Shown piece after piece: positions 1 through 50,748 of a DNA stretch of 50,748 nucleotides. This stretch comes from Desulfobacula sp. Lineage in GTDB: Bacteria > Desulfobacterota > Desulfobacteria > Desulfobacterales > Desulfobacteraceae. Made by a program: the position numbers and the translations under genes. The stretch lies in NCBI RefSeq assembly GCF_030611305.1, contig NZ_JAUWQB010000017.1:1-50748 (forward strand), written 5' to 3'. How positions within the stretch are numbered: position 1 is the stretch's first letter; every line of letters begins with the position of its first letter. A model generated the notes under the pieces. The model saw nothing but the letters and a program-made list of their open reading frames with translations. It was not told the origin of the DNA and ran no database searches.

Positions 1-166
1 CTTCATCATACCTCCTGCTATGCAGGAGGTCGGTGATTTTAACAATATTATTGTTTTTGCTCAAAATATTTTGCGAAAGGCGCATAAGATCCAGCCATTT
101 ATATGGCGTTCTTTTTAACGCTCGATAGTATAGGTTGAATCCATCAATATAAATATAAGTGTCCAT
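1..166 (-). pseudogene. NYN-domain (LabA/DUF88-like) gene, 5' fragment
   Basis: Reading leftwards from an ATG at 166, the frame is open to the window edge (55 codons). Residues 4-14 read YIYIDGFNLYY and are followed by a KRTPYKWLDL segment. This is the N-terminus of NYN-domain proteins, a PIN-like nuclease fold with an early catalytic Asp (here Asp8). After about residue 44 the expected KYFTA-type continuation is missing, and the frame runs into a short perfect hairpin sequence instead. The ATG has no ribosome binding site: it directly follows a T run that ends a terminator-like hairpin. I infer a fragment that has lost both its leader and its downstream part. It could still be an intact divergent gene, because the 3' end lies outside the window. 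Confidence 0.6.
10..30. repeat. Perfect 9-bp inverted repeat
   Basis: ACCTCCTGC (10-18) and GCAGGAGGT (22-30) are perfect reverse complements around the 3-nt loop TAT. It lies at the point where the NYN frame stops resembling its family, so it may mark the junction of a repeat or insertion that truncated the gene. One copy only was noticed in the window. Confidence 0.5.
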
Positions 167-196
167 AAAAAAAGCAGGGGGCCCTAAAGCCCCCGC
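167..196 (-). terminator. Rho-independent terminator (minus strand)
   Basis: On the minus strand GGGGGC (194-189) pairs with GCCCCC (182-177) around a 6-nt loop. TGC and seven consecutive T (173-167) follow. The last T abuts the ATG of the NYN fragment, so transcription arriving from the right would end here. No gene between 197 and 434 explains the terminator, which suggests a lost gene or a short RNA upstream. Confidence 0.6.
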
Positions 197-434
197 ACCA
201 TGGGTCGAAACCTCATGGGATGTTTTAAATTTTTTTTAGCATTTTCCAATGAAATAATCTTTTTGAATACTCCTGTCAAGAATTTTTAAAAATATTTTTT
301 TATCAGCGTCCTTTTTTTTCTTAATTATTAATTTAATACTTTTTTTCATTTAAAACAATTTAAATAAAACTCGGCCCATATTCGGCAATAAATTGTCAAG
401 ATAATTATTTTAAGGTCTAAATTTGTAAAAAAGA
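197..434. other. Gene-free AT-rich stretch
   Basis: I see no credible coding frame here. A weak CCATG...CATGG inverted repeat (about 200-220) lies just before the minus-strand terminator and could belong to the 3' part of a small RNA. The rest is AT-rich spacer. Confidence 0.3.
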
Positions 435-479
435 TTGATTTTTTCTGATTTGTTATTACAATAGTTATAACAAGGAGGG
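435..479 (+). promoter_or_regulatory. Promoter, operator and RBS of the toxin-antitoxin pair
   Basis: A -35-like TTGATT (435-440) and a -10-like TACAAT (457-462) are 16 nt apart. An inverted repeat TTGTTAT (450-456) / ATAACAA (467-473) with a 10-nt spacer covers the -10 box and touches the RBS AAGGAGGG (472-479), which is 5 nt from the antitoxin ATG. The layout suits autorepression by the AbrB-type antitoxin; this is inferred from position only. Confidence 0.55.
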
Positions 480-484
480 TTCTA

Positions 485-715
485 ATGTTAGAATTAAAAG
501 TAAGAAAAATCGGCAATTCTCTTGGTTTGGTGCTTCCAAAAGAATCTTTGGCAAGATTGAAAGTCAAGGAGGGGGGGGTTCTTTATTTCACTGAGGCACA
601 GGACGGAAGTTATCGTTTGACCGGATACAACGAGAATTTTTCCCGCCAGGTTTCAGAAGCTGAAAAAATAATGCGGCAGGATAAAGACCTTCTTCGTGAA
701 CTGTCAAAACGATGA
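485..715 (+). CDS. AbrB/MazE-family antitoxin
   Basis: A 76-residue protein beginning MLELKVRKIGNSLGLVLPKE, the swapped-hairpin AbrB/SpoVT DNA-binding fold of addiction-module antidotes. The N-terminal half (residues 1-48) is expected to bind its own promoter. The charged C-terminal tail (about 50-76) is expected to wrap and neutralise the toxin. It overlaps the toxin gene by 4 nt (ATGA), the usual coupling of an antitoxin-first pair, and it has a strong RBS. An unbroken run of eight G (571-578), in the codons for Gly-Gly, sits inside the DNA-binding domain and is a possible slippage point. Family assignment is confident; the cognate role comes from the neighbour. Confidence 0.85.
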   Translation: MLELKVRKIGNSLGLVLPKESLARLKVKEGGVLYFTEAQDGSYRLTGYNENFSRQVSEAEKIMRQDKDLLRELSKR

Positions 716-1107
716 CATATAACTGGATCGAACTTGACACAGTTCTTGCGGTTCACGATATACAAATTGCAGAACATGGTGGTGCACCCGGCATAAGAGA
801 TATCGGTTTGATTGAGAGTGCACTGACCATACCCCGCAATCTACTGAGCTATGGTACTCCGGGTGTTGTGGAACTTGCAGCCGCATATGGTTTTGCTCTG
901 ACAAAAAATCATGGTTTTATTGATGGAAACAAACGAACTGCATATGTAGTAACCCGTCTTTTTTTGCGGTTACATGGTATGGATTTCAATATTGAGCCAA
1001 TAGCAAGAGTATTTGCATTTGAAAAATTAGGTAAGGGTGATTATTCTGCCGAAGAGTTCACTCAATGGCTAAAAAGCAATAGTCAGAAAATAGAAGAATT
1101 TATGTAA
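712..1107 (+). CDS. doc: Doc-type death-on-curing toxin (Fic fold)
   Basis: A 131-residue Fic/Doc protein. The diagnostic motif HGFIDGNKRTAY occupies residues 67-78 and matches HxFx(D/N)GNKR, including the catalytic-loop His and the Lys/Arg that hold the nucleotide. Doc toxins phosphorylate elongation factor Tu with an inverted nucleotide orientation and stop translation; that activity is known for the family and not shown here. Length is typical for Doc (about 125-130). Translation is coupled to the antitoxin by an ATGA overlap. A strong hairpin follows at 1121-1148, so the pair forms a self-contained two-gene unit. Confidence 0.88.
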   Translation: MTYNWIELDTVLAVHDIQIAEHGGAPGIRDIGLIESALTIPRNLLSYGTPGVVELAAAYGFALTKNHGFIDGNKRTAYVVTRLFLRLHGMDFNIEPIARVFAFEKLGKGDYSAEEFTQWLKSNSQKIEEFM

Positions 1108-1120
1108 GCACCCCTGAAAT

Positions 1121-1148
1121 AGGGTTTAACCAGAATCGGTTAAACCCT
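1121..1148 (+). terminator. Terminator hairpin after doc
   Basis: AGGGTTTAACC (1121-1131) pairs perfectly with GGTTAAACCCT (1138-1148) around a 6-nt loop. The following sequence is only weakly T-rich (TTGATAATCTT). It separates doc from the convergent tRNA-Leu gene and may stop transcription from both sides. Confidence 0.6.
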
Positions 1149-1157
1149 TGATAATCT

Positions 1158-1245
1158 TGGTACCGGAGGCGAGACTTGAACTCGCAAGAGCTTAAAGCCC
1201 GGAGGATTTTGAGTCCTCTGCGTCTACCAATTCCACCACTCCGGC
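1158..1245 (-). tRNA. tRNA-Leu (anticodon CAA)
   Basis: The minus strand folds as a class II tRNA. Acceptor stem GCCGGAG pairs with CTCCGGT (one G-U pair), discriminator A is followed by an encoded CCA (1160-1158), and the T arm contains GTTCAAG. The anticodon stem GAGGA/TCCTC encloses the loop CTCAAAA, giving anticodon CAA, which reads the UUG leucine codon. A long variable arm is present, as expected for leucine. Confidence 0.93.
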
Positions 1246-1257
1246 ATGAATGGTTCT

Positions 1258-1286
1258 TTTTTAGGGGAAAATGTGAATTTTGTCAA
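1258..1286 (-). promoter_or_regulatory. Promoter of tRNA-Leu
   Basis: On the minus strand a consensus -35 TTGACA (1286-1281) is followed after 17 nt by TAAAAA (1263-1258), 12 nt before the tRNA 5' end. The position and match fit a sigma-70 promoter serving the tRNA alone. Confidence 0.6.
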
Positions 1287-1309
1287 TGAAATTATGATGT
1301 CTCCGGATG

Positions 1310-1951
1310 TTAACCTGCCAGGATTTCGTTAATTCTGCGGGCTGAAACTTCTCCTTCTCTGATAATATTAATATTTAAAGCGGTAACATCTACGATTGTT
1401 GATCCTGCGCCTCCTTTTAGAACACCCGCGTTCAGGACCAGATCGGCATGGTCAATAATGGAGGGAACAAGCTGGTCGGTCTGGCTGCAGCCATTTTGGC
1501 CGGACAGATTAGCGCTGGTACCGGTAATGGGAAACCCGACAGATTCAACAAGGGCTTTTGCAACCGGATGCGCTGGAATTCTCACACCTATCTTTCCTGT
1601 ACCGGCAGATAAAAGCTGTGGGATATTGTCTTTGGTTTCAAAGATAATGGTCAGGTTTCCGGGCCAGAACGCATCCATTAGTTTTTTGGCAGGTTTGGAA
1701 ATTGTTGTGACAAGATCCGGCAGCATGGTCCTGTCAGGGAGGAGGATAAGAATCGGGTTGTTTAACGGCCGGTTTTTTAAGTGGAAAACTTTTTCCACGG
1801 CCTTTTTATTCAATGCATTGGCTGCAACCCCATAAAGGCATTTAGCCGGAAAGATTACCACTCCATTGTTCTGGATGATCTTTCCGGCTAAATCAATAAT
1901 GTCAGATTCAGGATTTACAGGATCAATGCTGACTATTTTGGGGGACATCAT
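1310..1951 (-). CDS. tsaC: L-threonylcarbamoyladenylate synthase (Sua5/YrdC/YciO family)
   Basis: A 213-residue single-domain YrdC-fold protein. The family makes threonylcarbamoyl-AMP from threonine, bicarbonate and ATP for the t6A37 modification of ANN-reading tRNAs. Visible signatures are the nucleotide-pocket strand VVIFPAKCLYGVAANA (about 31-46), the K-x-RP-x-NP-like LKNRPLNNPI, GVRIPAHP and the C-terminal PITGTSANLSG. The usual TDTVYG segment reads AKCLYG, so TsaC activity is likely but a YciO-type role is possible. It lacks the extra C-terminal Sua5 domain. The start overlaps the purD-purE stop by 4 nt, placing it last in the operon. Confidence 0.82.
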   Translation of the reverse strand: MMSPKIVSIDPVNPESDIIDLAGKIIQNNGVVIFPAKCLYGVAANALNKKAVEKVFHLKNRPLNNPILILLPDRTMLPDLVTTISKPAKKLMDAFWPGNLTIIFETKDNIPQLLSAGTGKIGVRIPAHPVAKALVESVGFPITGTSANLSGQNGCSQTDQLVPSIIDHADLVLNAGVLKGGAGSTIVDVTALNINIIREGEVSARRINEILAG

Positions 1952-3711
1952 ACAAAAGATTGTGCCTTTTTATTGACTTTTTCTGCCATCTCCTGTTTAA
2001 AGGCCGAAAGTTTTTGGGCTATCAAAGGGTCTGAAACAGCAAGGATCTGGGCAGCAGAAATGCCTGCATTATAAGCACCGGATTTTCCAATAGCCATGGT
2101 TGATACCGGGATTCCCGGAGGCATCTGTACAGTTGCCAGCAAAGAATCCATCCCCTTGAGTGCGGATGAATCTATGGGCACCCCTAAAACGGGAAGGGTA
2201 GTATGAGCTGCCATGACACCTGCGAGATGTGCTGCATGACCCGCACCGCAGATGAGAACTTTTATCCCTTTTTCTTTTGCTTCAATGGCAAGTTTGGCTG
2301 CTCTTTCCGGGGTTCTGTGGGCAGAAGCAACTGTGACAGTGTAGGGGATATCAAATTTTTTCAGTATGGACAGTGCTTTTTCCATGACAGGAAAATCAGA
2401 GTCGCTTCCCATGATCACTCCCACCCGGGGGGGTATGGAAAGTCGTTTTAAAGCCTTTGCCCCGATATCTTTGCGATAGAAGTGTTTGTTAAATGAAATT
2501 TTTGCACAAGCTTCATATGCCCTGTCAATGGCTTCTTTCACACTGTCACCCAGAGATGTTACTCCCAGGACCCTGCCGCCTGAACTAACGACTTTATCGT
2601 CTTTTAATGCGGTTCCGGCATGAAAGACAACGGTATCTTTAACTTTGTTTGCTTCATCAAGGCCGAATATTTCTTCTCCTGTTTCATAGGAGCCGGGATA
2701 GCCGCCCGAAGAAATCACCACACACATGGCAGCTCTCGGGTCTATTTTTGTGGAATAATTGTGCAGAGTGCCGTCACAGCAGGCTTCCATCAAGGGCACC
2801 AGGTCATTTTCAAGTCTCATGAGAATGGGCTGGGTTTCAGGGTCCCCCATTCTTGTATTAAACTCAAGCACTTTTATCTGGTCTTTATCCACCATAAGAC
2901 CTGCATAGAGGACACCTTTAAAAGGGGTACCTTCTTTGGCCATTCCCTCTACGGCCGGGATCATGACATCATTCATGGCTTTTTCGCGCAAGCTGTAATC
3001 CAGGACCGGTGCAGGAGAGTAAGCTCCCATACCGCCAGTATTAGGGCCTTCATCATTATCAAAAATTCTTTTGTGATCCTGGGACTCCGGCAGCGGCAGA
3101 ATCGTCTTCCCATCTGTTAATGCGATAAAAGAGGCTTCTTCACCTTTAAGGCATTCTTCCACAACCACGATAGCGCCGGCATCTCCAAACGCATTGTCAT
3201 TGATCATGGAATCAATGGCCTCATTTGCTTCCTCAAGGGTAGAACAGATGATGACCCCTTTACCGGCTGCAAGACCGTCTGCCTTGACCACACAGGGCGC
3301 CCCAAGGGCTTTGGCATAGGCTTTGGCTTTGCCGGTATCGGTGAATGCCTTTCCCATGGCACAAGGGATATTGTACTTAAACATATGCTGTTTTGAAAAA
3401 TCTTTGCTGCCTTCAAGTCTTGCCGCAGCTTTACTGGGACCAAACACCTTTAACCCCATTTTCTCAAAAACATCTGCAATGCCGCTTACCAGTGGGCCTT
3501 CCGGACCGACAACCGTCAAATCGATTTCATTTTCTTTGGCAAAGGCAGCCAATGCATCAATATCTTCTGCACTTATGGGGACAGATTCCGCAAGTGTGTG
3601 TGTCCCTGCATTTCCCGGAGCACAGTATATTTTTTCCACCAAAGGACTTTTTGATATTTTCCATACCATTGTATGTTCACGACCACCACCACCAACGACT
3701 AGAATTTTCAT
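1948..3711 (-). CDS. PurD-PurE fusion: GAR synthetase plus AIR carboxylase/N5-CAIR mutase
   Basis: A 587-residue two-domain enzyme of de novo purine synthesis. Residues 1 to about 422 are phosphoribosylamine-glycine ligase (PurD): N-terminal GGGGREHTMVWK, the ATP-grasp lid KADGLAAGKGV and the metal/ATP site LEFNTRMGDPETQ. From about 428 to 587 it is PurE, with GVIMGSDSDFPVM, the catalytic-loop ASAHRTPER and GAGHAAHLAG. PurD and PurE act at steps 2 and 6, so the fusion joins non-consecutive reactions. No purK lies in the window. It overlaps ddl upstream and tsaC downstream by 4 nt each, so expression is translationally coupled. Both domains look complete. Confidence 0.93.
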   Translation of the reverse strand: MKILVVGGGGREHTMVWKISKSPLVEKIYCAPGNAGTHTLAESVPISAEDIDALAAFAKENEIDLTVVGPEGPLVSGIADVFEKMGLKVFGPSKAAARLEGSKDFSKQHMFKYNIPCAMGKAFTDTGKAKAYAKALGAPCVVKADGLAAGKGVIICSTLEEANEAIDSMINDNAFGDAGAIVVVEECLKGEEASFIALTDGKTILPLPESQDHKRIFDNDEGPNTGGMGAYSPAPVLDYSLREKAMNDVMIPAVEGMAKEGTPFKGVLYAGLMVDKDQIKVLEFNTRMGDPETQPILMRLENDLVPLMEACCDGTLHNYSTKIDPRAAMCVVISSGGYPGSYETGEEIFGLDEANKVKDTVVFHAGTALKDDKVVSSGGRVLGVTSLGDSVKEAIDRAYEACAKISFNKHFYRKDIGAKALKRLSIPPRVGVIMGSDSDFPVMEKALSILKKFDIPYTVTVASAHRTPERAAKLAIEAKEKGIKVLICGAGHAAHLAGVMAAHTTLPVLGVPIDSSALKGMDSLLATVQMPPGIPVSTMAIGKSGAYNAGISAAQILAVSDPLIAQKLSAFKQEMAEKVNKKAQSFV

Positions 3712-4667
3712 GTTGATCTCCTTAATTTTTGTTTTGTATGTTCTTTGATTGACAGTTGGATGAGCTTGTCCATAAGTTCGGTAAAAGAGTACCCTGCCAC
3801 CTGGGCAGACTGGGGGTAAAGACTGGTTGCCGTCATCCCCGGGATGGTATTGGTTTCAAGAACAGACAATTCATTGTTGCAAAGGATCAAGTCTGTTCTG
3901 GAATATCCTTTCAGAAAAAGGGCCTGATGCGCTTTGACGGCAAGTTCCTGGACTTTTTTTGTGGTATTTTCATCAATGCGGGCAGGGCAGATTTCCTCGG
4001 TTGCTCCGGCAACGTATTTTGCCGTGTAATCGAAAAATTCATGACCAACCCCCGGGATGATTTCGATGACCGGCAATGCTTCCAGTTCATCATTGCCCAG
4101 GACGCCACAGGTCAGTTCAATCCCCTTAATATATTTTTCAATAATAACGGTATCATCATGCTGAAAGCTTAATTTAATGGCATCTTTAAGATCTTCTGCC
4201 TCTTTGACAATGGTCATCCCCACACTTGATCCGGCGCAGGCCGGTTTCACTACCAGGGGAAGATCTAAGGCGTTCACAATTTTTGCCGGTTCGATTTTTT
4301 CATTCATTGACAATGAAAGATAGGAGGGTGTGGGAACCCCGGCACCGTTATAAAGTCTTTTGGCAACCAGTTTATTCATGGCCATCGCACTTCCCAAAAC
4401 CCCTGCGCCCTGGTAGGGAATATCAAGCAGGTCCAAAAGCCCCTGAACCGTTCCATCTTCTCCAAAAGGACCATGCAGAATGATCAGGGCTGCATCAATC
4501 TTATCTGCATCAATGACAAGCTGTTTCAGATCTGTTTTTGGGTCATACGGGGCGATATCATACTTGTCCTTATTGAGAGCATCAAACACCTGTTTGCCGC
4601 TGTTAAGAGACACTTCCCTTTCCGAAGAGACGCCGCCGGATAAAAGAGCCAGCCTGATTTTTTTCAT
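3708..4667 (-). CDS. ddl: D-alanine-D-alanine ligase
   Basis: A 319-residue ATP-grasp ligase that makes the D-Ala-D-Ala dipeptide for peptidoglycan. The N-terminus LALLSGGVSSEREVSLNSG, the segment HGPFGEDGTVQGLLDLL, the glycine loop PACAGSSVG (about 141-149) and the Mg site LETNTIPGMT (about 271-280) are all in the family order. Length is normal. It has a 4-nt overlap with the purine fusion gene downstream and a short gap to the membrane protein upstream, so cell-wall, purine and tRNA-modification genes share one transcript. Confidence 0.95.
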   Translation of the reverse strand: MKKIRLALLSGGVSSEREVSLNSGKQVFDALNKDKYDIAPYDPKTDLKQLVIDADKIDAALIILHGPFGEDGTVQGLLDLLDIPYQGAGVLGSAMAMNKLVAKRLYNGAGVPTPSYLSLSMNEKIEPAKIVNALDLPLVVKPACAGSSVGMTIVKEAEDLKDAIKLSFQHDDTVIIEKYIKGIELTCGVLGNDELEALPVIEIIPGVGHEFFDYTAKYVAGATEEICPARIDENTTKKVQELAVKAHQALFLKGYSRTDLILCNNELSVLETNTIPGMTATSLYPQSAQVAGYSFTELMDKLIQLSIKEHTKQKLRRST

Positions 4668-4681
4668 AGTAAACTCCTGTT

Positions 4682-5173
4682 TTATCCTTGAATAATGTTT
4701 TGTCTTGCTTTATCAAACTCTGCTCTGGTGATGAGATCCTTTTCAAAAAGTGCCGTCAGTTTAAGAATTTTCTGTTCTGTTTTGTCGATGTCATTTCCAA
4801 TGAGGAGCCTGTCCGAAGGAGTTGAAAGGGGATGGTCAATGAGCAGCTGTTGATTCTCTTTTGCCGTTATTTTAAAGGACGCAAGCCCTCCTAGAATCCT
4901 GACTTCAAGTGTCTTGTCCCGAAATTCCGGCATGGAGAGGATATCTTTGATATCAGAAGAACGCTTACTCATCCTCCGATAGAAAATCCAGGCAATTGCC
5001 AGGACTAAAATGCCGATACAGCCCATTATCCAGGGCAGGTAATTATATATCCCCTTGAATAGAATAATGGTAACCCCGATACCTGCCAATAAAATAACAT
5101 GTAACAGCAGGATGAAATAAGCTGTTAAAATATTTCGGAAAAGGCTGTCTTTATCGTTATTCCAAAAATTCAT
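4682..5173 (-). CDS. Small membrane protein with SHOCT-like C-terminus
   Basis: 163 residues, not assigned to a named family. Two hydrophobic spans (about 18-40 and 46-66) form a membrane hairpin, followed by a basic RRMSKR segment. A soluble stretch follows, and the C-terminus LFEKDLITRAEFDKARQNII resembles a SHOCT helix pair, a short oligomerisation module often seen at protein ends. It overlaps the DUF1992 gene by 4 nt and lies 15 nt from ddl, so it belongs to the operon. Function unknown. Confidence 0.7.
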   Translation of the reverse strand: MNFWNNDKDSLFRNILTAYFILLLHVILLAGIGVTIILFKGIYNYLPWIMGCIGILVLAIAWIFYRRMSKRSSDIKDILSMPEFRDKTLEVRILGGLASFKITAKENQQLLIDHPLSTPSDRLLIGNDIDKTEQKILKLTALFEKDLITRAEFDKARQNIIQG

Positions 5174-5541
5174 GACATTTTTTTAATAATATTGTTCCGG
5201 TAAGTGTCTGCCATCACGGGTGAACAGGGTCTGTCTCCCCTTATTGTGTTCAATTTGACAAAAAGGTAATTTAGTTTTTTTTGAATTTTCAGTCTTTCAG
5301 GAGAATCAATAATCGCTGCTTCAAGCAATTGTTCGGTTTGAGTGATCTTTTTCGTAAGTTCAACTTCCGGGGGGAGAAAACCAGAATTTTTTAATATTTT
5401 ATGGGCAAGCCGAAACTCCTCCGGAATATGCTGGTCTTCAAACTTCAATGGTTTGCTGTTGCCTTCAAGATTATCAAATGCTCCATCTTTTTGAGCTTTT
5501 TTTATTCTTTCTTCAACAAGTGTTTCAAATCCCGGAATCAT
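5170..5541 (-). CDS. DUF1992 (DnaJC28-like conserved domain) protein
   Basis: A 123-residue protein covering the DUF1992 domain: MIPGFETLVEERIKKAQKDG at the start, then the NLEGNSKPL and PEEFRLAHKILKNSGFLPPE segments that define the family. No J domain is present. In bacteria these are short stand-alone proteins of unclear function, although the domain also occurs in DNAJC28. It is the first gene of the minus-strand operon, with AGGAG about 13 nt before the ATG, and overlaps the next gene by 4 nt. Confidence 0.82.
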   Translation of the reverse strand: MIPGFETLVEERIKKAQKDGAFDNLEGNSKPLKFEDQHIPEEFRLAHKILKNSGFLPPEVELTKKITQTEQLLEAAIIDSPERLKIQKKLNYLFVKLNTIRGDRPCSPVMADTYRNNIIKKMS

Positions 5542-5647
5542 AAAATTTTATTTGCTCCTGAGAATATTTAATGGTCAAATATTGGGTTGCTAATTTTTAA
5601 AATTTTAATTTTATTAAACCCGTAACCGATTTGCAAGGGATATTTTC

Positions 5648-5676
5648 TTGACACCTATTAGGCAATGCTGTATCAA
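5648..5676 (+). promoter_or_regulatory. Promoter upstream of EF-G
   Basis: Perfect -35 TTGACA (5648-5653), a 17-nt spacer and TATCAA (5671-5676). It lies about 75 nt before the EF-G start and faces it. The leader between it and the ATG has no clear Shine-Dalgarno. Confidence 0.6.
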
Positions 5677-5750
5677 ATATCATTTTAATTTAAAGAATTT
5701 ATCAAGCGTTTAAGCATGAAATGCAATCAAAGAAATAGTTTTATTGTAAA

Positions 5751-7781
5751 ATGAGCAAACAAAAAAATATCAGCCAGTTTAGAAATATCGGAATCATGGC
5801 CCACATTGATGCGGGTAAAACCACCGTAACGGAAAGGATCCTTTACTACACTGGAAAATCTTATAAAATTGGTGAAGTTCATGATGGTGAAGCTGTCATG
5901 GACTGGATGCAGGATGAACAGGATCGAGGGATAACCATCACCTCTGCTGTGACCACCTGTGAATGGAATAAATCTCTTATCCAGATCATCGATACTCCGG
6001 GGCATGTTGATTTTACCGTTGAGGTGGAAAGGGCGTTAAGGGTTCTGGATGGAGCCATTGGTGTTTTTTGTGCCGTGGGGGGTGTTGAACCACAAACTGA
6101 GACTGTCTGGAGACAGGCAGACAGATATTCGGTTCCCAGGCTGGTCTTTATTAACAAGATGGACAGAACCGGCGCGGATTTTTTTGGTGCTGTCAATTCC
6201 ATAGCAGAAAAGCTTATGGCAAATCCTGTGATACTTCAATTGCCCATGGGCTCAGAAGACAATTTTACCGGGATCATCGATCTTGTCGACATGAAACAGA
6301 TCACCTGGGATGATGAAACCCAGGGTGCTGAGTATTCAAAAGATGACATTACTTCTGAATTTGAAGAGATAGCTTACGAATACCGGGAAAAACTTCTTGA
6401 AGCCATCTCGGAACTCAACGATGAGATAATGGAGAAATATCTTTCAGAAGAGGATATTTCGGTTGGAGAAATCATCAAAGCCATCCGGGCTGCAACCATT
6501 TCAAGGCAGATCGTGCCGGTATTTTGCGGAAGCGCCCTTAAGAACAAGGGCATTCAACCATTACTCGATGCTATAGAGTTTTATTTGCCAAGCCCCCTGG
6601 ATGTTCCTCCGATTAAAGGCATACATCCAGACACAAATGAAGAATTGGAATTTTTACCCCAAAAAAGCGGCCCGCTCGCAGCCTTGATTTTCAAAGTCTC
6701 CATGATTGAAGGAAGAAAGCTTTCTTTTGCCAGGATCTATTCCGGTAAACTTGAGGCAGGATCTGATGTGTTCAATCCCTTATTAAAGAAAAATGAAAAA
6801 TTATCCAGAATTCTTCAAATGCATGCCAATAAGAGAACGCGGTTAAAAGAGGCGTCGGCAGGGGCTATTATCGGTATCGTCGGACTTAAGGATTCCGGAA
6901 CCGGTGATACCTTATGTTCACAGGATTATCCTGTTTTTCTTGAAAAAATGGAATATGAGGACCCTGTAATTTCCATTGCAATTGAGCCTAAAACCCATGC
7001 TGACCAGGAAAAAATCAATGATGTGCTTGAAAAGTTCACCATCGAAGATCCGACTTTAAAGGTGAGCCGTGATGAAGAAACCGGCCAGACAATTTTATCA
7101 GGCATGGGTGAACTCCATCTTGAGATTATTATTTCAAGGATGCTAAAAGAGTTTAAAACCAATGTCAATGTGGGGAATCCCCAGGTTGTTTACAGGGAAG
7201 TGGTTACCTCCAAATCAAGAGGCCATGCTGTTTTTGAAAGAGAAATTTCAGGGAAGGCGCATTTTGCAAATGTCAGTATCTGTCTTGAGCCTTTAAATCG
7301 GGGCGATGGGGTTACATTTAATTGTAAAGTGGGAAATGACCAGATCCCTGAACAATATATTCCAGGCATTGAAAATGGAATTCGGGAGAGTCTTGAAGGC
7401 GGATATCTTAAAGGATATCCCCTGGTTGATGTTGCCATAGTGATCGAAGATGGCAGATTTGATGATCGAAGCTCTGAACTTGCCTTCTCCGTTTGTGCAT
7501 CCATGGCATGTAAGGATGCTTTGGAAAACGCCTCTTTAGGTCTTCTTGAACCGATTATGGAAGTTGAGATTTTTGTTCCGGATACTTACATGGGCGATGC
7601 CATATCCGATTTGAATGCAAGGGGCGGAAAGGTGGCATCCATCAATCCGAAAGCGGGTATCCAGATTGTAAAAGCCGTGGTCCCTTTGTCTAAAATGTTC
7701 GGGTATTCCACAGCACTTCGATCTGCCAGCCAGGGCAGAGGAACTTTTACCATGCAGTTTTCGCGCTTTGACAGGGTTTAG
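5751..7781 (+). CDS. fusA: Elongation factor G (stand-alone copy)
   Basis: A 676-residue translational GTPase driving tRNA-mRNA translocation or ribosome recycling. Motifs in order are G1 [15 protein letters not shown] (about 17-31), the switch region [11 protein letters not shown]3 DTPGHVDF, G4 NKMD, and the domain IV/V region ending SRFDRV. Canonical EF-G has a third Thr where Val stands here (GKTTVT). It is slightly short and sits outside any ribosomal-protein operon, between divergent and convergent minus-strand genes. It may therefore be a second paralogue beside a str-operon copy that would lie elsewhere. The ATG at 5751 has a poor RBS, but the N-terminus matches the family start. The stop overlaps the convergent protease stop. 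Confidence 0.92.
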
Positions 7782-9211
7782 TTTTTAATATTCTTTGTAG
7801 ATTGTTTTTTTAATCGAGCTAAAAGTTCTTTTGCTTTTTTTATTTTACTTTCATCCTTTAATTTGTCTAACGCCTTATTTAAATGAATAATGGCAGTTTT
7901 ATTATTATTGATTTCAGCATAATAGACCCCAAGATAATAATGGGAAAGGTCTTGTTTTTTTTCAAGCGACATAATATTTGCCAGGTTGTAGTAGGCTTTT
8001 GGATATAAGGATGGCGTTTTGCTTACAACGGTATTGAAAAGATTTTTGGCTTTTGTCAGGTTTCTTAACTCAAGGTGTGCACTTGCCTGATGAAATCTGG
8101 CCATCAAACCCATGACCGGATCTGATTCAATTCCTTGAAGGACGTTGAGTGCTTTTTCGGGCTCACCATTCAGCAGATATATCCTGCCCATTTCAAGAAG
8201 TACCATTGGATCGAAAATGTTAATGGAGAGAGCTTTTTTCAGATGCGATATGGCTTTTTCTCTCATTAATTTTCTGGCATAAATAAGGCCCATTCCATAA
8301 TGGATGGCAGCAGCGTTAGCAGTGTCAGCGTTTGAAGGATTGCCTTCCAGCTTTGTGGTCAATTGATTAAATGTGGGTTCAATGTCTGCATAAAGTCCTA
8401 AAAGTCTGTATTTTACCATATCAAACCTGAAATCTTCATCGCATTTTATCTTATTCTCCGAAGGGATGTAGCCTGCGAGAATCGTTTCAACATGGGCAAT
8501 TCGGTTCCCGGTTCCGGGATGGGTCTTAACATAGTCGGGGATTCCTTCCACGCCCCGGTAATCCGCCGCCCTGATTTTCATCAAACCGGACAAGAGCCCT
8601 TCTGGTGCAAAACAGCTCCTTTTTAAAAACATAATTCCTTTTTCGTCAGCTTCTGTTTCATTTTCCCTTGTGAATGTAAGCATGGCTGTCTGACCCACGG
8701 CCATTGTGCCCGTGATGATTGCCGCTCCGGCATCGCCACCTGATTTGCTGCCGATGATGGCACCGGCCAGCATTCCTGCCAGGCTTCCGATGTTGATAAA
8801 TTTTGCACGATCAATGGATTCAGATACATGACGACTTGCGGCATGGGCAATTTCATGTCCGATGATTCCTGCCAGTTCATCAATGGAATCAAGGGCTGTA
8901 ATCAATCCCCGATAGGCAAAAATATTGGCACCCGGACTTGCAAACGCATTAAAAACATCATCGTCCACAATGTAAAATGAATAATCAAACGGCTGGAGGG
9001 GCAGAAAAGAGAGGATATGATTGCCAACCTGTGTAATCATATGACTGGCAATAGGATCATTCAATATCATCTGTTTTTCATGTATCATTTTCATGAATTT
9101 TTTGGCGACTTTTCTTTCTTCCGGGATAGATATGGCAAAGCTGCTGTTTGAGGAAAATGAAAAGAAAAAGACCAGGCTGAGAAAGATAAAAAAATATTTG
9201 GAAGATTTCAT
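7778..9211 (-). CDS. M48-family periplasmic metalloprotease with TPR repeats (BepA-like)
   Basis: With the start at 9211 the protein has about 477 residues and opens with a typical signal peptide ([20 protein letters not shown]...SFA). An in-frame upstream ATG at 9301 would add 30 non-signal residues and run into the permease gene, so I reject it. The zinc site [11 protein letters not shown] and the downstream glutamate in [11 protein letters not shown] are those of M48 gluzincins. The C-terminal half holds several TPR-like helical pairs. The arrangement matches BepA/YfgC, which maintains outer-membrane proteins in the periplasm. It follows the ABC importer genes on the same strand after a 43-nt gap, and converges on EF-G with a 4-nt stop overlap. 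Confidence 0.88.
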
Positions 9212-9254
9212 AAAATTATTATCAATAAAACCGAATAAAAAGTCAAAGAGTTTG

Positions 9255-10175
9255 TTACCTTTCGCCACGTTTATAAGGCTCTGCCAGCATGGCAGGGGCA
9301 TTTAATTTTCTTGGATCTTTTAAACTGATCAACAAAAGAATAAAGAGCGTTGCGATATAGGGGAGCATGGCCAGAAAGCTGGGTGAAATTCCCAGGGGCT
9401 GCAGCAAATACTGAACCACAAAAAAGCCGCCAAACAGGAATGCCGCCCATATGGCTCGCCCGGGGTTCCACAGGGCAAAAATGGTCAGAGCAATGGCAAT
9501 CCAACCTCTTCCCGCAGTCATCCCCTCTATCCATGATTTTGAATATGAAATGGAAAGATGGGCGCCTGCCAGGGCTGAAAATCCGCCTCCAATGATAACA
9601 CTTAAATATCTGAGTCTGGATACACTCACCCCTTGAGCTTCAGCGGCTTTTGGGTTTTCTCCCGTTGATCTGATCTGTATCCCCAGACGGGTTCTCTCAA
9701 GGAAAAACCAGGAGGCAAAAGCAAGAATTATGGCAAGATAGAAAAACGGACCCTGTGTGAACAGAATTTTTCCAAGCCAGGGAATATCCGATAACCAGGG
9801 AATGACCAAATCTTCCATTTTGATTGAAAGGGGTTTGCCCACATAGGGTTTGCCGAGCATACCGGAAAGCCCTAAGCCTAACATGGTCAATGCAAGACCG
9901 GAGACAACCTGATTGGCCTGCAAGGTTATAGATGCAAAGGCATGGATGATGGAAAACGCCATGCCCGCGGCTATGGCAGCAAAAACACCCAGCCAGGGCT
10001 GGCCGGTTGTCATGGTGACGATAAAGGCTACAACAGCTCCAATTGCCATTACGCCTTCAATGCCCAGGTTAAGGATGCCGGATCTTTCACAAATCACTTC
10101 ACCTGTTGTAGCAAGAAGTAAAGGGGTTCCCGCAACCATAGCTCTATGAAGTGTTAAAACAATAATATCTTCCAT
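9255..10175 (-). CDS. ABC importer permease, nucleoside/BMP type (second permease)
   Basis: A 306-residue polytopic protein with about eight to nine hydrophobic spans, of the BPD_transp_2 permease family (YufQ/NupQ-like). Recognisable segments are TGEVICERSGILNLGIEGVM (about 25-44), the EAA-like RSTGENPKAAEAQGVSV, which is the coupling loop to the ATPase, and GRGWIAIALTIFALWNPGRA. Partner of the longer permease directly upstream (11-nt gap). With the ATPase and BMP lipoprotein-type receptor it forms a complete importer, probably for nucleosides or their degradation products. Substrate is inferred from the family. Confidence 0.9.
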   Translation of the reverse strand: MEDIIVLTLHRAMVAGTPLLLATTGEVICERSGILNLGIEGVMAIGAVVAFIVTMTTGQPWLGVFAAIAAGMAFSIIHAFASITLQANQVVSGLALTMLGLGLSGMLGKPYVGKPLSIKMEDLVIPWLSDIPWLGKILFTQGPFFYLAIILAFASWFFLERTRLGIQIRSTGENPKAAEAQGVSVSRLRYLSVIIGGGFSALAGAHLSISYSKSWIEGMTAGRGWIAIALTIFALWNPGRAIWAAFLFGGFFVVQYLLQPLGISPSFLAMLPYIATLFILLLISLKDPRKLNAPAMLAEPYKRGER

Positions 10176-10186
10176 CTATTGCATCC

Positions 10187-11269
10187 TTATCTGTCTGAAA
10201 ATTGGATGGTGATTTTATGGTTTAAAAAATAATCACCCATAATTAAAAATATCAACAACGTGCCGTTCACAATTTCAACTGTGGCAGCAGGCAGTCCCAA
10301 AGATATCTGTATGGCATCGCCGCCCACCAGTATCCCGGCAAAAAAGATTCCTGAAATCACAGTATAGAGCGGATTTAATTTGGCAAGCCATGCGACAATG
10401 ATGGCGGTGAATCCATACCCCGAAGATATTGAAGCGGGATAGCCAAGATAGTGATGGATGCCTGCCAGTTCGCCGACACCGGCAAAACCTGCAAGCCCAC
10501 CGCTGATGGCCATGAGGATCAAGCCTGTTTTTAGAAAATTTATCCCTGCATATTTACCGGCATCCGGGTTTTCACCCACCACCCTTGCTTCATATCCGAA
10601 GCGCGTTTTATAAATGATCACACAAAGCACAATGGCACAGATGAGTGCCAGAATCAATGTGACATAGTGAATTCGGGAACCGGGGATCAAGCCTAAAATG
10701 GCAGGATCGGGAAGATTATCTGTTCCGGGAAACCCGAACCGTGTTTTCCCTTTCCAGGGTCCTACAATGAGCATGGTTAAAAATTCAGCACAGATATAGT
10801 TGAGCATTAAAGTGGAAATCACTTCATTAATAGAGTATTTGATTTTCAGAATGGCGGGTATGATTCCCCACAATGCGCCGCCGACAAAGCCTGCAAGAAA
10901 AATTAAGGGGACTATGATATATGACGGCAAAGCCCCTCCAAAGGTCAGCCCCGTCCAGGTAGCAAAAATTGCTCCCATTAACATCTGGCCTTCCGCACCG
11001 ATGTTCCAGAATTTTGCTCTGAAAGCAAGGGTCAGCCCAGTGCCGATCAGGATCAAAGGAATGGCTTTGGTAATGGTTTCCTTAATCCCATAAAAGGAAC
11101 CAAATGATCCTGAAAAGATTTCAGTGATTGCATAAATGGGATTAACTCCTGCAATCAGGAAAATAATACTGATCATCACAAGCGCTGCCAAAAGGGAGAG
11201 AATATTGGTCATGAAGGATCTCAGGGTGGTTATATTATATCGGTCTGTCGTTTTGATTTTTATCATCAT
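10187..11269 (-). CDS. ABC importer permease, nucleoside/BMP type (first permease)
   Basis: A 360-residue membrane protein of the YufP/NupP-like branch. It has an N-terminal cytoplasmic arm, about ten hydrophobic spans, the conserved segment AFRAKFWNIGAEGQMLMGAI and the coupling loop VVGENPDAGKYAGINFLKTG. The gene starts 16 nt after the ATPase stop and is followed 11 nt later by the second permease. The two permeases are expected to form the heterodimeric channel. Confidence 0.9.
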   Translation of the reverse strand: MMIKIKTTDRYNITTLRSFMTNILSLLAALVMISIIFLIAGVNPIYAITEIFSGSFGSFYGIKETITKAIPLILIGTGLTLAFRAKFWNIGAEGQMLMGAIFATWTGLTFGGALPSYIIVPLIFLAGFVGGALWGIIPAILKIKYSINEVISTLMLNYICAEFLTMLIVGPWKGKTRFGFPGTDNLPDPAILGLIPGSRIHYVTLILALICAIVLCVIIYKTRFGYEARVVGENPDAGKYAGINFLKTGLILMAISGGLAGFAGVGELAGIHHYLGYPASISSGYGFTAIIVAWLAKLNPLYTVISGIFFAGILVGGDAIQISLGLPAATVEIVNGTLLIFLIMGDYFLNHKITIQFSDR

Positions 11270-11284
11270 TTTTTTCCCATTGAA

Positions 11285-12799
11285 TCAGGCCCTTTTTGAT
11301 CCAGCCATCATCAGACCGATATCAGAAAACCGTTTGTCGTCTGAATCAAGAATTGCCATGAATTCACCATCAAAAACAACAGCAATCCGGTCACAAAGTT
11401 CAAATATTTCTTCAAGATCTTCAGAAAACAAAAGCACGGTGCTTCCTTTTTTCCTAAGTTCCAAAAGATGTTTTCTTAAGAATTCCGTTGCCCCGACATC
11501 CAGCCCGTATGTGGGGTGAGACGCCACAAGAAGCTGTGGCTGCTCACTGATTTCTCTTCCAAGTATGAGTTTTTGAATGTTCCCGCCGGAAAGGTTCCTG
11601 ATCTGGTTATTAATGGAATGGGTGGAAACTTTAAATTTATTAACAATGGTTTTCGTGTGATTTTTTACCTGATTGTATTTCAGGAAATAGCGCTTGGAAA
11701 ATTTTTTTAAGTGGTGTTGTTTTAAGATGGCATTATCATATAAGAAAAGGCCCGGAGCGATTCCAAACCGGATTCTTTCTTCCGGTACATGGGAAACCCC
11801 ATTGTCATAAATATGTCTTGGGGACTTGTTGGTGATGTCCTGGCCATTTATGTTTATTTTTCCCGATGAGATGGGCCTGATGCCGGTAATGGCCTCTGCA
11901 AGCTCGCGCTGTCCATTACCTGAAACCCCTGCGATACCGAAAATTTCATTTTCAAAAAGTTCAAATGAGATGTTTTTAAGAGCCAAAAGACCTTTGTCAC
12001 CGATAACATTGATGTTTTCAACTGATAGGATTTTTTTGCCTTTGTTCAGTTTCTCCCTGCTGATATTAAAGACAACATCCCTGCCCACCATCATCCGGGC
12101 CAGGGATTTTTTATCGATATCTTTTGTGTGAGAGCTTCCCACAATTTTTCCTTTTTGAAGCACCATGACCCGGTCACAGATCTCCATGATTTCATCAAGC
12201 TTGTGGGAAATAAAAATAATCATGTGGCCCTTGGCCTTCATCTCCCTCAGTATGGAAATCAGTTCTTCTATTTCCTGGGGAGTCAGAACAGAGGTGGGTT
12301 CATCAAGAATCAGAAGATCGGCACCATTTAAAAGTGCTTTAATGATTTCTACCCGCTGCTGTTCCCCGGCTGAAAGCTGCCAGATCTTTTTGTCAGGATC
12401 AATATGAAAATCGAATTTTTTAGAAAATTGTTTAATTTTATCCCTGATTTTTATTTTGGGAAAGAAAAACGGCGTATCTTTATAGCCTAATGCAATATTT
12501 TCAATGACAGAATGATTCTGTACAAGCATGAAGTGCTGATGAACCATTCCGATGCCAAAGTTAATGGATTCAACAGGATTATTAATCCGAACGCTTTTAC
12601 CGTTGATTTTGATATGGCCGGAATCGGGTTGGTAAAGTCCATACAGGATATTCATCAATGTGGTTTTTCCGGCTCCGTTTTCGCCCAAAAGTCCTACAAT
12701 TTCACCTGGTTCAACGCAAAGATTAATATCCTGGCTGGCAGGGATACCGTGAAATGATTTTGAGATTGCTTGCATTTCAAGGCGTTGTATTTTTTTCAT
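11285..12799 (-). CDS. Double-domain ABC ATPase of the nucleoside/BMP importer
   Basis: 504 residues with two ABC cassettes in tandem. The first has Walker A GLLGENGAGKTTLMN (about 36-50), signature LSAGEQQR and Walker B LLILDEPTSVL. The second has a degenerate Walker A (GIAGVSGNGQRELAEA), signature LSGGNIQK and Walker B-like LLVASHPTYGLD. In YufO/RbsA-type importers the second site is commonly imperfect, and this one follows that pattern. It is separated from the receptor gene by a terminator-like hairpin, so it may be made at a lower level than the receptor. Confidence 0.92.
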   Translation of the reverse strand: MKKIQRLEMQAISKSFHGIPASQDINLCVEPGEIVGLLGENGAGKTTLMNILYGLYQPDSGHIKINGKSVRINNPVESINFGIGMVHQHFMLVQNHSVIENIALGYKDTPFFFPKIKIRDKIKQFSKKFDFHIDPDKKIWQLSAGEQQRVEIIKALLNGADLLILDEPTSVLTPQEIEELISILREMKAKGHMIIFISHKLDEIMEICDRVMVLQKGKIVGSSHTKDIDKKSLARMMVGRDVVFNISREKLNKGKKILSVENINVIGDKGLLALKNISFELFENEIFGIAGVSGNGQRELAEAITGIRPISSGKININGQDITNKSPRHIYDNGVSHVPEERIRFGIAPGLFLYDNAILKQHHLKKFSKRYFLKYNQVKNHTKTIVNKFKVSTHSINNQIRNLSGGNIQKLILGREISEQPQLLVASHPTYGLDVGATEFLRKHLLELRKKGSTVLLFSEDLEEIFELCDRIAVVFDGEFMAILDSDDKRFSDIGLMMAGSKRA

Positions 12800-12822
12800 A
12801 ATGTTCTTTGGAAAAACCGGGT

Positions 12823-12857
12823 AAAAAAAGCCGGGAGAGCTTATCCCGGCTTTTTTT
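12823..12857 (-). terminator. Hairpin with flanking A/T runs between receptor and ATPase genes
   Basis: AAGCCGGGA (12828-12836) pairs perfectly with TCCCGGCTT (12844-12852) around GAGCTTA. It is flanked by A runs on the left and T runs on the right, so it can act as a terminator in both directions. For minus-strand transcripts it lies 18 nt after the receptor stop and would cut expression of the ATPase and permeases relative to the receptor. Confidence 0.75.
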
Positions 12858-12874
12858 ATGTAATTGTAATTTTA

Positions 12875-14032
12875 TTAATTAGGAATGGAGCCTTCAACAT
12901 TATCCACATAATACATAATGCTGATAAGGTCATCTTTTGAGGCTTTTTCATTAGGCTTTATTTTCAGGTTGCCCTTATTATCGCTGATAGGACCTGTAAA
13001 CGGATCAAATACATCAACACCCTGTTTCATTTGCTCATATCGTTTTACAACAAGATCATAGGCAGAAATTTTACCAAATTCCTTTGTATCAATCATCGCA
13101 GCCTTTAATTCTTTTACAAACTTGGGATTGATGATGTCGGTTTCACTACCGCCAAGGATGGCTGCTTTTTCTTTGGCAAGCCACCAGAGATCTTTATTCG
13201 TCCAGGTTTTATTATAAATATCTCCAAGGATCTTGGCATACATTCCACCCCAGTTCATGAGCTGTCCTGAAACAACAGAATCAACCCCATAAGGCTGCAT
13301 GGCAGAATAATGGCTGAAGGTATAAATCTGTTTGCCTTTTTCCGAATGGCTTTGTCCTACTTCAATGACTGAGGGAGTATCTTCGGTAAAGGCAAGGGCA
13401 TCACAGCCTTCTGCAATCAAAGCTTCAGCAGCTTCTTTTGCTTTATCCGGGCCATACCAGGCATAAATCCATTTTATATTGAGTTTGGCCGCAGGGTTTG
13501 CAGCTTTAATTCCAAGGGCATAGGCATCAATATGGCGAACCAGTTCAGGGATTGGGAAAGCTGCCACATAACCGATCTTGTTTGTCTTGGTCAATGCGCC
13601 TGCCATAATTCCGTTCAGGTAATACATCTGGTAAAGATCGCCAAAATAAGTTCCCACATTATCAGATCGCTTGAATCCTGAACAATGCATGAAAAGCTTA
13701 TCGGGATATCGGGTGCCGGCATTAATGGTTTCGTCCATGAATCCAAAACTTGTGGTGAAAACCACATCGCATTTTTGCTGTTGAATAAGCCGGTCAATGA
13801 TTCTTGCACAGTCTGCGTCAGCAACAGATTCTACAAAAATAGTTTCCAGCCAGGGAAATTTTTTTTCTGCATACTTTCTTCCCAGATCATGGGCATGGGT
13901 AAATCCATAATCGCCAACAGGACCGACATAAATAAAACCGGCCTTGAGTTTTTTGTCGCTGGCAAAGGCAGTTGTAGAAAATCCAATAAAAAACATAGAA
14001 CACATTAACACCAATATCATCCACTTTTTCAT
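12875..14032 (-). CDS. BMP-family ABC transporter substrate-binding protein
   Basis: A 385-residue secreted receptor. The N-terminal signal peptide MKKWMILVLMCSMFFIGFST...AFA has a Sec-type cleavage site and no lipobox Cys. The mature part begins KLKAGFIYVGPVGDYGFTHAHD, the opening of the BMP fold. It continues with FTTSFGFMDETINAGTRYPD, KIGYVAAFPIPELVRHIDAYALG and a ligand-pocket segment EGCDALAFTEDTPSV. Family members bind purine nucleosides or, in some clades, other small solutes. It has a strong promoter (14074-14103), two purine-rich RBS-like stretches (AAGGAG, AAAGGA), and a hairpin after the stop. Confidence 0.92.
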   Translation of the reverse strand: MKKWMILVLMCSMFFIGFSTTAFASDKKLKAGFIYVGPVGDYGFTHAHDLGRKYAEKKFPWLETIFVESVADADCARIIDRLIQQQKCDVVFTTSFGFMDETINAGTRYPDKLFMHCSGFKRSDNVGTYFGDLYQMYYLNGIMAGALTKTNKIGYVAAFPIPELVRHIDAYALGIKAANPAAKLNIKWIYAWYGPDKAKEAAEALIAEGCDALAFTEDTPSVIEVGQSHSEKGKQIYTFSHYSAMQPYGVDSVVSGQLMNWGGMYAKILGDIYNKTWTNKDLWWLAKEKAAILGGSETDIINPKFVKELKAAMIDTKEFGKISAYDLVVKRYEQMKQGVDVFDPFTGPISDNKGNLKIKPNEKASKDDLISIMYYVDNVEGSIPN

Positions 14033-14073
14033 TCCTTTCCACTCCTTATATTAAGTTGATTAAAATTCTAAGG

Positions 14074-14103
14074 ATAATACGATAATTAGGTGTTTGCAGT
14101 CAA
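14074..14103 (-). promoter_or_regulatory. Promoter of the BMP importer operon
   Basis: On the minus strand TTGACT (14103-14098) and TATTAT (14079-14074) are separated by 18 nt, 41 nt before the receptor start. Confidence 0.6.
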
Positions 14104-14190
14104 CAATTAGATTTTGAAATGTTAGATTTTGAAACTGGATGTTTGCCATAAGGGTCAAAAAAGGATCTCATTTTTAAATATTTTCACAAA

Positions 14191-14219
14191 CCCGTTGATT
14201 GGGCAACGCAACCCACCCG
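14191..14219 (-). repeat. REP-like palindromic remnant
   Basis: CGTTG (14193-14197) and CAACG (14204-14208) pair around ATTGGG, followed by CAACCCACCCG. The minus strand reads GGGTGGGTTGCG then TTGCCCAATCAACG. This resembles GGTGGGTT-type extragenic palindromes common in many bacterial genomes. It adjoins the left end of the large inverted-repeat element. Assignment is from memory of the motif, with no second copy in the window. Confidence 0.4.
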
Positions 14220-14221
14220 TG

Positions 14222-14407
14222 GAGATCCGGGGTGTCTTATCCTTCCTAGTGCCTGAATAATTTTTGAAAGTTCACAAAGATCTTCCATTGGACGGCAAAA
14301 ACTCACTCGTTCCTCGCTCAAACAATTTGCCATCTTAACCATTCCAGATCTTTGGAACTTTGTCAAAAATCACAGGCAAACCGGGCGAACAAGACACCCC
14401 GGATCTC
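14222..14407 (-). repeat. Large inverted-repeat element, copy 1
   Basis: Outer arms are a perfect 17-bp inverted repeat (14222-14238 against 14391-14407, GAGATCCGGGGTGTCTT). Further matches continue inwards: TGCCTG (14250-14255) with CAGGCA (14373-14378), and 14261-14283 with 14346-14369, so about 70 nt of each arm pair with small bulges. At the tip, GGCAAA (14294-14299) pairs with TTTGCC (14326-14331) around a 24-nt apical sequence (14300-14323). On the minus strand this starts GTTTGAGCGA and ends GTGAGTT. The same apical sequence recurs at 16044-16067 with a different stem. No transposase is present; it could be a MITE-like element or a structured RNA. Confidence 0.75.
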
Positions 14408-14680
14408 TTTGATACCTTACACTCCCCGCCAGCCTTGATAATTCCATTGATGGTTTTATCACTCATTGCCGGGATTAGACCCTAAAAAACAGGTGCCTGG
14501 ATTTGGAATATGACTTTACATAGTTTTTCTGGTATGTCAGGGTGATTTGAACCAAATATTAAAAATAAATTCAAAAATCATATTGGATATTTTGATATTG
14601 TATTATAAAGAAAATATATAGGGTTAATATGCAGAATTTTTTCTGCTTAATATAAATGTTAGCATTCACAAATAAGGAAC
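14408..14680. other. Spacer before the lipoprotein gene
   Basis: No coding frame with a plausible start is seen. The last 100 nt are AT-rich and presumably hold the promoter of the lipoprotein gene, but I cannot place convincing -35 and -10 boxes. Confidence 0.3.
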
Positions 14681-14911
14681 ATGAAAATGAAAACTCTACT
14701 TACTTTAATCATCATCTTTTCTTTATCTGGTTGCGCTTACAGTATATCTGATATCAATATATCAAATTCAGATCCAATTTGTGTCCGAGAATGTGCGGCT
14801 ACTTATTCTTCTTGTGTTTCAGGCGGGCCGCAAATAGGGGCAAAAACTGAAACATTAAGGGCATGTAGAGAATCGTATAGCGTTTGTGTTAGCACATGCC
14901 CACCTAAATAG
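14681..14911 (+). CDS. Small cysteine-rich lipoprotein
   Basis: 76 residues. Residues 1-17 form a lipoprotein signal (MKMKTLLTLIIIFSLSG) ending in the lipobox LSGC, so Cys18 would be acylated. The mature part contains CVREC, a Cys in TYSSC, then CRESYSVCVSTC: six closely spaced Cys that could form disulfides in the periplasm. RBS-like AAGGAAC precedes the ATG. I do not recognise the family. It lies in the islet between the two large inverted repeats, 23 nt before the next short frame. Confidence 0.65.
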   Translation: MKMKTLLTLIIIFSLSGCAYSISDINISNSDPICVRECAATYSSCVSGGPQIGAKTETLRACRESYSVCVSTCPPK

Positions 14912-14934
14912 AATATAATAAAAAGGAGACGGAA

Positions 14935-15036
14935 ATGGATTACAATTACCCATTCACATCAATAGACGAACAAACTAAACGCATTGTTTTCAATAAAGAT
15001 CAAGGGGAACGTATGCGGCCTGACGGATCAATATAG
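14935..15036 (+). CDS. 33-codon frame ending in TAG, in frame with the next ORF
   Basis: ATG at 14935 follows an excellent RBS (AAAAGGAGACGGAA). The frame encodes 33 residues (start MDYNYPFTSIDEQTKR, end RPDGSI) and stops at TAG 15034-15036. The very next codon, GTG at 15037, opens 212 more codons in the same frame and has no RBS of its own. The simplest reading is a single gene of about 246 codons interrupted by an amber codon. This could be a nonsense mutation, a sequencing error, or genuine read-through. Confidence 0.5.
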   Translation: MDYNYPFTSIDEQTKRIVFNKDQGERMRPDGSI

Positions 15037-15675
15037 GTGGCTGGTCCGTTGAGTTCGGCATTTGCGGGAGGGAAAAACATGGTCCGAGCGGGAGTCAAAT
15101 CCGAAATATCATTATCCGCCGGAGAATGGCTTATCCTCGATATTGGTTTTGCGAACAAATCAAATAGTTGTGGGTTGCGTATAAACCAGGAATCTTCGGT
15201 CGATCTTCAATTTAATGATGCGAAAGAAAGAATATGCTGTTTCATAACCAACAGCACGAAGCCAGTAAATTTGGTAATAGAAGCACCTTTATCGGTCGCC
15301 TTTGATTCAAAAGGTAATCCGAAAGGACGTGCAGTCGAAAAACAAGGGAGCAAAACACGTTACTGGTACACAGGGCCTGGTTGTAGCGTTATGGTTGCTG
15401 CGCTGTATCTTGTTAAGGCAATTACCGAAATACCAACAAATGCTGAAATTAGGTTATTTGAAGGCTTTGTTACATTTAAAAAAAAGGGTAAAAAAAGTAT
15501 TCATTCAAGAGATGTTGAGCTATTGAGTGAGGTTATTAAAAATCCAAACCAATATTCTGAGGCAATCATCGAGCCTGAAGCGTTGAAAATGACCTCGTCA
15601 GATACATTGAAGAGCGCATTCCTGGTTGCTGGAATTGATGCAGGTATTCCACCACTCATCATGAGAAACGGCTAA
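15037..15675 (+). CDS. Unrecognised protein, probable continuation past an in-frame amber
   Basis: 212 codons, the only start candidate being the GTG directly after TAG. The product (VAGPLSSAFAGGKNMVRAG at the start) looks globular and beta-rich, with a glycine/serine-rich opening, a YWYTGPGCSVMVAALYLV stretch in the middle and a polar C-terminus. No named domain is recognised. The lack of an RBS before GTG and the strong one at 14921-14933 argue that translation begins at 14935. The frame ends at TAA 15673-15675, but a +1 shift just before the stop opens a frame encoding a membrane segment. Confidence 0.5.
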   Translation: MAGPLSSAFAGGKNMVRAGVKSEISLSAGEWLILDIGFANKSNSCGLRINQESSVDLQFNDAKERICCFITNSTKPVNLVIEAPLSVAFDSKGNPKGRAVEKQGSKTRYWYTGPGCSVMVAALYLVKAITEIPTNAEIRLFEGFVTFKKKGKKSIHSRDVELLSEVIKNPNQYSEAIIEPEALKMTSSDTLKSAFLVAGIDAGIPPLIMRNG

Positions 15676-15862
15676 AGCTGCGTCAGCCGACGCAAAAAGC
15701 CGCACGGCTGACACGGTGACAGCCTTTTCCTACTTCTTATTTGGCGGTTCAAAGTGGAGTCCCGCGTTGTGGGCTGTATTTGCGCTACTTGCAGTATGGA
15801 TTGTTGTAATGAATGTACTTCACGATGCGGGGCAAAAAGGTCGAGCTTCATACGAGTGCTGA
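15665..15862 (+). pseudogene. Membrane-segment tail in the +1 frame of the preceding ORF
   Basis: A frame open from 15665 to TGA 15860-15862 encodes an Ala/Lys-rich linker (ETAKAASADAKSRTADTVTA) and then a hydrophobic helix, with SKWSPALWAVFALLAVWIVV and a short polar end. It has no ATG or RBS except a GTG at 15716. The frame opens after TGA 15662-15664 and overlaps the last 11 nt of the upstream ORF. It therefore looks like the original C-terminal anchor of that protein, separated by a one-base change or reached by frameshifting. An independent 48-residue membrane peptide from GTG 15716 is the alternative. Confidence 0.4.
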
Positions 15863-15966
15863 AAGTTGGAAATCGGTTTCCTCATGGTCGTAGCATTGAT
15901 AGTCTTAGGTGCTTGGTCTAGACCGTTCTGGCGCATGGAAAATTTTGAATCTGTTATGGTTTGTCA

Positions 15967-16139
15967 CAGGCTGATTGCCTTACGGGAGCATATGGATCTT
16001 TGCTTACACGTTTTGATTACCGCAGCGGTTAAGCCGCCATGGTGTTTGAGCGAAGAATGAGCGAGTTCATGGCGGTCAGCGAAGATAAGCTTAAAACGTG
16101 TTGCAATGTCCATCCAGCGGATGTAGGGCAATCAGCCTG
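15967..16139 (+). repeat. Large inverted-repeat element, copy 2
   Basis: Outer arms are a perfect 13-bp inverted repeat (CAGGCTGATTGCC, 15967-15979, against 16127-16139). Inner matches include ACACGTTTT against AAAACGTGT (16093-16101 region). A perfect 8-bp apical stem CCGCCATG (16034-16041) / CATGGCGG (16068-16075) encloses a 24-nt sequence at 16044-16067 that begins GTTTGAGCGA and ends GCGAGTT. It matches the tip of copy 1 at 21 of 24 positions, although the stems have unrelated sequences. The two copies are in opposite orientation and bracket the islet genes. Confidence 0.75.
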
Positions 16140-16355
16140 GAATATAACTATATGAAATTATAGATTGTAAGTAGCCTGTGGCGGGTTAGGGGATATTTTT
16201 TATGTCAAATATCCAGTTTTGAAAAAATCAATATTCTTTTTTATAAAATAAATTTATATAGTGGAAGGAATTATTTTTTTATCGACAGAGCTTATAAAAT
16301 ATGGTTGAATGAATGTTTTTAAAACAAGTATGGTTTTAAATGTTACGGGAAAATA
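16140..16355. other. AT-rich spacer upstream of the CNBD gene
   Basis: No coding frame is seen. It must carry the promoter for the 16356-18953 gene group; TATAAAAT-like sequences occur near 16287-16300, but no confident -35 partner is visible. Confidence 0.3.
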
Positions 16356-16805
16356 ATGAGTAATATTAAAGAAATTTTAAACAAATCATCTGTCTTCAAT
16401 TCTCTTGGGGAAGATGATATTCAAAGACTGGAACCACTTTTTGAGAAACGGGAAATACACCCGGGAGACATCATTGCAAAGGCTGAGGATACCGCACAAT
16501 TCTTTTTTTTATTAAACAAAGGTACTATCTTGCTTGCCATGGAAGAAGGCAGATCAGTTGTTCTTAACACACCCGGGGATTTCATCGGACTGGAATTGTT
16601 GTCTGCCAGAGGTGTCTATAAAACGACCATGACTGTTCTTGAAAATGGAAGTGTTTTTGTTGTACCAAGACAGGATTTTCTATCCGTTATTCAGGAAGAT
16701 TCATCTGCTGCAGCGGTTATTATGACGTCCTGGCAGGAATATCTTGACAAAACAGCATCATTTGCAAAAAATATTGAAGACTTAAGTCTTCCGGAACATT
16801 TTTAA
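16356..16805 (+). CDS. Cyclic-nucleotide-binding-domain protein
   Basis: 149 residues, almost entirely one cNMP-binding beta-roll (about residues 10-125). It has the Crp-like order FNSLGEDDIQRLEPLFEKRE, IHPGDIIAKAEDTAQFFFLL, the turn NTPGDFIGLELL and the final helix. The classical phosphate-binding cassette GEx6RAA is not intact (GDFIGLELLSARGVYKTT), so nucleotide binding is uncertain. No DNA-binding domain is attached, so it is more likely a sensor or regulatory partner than a transcription factor. It lies 13 nt before the OadG-like gene, in the same direction, which hints at control of the sodium pump. Confidence 0.8.
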   Translation: MSNIKEILNKSSVFNSLGEDDIQRLEPLFEKREIHPGDIIAKAEDTAQFFFLLNKGTILLAMEEGRSVVLNTPGDFIGLELLSARGVYKTTMTVLENGSVFVVPRQDFLSVIQEDSSAAAVIMTSWQEYLDKTASFAKNIEDLSLPEHF

Positions 16806-16818
16806 TGGAGGTAGACGT

Positions 16819-17268
16819 TTGTACGGATTAGAAGCAATCAATGCCAACAATGGGTGGGCTATTTCCGTTGTCGGAGTATCAATCGTATTTTCAGGTCTTG
16901 TCATGCTTTCCCTTGTGATCTCACAGCTTCATAAGGTATTAGCTTTGTGGGAAGATCCTTCAAAGATTAAAGCACTCTTTAAAGCAAAACAATCCGAAGA
17001 TCAGTCAGACAAACTACAGGAAAAGGAAATAGTCGATCAGGCAGTTTTTACGGAAAGCCAAAAAGAGGTTGTAAGGCAATTCGGCCTTCTTATAAGAACC
17101 ATGGAAGACCATTTTTCATTGCCAAGACTGCTCCATCTTGCCCAAATCAGTGATTTAAAAAATCCTCATTCAAATCTTAATAACCTTCTCGAAACAAAGA
17201 TAATTATCCCCGATGGCTCAGGTTTTTTTACATGGGAAAAAGAGACGTTTGACAAAGCCATTTTATAA
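16819..17268 (+). CDS. OadG-like subunit of a sodium-pumping decarboxylase
   Basis: 149 residues from a TTG start chosen because GGAGGT (16807-16812) sits 6 nt before it. One N-terminal transmembrane helix (WAISVVGVSIVFSGLVMLSLVIS, about 12-34) is followed by a charged cytoplasmic region. This is the OadG/gamma plan, in which the helix anchors the catalytic subunit to the beta pump. The C-terminal part, with DLKNPHSNLNNLL and IIPDGSGFF, is not the usual His/Zn tail and is longer than most gamma chains. The gene is paired with the beta subunit 44 nt downstream. Confidence 0.75.
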   Translation: MYGLEAINANNGWAISVVGVSIVFSGLVMLSLVISQLHKVLALWEDPSKIKALFKAKQSEDQSDKLQEKEIVDQAVFTESQKEVVRQFGLLIRTMEDHFSLPRLLHLAQISDLKNPHSNLNNLLETKIIIPDGSGFFTWEKETFDKAIL

Positions 17269-17312
17269 TAGAATAGATTTCTTAAAAAAAATGACAAGTA
17301 AAAGGAAATAAA

Positions 17313-18440
17313 ATGGATGCGTTATTTATAGAGTTTTATCACAACACAGGGTTTTATCTGTGGGATTACCGTTACCTTATCATGATTGTTGTAGGGTTGG
17401 TGTTTATCTATCTTGGAATTGCCAAAGATTATGAACCCTTGCTCCTGGTTCCCATTGGATTTGGTATCCTCATGGGAAATATTCCCGTATTCCAGGGACT
17501 GGGTTTAAGTATTTATGAAGACAATTCAGTTCTCCATTATTTATATTTCGGTGTGACACAAGGGATATATCCGCCCCTTATTTTTCTTGGCATAGGGGCT
17601 ATGACAGATTTTTCCACCCTTTTGGCAAGGCCGATTCTAATGCTTTTAGGGGCTGCTGCTCAGACTGGTATTTTTATAACATTTCTGGGCGCACTGGCCC
17701 TTGGGTTTGCCCCGAACGAAGCATCTTCCATTGGAATTATCGGTGGAGCTGATGGTCCGACCGCCATTTTCCTTACGGCAAAACTGGCACCCCACTTGAT
17801 CGGTCCCATTGCCGTGGCAGCCTATTCATACATGGCGCTGGTTCCTGTTATTCAGCCTCCGATTATGAGGCTTTTGACTTCCAGAAAAGAGCGTTTGATA
17901 CGAATGGAAGAACCCAGGGAAGTTACAAAAAGAGAAAAAATAATTTTCCCCATTGTTGCATTCCTCCTCTGCTGTTTTCTGGCCCCTGCTGCCCTGCCAT
18001 TGCTTGGAATGCTCTGTTTCGGCAATCTCTTAAAAGAGGCTGTTGTAACGGAAAGACTTGCCCAGACCGCAAGAAATGCCCTCATTGATACCGCAACCAT
18101 ACTATTGGGGATTACAGTTGGTGCAAGCACCCAGGGAGATATTTTTCTTGTACCAAGTTCGGTTGGAATCTTTGCTCTTGGTGCACTCTCATTCAGTATT
18201 GCCACAGCATCCGGGGTTCTTTTTGCCAAGGTCATGAATCTGTTTTTAAAGACAAAGATCAATCCGCTTTTAGGGGCAGCTGGTGTGTCTGCTGTGCCGG
18301 ATTCAGCCCGTGTTGTCCAGATGGTCGGTCAGAAAGAAGATCCCACCAATTTTTTATTGATGCATGCCATGGCGCCCAATGTGTCCGGTGTTATCGGATC
18401 AGCTATCGCCGCTGGTGTATTATGGAGTTTGATGGCTTAA
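17313..18440 (+). CDS. Sodium-translocating decarboxylase beta subunit (OadB/MmdB/GcdB family)
   Basis: A 375-residue membrane protein with nine to eleven hydrophobic spans. The signature [13 protein letters not shown] (about 141-153, with Asp147 the conserved sodium-site acid) and [16 protein letters not shown], then [17 protein letters not shown] near the end, are those of the beta subunits. These couple decarboxylation of carboxybiotin to Na+ export. The substrate cannot be told from this subunit: oxaloacetate, methylmalonyl-CoA and glutaconyl-CoA systems share it. No carboxyltransferase or biotin-carrier gene lies in the window. Confidence 0.93.
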
Positions 18441-18497
18441 GTTAAATTTAATAGTTACCTGAATATATAAAAAGGCAAAATTGAAGGTGGATGGATA

Positions 18498-18953
18498 GTG
18501 TCAGAAAAGCCAAGAGAAATTATTATATCAAAAGAAGATGCCGTTTTCTGGATGGATAAAAATGGTGACTGGCATAATGAACACGGAAAGTTTGAGCATC
18601 CTAAAATCATAAAATATTTTAACGCATCTATAAAAAAAGATAAAAATGGGTATTATATCCATCAGGTGACGGATGAGTATGATGAAAAAGTATATTTTTC
18701 TTATGAAGACACAGCTCTTTTTGTTTTTGATATAAAAGTGAATAAAAATATCATCCTTACATTAAATAACAACGACACAATAAAATTTGATCCGAAACAA
18801 CTTTTTACCAGGGATGACAACCTCTACATTCAAACCTCTGAGCACCAGGTTAAGTTTAAAGATCGCGCGCTTTTAAAAATTTCAAAGTTTATGGAAGAAA
18901 AGCATGGGCAGCTGCTTTTTAAATTGGAAGGCAAGACCTATCCTGTTCAATAG
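18498..18953 (+). CDS. Conserved-looking hypothetical protein, DUF1285-like layout
   Basis: 151 residues from a GTG start with GGTGGATGG a few bases upstream. It is soluble, with no signal peptide, Lys/Asp-rich and apparently beta-rich: FWMDKNGDWHNEHGKFEHP near the start, then YFNASIKKDKNGYYIH and a repeated turn pattern. The opening, with a D-x-x-G-x-W-H motif and an F-x-x-x-I-x-x-D spacing, recalls DUF1285 proteins, but I am not sure of the family. It is codirectional with the pump genes 57 nt upstream. Function unknown. Confidence 0.55.
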   Translation: MSEKPREIIISKEDAVFWMDKNGDWHNEHGKFEHPKIIKYFNASIKKDKNGYYIHQVTDEYDEKVYFSYEDTALFVFDIKVNKNIILTLNNNDTIKFDPKQLFTRDDNLYIQTSEHQVKFKDRALLKISKFMEEKHGQLLFKLEGKTYPVQ

Positions 18954-18979
18954 CCATATGGCTAAAGTTTTATTGGAAA

Positions 18980-18993
18980 TGCTGGCGCCAGCA
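18980..18993. repeat. 14-bp perfect palindrome TGCTGGCGCCAGCA
   Basis: A loop-less perfect palindrome lies 53 nt upstream of the TPP-enzyme start. With no loop it is a better protein-binding site than hairpin. No second copy was noticed. Confidence 0.4.
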
Positions 18994-19046
18994 ATATCCG
19001 GAAGCCCGATAATGGCCGACATAGTCATTGGAAGGGGTTAAACTAA

Positions 19047-20657
19047 ATGATTACAGTGGCTCGCCAATTTTCTGAAACTCTCAAGGAAATCGGTGTTCGA
19101 TATGTTTTCGGGGTCCCAAGTGGCAGCATGATTGACTATATTGAGGCTATCCGTGAAACAGGGAAGATTGATTTCATACTCGTCAGTCATGAGGCCAGTG
19201 CCGGTTTTATGGCATATGTCTGTGGCAGGCTGACCGGTATTCCCGGCGCCTGTTTTGCCACTTTTGGCCCAGGCGCGACAAATCTTTCAACCGGTGTGGG
19301 AGGAGCACTGCTTGACCGGTTTCCGCTGCTGGCCTTTACAGATGAAATGCCGGAAGAAAAACGGTATCGTACTGTCCAGATGAATATCGACCATCAGGCA
19401 TTATTTAAGCCGATTACAAAATGGACGACCCGTTTAAAGGCCGGCAGGGTCAGGGAAACACTTTTAGAGGCTGCCAGGGTTGCCGGTTCCGGAATACCCG
19501 GCCCGGTGCATATTGGGATTCCTTCGGATATCAGCAACAAAAAGAGCGAAGAAGACCACATACAATTAAAGCCGCTTCCAAGAATCAAATCGGCAGAACC
19601 ATCTGTGATACAAACAATGAAGGAGATGTTTTCCAGGGCCTGTAAACCTTTGATTGTTCTGGGGATTACAGCTGTACAGGCAGATGTAAAGCCCTTGATA
19701 CATGAGTTGATAGAAAAATTTCGACTGCCTGTCATTTTGACCCCAATGGCCAAAGGAATGGTTTCAGAAGATCACCCGTTATATGCCGGTGTCCTGAATC
19801 ATGCACTTGCAAATATTGTCGGCCAGACGCACCAGCAGGCAGATCTGATCCTTGGTATTGGGTATGATCCTGTTGAAGTGAATTATGAAGACTGGGTCCC
19901 TGATGCTCCCATCATTCATCTTAATACTGTTCCGGCGGATCTTGATACCGATTCCCATACGATTGCCGCAGACGTTGTCGGGGATATAAAAATCTCACTT
20001 CAAGCGCTTATGACCGTTTCTCATTTGAACAATAAATGGGATATGGATGCGTTGCTGAAGCAAAAACAAAAAATGTTTGCAATTCTGAAATCCCGCGAGG
20101 GTTCATTCGGTCCCCTGACTGTGCTTGAAGGATTGAGAAAAATACTTCCGGATGACGGTATCATGACCTGTGACGTCGGTGCCCATCTTCATTTGATCGG
20201 ACAACAATGGCGGACACCGGAACCCGGATGCCTGCTGATGACAAATGGATGGTCTTCAATGGGATTTGCCATACCGGCAGCAATTGCTGCAAAATTATGT
20301 CATCCTGAGAAAAAAGTCGTATGTGTCGTGGGGGATGGCGGTTTTTTAATGACGGCAGGAGAAGTGGCAACCGCTCAGAGGCTGAATTTACAAATTGTAA
20401 TTATACTCTTATCGGATCAGGAGCTTTCACTGATTCGGATTAAACAAAAAAAGAAAAATTATCAGTGCGGGTATGGTACCCTGCTTTCTGAAAAGGATCA
20501 TCCAGAGTCAGATTTTTTTCTTGGTGTTCCCATTTTAAACGTTTCGGATCAGACGGCCTATAAAACAGCATTGCAAAAAGCACTTTCCTGTTCTGGACCA
20601 GTGATTGTCAAGGCTGCAATAAATAGCTCGGAATATGATGATTTGGTGCTTAAATGA
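19047..20657 (+). CDS. Thiamine-pyrophosphate enzyme, acetolactate-synthase-like
   Basis: 536 residues with the three-domain decarboxylase/carboligase fold. The Pyr domain carries the cofactor-activating Glu in SHEASAGFMA (about 48-57) and GPGATNLSTGVGGALLDRFP. The central domain runs to about 330. The PP domain has GWSSMGFAIPAAIAAK and the metal site GDGGFLMTAGEVATAQR. The TPP motif that normally ends in NN reads SD here, so the second metal ligand is Asp. The substrate is not clear: acetolactate synthase, sulfopyruvate or other 2-oxoacid decarboxylases share this plan. No small regulatory subunit is adjacent. RBS GGAAGGGG precedes the ATG. Confidence 0.8.
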   Translation: MITVARQFSETLKEIGVRYVFGVPSGSMIDYIEAIRETGKIDFILVSHEASAGFMAYVCGRLTGIPGACFATFGPGATNLSTGVGGALLDRFPLLAFTDEMPEEKRYRTVQMNIDHQALFKPITKWTTRLKAGRVRETLLEAARVAGSGIPGPVHIGIPSDISNKKSEEDHIQLKPLPRIKSAEPSVIQTMKEMFSRACKPLIVLGITAVQADVKPLIHELIEKFRLPVILTPMAKGMVSEDHPLYAGVLNHALANIVGQTHQQADLILGIGYDPVEVNYEDWVPDAPIIHLNTVPADLDTDSHTIAADVVGDIKISLQALMTVSHLNNKWDMDALLKQKQKMFAILKSREGSFGPLTVLEGLRKILPDDGIMTCDVGAHLHLIGQQWRTPEPGCLLMTNGWSSMGFAIPAAIAAKLCHPEKKVVCVVGDGGFLMTAGEVATAQRLNLQIVIILLSDQELSLIRIKQKKKNYQCGYGTLLSEKDHPESDFFLGVPILNVSDQTAYKTALQKALSCSGPVIVKAAINSSEYDDLVLK

Positions 20658-20670
20658 TCAGCCGTTCAAA

Positions 20671-21801
20671 TTATTTTTTATATGAAAGTGTATTTAATTT
20701 GACCAGATTATATTCCCGTTTTCCAAGGCCTATTTTCTGGGCATAGTCAAGCTGATGCTCCCAGTCAACAGAGGGGTAAAGACCTCTGAACTTGTCTTCT
20801 CCAGGGTTTAGATTTGTTTTAAGAACAGTGCCGGGCAAAGCTTTTTGCTGGTTGACAAGGTCAGCGCTTGCCTGGTCAATGGCAACAGGATCACTTGATG
20901 CGAGAACGCCTACATTATTCACAATGGGGGATTCGCTGTAAGGCAGGCAATCACATTTGGGTGAAATATCTGTAATAAAATTGATGAAAAAAGCTTTTTT
21001 TTCTTTGTTTTTAAGGACCCCAAGATTGTATTCCATCATTTTTTCAAGAAAAATTGGAACCGTCTGATTCCAGTTGATATTCACGGATTCGGTCGGGCAC
21101 CGGACAATGCATTCAGCACATCCGATGCATTTGTTTTTATCAATATAGGCTTTTTTTTCTTCAAGATAAATGGCCCCTGCAGGACAATGTTTTTCACATT
21201 CGGCGCACCCGATACAGGTTTTTCTTTTTATTTTCGGGCTGACATTGGAATGCTGGTCGAGTTTCCCTCTTCTGGAGGCACATCCCATGCCAAGGTTTTT
21301 CAGAGTACCGCCAAACCCTGAGAGTTCATGGCCTTTAAAATGGGCCACAGAAACCAATGCATCCGCATCAATGATCTCAGAACCGATATAAACATGTTTG
21401 CAGTTTTTCTGGTCCACTTTAATTTTTGTTTCGCTCTTTCCCCTTAGTCCATCGGCAATAATAATGGGCGTGGCATCCATTGAGGAATATGAGAATCCGT
21501 TTTCAATGGCCGTATGAATATGGGATACACTGTTGGATCGTGTACCCACATAGAGGGTATTGGCGTCGGTGAGAAAAGGGCCGGCCTTATATTTTTTTAT
21601 GGTCTGGATGATTGTTCTGATAAATACAGGACGGATATAGGCGGTATTGCCCTGTTCACCAAAATGGATCTTTACGGCGGTCAGATCGTTTTCGTTTAAA
21701 ATGTTTTCAATCCCTGCTTTTTCAACAAGTCTTGAAAGTTTCTGGGGAAGGTTTTCCTTTGAAGTGGCCTCTAAATCCATAAAAAAAACATCAGTAGTCA
21801 T
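20671..21801 (-). CDS. DUF362 protein with two [4Fe-4S] ferredoxin motifs
   Basis: 376 residues. The DUF362 region (about 1-190, 260-376) includes LTAVKIHFGEQGNTAYIRP, the glycine-rich KGHELSGFGGTLKNLGMGCA and SDPVAIDQASADLV. A bacterial-ferredoxin insert around 190-240 has CIGCAECEKHCPAGAI and CIGCAECIVRCPTESV, two 4Fe-4S clusters. Family members are cytoplasmic iron-sulfur proteins, often annotated as ferredoxins, with undefined reactions. It converges with the TPP-enzyme gene (13 nt between stops). AGGAGAAAAG precedes the start. Confidence 0.85.
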   Translation of the reverse strand: MTTDVFFMDLEATSKENLPQKLSRLVEKAGIENILNENDLTAVKIHFGEQGNTAYIRPVFIRTIIQTIKKYKAGPFLTDANTLYVGTRSNSVSHIHTAIENGFSYSSMDATPIIIADGLRGKSETKIKVDQKNCKHVYIGSEIIDADALVSVAHFKGHELSGFGGTLKNLGMGCASRRGKLDQHSNVSPKIKRKTCIGCAECEKHCPAGAIYLEEKKAYIDKNKCIGCAECIVRCPTESVNINWNQTVPIFLEKMMEYNLGVLKNKEKKAFFINFITDISPKCDCLPYSESPIVNNVGVLASSDPVAIDQASADLVNQQKALPGTVLKTNLNPGEDKFRGLYPSVDWEHQLDYAQKIGLGKREYNLVKLNTLSYKK

Positions 21802-21893
21802 TCTTTTCTCCTAACAGAGTTGATTACAATATTAAAAATACTAAAATACGTTAATCTGTTGAGAATTACAATACACAGATGCGGCTGGATCGC

Positions 21894-23771
21894 TTATGTC
21901 ATGGTTTGCAACAGCCTGAAGAGTGTTCTTCTGGCAAGTATGTCACCTGAAATAACACCGACCGCTTTATCTTCCTCGACAATGGGCATGGCTGAAATTT
22001 CATGGTTCTCCAGCTTCCGGATGCAGTCAATGATGGTGGCATCTGGATTGTTTGTAATCACATCTGCGGTCATGATCTTGGTCAACGGAGAATCCATGGG
22101 CAGTTTTGATGCCATGGCTTTGGTAATGTCCCAGTTGGTCACGATGCCGATGAGCTTGCCTTTTTCAGACACGACGTTGACGATGGGAACCTGGGCATCT
22201 ACCAGTAATTTGGCAGCATCGGTCACGCTTTTATCCACACCGATGGTGGGGGCTTCTTCCATGATATCCCTGGCTGTCCTTGATTTTTCCATGGATGCGA
22301 TTCGCTGAACACTGATTTGTTCTGCAATTTCACAGGGCAGGCTGTCTGCATCCTTGCAAAGGCCGTTAATCAGTTCTCCCATATTTCGGCGGATGACCGT
22401 TTCAAGTTTTTCAACAGCTGCTTTCCTTCGATTATTCGCAAGGCTTTCGAAATCATCCTGGTTTTTTTCAAGCCAGGATTCAATGGCGTTGGGATTTCCT
22501 AGAAGGTCTTTGGGAATCAGCAAATGATTCGGTGTCGGAATAATCCTTTCATGGGCAGCATAGATGACCCCGCCTGAGTTTACCAGATAGTCTGTTGCAA
22601 TCAGCACACCTTTGTCCCTGTAAACAAAGCGTTCCATTCGTCGGCGCTCAGCTTTTCTTTCCGGATTCGGAGAATAGGTGTTTGCCCCTTCAACAATGAT
22701 CTGCCAGGTTCCCATCCTGTCCGTGGTCATGGATGGGTTTGAGGCGGCATCCACATCCAGGTAGTTGAACACGGGCGATGCCGGAACCAGACAGAATGCG
22801 GATTCGGTTAGAAGGTTGTTGGAAGAGTTGGAAAAGACCATGTTTTTTAATTCAGGATGATCCTCGTGCATGATTTGATCATGAAAATATTTTTGAGTCA
22901 CGGTACCAAACTCTTTCCACATATCAAAGAGCTGTTTCCAGGGGAGCCCGTCCGAATTCAAAAGATAGCCGTTTACATCACTGATCCCTTTGATAATAGG
23001 GCAGTTTTCAGGATCATACTCATGAAAAATTCTTCCCACGTGGGCACCCACAGCCCCAAATCCCTGGATGAGAATGTCCAGCTCAGAGGGTTTGGGAATG
23101 ACCATATTTTTAAACTGGGGTAGTTGCTTTAATTTGGGTAGATGTTCGAGCAGGGCCTTGGTGGCTACCACAATACCATTGGCGGCACCGCCAAGTTCAT
23201 CAATCCTGTTGCCGCCCATGTCAGCCGGTTTTGATACGACATTGTTCAGGCCGTTTTCAATGGCAAAGGTTTTCATATCCGCATCATTAGTCCCCACATC
23301 CGGACCCGGAATATAGATTTTTTTGTATCGTTTTAAAAGCTGACCAAATCCCTTTATGACTTCATACCGGTCTTTTTCACAAAGATTTTCATTCCTGACG
23401 ATACCGGATTTTCCACCGCCAAAGGGAAGATCGGCGGCGGCATTTTTAAGGGTCATACCCCTTGCAAGGTTATGGATAATATCCGGGGTGATATCCGGCA
23501 GCATCCTTGTGCCGCCCATTGACGGCTGTCCCATGGCAAGGTTGTCCACCACAAGGAATCCGCCGATTTCCACAGGGCTGTCCTCATTCCACATACAGGA
23601 TACCAGCCTTGGCCCCAGGCGGTCTACTTTTATGCCTAGACGTTGGAGACGATCAACATCCAGGGGACCGAATTCAAGAAATCTCAAAGGACCGTCCTTG
23701 ATCAGGCGGTTTTTCCAGATACTTTCTGGCAGGGCATCGTGCAAAAATTGATGCATTCTTGACGGAATCAT
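21894..23771 (-). CDS. Glu/Leu/Phe/Val dehydrogenase fused to tandem CBS domains
   Basis: 625 residues. Up to about 490 it is an amino-acid dehydrogenase: LPFGGGKSGIV (substrate-side glycine/Lys motif), IPGPDVGTNDADM (catalytic Asp region) and the NAD-binding IQGFGAVGAHVGRIF. From about 498 to 625 two CBS motifs follow (RDIMEEAPTIGVDKSVTDAA and TKIMTADVITNNPDATIID), a Bateman pair that usually senses adenine nucleotides. The family oxidatively deaminates amino acids to 2-oxoacids or runs in reverse. The CBS tail suggests control by cell energy state. Last gene of the lrp-panB-unknown-GDH operon, 24 nt after the previous stop. Confidence 0.88.
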   Translation of the reverse strand: MIPSRMHQFLHDALPESIWKNRLIKDGPLRFLEFGPLDVDRLQRLGIKVDRLGPRLVSCMWNEDSPVEIGGFLVVDNLAMGQPSMGGTRMLPDITPDIIHNLARGMTLKNAAADLPFGGGKSGIVRNENLCEKDRYEVIKGFGQLLKRYKKIYIPGPDVGTNDADMKTFAIENGLNNVVSKPADMGGNRIDELGGAANGIVVATKALLEHLPKLKQLPQFKNMVIPKPSELDILIQGFGAVGAHVGRIFHEYDPENCPIIKGISDVNGYLLNSDGLPWKQLFDMWKEFGTVTQKYFHDQIMHEDHPELKNMVFSNSSNNLLTESAFCLVPASPVFNYLDVDAASNPSMTTDRMGTWQIIVEGANTYSPNPERKAERRRMERFVYRDKGVLIATDYLVNSGGVIYAAHERIIPTPNHLLIPKDLLGNPNAIESWLEKNQDDFESLANNRRKAAVEKLETVIRRNMGELINGLCKDADSLPCEIAEQISVQRIASMEKSRTARDIMEEAPTIGVDKSVTDAAKLLVDAQVPIVNVVSEKGKLIGIVTNWDITKAMASKLPMDSPLTKIMTADVITNNPDATIIDCIRKLENHEISAMPIVEEDKAVGVISGDILARRTLFRLLQTMT

Positions 23772-23795
23772 TTTCCCATTTCCTTATACTTAAGA

Positions 23796-25058
23796 TTAAT
23801 GCAGGTTTTTCGCTGCAATGACACCGGTACCGGACTTGATTAATGCCTGTGCTGTCAAGTTGACGGAATGATGCTTGTCAAGATAATTGGTTTGAAGGGC
23901 TTCCATCAGATCATTATCCAGAACTTCTTTTTTTGTTAAAAAGTATTCAAGAATGTTAGACGGATGCTCTCTTTTTTCCTCTACATCAATTTCTCCGCCT
24001 TCATGTTTTGCAGAAATATTGGGGACTTCTTTGGCAATTTCAATGAGTTCATCTCTGCGGTTGTATGGTTGATTTACAATGGACTGATAGGTTTCCGTAA
24101 TATGGTGCTCAAAGCGAACCTGTTTTTCAAGGCCCAATTGTTTCCTGATGACATTTGCCTGTCGGATGGTCTCATTGTTTACTGAATTGGAAAGGTTGAA
24201 ACCCACAAGGGATGTGGTGCCGTCTTCCCGTGCAAAGAGTCTGGCCGTCATGAGTGTCCACATGATAAAGTATGGATTGTCATTGCCTACAAATACGGAG
24301 ATTTTAAATTCAATGTCCACGCCAAGTCTGTGCATCATGTATCCTAAAAGAATGGTGCCGGAATTTACGTTCAATACCTGCTTAATACCGTAGCCAGTAT
24401 AGTAGTTGAGATATTCTTCAGCCCATTTTATGGGATAGTCATTGGGCTGCCCGATTCCACCAAAATACCCGGTAATGGTGCCAGGGCCGCCAAGATGAAC
24501 GTTGCTGCCATCGGTTCCGCGGGTATCAAGGGATTCCACATATGTGGCACCGATGATCTGCATGGCAAGGGCGGTGGCCATGATATCGCCGTTATCTTCG
24601 ACCTGCTCGGCCATGTTTCTGACCCGGATAATCCGGCCCGGCATGAGTTCTTTTTTCTCAATGGCCTGTCTGGCCTGGGCCATCAGCCAAGGGAAAAACT
24701 GCATGGCGCTGGCTTCAAGTGTTACGGCATTGGTCGAATCAACAGATGAGGCATCGCCATCCTTTCCCAGGATATTTTTGCAATAGTCATCCATTGAAAT
24801 AAATGCTTTCTTGTCCCTTTGTTCCATCAGCCATTCAAGGTCGGCAACATAGGGGGAATTCATTTCTTTAAGGCGTTGCATCAGGGTTTCAGGATTCCTG
24901 GCCTGTGCTGCTTTTTCGTTAATGGCCCTGGCACCGCCAAATTTTTCAATCAGGTCACAAAGTTCTTCCACTTGTTTGTTGCCAGGATTTGTGATGAGTT
25001 GATTAACAATATCGAGATCTTTTGCTTCAATTTTAAGCATTTCTTTAAGGTTAGCCAT
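23796..25058 (-). CDS. Unrecognised 420-residue protein in the panB-GDH operon
   Basis: No family is recognised. The protein is soluble, without signal or membrane spans. An N-terminal helical part (1-130) precedes an alternating strand/helix core with MPGRIIRVRNMAEQVEDNGD, GATYVESLDTRGTDGSNVHL (about 169-188), a glycine-rich GGPGTITGYFGGIGQ and GYGIKQVLNVNSGTILLGYM. These suggest an enzyme with a barrel-like or Rossmann-like core, but this is a guess. The C-terminus ends KSGTGVIAAKNLH. It is placed between panB (22 nt) and the GDH gene (24 nt), so it is very likely co-transcribed and works on the same metabolites. Confidence 0.75.
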   Translation of the reverse strand: MANLKEMLKIEAKDLDIVNQLITNPGNKQVEELCDLIEKFGGARAINEKAAQARNPETLMQRLKEMNSPYVADLEWLMEQRDKKAFISMDDYCKNILGKDGDASSVDSTNAVTLEASAMQFFPWLMAQARQAIEKKELMPGRIIRVRNMAEQVEDNGDIMATALAMQIIGATYVESLDTRGTDGSNVHLGGPGTITGYFGGIGQPNDYPIKWAEEYLNYYTGYGIKQVLNVNSGTILLGYMMHRLGVDIEFKISVFVGNDNPYFIMWTLMTARLFAREDGTTSLVGFNLSNSVNNETIRQANVIRKQLGLEKQVRFEHHITETYQSIVNQPYNRRDELIEIAKEVPNISAKHEGGEIDVEEKREHPSNILEYFLTKKEVLDNDLMEALQTNYLDKHHSVNLTAQALIKSGTGVIAAKNLH

Positions 25059-25080
25059 GGCAATTCCTTTTTTTAGGTCT

Positions 25081-25929
25081 TTATTTTTTCATTAGTGCCA
25101 GAAATTTTTCTTTTTCGCCTTCAATCATGTGGTAACAATGCTGGTCTTCCGGGAATTTGCCTTCACGAACATCTGTACAATAGGCTTTCATGGCATCTGT
25201 GATGATGGTAGCAACATCGCAATATTTTTTAACAAATTTCGGAGTGAATGCCTGGAACTGACCAATGAGGTCGCTGACAATCAAAAGCTGCCCGTCACAG
25301 TCTTTTCCCGCACCAATTGAGAATACCGGAATGGTAAGTGTTTTGGCAATATATTGAGCTACTTCCGGGGGAACTGCTTCTACCAGAAGCATCTGAGCCC
25401 CGGCCACCTGAACAGCCAGGGCATCTTCAACAACCAGGGCGGCATCTTTGGCTGTCCTGCCCTGGGCTTTGTGGCCGCCCAGCGCTCCGGAACTCTGGGG
25501 TGTGAGACCGATATGCCCTATAACAACAATCCCTGCTTCTATGATGGCCTTGATTCTTGAGGCCACCCGAGTGCCGCCTTCAAGTTTGATGGCATCTACG
25601 TCAGCTTCCTTAAGGAAACGGCCGGCGTTTTTTACGGCATCTTCATCAGAAGTCTGGTAACTCATAAAAGGCATGTCGCCAATAATGAATGTGTTGGGCG
25701 CACCACGTCGAACAGCATCACTATGAACAATACATTGATCCATGGTAACAGGAACCGTGCCTTTGTATCCATAGACACACATGCCAAGGGAATCACCCAC
25801 AAGAATCATATCAAGCCCTGCTGCTTCTGCAAACTGGGCAGTAGGAAAGTCATAGGATGTCAACCAGGTGACTTTTTCACCCTTTCTCTTCATTTTATAA
25901 AAATCATGGATTGCTTTTTTCTTAGCCAT
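25081..25929 (-). CDS. panB: 3-methyl-2-oxobutanoate hydroxymethyltransferase
   Basis: 282 residues. PanB transfers a hydroxymethyl group from methylene-tetrahydrofolate to 2-oxoisovalerate, giving ketopantoate for pantothenate and CoA. Metal and substrate motifs are visible: VGDSLGMCVYGYKGTVPVTM (about 42-61), the Lys of AIKLEGG, GHIGLTPQS and the catalytic-Glu region LLVEAVPPEVA. Length is normal. RBS AAAAAGGAG precedes the ATG. Neither panC nor panD is nearby; instead it sits in an Lrp-headed operon with an unknown protein and an amino-acid dehydrogenase. Confidence 0.95.
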   Translation of the reverse strand: MAKKKAIHDFYKMKRKGEKVTWLTSYDFPTAQFAEAAGLDMILVGDSLGMCVYGYKGTVPVTMDQCIVHSDAVRRGAPNTFIIGDMPFMSYQTSDEDAVKNAGRFLKEADVDAIKLEGGTRVASRIKAIIEAGIVVIGHIGLTPQSSGALGGHKAQGRTAKDAALVVEDALAVQVAGAQMLLVEAVPPEVAQYIAKTLTIPVFSIGAGKDCDGQLLIVSDLIGQFQAFTPKFVKKYCDVATIITDAMKAYCTDVREGKFPEDQHCYHMIEGEKEKFLALMKK

Positions 25930-25968
25930 TTTATTCTCCTTTTTGTATTATTCGTGAGTTTGTTTAAG

Positions 25969-26430
25969 CTAAGCTGCATCAATGGGCCATCCCTGGTCGG
26001 GTTTGACTTCTGCGTATACAATAAATGTTTCGATTTTTCCCATCCCGGGAATGGTGGCAAGCTTTTCCTTGACCAGATTGCCCAGGTCGCTAATGTCCGG
26101 GGCAACAACATGCAAAAGGTAATCAAACCGCCCGGTAATATGGTAGCAGGCACGGACATAGGGAATCATTTTGATTTTATTTTCCAACAGCACAATATCT
26201 TTTACCTGGTGCCGGTCAAGGGAAATGCAGGCAAACCCCTGGGCTTTCAGCCCCAGCTTTTCAGGGTCCATTACTGCCCGGTATCCTTTAAGAATTCCCT
26301 TGTCTTCAAGTTTTTTGACCCGGTCCAGCATGGTGGAGGGTGCAAGCCCCACCTCTTTAGCAAGCTCACTATTTTTTTTTCGCCCGTCCTGTTGCAATGC
26401 TTTTAAAGTATGCCTGTCAATGCTGTCCAT
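25969..26430 (-). CDS. Lrp/AsnC-family transcriptional regulator
   Basis: 153 residues. The N-terminal winged helix-turn-helix begins MDSIDRHTLKALQQDGRKKN and includes LAKEVGLAPSTMLDRVKKLE (recognition helix about 32-44). The C-terminal RAM/ACT-like domain contains the amino-acid-binding turn GRFDYLLHVV. Such regulators sense amino acids and bind AT-rich inverted repeats as octamers. It is the first gene of the operon (39 nt before panB). Three ATTCG/CGAAT sites lie upstream, in the gap shared with the divergent purH half, so it probably controls itself and perhaps both directions. Confidence 0.92.
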   Translation of the reverse strand: MDSIDRHTLKALQQDGRKKNSELAKEVGLAPSTMLDRVKKLEDKGILKGYRAVMDPEKLGLKAQGFACISLDRHQVKDIVLLENKIKMIPYVRACYHITGRFDYLLHVVAPDISDLGNLVKEKLATIPGMGKIETFIVYAEVKPDQGWPIDAA

Positions 26431-26447
26431 GGGGTCTCCAAAATTAA

Positions 26448-26545
26448 ATTCGATAATTTATTATTTATACCGAATAAAATTGTAATGTCAAGTGGAAAAA
26501 TAAATAAATTTTTGAGATTATTTAAAAACTACCGAATTTTATTCG
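26448..26545. promoter_or_regulatory. Candidate Lrp-type operator cluster
   Basis: Three related sites occur in the divergent intergenic gap: ATTCGATAA (26448-26456), CCGAATAAAAT (26470-26480) and the perfect palindrome CGAAT-TTT-ATTCG (26533-26545), which extends to ATTCGATAAA. The shared ATTCG/CGAAT half-sites, AT-rich spacers and position next to the lrp gene suggest autoregulation. This is positional inference. Confidence 0.5.
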
Positions 26546-26672
26546 ATAAACAATTAACTGCCTTTCGTGGTCGGGCCTGGTATAGAAACTTGACTTTAAG
26601 GTCTTAATTTTATTAATCTGAATTATTAAAAGAAAGAACATTAACTTTTTACAATAAGTATAAGGAAAGATT

Positions 26673-27356
26673 ATGGGTAAGAATGTAGTTGAAAAAATTG
26701 ATGATCAGGTGAAAATAAAGACCCTTCTTATGAGTGTGTCTGACAAATCCGGCCTGGAGTCCTTTATTCCGGGACTGGTTGAGTTGAATCCGGATATTTT
26801 GATTCTGTCAACCGGCGGGACATATAGTAAAATAAAAGAGATTCTGGGTGGAAGGGCAGATTCCTGCTTAGAACAGGTATCTGAATATACGGGCCAGCCA
26901 GAAACCCAGGGAGGGCTTGTCAAAACTCTTGATTTTAAAATATACCTTGGTCTGTTGACGGAAACTTATAATGATGCCCATCAGGAGGATTTAAAAAGAA
27001 CCGATGCCCGCGCCATTGACATGGTCGTGGTGAACCTTTATCCCTTTAGTGAAACCATTGCCAGAGAGGGGGTGAGCCTGGAAGATGCCAGGGGGAATAT
27101 TGATATAGGCGGCCCGACCATGATCCGGGCGTCTGCCAAAAATTTTATCCGGGTGGCATCGGTGGTTGATCCTTCCACATATCCTTCCATACTGGAAAAA
27201 CTTAAGGCCAATGATGGCTCTTTATCCCTTGAGGACAGGTTTGGGCTTGCCCAAAAAGCATTTGAGCACACTGCAGTCTATGATAGAACCATCAGCCGTT
27301 ATCTTGCTGCAAAATCGATAAATGACGTTAAATCATGCTATAAATCAGGAGAATAA
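26673..27356 (+). CDS. IMP cyclohydrolase (N-terminal half of PurH as a separate protein)
   Basis: 227 residues matching the MGS-like cyclohydrolase domain of PurH, which closes FAICAR to IMP. Motifs in order are LLMSVSDKSGLESF (about 14-27), ILSTGGTYSKI, VSEYTGQPETQGGLVKTLDF, VVVNLYPF and DIGGPTMIRASAKN. The usual TLHPKIHGG reads TLDFKIYLG, so the central loop is divergent. The protein stops before the transformylase part, which is encoded 3 nt downstream in a separate gene. A -35-like TTGACT (26590-26595) may belong to its promoter. Confidence 0.88.
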   Translation: MGKNVVEKIDDQVKIKTLLMSVSDKSGLESFIPGLVELNPDILILSTGGTYSKIKEILGGRADSCLEQVSEYTGQPETQGGLVKTLDFKIYLGLLTETYNDAHQEDLKRTDARAIDMVVVNLYPFSETIAREGVSLEDARGNIDIGGPTMIRASAKNFIRVASVVDPSTYPSILEKLKANDGSLSLEDRFGLAQKAFEHTAVYDRTISRYLAAKSINDVKSCYKSGE

Positions 27357-27359
27357 GCC

Positions 27360-28610
27360 ATGTCCAAAGATCTCAAAGAGATGTACAAAACAATTATGGA
27401 TGATCATTTTACCCCGCAGATGGAAGTTTCTTTTGTTGACGGGGATAAAAGACAGACCCTTTTTTATGAAAAGGTTTCATGGGTGATTGACGGGGTGAAC
27501 AAGGGGTTAAGATATGGTGAAAATCCCGGACAGGAAGCAGCGCTTTACAGGCTTGTCAACGGCAACCTTGCCCTTGGTGATGCCCGAACCATTACCTCTG
27601 GAAAATATCTGGTGTCTGATATTGAACTGCTTCAATCGGGCAAGCATCCGGGAAAAACCAATCTTACCGATGCTGACAACGCCTTGAACATTTTAAGATA
27701 TTTTACCGATACCCCATGCGCCGTGATTGTCAAACATAACAATCCTTGTGGGGCTGCAAGGGCGCAAAGCCTCGAACAAGCCTATCACAAAGCATATATG
27801 GCGGACCGTGTGGCAGCCTTTGGTGGGTGCATTGCCCTGAATAAAGCAGTGGATATTGCTACGGCCCAGGCCATCGCCAATCAGTATGCAGAAGTTGTGG
27901 TGGCACCGGAATTCGAAGATGGGGTCATCGATATATTGGGTGCCAGGAAAAATTTAAGAGTGATCCGGATTAATAATATTGATAAGCTCCAAAGCTTTAT
28001 CGGTGAACGGGTGATTGATTTTAAAACTCTGATGGACGGCGGTATGGTGACTCAATGGTCTTTTGTTCCCCAAACCCTGTCTGAAAAGGATTTGGTTGTG
28101 GCTTCAACCGAGTATAAGGGGGAAGCATACAAGGTTGACCGTGAACCCACAAGCCGGGAATATGAAGACATGCTGTTCGGATGGCTGGTGGAATCCGGCA
28201 TTACATCCAATTCAGTGATCTATGTGAAAGACAATGTCACCGTAGGGATCGGAACCGGCGAGCAGGACAGGGTAGGAGTGGCGGAAATTGCTGTGGACAA
28301 GGCTTTTCGGAAACTCGCTGACAGATACTGCTTTGACAGATATGAGCTTTCCTTTGCCGATCTGACGGATACGGATAAGAGGGAGCAAATTGAAAATGAT
28401 GTAAAAGAAGTCAAAGGCGGTCTTATTGGATCTACCATGGTGTCTGATGCGTTTTTTCCCTTCAGGGACGGTATTGATGTGGGGCTCCGTCAGGGGGTTA
28501 AAGCCGTGGTTCAGCCCGGCGGCTCTATGAACGATTACCAGTCCATTGAAGCATGTAATGAAAATAATGCAACAATGGTCTATACGGGGCAGAGAAGTTT
28601 TAAACATTAA
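27360..28610 (+). CDS. AICAR formyltransferase (C-terminal half of PurH as a separate protein)
   Basis: 416 residues. It transfers a formyl group from 10-formyl-tetrahydrofolate to AICAR, the step before IMP closure. Visible are GLRYGENPGQEAALY (about 49-63), the catalytic Lys-His in VIVKHNNPCGAA (about 122-133), AAFGGCIALNKAVD and the C-terminal PGGSMNDYQSIEACNENN. The N-terminal 40 residues (MSKDLKEMYKTIMDDHF...) replace the missing cyclohydrolase domain. It starts 3 nt after the cyclohydrolase stop, so both halves should be co-translated. It converges with the RNase gene (7 nt between ends). Confidence 0.92.
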   Translation: MSKDLKEMYKTIMDDHFTPQMEVSFVDGDKRQTLFYEKVSWVIDGVNKGLRYGENPGQEAALYRLVNGNLALGDARTITSGKYLVSDIELLQSGKHPGKTNLTDADNALNILRYFTDTPCAVIVKHNNPCGAARAQSLEQAYHKAYMADRVAAFGGCIALNKAVDIATAQAIANQYAEVVVAPEFEDGVIDILGARKNLRVIRINNIDKLQSFIGERVIDFKTLMDGGMVTQWSFVPQTLSEKDLVVASTEYKGEAYKVDREPTSREYEDMLFGWLVESGITSNSVIYVKDNVTVGIGTGEQDRVGVAEIAVDKAFRKLADRYCFDRYELSFADLTDTDKREQIENDVKEVKGGLIGSTMVSDAFFPFRDGIDVGLRQGVKAVVQPGGSMNDYQSIEACNENNATMVYTGQRSFKH

Positions 28611-28617
28611 AATTTTT

Positions 28618-30597
28618 TTATACAAATAAAGAGAGCTGGTCTCTCCTGGCGTCAGCATGCTGGATGGTGACCTGGATGATATCTCCGTATTTGAGTTTGA
28701 TACCGCTTGGGGGAAGTTTTGCTTCAAACATGAATTCCTTGATCAGCACATTATAGTGATCCCTGTAACAATCAAGAACCAGGGCTTCATAGGTGCTTCC
28801 CCGCATGGATTCCAGGTACTTGATAATCCAGTATCGCTTTCTTGATGCCTGTACCCTGCCGGCATTGGCAATGGTCAATGAAATGGATTGGAGAATATTT
28901 TCAAGTTCAGCCTTGGAGTAAGCTTTGCGATATCCGAAAATGGCCTTTATCTGCCGCTGTGTAAGAAGGTCATGATACCTTCTGATGGGGGATGTAGCGG
29001 TAGCATATGCTTTGACTCCCAAGCCCGAATGGATTTCCGGATCTGTTCCGATCATGGCACGGCTCAATTGCTTTCTTTGCATGAAATTCAAGGTTAAAGA
29101 GGTTTCAATGCCTTTGAACAGCCTTTGTTTGGGGGGTGGTTGGGATCTGAAAACAGCAGGCATATTGTTATTTGCAAGAAACTCAGCCATCAGGGAATTG
29201 GCAAAGATCATCATTTCAGAAACCAGCATGCGTGCCGGGTTTTCTCTGTCAATTTTTAAATATCCGATCTCCTGATTTTCCTCAAGCCATACATTCACTT
29301 CCGGCAGGGTGATCTGAATAGCACCAGCCTTGAGTCTTTTTTCCCGTAATAGTGTCGCAATTTTATAGAGAGTGGTAATGGGGTCATTCTTTCCATTTAA
29401 AAGATTTGCCTCAGTATAGCTCATCTGCGTATGGACTTTGATGATACTGGGGACAATATCGTATTCCATAATTTTAAAAAATCGGTTCATTTTAATGATG
29501 GTACTGATGCCCGGTCTTATTTCGTTTTCTTTCAGGCTGCAAAGATCCTCGGAAAGATTAGGCGGTATCATGGGCAGCTTATCATCAGGCATGTAAATGG
29601 AACTGGCCCGATTCCTTGCCGCAAGATCAATGGGGTCATCGGATTTAACATATGCACTAACATCAATAATATGTATTCCAAGCGTATATCCGGTTTCCGT
29701 ATTCTCAAGGCTTATAGCATCATCAAAATCAAGTGTAGATTGCCCGTCAATGGTGATCAAGGGGATATTTGTCAAGTCCTTTCTTAACGGGTCATCAAAA
29801 AAGTTAGTCTGGGTGCTTGACAGCTTTTTTTCCTGTTCCAGCACATCGGAAGAAAAGTCAGTGGGAATTTGCATGGCCAAAAGATTGGTATTTTCATTTT
29901 GATCCCAGATCTCCGCCTTTACAAATACATTAAACAATTGTTCAGGTGAATTTAGAGGTGATTTTTTGATAATATTTTTGGCAACCGGGCAGGAATCAGA
30001 ATCATTGCCAAACAGATAATAGGATTTTAAAACATCAATAATATCCGGATCAATCGTAGTGTTGCTGCCGTTTTTATTATTCAAAACATCGTTGATCCAG
30101 ACAGCGCCTTTTTGGATCTGAATTTCCCTTTTCTCAGCCGCTTTGATTTGTCTTTTTCGGGCTTTAACCTGTTCGGGCGTGTAAGGGGCAAAAATTATCT
30201 TGTTGAATTTAAAATAGAGTCTGTCATAAAAAAAAGCCCGGATAACCGCTGCTTCATGGTCCGAAGTCAGGGGGGGGTCAAAGCAGAAAAGGGTCATGGT
30301 TTCGATATCAATGTCTTCAGACTCTTCATGAAGAATTTCCCATAATTCCTTAATGTTTATGGCCTTGGAAAGTTCTTTTCGGTTTTGCGTGAGCTGTTTT
30401 AGCTGGGTAACGATGGAGTCCCTGGAAACAGAAGTGTCAAGGCATATCTGTGATACGTGAGACAATCGGTTTTCAGAAAAATTAACTTCCCGATTATTCT
30501 CATTAAGTAATCTTAATTTGCCTTTTTTTTCCTGTAATATAACAGCAGAAATAATTTTCTGCTGGTCAATATACTCTACAATATTCCCTTTAATCAT
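28618..30597 (-). CDS. RNase II/R-family 3'-5' exoribonuclease
   Basis: About 659 residues with the start at 30597 (MIKGNIVEYIDQQ), preferred over an ATG 51 nt upstream because homologues begin this way and GGAA lies just before it. The RNB catalytic domain is intact: the four-Asp cluster in ITIDGQSTLDFDDAIS, DLCSLKENEIRPGIS and TSPIRRYHDLLTQRQ. N-terminal OB-like and helical regions precede it, and a C-terminal S1-like strand region (LPPSGIKLKYGDIIQVTIQH) closes it. It degrades structured or unstructured RNA processively. The length is nearer RNase II than the larger RNase R, and the class is left open. Confidence 0.88.
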   Translation of the reverse strand: MIKGNIVEYIDQQKIISAVILQEKKGKLRLLNENNREVNFSENRLSHVSQICLDTSVSRDSIVTQLKQLTQNRKELSKAINIKELWEILHEESEDIDIETMTLFCFDPPLTSDHEAAVIRAFFYDRLYFKFNKIIFAPYTPEQVKARKRQIKAAEKREIQIQKGAVWINDVLNNKNGSNTTIDPDIIDVLKSYYLFGNDSDSCPVAKNIIKKSPLNSPEQLFNVFVKAEIWDQNENTNLLAMQIPTDFSSDVLEQEKKLSSTQTNFFDDPLRKDLTNIPLITIDGQSTLDFDDAISLENTETGYTLGIHIIDVSAYVKSDDPIDLAARNRASSIYMPDDKLPMIPPNLSEDLCSLKENEIRPGISTIIKMNRFFKIMEYDIVPSIIKVHTQMSYTEANLLNGKNDPITTLYKIATLLREKRLKAGAIQITLPEVNVWLEENQEIGYLKIDRENPARMLVSEMMIFANSLMAEFLANNNMPAVFRSQPPPKQRLFKGIETSLTLNFMQRKQLSRAMIGTDPEIHSGLGVKAYATATSPIRRYHDLLTQRQIKAIFGYRKAYSKAELENILQSISLTIANAGRVQASRKRYWIIKYLESMRGSTYEALVLDCYRDHYNVLIKEFMFEAKLPPSGIKLKYGDIIQVTIQHADARRDQLSLFV

Positions 30598-30690
30598 GGT
30601 TCCGACAATAACAGGAAGGGGGTGTGTTGTCAAATGAACAAGAGGCATGAAAATCTTGTAAATTAAAGGGAAATACGATAGAATGATTTT

Positions 30691-31305
30691 ATGGGAAACA
30701 AAGAGAATAAAGAGAATAAAGAGAATAAAGACTTAAAAAAACAAAACAAAAATGATCTGCCGATTTTTGATTCTGATCATGATTTTTTAAAGGCATTTGA
30801 AAAAAAGAATGAGATAAAGACAGACAAAAAAAAAATTCAAACAAACAAGCATGGGGTGCAGGTGTTGGATACTCTGTCTGATAACCGAAATTTCATAGAA
30901 AATAGAGGCAAAGAAGATTTTGCTGAGCTGTTGGAGGAATCTTTTAAAAACGGGGAAGTAAAACCTGCAAAGAAAACATCATCCATGCCTGTAAAAAAAA
31001 GACTAAAGCGGTATCCGCCTGTTGAAGTTGAGCTGGACCTGCATGGTTACAACGCCATTGGCGCCCAAGTCAAAACCAGATCGTTTATCCACTCTTGCAA
31101 ACATCAGGGGTTTTTTACATTAAGAATTATTGTCGGAAAAGGGCTTCATTCCGATCTTGGAGCGGTATTGCCTGATGTCGTTGAAGATGTATGCAAAGAA
31201 ATGAAAAAACAGAATCTGGTTATCTGGTATGAATGGGATAAAAAAAAGAAATCTAAAAGTGGTGCTGTGATTGTTTATTTAAAACAATTTGAACGCTTTG
31301 AATGA
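30691..31305 (+). CDS. Smr-domain protein
   Basis: 204 residues. The first 100 are highly charged and probably disordered, starting with three KEN repeats. The Smr domain occupies about 108-204, with VELDLHGYNAIGAQ (the LDxHG motif), FIHSCKHQGFFTLRIIVGKG (the HGxG-equivalent reads VGKG) and LHSDLGAVLPDVV. Stand-alone Smr proteins are nucleases or nucleic-acid binders, and some cleave mRNA at stalled ribosomes. It is divergent from the RNase gene and has a 3' end abutting the mltG stop. Confidence 0.88.
   Translation: MGNKENKENKENKDLKKQNKNDLPIFDSDHDFLKAFEKKNEIKTDKKKIQTNKHGVQVLDTLSDNRNFIENRGKEDFAELLEESFKNGEVKPAKKTSSMPVKKRLKRYPPVEVELDLHGYNAIGAQVKTRSFIHSCKHQGFFTLRIIVGKGLHSDLGAVLPDVVEDVCKEMKKQNLVIWYEWDKKKKSKSGAVIVYLKQFERFE
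30703..30729 (+). repeat. Three tandem 9-bp repeats (GAGAATAAA)
   Basis: Three perfect copies inside the Smr gene start region encode Glu-Asn-Lys three times. Each unit is in frame, so copy-number change would lengthen or shorten the tail without a frameshift. Confidence 0.85.
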
Positions 31306-32304
31306 TCATTTTTTTCTGAGCTGATACTTTTTGACTGCCTGATTGTGCTCCTGGATGGTTTTTGAAAATTGATGGGTGGTATCTTTTTTAGAAACAAAAA
31401 ACAAATATTCGGTTTGAGCAGGATACAAGGCTGCCTGTAATGACTTGGCCCCGGGGTTTGAAATGGGACCCATGGGAAGCCCCTTGATTTGATAGGTATT
31501 ATAAGGGGTTAGCATTTTAAGGTGTTTCCGTTTAATGTTGCCATCAAAATTTTTGATGCCGTATATGACGGTGGGGTCACTTTCCAGGCGCATGTTTTTT
31601 CCCAGGCGGTTATGAAAAACAGAAGAGATCAAGGGTCTTTCCGAAGCATCTCCCGTCTCTTTTTCAATAATGGATGCAAGGGTCACAATATCATGGACAG
31701 AAAAGCCGAGAGTTTTTGCCCGGGCCTTCCATTTTTCAGTGAAAATAATTTTAAAATGTCCAACCATAGTGGTAATGATATCCTCACAGGAAGTATGCTT
31801 TGGGAAAAAATAGGTGTCAGGAAAAAGATAACCTTCCAGGGAGGTTGATTTAATTCCTAAGGAGATGATAAAGGATCTGTCTTGGCAAAGATCTATAAAT
31901 CTTGTTTTGTTGCAGAGATCTGTCTTTTCAACCAATGCGGCAACTTCTCTGATATTCATTCCTTCCGGAATAGTCATCCTGTACAATTTTACTTTGCCTT
32001 TTAAAAGAATCTCAAGGATGTGCTCCGGAGATTTTGATGCAGACAGAAGATATTCTCCCGCCTGAAGTTTTTTCTCTGCCTTTTTCATTTTTGTGAATAA
32101 TGTAAAATATGTCTTATTTGATATAATGGATTTTTTTTCAAGGTTTTTTGCAATAATCGTAAGGTTTTGACCGGGTTTGATGGTAAAAATCTTTTCAACG
32201 GCAGCAGTGCTTGCGGGTTCTTTAATAAAGGATTTTATATCAAGATAAAAGAAAAATCCTCCTGTAAAAAGAAAGATAAAAAGAACAAATGTTAAAATTT
32301 TCAT
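31306..32304 (-). CDS. mltG: Endolytic murein transglycosylase (YceG-like)
   Basis: About 332 residues from ATG 32304, chosen because it begins directly with the membrane anchor MKILTFVLFIFLFTGGFFFY. A TTG at 32346 lies inside a strong hairpin, and an ATG at 32319 is the other option. A LysM-like region (FTIKPGQNLTIIAKNLEKK) is followed by the YceG domain with the catalytic Glu in VTLASIIEKETGDASERPLI and the conserved LESDPTVIYG and PYNTYQIKGLPMGPISNPG. It cuts nascent glycan strands in the periplasm and ends their elongation. RBS is weak. Confidence 0.93.
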   Translation of the reverse strand: MKILTFVLFIFLFTGGFFFYLDIKSFIKEPASTAAVEKIFTIKPGQNLTIIAKNLEKKSIISNKTYFTLFTKMKKAEKKLQAGEYLLSASKSPEHILEILLKGKVKLYRMTIPEGMNIREVAALVEKTDLCNKTRFIDLCQDRSFIISLGIKSTSLEGYLFPDTYFFPKHTSCEDIITTMVGHFKIIFTEKWKARAKTLGFSVHDIVTLASIIEKETGDASERPLISSVFHNRLGKNMRLESDPTVIYGIKNFDGNIKRKHLKMLTPYNTYQIKGLPMGPISNPGAKSLQAALYPAQTEYLFFVSKKDTTHQFSKTIQEHNQAVKKYQLRKK

Positions 32305-32337
32305 GTTGTTTCTTGGCATATTGTCTTGGGACGCATA

Positions 32338-32377
32338 AACGGACAAAGGGTATCCTGTACGATACCCTTTATCCGTT
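32338..32377 (-). terminator. 16-bp hairpin after the rnf operon
   Basis: AAAGGGTATC (32345-32354) pairs with GATACCCTTT (32361-32370) around CTGTAC, and the stem extends through AACGGA/TCCGTT with one mismatch. On the minus strand it lies 28 nt after the rnfB stop. The T-run is short, so it may be a weak terminator or an RNA-stability element separating rnf from mltG. Confidence 0.6.
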
Positions 32378-32404
32378 ATACTGTTCTAAATTACTATTTT
32401 AAGG

Positions 32405-34495
32405 TCAGTTCGCCTTTGCTATTGGAAAACCTGTATCCGGGTTATAGCAGAGCCTACAGCAGTTCAGGCATCTTTCAGCTTCTTTATGGGCCGCATCTTC
32501 CGGCAGAACAAGATCAACCTCAATCATTGAATCAAGCCTTTGATCAACAGGAATTTCCGGCATTTTGGCCCGTGCTGTTTTTTTAAGGCCAGGAACTTTT
32601 GTGAAAATGGATTCAGGAATCCTCTTTTTTTGTAAAGAATCTTTTACCGGTTCCACCGGTTCTCCTTTTAAGAACAGATCAATGGACCGGGCAGAACGCC
32701 TTCCGCTGCCGATGGCATCTACAACAAGAGCCGGCCCAGTAGCAGAATCCCCGGCCGTAAAAATATAGGGTATGGAAGCCTGCAGGATTGCCGGGTCATT
32801 ATCAATGGTATTCCATCTTGTCAGTTCCAGTTCCGTCATTCTTGGATGGGGGTCCTGATCTTTAAATGAGGCATCCGGAGACTGACCAATGGCCGAGATG
32901 ACCATTTCCACATCAAGAAGGGTTTCTGAGCCTTCAATGGGTACGGGACGTCGTCTGCCGCTGGCATCGGGTTCACCCAGTTCCATTTTAAGGTATTCGA
33001 GCTGGGCCACTTTGCCGTTGTCATCGGCGATGACTTGAGTGGGGGCAGCCAGGAAAACAAATTCAACGCCTTCTTCTTCTGATGCGACAATCTCAACTTC
33101 ATTGGCCGGCATCTCGTTTCTGGTTCTTCTGTAAACAATGTATACTTTTTCAAGACCAAGCCTTAAAAGAGTTCTTACACAGTCAATTGCACTGTTCCCG
33201 CCCCCTACTACAGCTGCAGTTCTCCCCAGCTTTATTTTTTCACCCCTGGAAAATCTCTGGAGAAAATCAATTCCTTTAAAACAACCATCGAGATCCTCTC
33301 CTTCAATGCCAAGGGAATAATCTTCCCAGGCACCCACACCCAGTAATACGGCTTCATAGCCCGAGGCCATCAAGGATCCAAGCCCGAAATCAACACCAAA
33401 TCTAACATTACAAAAAGCCTTGATTCCAAGGTCAAGAATCCCCTGGATTTCCCAGTCAAGAACCTTTTTGGGAAGCCTGTACTCAGGGATACCGTATCTG
33501 ATAATGCCGCCAAGCTTTGGCATGGCCTCAAAGATATCCACCTGATGTCCTATCCTTCGAAGGAAGAATGCACAGGATAGCCCGGCAGGCCCGCCACCGA
33601 TCACAGCCACTTTTTTGCCTGTATCCGGTGCACATTTAATGGGGATCCTGGAACCTGAATTCATTTCATAATCAGCAACAAAGCGTTTGAGCTGGTTAAT
33701 GGAAACCGCTTCTTCTTCAATACCTCTTCTGCACTCATCTTCACAAGGATGGGGACAGACCCTGCCACAGGCAAGGGGTAAAGGGTTTCTCATGCGGATG
33801 GTCTGGACAGCTTCTTTATATTTGCCTTCCCTGAGCTGGTTGATATATCTGGGTATATTGATTTCAGCAGGACAGGTCTGGGCACAGGGTGCCAGAGCAT
33901 CCTGTGTCTGATTAAACTTCATGAGTTGTTCGGAAAGGGTTGTTACCTTTATAATATCTTTTGGGCAGGCCAGCTGGCAGGCACCACAGCCCACGCATTT
34001 ATCATCATCCACAACAGGATAGCCGTTGGGTCCAATTTCAAGAGCATCAAATTGACATGCTTTGACACAATCGCCAAGACCCATACATCCCACACCACAA
34101 ACCCGTTTGCCGCCAAATACAGCAGCCATGGCTTTACAGGAGGAAATTCCCATATAGTGGTATTTATCATCGGCACGATTTCCGCCTTCACAAATATTAT
34201 AGGATAACGGGCTTTCAGCTGCGCCTGCATCTACACCCATTATTTTTGCAACTGCTTCCACCCCTTCCTGGTTTGATATAACACATACAGAAGGTTGCGC
34301 TAGGCCATTTACAACTGCTTCGGCAGCAGCTGAGCATCCGGCATATCCGCAACCACCGCAGTTTGCGGCGGCAAGGTTGTTTTCCACCTGTGCAATTCTC
34401 GGGTCTTCATATACATAAAAGACCTTGGATGAAAGGCTGAGTACAATACCGCATACAGCACCAATGCCTAACATAAACAATAAAGCTGGGATCAT
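32405..34495 (-). CDS. rnfB: RnfB fused to a GltD-like FAD/NAD(P)H oxidoreductase
   Basis: 696 residues. Part 1 is RnfB: membrane helix 1-25, the 4Fe-4S domain with NCGGCGYAGC (C46, C49, C54, C71), and two ferredoxin clusters (C133/137/143/147 and C167/170/173/177). Part 2 (from about 200) matches the small subunit of glutamate synthase and dihydropyrimidine dehydrogenase: Cys pairs at 204/208 and 243/247/251/255, an FAD Rossmann site VAVIGGGPAGLSCA (about 296-309), an NAD(P)H site AAVVGGGNSAIDC and the second FAD contact YIFTAGDSATGPALV. A C-terminal C-x2-CC-x2-C cluster lies near 678-685. Ordinary RnfB is 190-330 residues. Last gene of the rnf cluster. Confidence 0.93.
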   Translation of the reverse strand: MIPALLFMLGIGAVCGIVLSLSSKVFYVYEDPRIAQVENNLAAANCGGCGYAGCSAAAEAVVNGLAQPSVCVISNQEGVEAVAKIMGVDAGAAESPLSYNICEGGNRADDKYHYMGISSCKAMAAVFGGKRVCGVGCMGLGDCVKACQFDALEIGPNGYPVVDDDKCVGCGACQLACPKDIIKVTTLSEQLMKFNQTQDALAPCAQTCPAEINIPRYINQLREGKYKEAVQTIRMRNPLPLACGRVCPHPCEDECRRGIEEEAVSINQLKRFVADYEMNSGSRIPIKCAPDTGKKVAVIGGGPAGLSCAFFLRRIGHQVDIFEAMPKLGGIIRYGIPEYRLPKKVLDWEIQGILDLGIKAFCNVRFGVDFGLGSLMASGYEAVLLGVGAWEDYSLGIEGEDLDGCFKGIDFLQRFSRGEKIKLGRTAAVVGGGNSAIDCVRTLLRLGLEKVYIVYRRTRNEMPANEVEIVASEEEGVEFVFLAAPTQVIADDNGKVAQLEYLKMELGEPDASGRRRPVPIEGSETLLDVEMVISAIGQSPDASFKDQDPHPRMTELELTRWNTIDNDPAILQASIPYIFTAGDSATGPALVVDAIGSGRRSARSIDLFLKGEPVEPVKDSLQKKRIPESIFTKVPGLKKTARAKMPEIPVDQRLDSMIEVDLVLPEDAAHKEAERCLNCCRLCYNPDTGFPIAKAN

Positions 34496-34532
34496 AATTT
34501 CACCTTATATTTTTGAACTTCCTCTTTATTTT

Positions 34533-35108
34533 TTAAACCATTCCTTTAAAAGACATAAATGTCAAAGCAATAATGCCTGCAGTCACAAGACCGATGGATG
34601 TATCCTGCAAGGGTTTTGGAACTCTGGCCAGGTTAACTCTTTCCCTGATGCTGGCAAAGAGTACGAGAGCAAGCCCAAACCCGATAGCGTATGCCGTGGC
34701 AGAGACAACTGCTTGAACAAAGGTATATTCTTCGTTAATATTGATCAGGCAGACACCCATAACTGCGCAATTGGTGGTGATGAGCGGCAAAAAAATTCCC
34801 AGTCCGGCATAAAGCCCTGGAATACTTTTTTTCAAAAACATTTCCACAAACTGAACCAGGGACGCAATTACCAGGATAAAGGAAACCGTACGCAAATACT
34901 CAACGTCAAGCGCTTTTAACAGGTAAGTATCCACCATCCACGTGAGAGTGCCGGCCATAACAAGGACAAAGACAACGGCCATTGCCATGCCCACGGCAGT
35001 CTCCATTTTCTTGGATGTGCCAAGGAACGGACAACAACCGAGGAACTGGGCAAGGAGAATGTTATTGATAAAGATACAGCTTATTGCAAGGACGAATAAA
35101 TCACCCAT
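34533..35108 (-). CDS. rnfA: RnfA, membrane subunit of the ion-translocating ferredoxin complex
   Basis: 191 residues with six transmembrane helices. Diagnostic segments are NNILLAQFLGCCPFLGTSKK (about 15-34), whose Cys ligates the intramembrane [2Fe-2S] cluster shared with RnfE, GIFLPLITTNCAVMGVCL with the second ligand Cys, and the last helix. RnfA and RnfE form the pseudo-symmetric core that carries electrons across the membrane. Gap of 15 nt from rnfE and 37 nt to rnfB. Confidence 0.95.
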   Translation of the reverse strand: MGDLFVLAISCIFINNILLAQFLGCCPFLGTSKKMETAVGMAMAVVFVLVMAGTLTWMVDTYLLKALDVEYLRTVSFILVIASLVQFVEMFLKKSIPGLYAGLGIFLPLITTNCAVMGVCLININEEYTFVQAVVSATAYAIGFGLALVLFASIRERVNLARVPKPLQDTSIGLVTAGIIALTFMSFKGMV

Positions 35109-35123
35109 ATTATTATCTCCTTT

Positions 35124-35732
35124 TTATTTTTTACCAATGAGGTTCATCAAACAGAGCATGAGTCCAAGACCGACAAAAGCACCGGGTGCCTCAATCATGA
35201 ATTTGAACGGAAGAAAGTTTCCTCCCATTTCAAAAATAGGAACTCCACCCCAGACGGTAATTGTTCCATTACCTAAAAATTCTCTGACTGCACCCAGGGA
35301 AGCAAGGGATAACGTAAATCCCATACCGATACCCAGCCCGTCAGCAATGGACATGACAGGACTGTTCTTGCTGGCAAAGGCTTCTGCCCGGCCAAGAACG
35401 ATACAGTTCACAACAATCAAGGGGATGAAAATACCCAGTTTCAGGAACAATTCATATGTATAAGCCTGCATCATCAGCTCCACAATGGTAACAAAGGTGG
35501 CTATGATGACTATGAAACAGGCGATTCTGACTTTTGACGGAATAACATTTCTAAGAAGAGATATTAAAAGATTGGAAAAAACCAGAACAAAGGTGGTTGC
35601 AACACCCATCCCGATTCCGTTTTCAACTGATTTTGTAACCGCAAGGACCGGGCAAAGTCCTAAAACCAGCCTGAAAGGAGGTATCTCAGCCCAGAGTCCT
35701 TTTGTAAATTCTTTTGCTAAGGATTGTGCCAT
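35124..35732 (-). CDS. rnfE: RnfE, membrane subunit of the ion-translocating ferredoxin complex
   Basis: 202 residues, six transmembrane helices, homologous to RnfA in inverted topology. It opens AKEFTKGLWAEIPPFRLVLG and then GLCPVLAVTKSVENGIGMG, the [2Fe-2S] ligand region. IFIPLIVVNCIVLGRAEAFA holds the second ligand Cys. Normal length. Between rnfG and rnfA, with gaps of 26 and 15 nt. Confidence 0.95.
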   Translation of the reverse strand: MAQSLAKEFTKGLWAEIPPFRLVLGLCPVLAVTKSVENGIGMGVATTFVLVFSNLLISLLRNVIPSKVRIACFIVIIATFVTIVELMMQAYTYELFLKLGIFIPLIVVNCIVLGRAEAFASKNSPVMSIADGLGIGMGFTLSLASLGAVREFLGNGTITVWGGVPIFEMGGNFLPFKFMIEAPGAFVGLGLMLCLMNLIGKK

Positions 35733-35758
35733 ATTTTTTTCTCCTAAAATATTTTGCC

Positions 35759-36340
35759 TTATTTCATCTGCTTGACAATTTCAGGTTTTAGTTTCTGATA
35801 AATTTCTTTTGCCTGGGCTGCAGCAACACTAACTCCTTTTGAGGTAATGGTTGCACCGGACATGGCATCAATAACGCCGCCGCCATTTTTGAGGGCAAAA
35901 TTTGTGTCCATTTTAAGGCCTGAAAATTGAGAGACAAAGGAAAGGTCTTCTTTGGCCCTTGATCCGATGCCCGGGGTTTCAGCATGGGTGGTCACCCTTA
36001 CATCCACAATTTCGTCGGTATCCAGGTTGATGCCCACCATAAGTCCGATAGGACCACCATAAGCGCCTCCTTTTGTTTCAAAGGCAATTGCTTTTGAACC
36101 ATCTGAAAGCTTACCCGGGAAAATCTGCAATTCAATATCATCAGTCTTTATTGTAAATCTTTCTGCCAGAGGATCATTGGTGGCTTCCGGAAATATATCT
36201 TGAATAGCAGGCGCTTTCTGAAATTTTAAAACCTGATTTTCAATTTGTACCTCGGTTCCTGATTTTACTACAGCAAGCAGGCCGCCTGAAACAGCTGTCA
36301 ATACTGTTAAAACCACAACCATACTAATCATTTCACGCAT
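35759..36340 (-). CDS. rnfG: RnfG, FMN-carrying periplasmic-facing subunit
   Basis: 193 residues. An N-terminal helix (about 3-25) anchors the protein, followed by an FMN-binding domain. GGVIDAMSGATITSKGV (about 155-171) contains SGAT, whose Thr takes the covalent FMN phosphoester. THAETPGIGSRAKED is the other conserved stretch. It passes electrons between RnfD and the RnfA/E core, or to an external cytochrome. Its ATG overlaps the rnfD stop by 8 nt. Confidence 0.93.
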   Translation of the reverse strand: MREMISMVVVLTVLTAVSGGLLAVVKSGTEVQIENQVLKFQKAPAIQDIFPEATNDPLAERFTIKTDDIELQIFPGKLSDGSKAIAFETKGGAYGGPIGLMVGINLDTDEIVDVRVTTHAETPGIGSRAKEDLSFVSQFSGLKMDTNFALKNGGGVIDAMSGATITSKGVSVAAAQAKEIYQKLKPEIVKQMK

Positions 36341-37301
36341 TGTTTACTCCCTTTCCCAAAGCTTTTGGTCTAATTGTGTCGACTAGGGGGTTCACAAGGT
36401 TCACTAACAGGATCGCCAAAACAGTACCATCGGCATAAGCTCCGATGTTTCTCATCAGGATGATCATTACAGCAGCAAAAAATCCGTAAATAAACATGGG
36501 AATCCTGTTTGCCGGAGAGGATGAATTCTCAGTGGCAAGAAAGAATGCTCCAAAGAGTGTATATCCTGAAAAAAGATGGAGCATGGGTCCTGCATAGGTA
36601 TCCGGGTTTGCCATGCTGAACGCCAGGGCAGTTACAATGATACCTGCAATAAATGAAACCGGAATTTCCCACCGGATATATCCCCTTAAGATCAGGTAGA
36701 TACCACCGATAATAAGGCCAAGCCCAAAGGTGGAACCAATAGCGCCCACCTGTTTGCCCATGATAAGATCACCTATAGGAAATAGACCTGCGACCTCATA
36801 GGCTCCCTGGAACTTAAGGGCAGCCAGCGGTGCAAGGGCGGTAAAATCGAATTCATAATTAATATAGGCAGTATCGAAATCAAAAAAGACCTTCCAGGAA
36901 AGCATTAAAAAGGCCATTCCCACAAGGGCCGGGTTAAACGGGTTGGCTCCGATACCACCGAAAATCATTTTACCGATAACCACTGCAACAAAAGTTCCGG
37001 TAATGACAAGCCACCATGGGGATGTGGCCGGAAGCATCATACCGAAAACAAGTCCGATAACGGCAGAATCCAGATCACCGATAGAGATCTTCTTTTTGGA
37101 TATGATATTTAATATAAGCTCCCAGACCATTGCACTGGAAAGAGATAGTGCAAGCACACCAACTGCTGGTGCGCCGAACTGAATAATACCAAAAATGACT
37201 GCCGGGAGGGTGGCAATCATTATATTCAGATTCATTTTAAAAAGACTATCTCCATCATGCCAGAAAGGTGCGTGGGATACTGTTAATTTGTTATTATTCA
37301 T
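36333..37301 (-). CDS. rnfD: RnfD, membrane flavoprotein subunit
   Basis: 322 residues with about nine transmembrane helices, the main ion-translocating subunit together with its covalent FMN. SHAPFWHDGDSLFKMNLNIM at the start, then GGIGANPFNPALVGMAFLM and GYTLFGAFFLATENSSSPAN are RnfD/NqrB landmarks. I cannot place the covalent-FMN Thr with confidence; GAIGSTFGLG is the nearest candidate. It overlaps rnfG and lies 14 nt after rnfC. Confidence 0.93.
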   Translation of the reverse strand: MNNNKLTVSHAPFWHDGDSLFKMNLNIMIATLPAVIFGIIQFGAPAVGVLALSLSSAMVWELILNIISKKKISIGDLDSAVIGLVFGMMLPATSPWWLVITGTFVAVVIGKMIFGGIGANPFNPALVGMAFLMLSWKVFFDFDTAYINYEFDFTALAPLAALKFQGAYEVAGLFPIGDLIMGKQVGAIGSTFGLGLIIGGIYLILRGYIRWEIPVSFIAGIIVTALAFSMANPDTYAGPMLHLFSGYTLFGAFFLATENSSSPANRIPMFIYGFFAAVMIILMRNIGAYADGTVLAILLVNLVNPLVDTIRPKALGKGVNNA

Positions 37302-37315
37302 TGGCAGTCTCCATT

Positions 37316-38587
37316 CTAAACCTCTGCTCTAAGTTTTAAAATCTCATGTTTTCCAAGCCGGATATATTGGAATAACGGTATCTTTGCAGTACAGACGTAT
37401 GCGCAGAGACCACATTCAATACAAGACTCAAGATCATATTTATCAGCAGCCTCTTCATACTGGTCAGCTTCAAGGTATCGTACCAGAAGATTCACAGGGA
37501 CATTTGCAGGGCAGATCCGAAGACAGTTGCCACAATTCACACACGGATAATCTGATACCTCAGGGATGATATCCCGGTCCTGAATCATCACTGTATCCAT
37601 ATCAGGTAGGACAGGATGGTGATGTGTGTAAGTTGCAAATCCTTTCATGGGCCCACCGATGACAATTCTGTCCTGTTCGTTGACATGAATGCTGAAGGTA
37701 TTGAAAATTTTGCGTAAAGGTGTTCCAATGGTGGCCTTAACCCTGTATTGAGTTCCCTGTTTTCCTATAACCGTCAGAATTTTTTCAAAATCCGCAGATT
37801 TTGTCTTGTATGCTCTGGCTAAAGAGACTACGGCTTCAGCAGTGATAAAACAAACCCCCATATCTTCAGGTGTTTTTCCTGCAGGAAGTATCATGCTTAA
37901 ATGGTCTTTTAAAATCATTGCCGGTAAATTAGAAGGATATGTCAAAGCGGTTTTGAATACCTGAATCGAATCAAATCCTCCTTGGATATTTAAGCCTTCC
38001 GGTATAGTGATACAAAGTTTAGGAACACGGGTTATCTTTTTTAAAACCTGCGCCCCTTTTTTTATCTCATCCAAAAATTTCAGAGTTATATACTGATTGG
38101 TTGTTGATAAAAGATCCATGTCTGCACAGGTAATGACAATGGTATTAATTTTAACATCATCATTGGCAAGGATTTTTAGCGGAGGAGCTCCCGGCAGTGT
38201 CCTTAAATATTCGTCAGCAGAGGCAATATCATCCTTTAAATCATATGTTATCGAATCTGTTTGGGTTGTCTGGCTCTGATCATTTTTGATAACAAGATAG
38301 GTGGAGATATTGGCAAAATCATCCGAATAAGTGTCAATAGTTCTGATGGTTCCTGTGACGGGAGAAATTGTATACTCTGTACTTTGATTGTAAAGGCGTA
38401 ACTTTTCTCCCTTTTCAACCGCGTCCCCTTTTTTTATTAAAGCCTGCCTTGTACTGTCAATGGGTTCATTCAATAATAAAGTAAGGTTGGACGGGATGGG
38501 TATCGGCTCCGGCTCTTTAGGATCCGGTTCCACAAGATCATAGTCGAGTCTTGGTTTGGTTAACGTGAAAAAAGATCGTTTAATCAT
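37316..38587 (-). CDS. rnfC: RnfC-like soluble subunit lacking the NADH/FMN glycine motif
   Basis: 423 residues, within the usual RnfC range. The C-terminus is typical: CVNCGNCLRICPANVPVNLL and, 38 residues later, CIECGLCAYVCTAKIPL, two 4Fe-4S clusters, with VIGGPMKGFA before them. The middle is not typical. The glycine-rich G-x-GGAGFPT loop and the GAECEPY segment that hold NADH and FMN in ordinary RnfC are absent, and that position reads LRTLPGAPPLKILANDD then INTIVITCADMD. It probably does not use NADH directly, and the oxidoreductase module on RnfB may replace this function. First of the six rnf genes, 74 nt after the cytochrome. Confidence 0.88.
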   Translation of the reverse strand: MIKRSFFTLTKPRLDYDLVEPDPKEPEPIPIPSNLTLLLNEPIDSTRQALIKKGDAVEKGEKLRLYNQSTEYTISPVTGTIRTIDTYSDDFANISTYLVIKNDQSQTTQTDSITYDLKDDIASADEYLRTLPGAPPLKILANDDVKINTIVITCADMDLLSTTNQYITLKFLDEIKKGAQVLKKITRVPKLCITIPEGLNIQGGFDSIQVFKTALTYPSNLPAMILKDHLSMILPAGKTPEDMGVCFITAEAVVSLARAYKTKSADFEKILTVIGKQGTQYRVKATIGTPLRKIFNTFSIHVNEQDRIVIGGPMKGFATYTHHHPVLPDMDTVMIQDRDIIPEVSDYPCVNCGNCLRICPANVPVNLLVRYLEADQYEEAADKYDLESCIECGLCAYVCTAKIPLFQYIRLGKHEILKLRAEV

Positions 38588-38661
38588 AATAAGTCCTTGT
38601 TTTGTAAAAAGCTTAGATCATTCATTGTCGTTAATATTTAAGATATAAAAATCTAAATTAG

Positions 38662-39027
38662 CTATAATGAATGACACGTATTACATTCTACCGGACCTGC
38701 GCCAATATCTTCATGGCATCCCTTGCACTGAGCATGAAATGCATCAGCTCTTGATAGTAAGTCTTCATCACCTGTCTCTTCATGGCACTCACTGCAGTTG
38801 TAGGTTTCATCATCTTCAATGTTATGATGGCAGTCCAGGCAATCTTCCGTATAATCGCCTGTGTGTACTGAATGGGTGAATAAAACTTTACCGGCTTTGT
38901 TCTGAAACATCATGCGTACTGGTTCTTCAGGTGCAGGGGGAGTAAAAGAGGCATAGCATATAATTCCTGTGATCAAAAATATGATCATAATTAATATAGC
39001 TACTTTTAGGTCTCGTTGTGATGTCAT
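38662..39027 (-). CDS. Membrane-anchored tetraheme cytochrome c (c3/c7 type)
   Basis: 121 residues. A hydrophobic N-terminal helix (about 8-28) can act as signal or anchor. Four CxxCH sites follow: CLDCH, CSECH, CKGCH and CNTCH. Four extra His (in FTHSVH, the second His of CHH, and DAFH) could be the distal axial ligands, so bis-His hemes are likely. It lies directly upstream of rnfC on the same strand, as multiheme cytochrome genes do in Desulfovibrio and Methanosarcina rnf clusters. It probably exchanges electrons with the periplasmic side of Rnf. Confidence 0.92.
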   Translation of the reverse strand: MTSQRDLKVAILIMIIFLITGIICYASFTPPAPEEPVRMMFQNKAGKVLFTHSVHTGDYTEDCLDCHHNIEDDETYNCSECHEETGDEDLLSRADAFHAQCKGCHEDIGAGPVECNTCHSL

Positions 39028-39130
39028 AATACTTCTCTCTTATCTAAGGGTTAAAGTTCATGCGACAAACCCACAACTAGCATGGCGTTATATTACATCA
39101 TAGTTATCTTGGCAAGGAAAAAATTTAAAT

Positions 39131-39592
39131 TTAGGGAATGGTGCAATCGGCCGGGATGATATGTGGTTTTTTTCTGACAAGGAAAGGCTTATAGGCTTCT
39201 TTTTTTGAAAGCGAGTTGTTTTTTTTCCGGATGATATAAAAGGAGAGTCCAAAAAATAAAAACCCTGAAATCATGGAAACAAAGGAGGGGTCCATTTGAA
39301 GAGAAGGTGCAAGACTGTTTCCGATCAATGCACCGATGATCAGTAAAATAATGGGAAATACATATAAAAAAAATGTTAAGAAAAGCATTGGTCTGGTTTC
39401 AAGTCCAATGAGGACATGATCCCCTTTTTCTACATTAAGCGTGTTTTTAACCGTAATGGTCATTTCTTTTAGACTGCCTGCTGTTCCGCAACCTTCTTTT
39501 GAAGAGCAGGATTCGCATGCACCGGATCTGGTTGTTTTTATCCAGGCAATAGACTGGTTTGCTTTGGTTACAATTCCGTTTTCAGTGATCAT
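39131..39592 (-). CDS. rseC: RseC/MucC-family membrane protein
   Basis: 153 residues. The N-terminal soluble part has a Cys cluster (ACESCSSKEGCGTAG, about 29-43) and the beta-rich VEKGDHVLIGLETRPML. Two transmembrane helices follow (about 69-90 and 98-118), then a basic tail. RseC-like proteins are linked to SoxR reduction and Rnf/Rsx function in gamma-proteobacteria. Codirectional with and 103 nt upstream of the cytochrome gene, so probably part of the rnf operon. Confidence 0.85.
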   Translation of the reverse strand: MITENGIVTKANQSIAWIKTTRSGACESCSSKEGCGTAGSLKEMTITVKNTLNVEKGDHVLIGLETRPMLFLTFFLYVFPIILLIIGALIGNSLAPSLQMDPSFVSMISGFLFFGLSFYIIRKKNNSLSKKEAYKPFLVRKKPHIIPADCTIP

Positions 39593-39689
39593 AGTTCAAT
39601 TATCTTTTATCAGGTCCTTGGCAGTTTGCTTTTTTATTTTCTGAAAGGATAAACTTGATATATAATGATGTCAATTTTTTTATTTTTTC

Positions 39690-39716
39690 TTGACAAAAAA
39701 AATGTGTTGATATAAT
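39690..39716 (+). promoter_or_regulatory. Promoter of tRNA-Asn
   Basis: Consensus TTGACA (39690-39695) and TATAAT (39711-39716) with a short 15-nt spacer, 28 nt before the tRNA 5' end. Confidence 0.65.
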
Positions 39717-39744
39717 CTCACCAAGTCTTATTCAAAGGCGCTGC

Positions 39745-39820
39745 TCCCCAGTAGCTCAGTTGGCAGAGCAATTGGCTGTTAACCAATGGGTCCGCGGTTC
39801 AAATCCGTGCTGGGGAGCCA
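39745..39820 (+). tRNA. tRNA-Asn (anticodon GTT)
   Basis: 76 nt including the encoded CCA. Acceptor TCCCCAG pairs with CTGGGGA, discriminator is G. The anticodon stem ATTGG/CCAAT encloses CTGTTAA, anticodon GTT, and the T loop is GGTTCAAATCC. It is the only gene on this strand between the rnf and acyltransferase genes. Confidence 0.97.
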
Positions 39821-39895
39821 ACTTAAAAAACATACCCCGTGGAAATTTTAGCTGGATTTTTTTCAGTCGGCCTAAAGGTCTCTTTTTAGCCGGGT

Positions 39896-40546
39896 CTAAA
39901 GGAATAGTCCGGGCCTCATAGTGTTTTCAAGATATTGGCGATGGCGTTCAAAATTATCCCCGTTGTCGGAGGCTTCAAACCGGATCTCCTGGCCAAAGGT
40001 GATGCAGACCCGTGAAAAGGGTTTGGGCAGCATGAATCTATCCCATGAATTGAAAAACCAGGCATGCTCTGCCGAGGTATAAAGGGGAATTACAACCGCA
40101 TCTGCCTCAAGAGCCATCTTAATGATACCAGCCTTGACCCTGCCGATGGGACCGGTCGGGCCGTCAAGGATATGGGCACCAAGCCCGTACATCTTTAAAT
40201 GGTCAATCATGTAATCCATGGCTTGTTTCCCCCCCCGTGAAGAGGAACCCCTGGGGGTATGCCAGCCCGTCCTTTTGGCCACCCCTGAGATCAGATCTCC
40301 GTCTTTGCTCTGACTGATCATCAGGCCGGGGTTGTATTTGGAATAGGTCTTGAAATGATGGATGGCTGAAAAAAACTGCTGGTGCCATGCACACAAAAGA
40401 ACAGGAGTCCCCTGTTTCCGAAGTCTCTGCCAGTGTCCCTCATTTTCAACCTTGATCCTAAGGGTCATACTATAAATCCGGATAAGGTAATAGGCAAAAA
40501 AAATAAAGGGCCGGGTGTAAATAATAAATTTTAATCTTTTAAACAT
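39896..40546 (-). CDS. DUF374 lysophospholipid-acyltransferase-like protein
   Basis: 216 residues from ATG 40546, chosen for the RBS GGGAG upstream; an ATG 33 nt earlier would begin outside the family start. Recognisable segments are PVLLCAWHQQFFSAI (about 49-63, the HQ/Hx4D-like site of this branch), SQSKDGDLI, TPRGSSSRGGKQAM and LDGPTGPIGRVKAG. The family is related to PlsC acyltransferases and lipid A acyltransferases. Its acceptor is unknown. An unbroken run of eight C in the plus strand (40229-40236) encodes the Gly-Gly of SSRGGK. It is followed by the zinc permease gene upstream (34 nt). Confidence 0.82.
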   Translation of the reverse strand: MFKRLKFIIYTRPFIFFAYYLIRIYSMTLRIKVENEGHWQRLRKQGTPVLLCAWHQQFFSAIHHFKTYSKYNPGLMISQSKDGDLISGVAKRTGWHTPRGSSSRGGKQAMDYMIDHLKMYGLGAHILDGPTGPIGRVKAGIIKMALEADAVVIPLYTSAEHAWFFNSWDRFMLPKPFSRVCITFGQEIRFEASDNGDNFERHRQYLENTMRPGLFL

Positions 40547-40580
40547 TGGTTTCTCTCCCAAATTGGAGCTCCCGGGCATT

Positions 40581-41426
40581 TTAATATGATTTTAACAGCT
40601 TATGAATAACCAGCAAAACAAGGTAAACGGCACCACTTAATACAATGATGGTGGGGCCGCTGGAAAGGCTCCATGAGTAACTTAGGTATAAGCCTGTCCA
40701 TGTAAATAAGGTGCATAATAAAATTGAGTAAAGCATCATCTGCCACAGCCTTTTTGCATAAAAAGAAGCAATGGCCGAAGGAATCGTCAACAGGGCAATC
40801 ACCAGCACAATCCCCACGATCCTGACCATAAGTACTATGGTCAAAGCAGTGAGAATGAGCAACAAAAGATAGAAAAAAGTAGTGTTAATTCCTCTTAAGG
40901 ATGTGAACTCACTGTCAAAACAAACACTGAAAAACCGGTTGAAAAAAAGGATGGAAACACCAAGAACCAAGGCATCCAGGCATGCGACATACAAAAGATC
41001 TTTACCCGAAATCAGCAGGATATCGCCAAACAGGTAGGAGCTGAGATTGAAATACCCCGGCGTTTTGTCAATGAGCAAAATACCCGATGCCATACCCACG
41101 GCCCAGAGCGTACCGATAATGGTGTCCTCCCTTTCCTTTGCATGAAGGCTGACAAGTCCCACGGTCACGGCGGCAATGATTGCAGCAAGCACGGCCCCTA
41201 ACATCGGATCAAACCATGTGAGCCCTGCATTTACCTGGAGAAAAAGTGCCAGCCCAATGCCGCCGAATACGCAGTGGGAAATGGCTCCGGCAAGGTATCC
41301 GATCTTTTTTATAGTGACAAATGTTCCGATGATGCCAAAGGAAATAGAGGCAAGGGAGCCCATGATAAATGCATATTTCAAAAACAGGTTGTCAGGATCA
41401 AAGATTGCATAAAAAATATCAATCAT
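40581..41426 (-). CDS. znuB: Zinc ABC importer permease
   Basis: 281 residues from ATG 41426, preferred because GGAAGG lies 8 nt upstream and the protein then starts MIDIFYAIFDPDNLFLKYAF. The gene overlaps the ATPase by 8 nt. It has about eight transmembrane helices of the ABC-3 family, with the conserved DPMLGAVLAAIIAAV and the coupling region GDILLISGKDLLYVACLDAL. It carries Zn2+ or Mn2+ inwards. Zinc is inferred from the His-rich partners. Confidence 0.9.
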   Translation of the reverse strand: MIDIFYAIFDPDNLFLKYAFIMGSLASISFGIIGTFVTIKKIGYLAGAISHCVFGGIGLALFLQVNAGLTWFDPMLGAVLAAIIAAVTVGLVSLHAKEREDTIIGTLWAVGMASGILLIDKTPGYFNLSSYLFGDILLISGKDLLYVACLDALVLGVSILFFNRFFSVCFDSEFTSLRGINTTFFYLLLLILTALTIVLMVRIVGIVLVIALLTIPSAIASFYAKRLWQMMLYSILLCTLFTWTGLYLSYSWSLSSGPTIIVLSGAVYLVLLVIHKLLKSY

Positions 41427-42174
41427 GACTATGTCCTTCCTGGCTGCACCTGTGATCATGCCGTACCATTTTCAGGTCTCCATGATAAATATCCTTGATC
41501 ATGGCTCCGTTTATCAGGGTTGTGGGGTGAATGACTACCTGGCGGTTCACGCAGATAACACTTTTTACATATTTTGAAACAAACCCAAGGTCATGGGATA
41601 CCAGGAGAATGGTCATTTTTGAGTTCAGTTTCTGTAAAATTGAAAACAGATTTTCTTCTGTCTGATGATCCACATTAGCGGTGGGTTCATCCAGCAAAAG
41701 GATGTCCGGGTTGCTGCATAAGGCTCTGGCAATAAGGATACGCTGCTTCTGACCGCCGGAAAGTTCGTTAAACTCTGTGTTGACAAATGCTGTCATCCCT
41801 ACTTCATCAATTGCAGTTAATACCTCGATCTTGTCCTTTTTTGAAAACCATAGATTTGATTTTGTAAGCCTTCCCATCAAAACCACATCCATGACGGTTG
41901 CCGGAAAGTCCATGTCCAGGTGGGCATACTGGGGCATATACCCCATCTGCTGTCTGACTTTGTCCGGAGACTTCCCCAATATGCGGATCACTCCTCTATC
42001 CGGTTTAATCAAACCAAGGATCAGCTTGAGAAGGGTGGTTTTTCCGCCGCCATTGGGGCCGACAATGCTGGCAAATTCGCCTTTTTTAATTAGAAGGTCA
42101 ACATTCTCCAGAACATTGCGTTGTTTATACGCAAATGAGATATTATTTAATATGATTTCATGATCATTGTGCAT
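41419..42174 (-). CDS. znuC: Zinc ABC importer ATPase
   Basis: 251 residues. Walker A is VGPNGGGKTTLLK (about 39-51), Q-loop MPQYAHLDMD, signature LSGGQKQR, Walker B ILLLDEPTAN, and the switch His is in LLVSHDLGF. The C-terminal tail VRHDHRCSQEGHSHD is His-rich and may bind metal, as in other ZnuC proteins. It lies between znuA (42 nt) and znuB (overlap). Confidence 0.93.
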   Translation of the reverse strand: MHNDHEIILNNISFAYKQRNVLENVDLLIKKGEFASIVGPNGGGKTTLLKLILGLIKPDRGVIRILGKSPDKVRQQMGYMPQYAHLDMDFPATVMDVVLMGRLTKSNLWFSKKDKIEVLTAIDEVGMTAFVNTEFNELSGGQKQRILIARALCSNPDILLLDEPTANVDHQTEENLFSILQKLNSKMTILLVSHDLGFVSKYVKSVICVNRQVVIHPTTLINGAMIKDIYHGDLKMVRHDHRCSQEGHSHD

Positions 42175-42216
42175 AATTTAAGCCTTAAATAATACGGTTG
42201 CAAAAGCCCGGGTCAT

Positions 42217-43152
42217 TTATTTTTTTAATACTCCGGCAATGGATTGAGCAATGTTTTTCATGTTGGCCAGGTAATCATAGGCAAGGGGATCTATGAACAC
42301 CACCACACCGTTTATGGCAGATGCAATTTTCTCTGCTGTATTCCGATCAAACTGGGGCTGCGCAAAAATCACCCGTGTTTTCTGTTTTTTTGCGAGCTTG
42401 ATAATGTTAGAAAGCGTTTTCCCTTTGGGCGTTTTCCCCATGGTTTCAACTGCAACCTGCTTCAAGCCGTAAGCATCTGTAAAATACCCGAAAGACGGAT
42501 GAAATACAAACAGATTTTCTCCCTTTAAATCTTTGAGGATAGTTTTCAGACGATGGTCAAGCTCGTCCAGATCTTTTACAAACATCTCGTAATTTTTTTT
42601 ATACTCATCCCTGTTGTCCGGGTCGATGGTGGAAAGTGTCTTAAAAATTGTATGGGCCTGTGCTTTTGCAATCAGCGGACTCATCCAGATATGGGGATCT
42701 TTACCGACAGGGTCATGATAATTTTTATTGTCCTGATGGTTGACGCCATGGTTCTGCGGTTCAGTAGCACGGTCAAGATTTTCTTTGTCATGATAATGTC
42801 CCTCCATTTCCCTTAATACGACGCCCTGACGGGTATCCACAACCTTTGCTCCGGTAATGGATTTAATTTTATGCAAAATACCGTTTTCAAAGGGAACTCC
42901 AATCCTGAAATAAATGTCTGATGACATGAGTTTTTTTATCTGGTCCGGGGAAGGGGAATAGGTGGCAGGGCTTTTGCCCGGTTTTACCAGGACATCAACT
43001 TTTACATTGGTTTTGCCGATTCTTTCAACAAAATATTTTTGGGGCATAATACTGACATGGACGTTAAGGGGTGGCTTTGCAAAGGTGTTTAAGGGCAGCA
43101 GCCATACCAGGACGGCAACTACAAACATATAATGTTTTATAAGGGCTTTCAT
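42217..43152 (-). CDS. znuA: Zinc-binding periplasmic protein
   Basis: 311 residues from ATG 43152, chosen because AAAAGGAG sits just upstream and the product begins with a clear signal peptide (MKALIKHYMFVVAVLVWLLP...TFA). Cluster A-I fold: VHVSIMPQKYFVERIG, a His/Asp-rich loop (GHYHDKENLD...NHGVNHQDNKNYHDP, about 120-150), then KDPHIWMSPLIAKAQ and FHPSFGYFTDAYG for metal ligands. It delivers Zn2+ to the ZnuBC channel. The 200-nt gap upstream shows TTATAA-rich sequence, and I cannot confirm a Zur site. Confidence 0.93.
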   Translation of the reverse strand: MKALIKHYMFVVAVLVWLLPLNTFAKPPLNVHVSIMPQKYFVERIGKTNVKVDVLVKPGKSPATYSPSPDQIKKLMSSDIYFRIGVPFENGILHKIKSITGAKVVDTRQGVVLREMEGHYHDKENLDRATEPQNHGVNHQDNKNYHDPVGKDPHIWMSPLIAKAQAHTIFKTLSTIDPDNRDEYKKNYEMFVKDLDELDHRLKTILKDLKGENLFVFHPSFGYFTDAYGLKQVAVETMGKTPKGKTLSNIIKLAKKQKTRVIFAQPQFDRNTAEKIASAINGVVVFIDPLAYDYLANMKNIAQSIAGVLKK

Positions 43153-43347
43153 TTTTCTCCTTTTAATCATTTTAATAGCAGATCGGATTTTTATTTTCCA
43201 CATGTTTAGGTGATTAATACTTGACATATAAACCTTTCCAAGAATAATGTTCTATAAGTGCACAATCAGCTTATAACTAAATATTTATAGAAAACATCAC
43301 AAAAATTGTGGTAATGTGTAAGCGATTAATTTGGAAGACAGCTAAAT

Positions 43348-44370
43348 ATGCAAATTTTAAATCCCTCTAGGTGGTATCTTCACCCTGTTTTTGTTTTTGC
43401 CTGTTCCATTTTCGCCCTGGCCACATTCCTTGTGTTAACGGTCAGTTGGTACATGGAAATCACATCGGCCCTGGAAGTGATTGTTCTGAAGTTTCATATT
43501 GATCCAAAGTTGATTTTTCCTTCAAAAACCGGGATGACCATACTGGTCTTAAGCGCTTTAATTGCAGTGGTATTGATCGGTATTTTTCTTGCATTTATCT
43601 ATTACCAGAAAACCGTCAATCTTTTCAGACTTCAGCATAATTTTATCTATAATTTTACTCATGAACTCAAGACCCCTGTAACCTCTTTAAGGATCTACCT
43701 TGAGACCTTTATCCGGCATCCGTTAGAGCCTGATGAAATAAAAAAATACAGCAAGAATATGTTGGAAGATATTGATCGGCTTACGGAAAACATTAACAGC
43801 ATTCTTAATCTTGCCAGGATTGAAAGTCAAAATTTTGATTCCGAAGTTACCAGGAATAATCTGGTTAAATTTGTAGAAAATTTTTGTGAAAAAAACACAT
43901 CTCTTTTTCGGGATCTGGATATTGAGATCGAAAATCAATCCAACAGCCGGATGGTTTATCCGGTGAATTCGTTTTTATTTGAGATGCTCTTAATGAACAT
44001 CATTTCCAATGCCATTAAGTATAACGAATCCCAAACGCCAAAACTCTTCATCCGGTTTAAAAGTTTTATACAAAAAGTGACCATTGAGTTTATAGATAAT
44101 GGGATCGGTGTCGATAAAAAAGAGGCAAAAAAAATTTTCAGGAAGTTTTATCAATCCACTCGGTATCATAAAAACGATGTCTCGGGATCAGGCCTTGGAT
44201 TGTACCTTGTTTCCAGCATTGCCAACATCCATGGGTGGAGAGCATCTGCTACAAGCGAGGGGAAAGGAAAAGGCGCAACTTTTACTATTACCATTCCAAG
44301 AGCAAGCATTGCCAATGTCAGGGAGAAAAATCTATGGAAGCGATTGAAAAAAAGCGTATTCTGGTCATAG
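43348..44370 (+). CDS. Sensor histidine kinase
   Basis: 340 residues. Two transmembrane helices (about 12-33 and 64-86) leave a 30-residue periplasmic loop, too small for a real sensor domain. The HisKA motif NFTHELKTPVTSLRI has phospho-acceptor His105. The HATPase domain has the N box LMNIISNAIKYN, the G1 box DNGIGVDKKEA and the G2 box GSGLGLYLVSSIA. No HAMP or PAS is seen. It overlaps the response regulator by 37 nt in another frame. Confidence 0.93.
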   Translation: MQILNPSRWYLHPVFVFACSIFALATFLVLTVSWYMEITSALEVIVLKFHIDPKLIFPSKTGMTILVLSALIAVVLIGIFLAFIYYQKTVNLFRLQHNFIYNFTHELKTPVTSLRIYLETFIRHPLEPDEIKKYSKNMLEDIDRLTENINSILNLARIESQNFDSEVTRNNLVKFVENFCEKNTSLFRDLDIEIENQSNSRMVYPVNSFLFEMLLMNIISNAIKYNESQTPKLFIRFKSFIQKVTIEFIDNGIGVDKKEAKKIFRKFYQSTRYHKNDVSGSGLGLYLVSSIANIHGWRASATSEGKGKGATFTITIPRASIANVREKNLWKRLKKSVFWS

Positions 44371-45068
44371 AAGATGAAGTCCATATTGCAGATGGAATCC
44401 GTTTGAATCTTTCCCTCCAGGGGTATCATGTAAAAATTGCCATAGATGGCCTTGAGGGCCTTGCTCAATGGCGGTCCTGGAAACCGGATTTGATTATCCT
44501 TGATATTATGCTGCCCATGATCGACGGGTTTTCTATTTTAAAAACCATTCGCCAGGAAGATGAAAAAATTCCTGTGCTCATCCTTTCTGCCAGGGGGGAT
44601 ACAAAAGATAAAGTCAAAGGGCTTCGATACGGTGTAGATGATTATTTGTCAAAACCGTTTGACCTGGAAGAATTTCTTTTAAGAGTTGAAAGGTTAATCA
44701 AAAAAAAAACCTGGTATGAAGATGACAAAAAGAATAGAAAATCGGGATATAAAATGTTTAAAGGCGACTATTATGATTTTGGGGATAATCATATTGATTT
44801 TGTCACTTTCAAAGCCCGGTGTGCTGTCGGTGAAATTATTTTAACAGAGCAGGAAATTGTTCTGTTAAAACTTTTTATTGCAAATAAAGGAAAGCCTATG
44901 TCAAGGGAAATGCTGCTGACCGCGGGCTGGGGATATTCAAGGGATACCTCCACAAGGACAGTGGACAATTTTATCGTCAGGTTTAGAAAATATTTTGAAA
45001 AAAAACCTAAAAAACCGGTCTATTTCATCAGCAGGCGGTCTGTGGGGTATGTATTTGACCATGATTAA
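44334..45068 (+). CDS. OmpR/PhoB-family response regulator
   Basis: 244 residues from ATG 44334 inside the kinase gene's end; a longer frame from 44235 has a non-domain extension and is rejected. The receiver domain has acidic pocket IEDE (about 12-15), phospho-acceptor Asp57 in LIILDIMLPMIDG, and Lys in LSKPFD. A winged-helix DNA-binding domain covers about 140-244, with LTEQEIVLLKLFIANKGKPM and RTVDNFIVRFRKYFEKKPKK. Coupled with the kinase by the 37-nt overlap; the target genes are unknown. Confidence 0.93.
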   Translation: MEAIEKKRILVIEDEVHIADGIRLNLSLQGYHVKIAIDGLEGLAQWRSWKPDLIILDIMLPMIDGFSILKTIRQEDEKIPVLILSARGDTKDKVKGLRYGVDDYLSKPFDLEEFLLRVERLIKKKTWYEDDKKNRKSGYKMFKGDYYDFGDNHIDFVTFKARCAVGEIILTEQEIVLLKLFIANKGKPMSREMLLTAGWGYSRDTSTRTVDNFIVRFRKYFEKKPKKPVYFISRRSVGYVFDHD

Positions 45069-45088
45069 AGACATGAGTAAAAATTGGA

Positions 45089-45829
45089 TCAATCTGAAAC
45101 AAAGGACAAAACATAATCATCATCAATGAATGTTGAATAAACATCCACATCGATTTTCTTTTTGTTATGCCAGATCTCATTGTTGATGACTTCCACCCTG
45201 TGAAGGCTTTCATTAAAACCTTTCTTTATATATTTTAAATAGGCTTCTTTGATGGTCCAGTTTTTGAAAATTTCGACGGAATCATCTTTTAAATACAAAA
45301 TTTCATCTTGTGTAAATGCTATTTTCATAAAGGAGACATCCGGCTTTTTTGCGATCTTTTCAATGTCAACACCAACAGTTTGATCTTTGTTTTTACAGCA
45401 TGCGGCTGCCGTATAATCGTTGCTGTGGGACAATGAAATAGGAATATCAGGATGATGGGTAAGATATGGAGCCCCTTGCTCAAGATAGGAAAGCGTGATT
45501 TGATCAAGGGAAGAGTTCCCTGGAAAAAAATATTGGATCATCTGTTTGATCAGATATCGACCACTTATCCATTCTATCTGTTTTTTCAGGGCTTTGAAGC
45601 TATTGATGGTGCTGATTTCATCATCGTTTAAAAAGGGTTTGATAAAATCATCTTTTTTAAATGTTTCATTCACCACCGGCCCGAAATTATAGTAGATCCC
45701 TTTACTGAAAATCGACTGGATAATTTCCGGTATTCTGGAATACCAGATGGTGATGCCTGATTTTGGAGACAGGGTGTTTATGCAGATTCCATTTTGGGAA
45801 ATTGAAGTCATATTCGGCTTATATATCAA
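45089..45829 (-). CDS. Sfp-type 4'-phosphopantetheinyl transferase
   Basis: 246 residues. The CoA- and Mg-binding core is visible: PISLSHSNDYTAAACCKN (about 130-147), VGVDIEKIAKKPD (Asp/Glu metal ligands) and WTIKEAYLKYIKKG. The family loads phosphopantetheine on carrier proteins. Length fits the Sfp class. No carrier-protein or polyketide gene is in the window. It lies 48 nt downstream of the DUF6178-like gene on the same strand and converges with the response regulator. Confidence 0.87.
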   Translation of the reverse strand: MIYKPNMTSISQNGICINTLSPKSGITIWYSRIPEIIQSIFSKGIYYNFGPVVNETFKKDDFIKPFLNDDEISTINSFKALKKQIEWISGRYLIKQMIQYFFPGNSSLDQITLSYLEQGAPYLTHHPDIPISLSHSNDYTAAACCKNKDQTVGVDIEKIAKKPDVSFMKIAFTQDEILYLKDDSVEIFKNWTIKEAYLKYIKKGFNESLHRVEVINNEIWHNKKKIDVDVYSTFIDDDYVLSFVSD

Positions 45830-45877
45830 GCATCTTTGTTTTACAATCGTTCAAGGGGGATTAACCCTTTGGTATCT

Positions 45878-47644
45878 TCATTTCTTTTTTTTTTCTCGCA
45901 AAAGAAAATGGGGGATGAATCTGGGATCAATATTTTTCGGATTGACCGAACCGTATTCCGTTTCAAGTTCTTTGATTAAATCTGTTAAAACCTCGAGAAA
46001 TTCTTCTGTCAGGTCGGTTTCTTTAATTCCGGTTGCTTCGGATGTCCAGATAATCAGGTCATTTAACTGTAGCTGATCGGTTTCGTCTGAGTCAGGTTTT
46101 GAAAATAGAGCGATGAAGAAATCTTTGAAGGTTATTGTATCAATCGGTTCAAGGGTGGGTGCCAGATTCAGCCGGTCTTTTGCCCAGAGGGTCAGAATCA
46201 ATGTTTTATACGTTAATACACCTTCTTTGAAAGACTTAATATTGACATCCAGTTTGCTGATCATCCTATCCAGGGAAATGATCTGTTTCAAAATTTTGTC
46301 GGTCACCGTAATGTCTAAAAGGGATTTGAAATCTCTGTATAATTCACCGGAGGCATAATTATCATAATACAATGGCCGGTCGAGAAAAAGGCCGCCAATA
46401 ACCCCTAAAAAATCTTCCCCAAAGAAACTTAAGGGAAGCCTGTTTTTGTTTATAAAGCTTTTTTTAAACCAGTTGATTGATTTTGTTTTCAGCTTGATGC
46501 CAGCCCTTGAGCCGGTTCTGAAAATATCTTCAAGGAAATATTTCTGGATCACATCCCTGGCAAGCTCGGGTTTGAGCTCTCCTTTCAGGATGACCTCAAG
46601 CCCGAGGTTTATATAGGCACAGGCTTTTTTAATAGCTTTTTCAAGTATTTCTCTGGATTGGACTTTTATTTTATCTGCGGAAATGATTTTATTGATCAAT
46701 GCGGCAAGTTCTGATTCAAGATGAAGGATAAACTCCGGATCAAATAATTTCAGGGATTTTACAAACAGATCATCCCCTTCAATAAACTGGGAGAAAAACT
46801 GGGGGGGCAATGGCATATCCGGGTCAAACTGATGATTAAACAAGGCGTTCTCAGGCCGTTTGCGAAGAGATGAAAGCCGGGTTGGCTGATAAATACCAAT
46901 AGCTTCATGGGTGGGCAAAAATCCTTTTTCAGCAAGCCGCAGGTTTTTAAGCCTGAACTGTTCTTCTTCGACTTCAGCCAGCAGCACTGCTTTGGTTTCA
47001 AGGAGCAGCCCGTGAAAGACCGACAGATCCATTTGTGCCACAGTTTTCACCATTTTTTCGATTAATTCCCAGGCTTCCTGATTGTCCATTGGTTCGGGCT
47101 GGTCTTCATCAATGGCTTCATCGATGGCCTCGTCTGTGATCAGGGGCTTTCCGGGAAATCTGAAATAAAATTTATCATCAATGGTAATATAATCATCAAA
47201 ATCAGATGGGGGAGGCTCATCGTGTTCCCTGACTTTGATCTCCATGTTTTTAAACAGGTAAAATTCAAAATAATCAGGTTTCTCCTTTATGATCCATCGC
47301 AAAAGTCTCTGGGGGTCAGCCTGAAATAAAAGATCAAATGTCTTTGTCATATATTCAAGGTCAAGCCGGTCATTGTCCCAGACTTCCACATCCAGAATAT
47401 ATTCCCATTGTTCTGATTTGGCCATGGACAAGACGGGAATGAAGTCATAGGGGCCTATCTTGTGCATGAGATAATAGAGATCCTGGTCTGGAAAAGATTG
47501 TACCAGTGTGGCCGGTGCCGGGGCGTCAAGGATTAGCCCCAGGGCGTTTTCAGATTCACTGACAAGGATTTCATGGCGCACCGCCCGAAGTTCTCCCTCT
47601 TTTTTTTGAATATTGGCAAGTTTATAATTTGTTTTTTCGGTCAT
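45878..47644 (-). CDS. DUF6178-like protein of unknown function
   Basis: 588 residues, no signal peptide or membrane span, mostly alpha-helical with many Asp/Glu. The opening with LRAVRHEILVSESENALGLI, then FPDQDLYYLMHKIGPYDFIP and QADPQRLLRWIIKEKPDYFE is typical of a family I know as DUF6178, confined mainly to deltaproteobacteria-type genomes; no catalytic motif is apparent. It starts 1 nt after the radical SAM gene stop, so both are presumably translated from one transcript. The very acidic stretch around 190-210 (ITDEAIDEAIDEDQPEPMD) may be disordered. Confidence 0.7.
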   Translation of the reverse strand: MTEKTNYKLANIQKKEGELRAVRHEILVSESENALGLILDAPAPATLVQSFPDQDLYYLMHKIGPYDFIPVLSMAKSEQWEYILDVEVWDNDRLDLEYMTKTFDLLFQADPQRLLRWIIKEKPDYFEFYLFKNMEIKVREHDEPPPSDFDDYITIDDKFYFRFPGKPLITDEAIDEAIDEDQPEPMDNQEAWELIEKMVKTVAQMDLSVFHGLLLETKAVLLAEVEEEQFRLKNLRLAEKGFLPTHEAIGIYQPTRLSSLRKRPENALFNHQFDPDMPLPPQFFSQFIEGDDLFVKSLKLFDPEFILHLESELAALINKIISADKIKVQSREILEKAIKKACAYINLGLEVILKGELKPELARDVIQKYFLEDIFRTGSRAGIKLKTKSINWFKKSFINKNRLPLSFFGEDFLGVIGGLFLDRPLYYDNYASGELYRDFKSLLDITVTDKILKQIISLDRMISKLDVNIKSFKEGVLTYKTLILTLWAKDRLNLAPTLEPIDTITFKDFFIALFSKPDSDETDQLQLNDLIIWTSEATGIKETDLTEEFLEVLTDLIKELETEYGSVNPKNIDPRFIPHFLLREKKKK

Positions 47645-47645
47645 G

Positions 47646-49349
47646 TTAGGGTCCTGATATCTTTTGATTACAAATATTGATGTATTGGTTTATTTCGGGA
47701 CTATCCCTGAACTTTTCAAAAAAGGTCAATGCAGCTTTAAACTGCTCTTTATTCATCAGGCTAACTCCCATGCAGATATTTAAATCTTTGTTTTCAGGCG
47801 AATGGTCCAATCCCTTTTCCAGGATGGAAATCGCATCATTAAAATTTTTCTGTTTCTGGTGCAGCATGGCAAGTCCTAAAAATGCCCTGGAATCCGGAGC
47901 ATATGATAATGCTTTATTATACAGCAGTTGTGCTGTTTTGTCCTGGTTTTTCACCCGGGTGTCGGCAGCGTATTCTCCATGGGAAAATGTCATGGCAAGC
48001 CTTGACAGGAAATCAGCATGAAGGGGGGCTAATTCTTTTATATCCACAAGATTTATTTTTTGGGCAAATGCATCAAGGTTATTGTAAAATTCAGACCTCA
48101 AACGGTCTCCAAAGATTTTTATTTTTGCAAAATCAAGATGGTCATCGACTTGAAACCAGGGAAGGTCTTCTATTTTTTGATACCAGATATCATCCGATAT
48201 TAACTGCTGGTCGACTGCTTTTTGATACAGATAGGTCCCGGGGAAAATCACAAGCAGATAAAATATGGCACTCAAGGGCGTGATGGTGTTTAAAAGGTCG
48301 ATACTTTCCTGTAGGGTCTGATCTGTTTCTCCGGGTGAGCCATAAATAAAATAGGCCCGGGGCAGTATGCCATAGGAAGCGGTCAGGGAAAAAGCCTCTA
48401 TGATTTTTTCACGTTTAATGGGCTTGCCAAGAACCCTTCGGATTTTTTCAGATCCTGATTCAACGCCAAAACTCAATTGTATGCATCCGGCCTTTCTCAT
48501 TGAAAAGAGGATGTCCTTATCAATGGTATCCACTCTTGAAATAGCATTCCAGGTGATGACAAGCTTTCTGCTGATAATATGATTGCAAAAATCAATCACC
48601 CGTTGCTTATCCATTGTAAACGTATCATCTGAAATATAAAAATGAGTAACGCCTTTTTTTACAAGACTTTCCACTTCATCGGCAAACCATTCGGGAGAAT
48701 GGAGCCTTAACTTTTGATTTCCCCAGAATTTTGGAGATCCGCAAAACGTACACTTGCCGGGGCAGCCCCGTGACATGGCAAGGTGCTGATATATAAAATA
48801 TTTTGAAGGGTGAACCAGTGTGTCAAGTGCTTTGATCGGCTGCCTTGGGGCGGTCTGGACAATGCCGTCATTTTTTTTAAAGATAAGACCGTTAATATTT
48901 TTAAAGGAACCATCGATCCTGTTATTCAGTTCAGTGACAAGTTCAAGAAAGGTGATTTCACCCTCTCCTGTAACAATAAAATCAATGTCAGGGCAGGCAG
49001 TCAAAAGATGCCGGGCAAGAAAGGTCGGTGCAGGCCCGCCAAAAACAATGGTGATATCCGGTTTGATCTGTTTTGCTGCCTTGGCACATTCCATTGCATT
49101 CCAGCGGTTCGGGTTGATTACGGAAAATCCTATAACATCCGGTTGTTCAGTTGTGACAAGCTTTTTGAACGCTTTAACAGGGTCACCCTTGATATCTGCC
49201 AGGTTGATAATTTTTGTTTCAAATGAGTTTTCGATCAGAAGCGCCCCAATATAGTAGAGCCCTATGGGAACGATACTGGCATCTTCACCCAAAAGCCTTG
49301 CATCAAGGCAGACAGGGTTGACAAGAAGAATCTTTTTTGTTTTTACCAT
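47646..49349 (-). CDS. B12-binding radical SAM protein with C-terminal TPRs
   Basis: 567 residues. The N-terminal Rossmann domain is cobalamin-binding-like (ILLVNPVCLDARLLGEDASI and GFSVINPNRWNAMECAKAAK). The radical SAM cluster is CPGKCTFCGSPKFW, a CxxxCxxC motif (about 196-209), followed by the barrel with FYISDDTFTMDKQRVIDFCN and IQLSFGVESGSEKIRRVLGK. Three TPR-like repeats end the protein (about 440-560). Class B radical SAM enzymes with this plan often methylate. The substrate is unknown. It overlaps the nitroreductase gene by 7 nt and touches the DUF6178-like gene. Confidence 0.87.
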   Translation of the reverse strand: MVKTKKILLVNPVCLDARLLGEDASIVPIGLYYIGALLIENSFETKIINLADIKGDPVKAFKKLVTTEQPDVIGFSVINPNRWNAMECAKAAKQIKPDITIVFGGPAPTFLARHLLTACPDIDFIVTGEGEITFLELVTELNNRIDGSFKNINGLIFKKNDGIVQTAPRQPIKALDTLVHPSKYFIYQHLAMSRGCPGKCTFCGSPKFWGNQKLRLHSPEWFADEVESLVKKGVTHFYISDDTFTMDKQRVIDFCNHIISRKLVITWNAISRVDTIDKDILFSMRKAGCIQLSFGVESGSEKIRRVLGKPIKREKIIEAFSLTASYGILPRAYFIYGSPGETDQTLQESIDLLNTITPLSAIFYLLVIFPGTYLYQKAVDQQLISDDIWYQKIEDLPWFQVDDHLDFAKIKIFGDRLRSEFYNNLDAFAQKINLVDIKELAPLHADFLSRLAMTFSHGEYAADTRVKNQDKTAQLLYNKALSYAPDSRAFLGLAMLHQKQKNFNDAISILEKGLDHSPENKDLNICMGVSLMNKEQFKAALTFFEKFRDSPEINQYINICNQKISGP

Positions 49350-49948
49350 GAACCAATGATAATGTCGGTAAGTTTTCTTTTGGGGACATGGTGAACCCCT
49401 TTTTCATCCCGCCAGTATTTGATATCCCCGTCTTCATTTAGCTCATCAATCTGGATCTCTTCAACGGGTTTTCCCAGTGCCACTATAAGTTTGGGCTCAA
49501 GATGCTCTTTTATATTTAAATATTCTTTTAGCTTCTTGATATTAATAGAGCCGAACATACATCCGCCAAGCCCCATGGCTCTTGCTCCCAGCAGCATGGT
49601 CTGGGCAGCTATCCCATGGTCGCACCAGAATTTATCTGAAATATTGTGGTCACCCATGATGACAATATAGGCGGAAGGCCTTTCTTCCTTTACAGGACCT
49701 TTCCAGTCTTTTAAATATGCAGCCCAGCCCAGGCAGGAAAAGATTTCTTCATTTTTGCTTTCATCACAGCAGATCACATATTTCAAGGGTTGTATATTGG
49801 CAGCCGAGGCACAGTTTCTGGCAAGGTCAACCAGTTCTTTTAAAATTTGTTTGTCAATTTTAACGGCATTGTCAAACCGCCGGCAGGACCTGTTCACTTT
49901 TACAAGGTCTTTAAAAGATGATGGTGTCACAAGTTCTCTCCTTTGCAT
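49343..49948 (-). CDS. Nitroreductase-family FMN protein
   Basis: 201 residues of the NfsA/NfsB fold. NRSCRRFDNAVKIDKQ (about 19-34) supplies FMN contacts; ASAANIQPLKYVI, DHGIAAQTMLLGARAMGLGG and a C-terminal extension complete it. No Fe-S motif is present. It uses NAD(P)H to reduce flavin-linked substrates, identity unknown. It overlaps rdgB by 22 nt upstream and the radical SAM gene by 7 nt downstream. Confidence 0.87.
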   Translation of the reverse strand: MQRRELVTPSSFKDLVKVNRSCRRFDNAVKIDKQILKELVDLARNCASAANIQPLKYVICCDESKNEEIFSCLGWAAYLKDWKGPVKEERPSAYIVIMGDHNISDKFWCDHGIAAQTMLLGARAMGLGGCMFGSINIKKLKEYLNIKEHLEPKLIVALGKPVEEIQIDELNEDGDIKYWRDEKGVHHVPKRKLTDIIIGSW

Positions 49949-50577
49949 TCAACCCGCTGGAATCTGGGCTTGTTAATATCAATCCAGTCAAGAATTTTAT
50001 CCATTTCATCGCAAATTTCCTTTAATGCCCGGCCCCGGTGGCTCACCTGTCCCTTTTCTTCAATGGTCAACTGGGCAAAGGTTTTATTAAATTCTGGATA
50101 AAAAAAGAGTGGATCATATCCAAACCCGTTTTCACCGGATGGCTCTTTTGTGATAACGCCTTTGCATTCCCCTTCATAGGTGAGGGCGGCACCCGTGGGA
50201 ACGGCTATGGAAATCACACACTTAAAGGCTGCATTCCGGTTTTCTTTGCCTTTCAAGTCGGCCAGCATTTTTTTAACATTGTCTTTATCTGAGGCGCTTT
50301 CACCGGCATATCTGGCAGAATAGACACCTGGCGCACCGTCAAGTGCTTCGACACAAAGCCCGGAGTCATCAGCCATGGCAGGATGCCCTAAAATTTTTGC
50401 TGTAAAGGAGGCTTTTTTATAGGCATTGTCATCAAAGGTTTTTCCATCTTCAATGACTTCAGGGATAGGACCGAAATCATCAAGGTTTTTGATATCAATG
50501 GGAAAATCTTTTAAAAGCGCTTTAATTTCTCTTGTTTTTCCCTTATTTCTGGTTGCAAGAACGATTATTTGTTTCAA
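49927..50577 (-). CDS. rdgB: XTP/dITP pyrophosphatase (RdgB/HAM1)
   Basis: 216 residues. The nucleotide-binding start VLATRNKGKTREIKALL, the metal pair in AMADDSGLCVEAL (about 66-78), GVYSARYAG and VSHRGRALKE are diagnostic. It removes deaminated purine triphosphates (XTP, ITP/dITP) from the pool. Length is normal (about 200), and the last 15 residues overlap the nitroreductase start. Most upstream gene of the operon in this window. Confidence 0.95.
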   Translation of the reverse strand: MKQIIVLATRNKGKTREIKALLKDFPIDIKNLDDFGPIPEVIEDGKTFDDNAYKKASFTAKILGHPAMADDSGLCVEALDGAPGVYSARYAGESASDKDNVKKMLADLKGKENRNAAFKCVISIAVPTGAALTYEGECKGVITKEPSGENGFGYDPLFFYPEFNKTFAQLTIEEKGQVSHRGRALKEICDEMDKILDWIDINKPRFQRVECKGENL

Positions 50578-50748
50578 TGGTTTGCTCCATATTAATTTTC
50601 AGGTTTGATTTTGGAATAATATAAGATCAAGCACCCATTTTGTAAACCCCTGGCACATAAATAAGCAATTCTCGGTCACGTACTATTTTCAAATTTAGCG
50701 CACCTGTTTTTTTTATCGGAGCATACCGCTTTCAAGGTTAACAGGCTT

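Follow-up and report, generated by a model that had tools for sequence, protein, structure and literature searches.

An Rnf2-type gene cluster of Desulfobacula with predicted loss of the NAD-side flavin sites and a putative periplasmic electron exit

The stretch of Desulfobacula sp. DNA analysed here (the window, 50,748 nucleotides) carries a minus-strand cluster for an Rnf complex whose NAD+-reducing output half appears to have been dismantled. The new finding is that, judging from the aligned sequences, the covalent FMN site of RnfD is gone in those Rnf complexes in which RnfC is devoid of its glycine loop (hereafter loop-less). The input half, i.e. the RnfB clusters, the RnfA/RnfE cysteines and the RnfG FMN motif, is intact at the same level of evidence. 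On balance we favour the reading that this Rnf2 (Tol2-type) complex is an ion pump performing reversible ferredoxin/NADPH:cytochrome c exchange, with electrons leaving at RnfG.

The cluster and its RnfC and RnfD subunits

The cluster, whose coordinates were confirmed, starts with a gene for a tetrahaem class III (c3-like) cytochrome of 121 residues (38662..39027; all features given here lie on the minus strand), followed by RnfC, RnfD, RnfG, RnfE, RnfA and an RnfB-GltD fusion. The six subunits RnfA, B, C, D, E and G are together in one cluster, as expected of an Rnf complex, and all but RnfC score above the cut-off of their TIGR subfamily model. The first-pass annotation had rightly placed a tetraheme cytochrome first: the protein has four CxxCH motifs (Cytochrom_CIII, E 1.9e-12), an N-terminal hydrophobic segment and a calculated pI of 4.6. 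With the TmcA profile NF045722 (NCBIfam) it scores 61 bits, below the cut-off of 114. That the cluster could be a pseudogene is ruled out by the invariant cluster cysteines described below and by published proteomics of Desulfococcus multivorans, where five of the six Rnf2 subunits are reported in all conditions and RnfA2 in six (PMC5109826).

RnfC (423 residues, 37316..38587) scores 173 bits with TIGR01945, for a cut-off of 246. The RnfC_N and 4Fe-4S dicluster domains were matched in the profile search; Complex1_51K and SLBB, also looked for by profile, gave no match at E<=0.01 in the window protein. Of 74 aligned RnfC (67 loop-less and 7 canonical), 48 still match Complex1_51K at E<=1e-3. 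The annotation had claimed that the NADH- and FMN-binding segments of RnfC are absent and had proposed an alignment as the check. Aligned with the PDB chains 8ahx, 7zc6 and 9eri, the window protein indeed has other sequence in place of the glycine loop and the ECEP segment (GxGGAxFP and ECEP in canonical ferredoxin:NAD+ Rnf): residues 128-160 (38108..38206) now read LRTLPGAPPLK and CADMDLL. Both [4Fe-4S] motifs are retained, as had also been stated, and the eight cluster cysteines are invariant in 74/74 aligned RnfC. The AlphaFold2 model (pLDDT 91.6; TM 0.81 versus 9eri_C) indicates, together with the alignment and the Complex1_51K matches, that the loops are gone and the fold is retained.

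RnfD (322 residues, 36333..37301) has no covalent-FMN motif. Ala157 (36831..36833) aligns with the FMN-binding threonine of canonical Rnf (Thr156 in A. woodii, Thr153 in C. tetanomorphum), and the FMN-contact residues named in PMC9588780, Arg130 and Glu185 in C. tetanomorphum, are replaced by Met129 (36915..36917) and Ser190 (36732..36734), respectively. Loop state was scored with the pattern G.GGA.FP, and the counts cover loci that have RnfC together with an RnfD of 230 residues or more (n=168; 165 without three duplicates). The attachment threonine is found in 45/45 loop-bearing versus 5/123 loop-less loci (5/120 with the duplicates removed). In these counts the loop-less clade is over-represented, since the genome-contig loci among them, from 80 that were fetched, were picked by similarity to it; restricted to the phylum survey, the count is 45/45 versus 4/47. 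[ST]xAT is present in the aligned linker in 44/45 versus 0/123 loci, the sole loop-bearing locus without it still having the threonine (L100). The contact arginine is conserved in 45/45 versus 0/123 and the contact glutamate in 45/45 versus 4/123. L131, with an RnfC cut at the contig end, counts as loop-bearing for RnfD and stands outside the tree and the multihaem and fusion counts. Three Nqr loci were kept outside the Rnf counts, and the analysis covers all but 22, mostly the weakest, of the 121 RnfC matches listed outside the window.

The losses on the two sides of the complex were compared column by column. As in canonical Rnf, RnfG (193 residues, 35759..36340) retains its SGAT flavinylation motif with Thr164 (35849..35851) as predicted covalent FMN site, and the membrane-cluster cysteines are retained in RnfE (202 residues, 35124..35732) and RnfA (191 residues, 34533..35108). 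Columns conserved in loop-bearing Rnf are lost in loop-less Rnf at 48/85 positions for RnfC and 25/72 for RnfD; for RnfA, RnfE and RnfG the values are 4/34, 1/26 and 0/11. As a control, other loop-bearing Rnf at a similar tree distance served as comparison group. With the sister-clade reference, the loop-less clade has lost 61/164 RnfC and RnfD columns and these other Rnf 10/164; for RnfA, RnfE and RnfG the values are 8/122 and 15/122. RnfD alone shows little excess in this control (8/40 versus 5/40; 18/65 versus 4/65 with the other reference).

Loop-less Rnf forms one clade, with a single change of loop state on the tree, so that the co-losses are not independent events; the correlation between loop loss and fusion was rejected as independent evidence for the same reason. 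The clade takes in a Desulfovibrio-type operon, a link that is made by gene order in one family (f49), with a ten-haem gene in L106 and L127 and apbE tested in L127 only. The NCBIfam model RnfG_DVU2794 was discarded as a marker of this type, as it matches 24/24 RnfG at E<=1e-5, canonical ones included.

Might RnfC hide a cryptic NADH site, so that the complex would still work as an ordinary ferredoxin:NAD+ Rnf? The fold is retained, and in the Desulfovibrio literature Rnf is modelled as a ferredoxin:NADH system, sulfate-reducer Rnf being treated as NAD-linked (PMC4215793). However, the FMN/NADH loops of RnfC and the FMN site of RnfD are both gone, and we regard this as the least probable of the explanations.

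The RnfB-GltD fusion

The annotation had described an RnfB joined to a GltD-like domain with FAD and NAD(P)H-type sites and cluster motifs, which holds for residues 196-683 of the 696-residue protein (32405..34495). The RnfB part (about residues 1-190, 33926..34495) has three [4Fe-4S] motifs and, in the model, a helix at 2-25 as membrane anchor. The GltD/StnC-like part (32447..33910) has two cluster motifs and FAD and NADP-type Rossmann folds; the profile search placed Fer4_20 and Pyr_redox_2 at 202-598, and a CLNC motif lies at 676, near the C-terminus. An assembly error, named beforehand as what would undo the claim, is ruled out: RnfB-GltD was found in 70 rows (69 distinct proteins, L190 being a cut second copy of L032), in 57 of them with rnfA/E within 1.5 kb (the fetched flank is short for several of the remaining 13), and one fusion lies in a single-contig genome (G161). 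The two rnf places of that genome seem to agree with those published for Desulfococcus multivorans.

The YRR motif at residues 455-457 (33125..33133) is the 2'-phosphate (NADP) motif of NADP(H)-specific GltD/Nfn proteins and is present in 59/78 fusion rows, including the window. The predicted nucleotide of the fused domain is thus NADP(H), not NAD(H). In the other 19 of 78, which constitute a second fusion clade, the nucleotide site is degenerate. At the position of the NfnB cluster ligand Glu117, at the FAD-adjoining cluster, the window protein has Lys270 (33686..33688), the equivalent of StnC K170, and such a lysine occurs in 70/70 rows. The possible bifurcation mentioned in the annotation is disfavoured by this lysine, because the StnC flavin is reported as non-bifurcating (PMC10482914). 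An NfnB-like bifurcating or confurcating NADPH site would be consistent with the likeness to NfnB in fold and motifs and with Arg340, conserved in 70/70 rows, whose motif is taken to contain NfnB R201. But the closest relatives of the domain are the large subunits of Nfn-ABC and StnC, and none of the cluster genes encodes an NfnA-like partner; we consider such a site improbable.

Of the two alternatives offered by the annotation, the best fit is a complex that links the pools of ferredoxin, NAD(P)H and periplasmic cytochrome. The other, that NAD chemistry has moved from RnfC to RnfB, is weakened. Among 32 loop-less loci whose same-strand RnfB is complete, 11 have it unfused (12/33 with L093, whose RnfB is cut at the contig end; 14 loop-less loci without a readable same-strand RnfB were left out). 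The fusion state changes three times on the tree, the cut L093 among these changes. As some loop-less complexes are unfused and one fusion clade has lost its nucleotide site, simple relocation of the NADH chemistry fails. The predicted NADP(H) specificity and the place of RnfB as input, not output, subunit weaken the claim further.

A modified version, in which the RnfC clusters would pass electrons to the GltD-domain FAD and NADP+ and the complex would be an ion-pumping ferredoxin:NADP+ oxidoreductase, seems quite unlikely to us. All 21 rnf-linked fusions sit with loop-less RnfC, alpha-type fusions retain their FAD and NADP motifs, and RnfB contacts RnfC in solved Rnf structures. Against this, loop-less Rnf exists unfused or with a degenerate fusion, the flavin link in RnfD is broken, and the nearest RnfB and RnfC clusters of the A. 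woodii Rnf are >30 Å apart.

Proposed electron path and related systems

With an NADH half without flavin sites, an NADPH enzyme fused to RnfB and a haem gene first in the cluster, electrons probably go to the outside of the membrane rather than to NADH. In the favoured reading, electrons from ferredoxin would enter at RnfB and those from NADPH would pass from the FAD of the fused module over its two [4Fe-4S] clusters to the RnfB clusters; the module itself would not be a bifurcating site. The membrane would be crossed through the RnfA/RnfE iron-sulfur centre to the RnfG flavin, from which electrons would leave on the periplasmic side to the tetrahaem cytochrome, and the input half would transport Na+ or H+. 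Probably the reaction can also run backwards, and periplasmic electrons and an ion gradient could then yield ferredoxin and NADPH. In 32/46 loop-less versus 0/46 loop-bearing loci, rnfC is preceded by a multihaem gene at a distance of at most 600 bases; the 14/46 loop-less loci that have none upstream count against this reading. The Rnf of Methanosarcina acetivorans, with a cytochrome c and no NAD(P) use, is a precedent (PMC4023990). With vesicles of D. alaskensis the authors state that they could not show ferredoxin:NAD+ coupling (PMC4841214).

The main objection to a periplasmic exit is the invariance of the eight RnfC cluster cysteines. The riboflavin-contact asparagine of RnfD is also retained, in 111/123 loop-less loci (its aspartate partner is Glu in 96 and Asp in 26 of the 123), and with these two features electron transfer through the output half may persist. 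By analogy with RnfD-like subunits proposed to hold flavin without a covalent bond (PMC10979944), loop-less RnfD could bind a non-covalent flavin. It, or a cytochrome haem, would then substitute for RnfD-FMN, and electrons would return over riboflavin and the RnfC clusters to an unnamed cytosolic acceptor. No acceptor is known, however, and the FMN-contact arginine is missing in 123/123 and the glutamate in 119/123 loop-less RnfD, which leaves this return path unlikely.

The periplasmic exit may tentatively be extended to the sulfate reducers of the whole loop-less clade, including those with dhcA-rnfCDGEAB-apbE. Their complex would be a half-path pump and no ferredoxin:NAD+ oxidoreductase. 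With no flavin route left for electrons to return through RnfD and RnfC, the input half alone would pump and RnfG would reduce a c-type cytochrome; the group of the window would have an extra NADPH input through its fused StnC-like module. A finding against an exit to the cytochrome comes from D. alaskensis, where mutants in the operon cytochrome dhcA are reported to have little phenotype although Rnf is required on several donors (PMC4215793).

The gross architecture was already published in 2016 as "Tol2-type" or "Rnf2" complex (PMC5109826). Rnf2 of Desulfobacula toluolica, Desulfococcus multivorans and other Desulfobacteraceae is described like the window complex, with an RnfB of about 700 residues with NAD-binding sites, an RnfC in which NADH and SLBB domains are not detected, and a cytochrome (PMC5109826, PMC11887813); the window has these features, the nucleotide-binding domain of RnfB included. 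Four points are absent from the available parts of these two descriptions: the loss of the FMN site in RnfD, the signature of an NADP-type, non-bifurcating module, the fusion clade with a degenerate nucleotide site, and the clade shared with Desulfovibrio-type Rnf. The RnfD loss is absent from the first-pass annotation as well. PMC5109826 states that the electron partner of Rnf2 is not identified and its mode of action unknown; the clade-wide loss of the RnfD flavin site turns the partner question into yes/no tests. A periplasmic exit, if true, would change the schemes for H2 and formate cycling, the ATP-yield models and the part assigned to the operon cytochromes in abundant marine carbon oxidisers. 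Rnf2 would also be a natural experiment on Rnf ion pumping, as pumping by the input half alone would speak for coupling at RnfA/RnfE rather than at RnfD.

Among other systems, the M. acetivorans Rnf, compared by description, shares the operon cytochrome c, the absence of NAD(P) use and a proposed exit at RnfG; in contrast, it is archaeal and reduces methanophenazine, and an RnfB-GltD fusion is not mentioned in the available text (PMC4023990). Na+-NQR resembles the proposed scheme by its NADH site on the input side and by the RnfC homologue NqrA, described without redox cofactors (PMC12174285). It differs in using NqrF and in keeping the FMN threonine of RnfD/NqrB (3/3 Nqr loci), whereas Rnf2 retains the RnfC clusters. 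In the Stn transhydrogenase, StnC has the same GltD-like FAD/NADPH module, cluster lysine and CxxC at the C-terminal end of the domain, but is described as soluble and as a NuoG-domain fusion (PMC10482914), the window module being joined to a membrane-anchored RnfB. The two-subunit Nqr/Rnf-like systems (PMC8238504, PMC10979944) are described with an RnfD-like subunit without the FMN threonine and a proposed one-way electron export; unlike Rnf2, they have no RnfA, B, C or E and carry an NAD-binding domain on the RnfD-like subunit. Finally, an RseC/MucC-like gene (39131..39592) lies upstream of the cytochrome gene in the window, and RseC-like genes are found again beside the RnfB genes of several loci.

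Architecture and spread of the rnf cluster

The cluster lies on the minus strand, with an RseC-like gene directly upstream. A tetrahaem cytochrome gene (38662-39027) comes first in transcription order, followed by rnfC, rnfD, rnfG, rnfE and rnfA and, last, by an rnfB of 696 codons fused to a GltD-like domain (32405-34495). All elements listed in the first-pass annotation, i.e. the Rnf genes, the RnfB fusion and the leading cytochrome, are found in the window, and its observation as a whole is confirmed. The same architecture has been published for Desulfobacula toluolica Tol2 and Desulfococcus multivorans (PMC5109826). That study describes an approximately 700-residue RnfB containing NAD-binding sites, an RnfC without NADH-oxidoreductase and SLBB domains, and a cytochrome encoded within the rnf2 cluster; according to its authors, the electron partner of RnfC still needs identification and the mode of action still needs to be verified. 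The name Rnf2, contrasted with the Rnf1 of Desulfovibrionaceae, is used in PMC11887813. The gross system is thus already known as Rnf2.

The genome containing the window comprises 3.57 Mb in 159 contigs. Its RnfC shares 67–85% identity with RnfC sequences from MAGs labelled Desulfobacula and up to 87% with those from MAGs whose label reads only Proteobacteria, identities that point to a Desulfobacula-like source. The genome also codes for Nqr on contig C46 (locus L050), with NqrB, NqrD and NqrE above the cut-offs, NqrA just under them and an NqrF-like frame, and NADH oxidation therefore has another route. The NqrA-like protein (L050:3830-5179) carries two C-terminal cysteine motifs resembling those of RnfC; NqrA is described as lacking a redox cofactor.

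The fusion is genuine. A protein search over 297 genomes of the phylum, together with loci fetched from named records, recovered 70 RnfB-GltD rows (69 distinct proteins), 57 of which are shown within 1.5 kb of rnfA/E. In some genomes (e.g. G232, G036 and G208) the fused gene is located elsewhere while rnfCDGEA and the cytochrome gene are retained. At L038:12884-13395, the remnant of rnfB-gltD after rnfA consists of two short overlapping frames, followed by apparent toxin-antitoxin genes (judged from their first residues), which suggests that the fused gene was lost from the operon.

For the survey, 99 of the 121 RnfC matches outside the window were fetched. With the window, they gave 49 loci with the NADH/FMN glycine loop (G.GGA.FP) in RnfC, 47 without it and four that were excluded: three Nqr loci and one truncated at a contig end. 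Among the loop-less loci, 21 have a fused and 11 an unfused RnfB (L093 excluded); the fusion occurs in 0/48 loop-bearing loci. A gene encoding three or more CxxCH motifs is present no more than 600 bases upstream of rnfC in 32/46 loop-less versus 0/46 loop-bearing loci. A quick maximum-likelihood analysis of RnfD+RnfE+RnfA over 96 rows places 45/45 loop-less loci in a single clade (support 100); on this tree the loop state changes once, the fusion three times (L093 counted) and the cytochrome five times. Since the loop state changes once, these associations represent one ancient event and are not to be counted as independent. With Nqr as root, the first split separates unfused loci (families f47 and f27) from the rest, and the cytochrome is present in six of those eight unfused loci. 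Family f49 belongs to the loop-less clade, where it branches among fused members (support mixed: 93, 32, 99), and its RnfC likewise has no loop. Its locus L127 carries the gene of a cytochrome with ten haems together with rnfCDGEAB and apbE, in the operon order published for Desulfovibrio alaskensis.

Flavin sites of RnfC and RnfD

As initially proposed, the window RnfC lacks the glycine loop and the ECEP segment and retains both cluster motifs, whose eight cysteine ligands are invariant among the aligned RnfC (74/74). Its AlphaFold2 model (pLDDT 91.6) superimposes on 8ahx_C and 9eri_C with TM scores of 0.80–0.81, and Complex1_51K still scores E≤1e-3 in 48/74 RnfC. RnfC has lost the nucleotide/flavin site and not the domain, whose fold is kept.

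In solved Rnf complexes, the RnfG flavin donates electrons to an FMN covalently bound to RnfD (at Thr156 in A. woodii, Thr153 in C. tetanomorphum), from which they pass to riboflavin and on to the RnfC clusters (PMC11889175, PMC9588780). In the window RnfD, Ala157 aligns with this threonine. Of the 168 loci that have both proteins, this threonine occurs in 45/45 loop-bearing and 5/123 loop-less ones (5/120 once three duplicates are removed; 4/47 loop-less versus 45/45 loop-bearing in the phylum survey alone), and the [ST]xAT motif in 44/45 loop-bearing versus 0/123 loop-less loci. The threonine also occurs in 3/3 Nqr loci. Arg130 and Glu185, named as FMN contacts in PMC9588780, are each found in 45/45 loop-bearing loci, and in 0/123 and 4/123 loop-less loci, respectively. 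Of the riboflavin contacts, the Asn persists in 111/123 loop-less RnfD; at the position of the Asp, 96 have Glu and 26 have Asp.

Among columns with a conservation of 93% or more in loop-bearing Rnf, the share lost in the loop-less set is 48/85 for RnfC, 25/72 for RnfD, 4/34 for RnfA, 1/26 for RnfE and 0/11 for RnfG. As reference for a control we used a sister loop-bearing clade, which is about equally distant from other loop-bearing Rnf and from the loop-less clade (mean tree distance 2.02 and 1.88, respectively; 60 sampled pairs). Against this clade, RnfC+RnfD lost 61/164 columns in the loop-less set versus 10/164 in the control, the other loop-bearing Rnf, and RnfA+E+G 8/122 versus 15/122; against other loop-bearing loci, the figures are 57/157 versus 5/157 and 13/96 versus 8/96. 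RnfC makes up most of the excess (RnfD alone: 8/40 versus 5/40 and 18/65 versus 4/65, respectively), so for the RnfD claim the named FMN residues carry more weight than the column counts. The literature searched, largely outside subscription journals and supplements, contains no mention of a full Rnf complex whose RnfD is without the FMN site; PMC10979944 reports the site as non-conserved in two-subunit Nqr/Rnf-like systems. The RnfD result makes the question of the Rnf2 mechanism directly testable.

The GltD-like domain and a possible electron exit at RnfG

Among solved structures, the GltD-like domain is closest to the Nfn-ABC large subunits (9bov, 9n5u) and to StnC (8oh5), with NfnB and GltD ranking behind. 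The EAxRCLxC piece is at the C-terminal end of the domain in the window, in Nfn-ABC large subunits and in StnC, whereas it is N-terminal in NfnB. Lys270 of the window fusion, a lysine in 70/70 fusion rows, aligns with the cluster glutamate of NfnB and with K170 of StnC, whose flavin is reported as non-bifurcating in PMC10482914. The 17 cysteine columns checked from C46 to C255 are invariant (70/70), and C676 and C679 are present in 69/70 rows, the remaining row being cut. The window fusion has the YRR motif, which in NfnB binds the phosphate of NADP and which distinguishes NADP- from NAD-using DsrL (PMC7596348).

Broken flavin sites in the output half (RnfD, RnfC), an intact input chain, an NADP-type module on the input subunit and the cytochrome gene are best explained by electrons leaving at RnfG. 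Electrons from ferredoxin and NADPH would reach the RnfG flavin and exit to the cytochrome, and ion movement would be coupled to RnfB, RnfA/E and RnfG. The first interpretation, that pyridine-nucleotide chemistry had moved from RnfC to the RnfB fusion or that the complex joins ferredoxin, NAD(P)H and cytochrome pools, possibly with bifurcation, is supported in part, with bifurcation disfavoured. Functional analogies are Na+-NQR, where pyridine nucleotide likewise enters on the input side, and methanogen Rnf, with a likewise cytochrome c-directed exit (PMC4023990). The weightiest objection is that the RnfC cluster ligands are invariant, which an exit at RnfG leaves unexplained; replacement of the RnfD FMN by a haem or a loosely bound flavin would explain it. 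A second objection is that D. alaskensis dhcA mutants have little phenotype, yet Rnf is needed on several donors (PMC4215793); other periplasmic cytochromes possibly substitute.

Alpha and beta clades and GltD-like proteins outside rnf clusters

A tree of 78 fusion rows has two clades: alpha (59 rows, with the above motifs, including the window) and beta (19 rows, counting the duplicate L190), which has lost the second Rossmann motif and YRR. Nine beta rows sit within rnf clusters (L036, L046-L049, L058, L107, L137 and L145), where an NAD(P) site is recognisable neither in RnfC nor in the linked RnfB; the other beta rows lie outside rnf. An alpha copy can occur elsewhere in the genome of a beta-bearing cluster (G184).

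In the window's own genome, a beta-type paralogue of 688 aa (contig C139, L232:2962-8010) lies next to, and in divergent orientation from, a molybdopterin formate-dehydrogenase-like pair of open frames (377 and 528 aa). The Pfam match of the pair continues from one frame into the other, as would be expected of an in-frame selenocysteine codon. Beta-type RnfB-GltD adjoins RseC at L233:7332-12849, L235:4680-10282 and L234:6993-9937. By Pfam, its neighbours at L233 also include HydB/StnB-like genes (NuoF plus an additional ferredoxin domain) and genes of the thioredoxin-like 2Fe-2S type, and apparently the same neighbours are present at L235 (by eye). This arrangement is possibly a membrane-anchored Stn-like complex with RnfB-GltD substituting for StnC. 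At L244:7383-14469, an alpha-type RnfB-GltD has no rnf genes beside it; about 2 kb downstream of it is a membrane redox cluster that includes a 4Fe-4S protein of 541 aa and a small protein containing three CxxCH motifs. At L247:7470-9257 (family f47), a GltD protein of 595 aa that lacks the RnfB anchor is preceded by genes resembling, by eye, 2-oxoacid:ferredoxin oxidoreductase and succinyl-CoA synthetase. Finally, contig C154 of the window's genome (L249:4910-9373) encodes an HdrA-like protein of 1487 aa that contains a GltD-like stretch, next to MetF-like and 4Fe-4S genes (names by eye).
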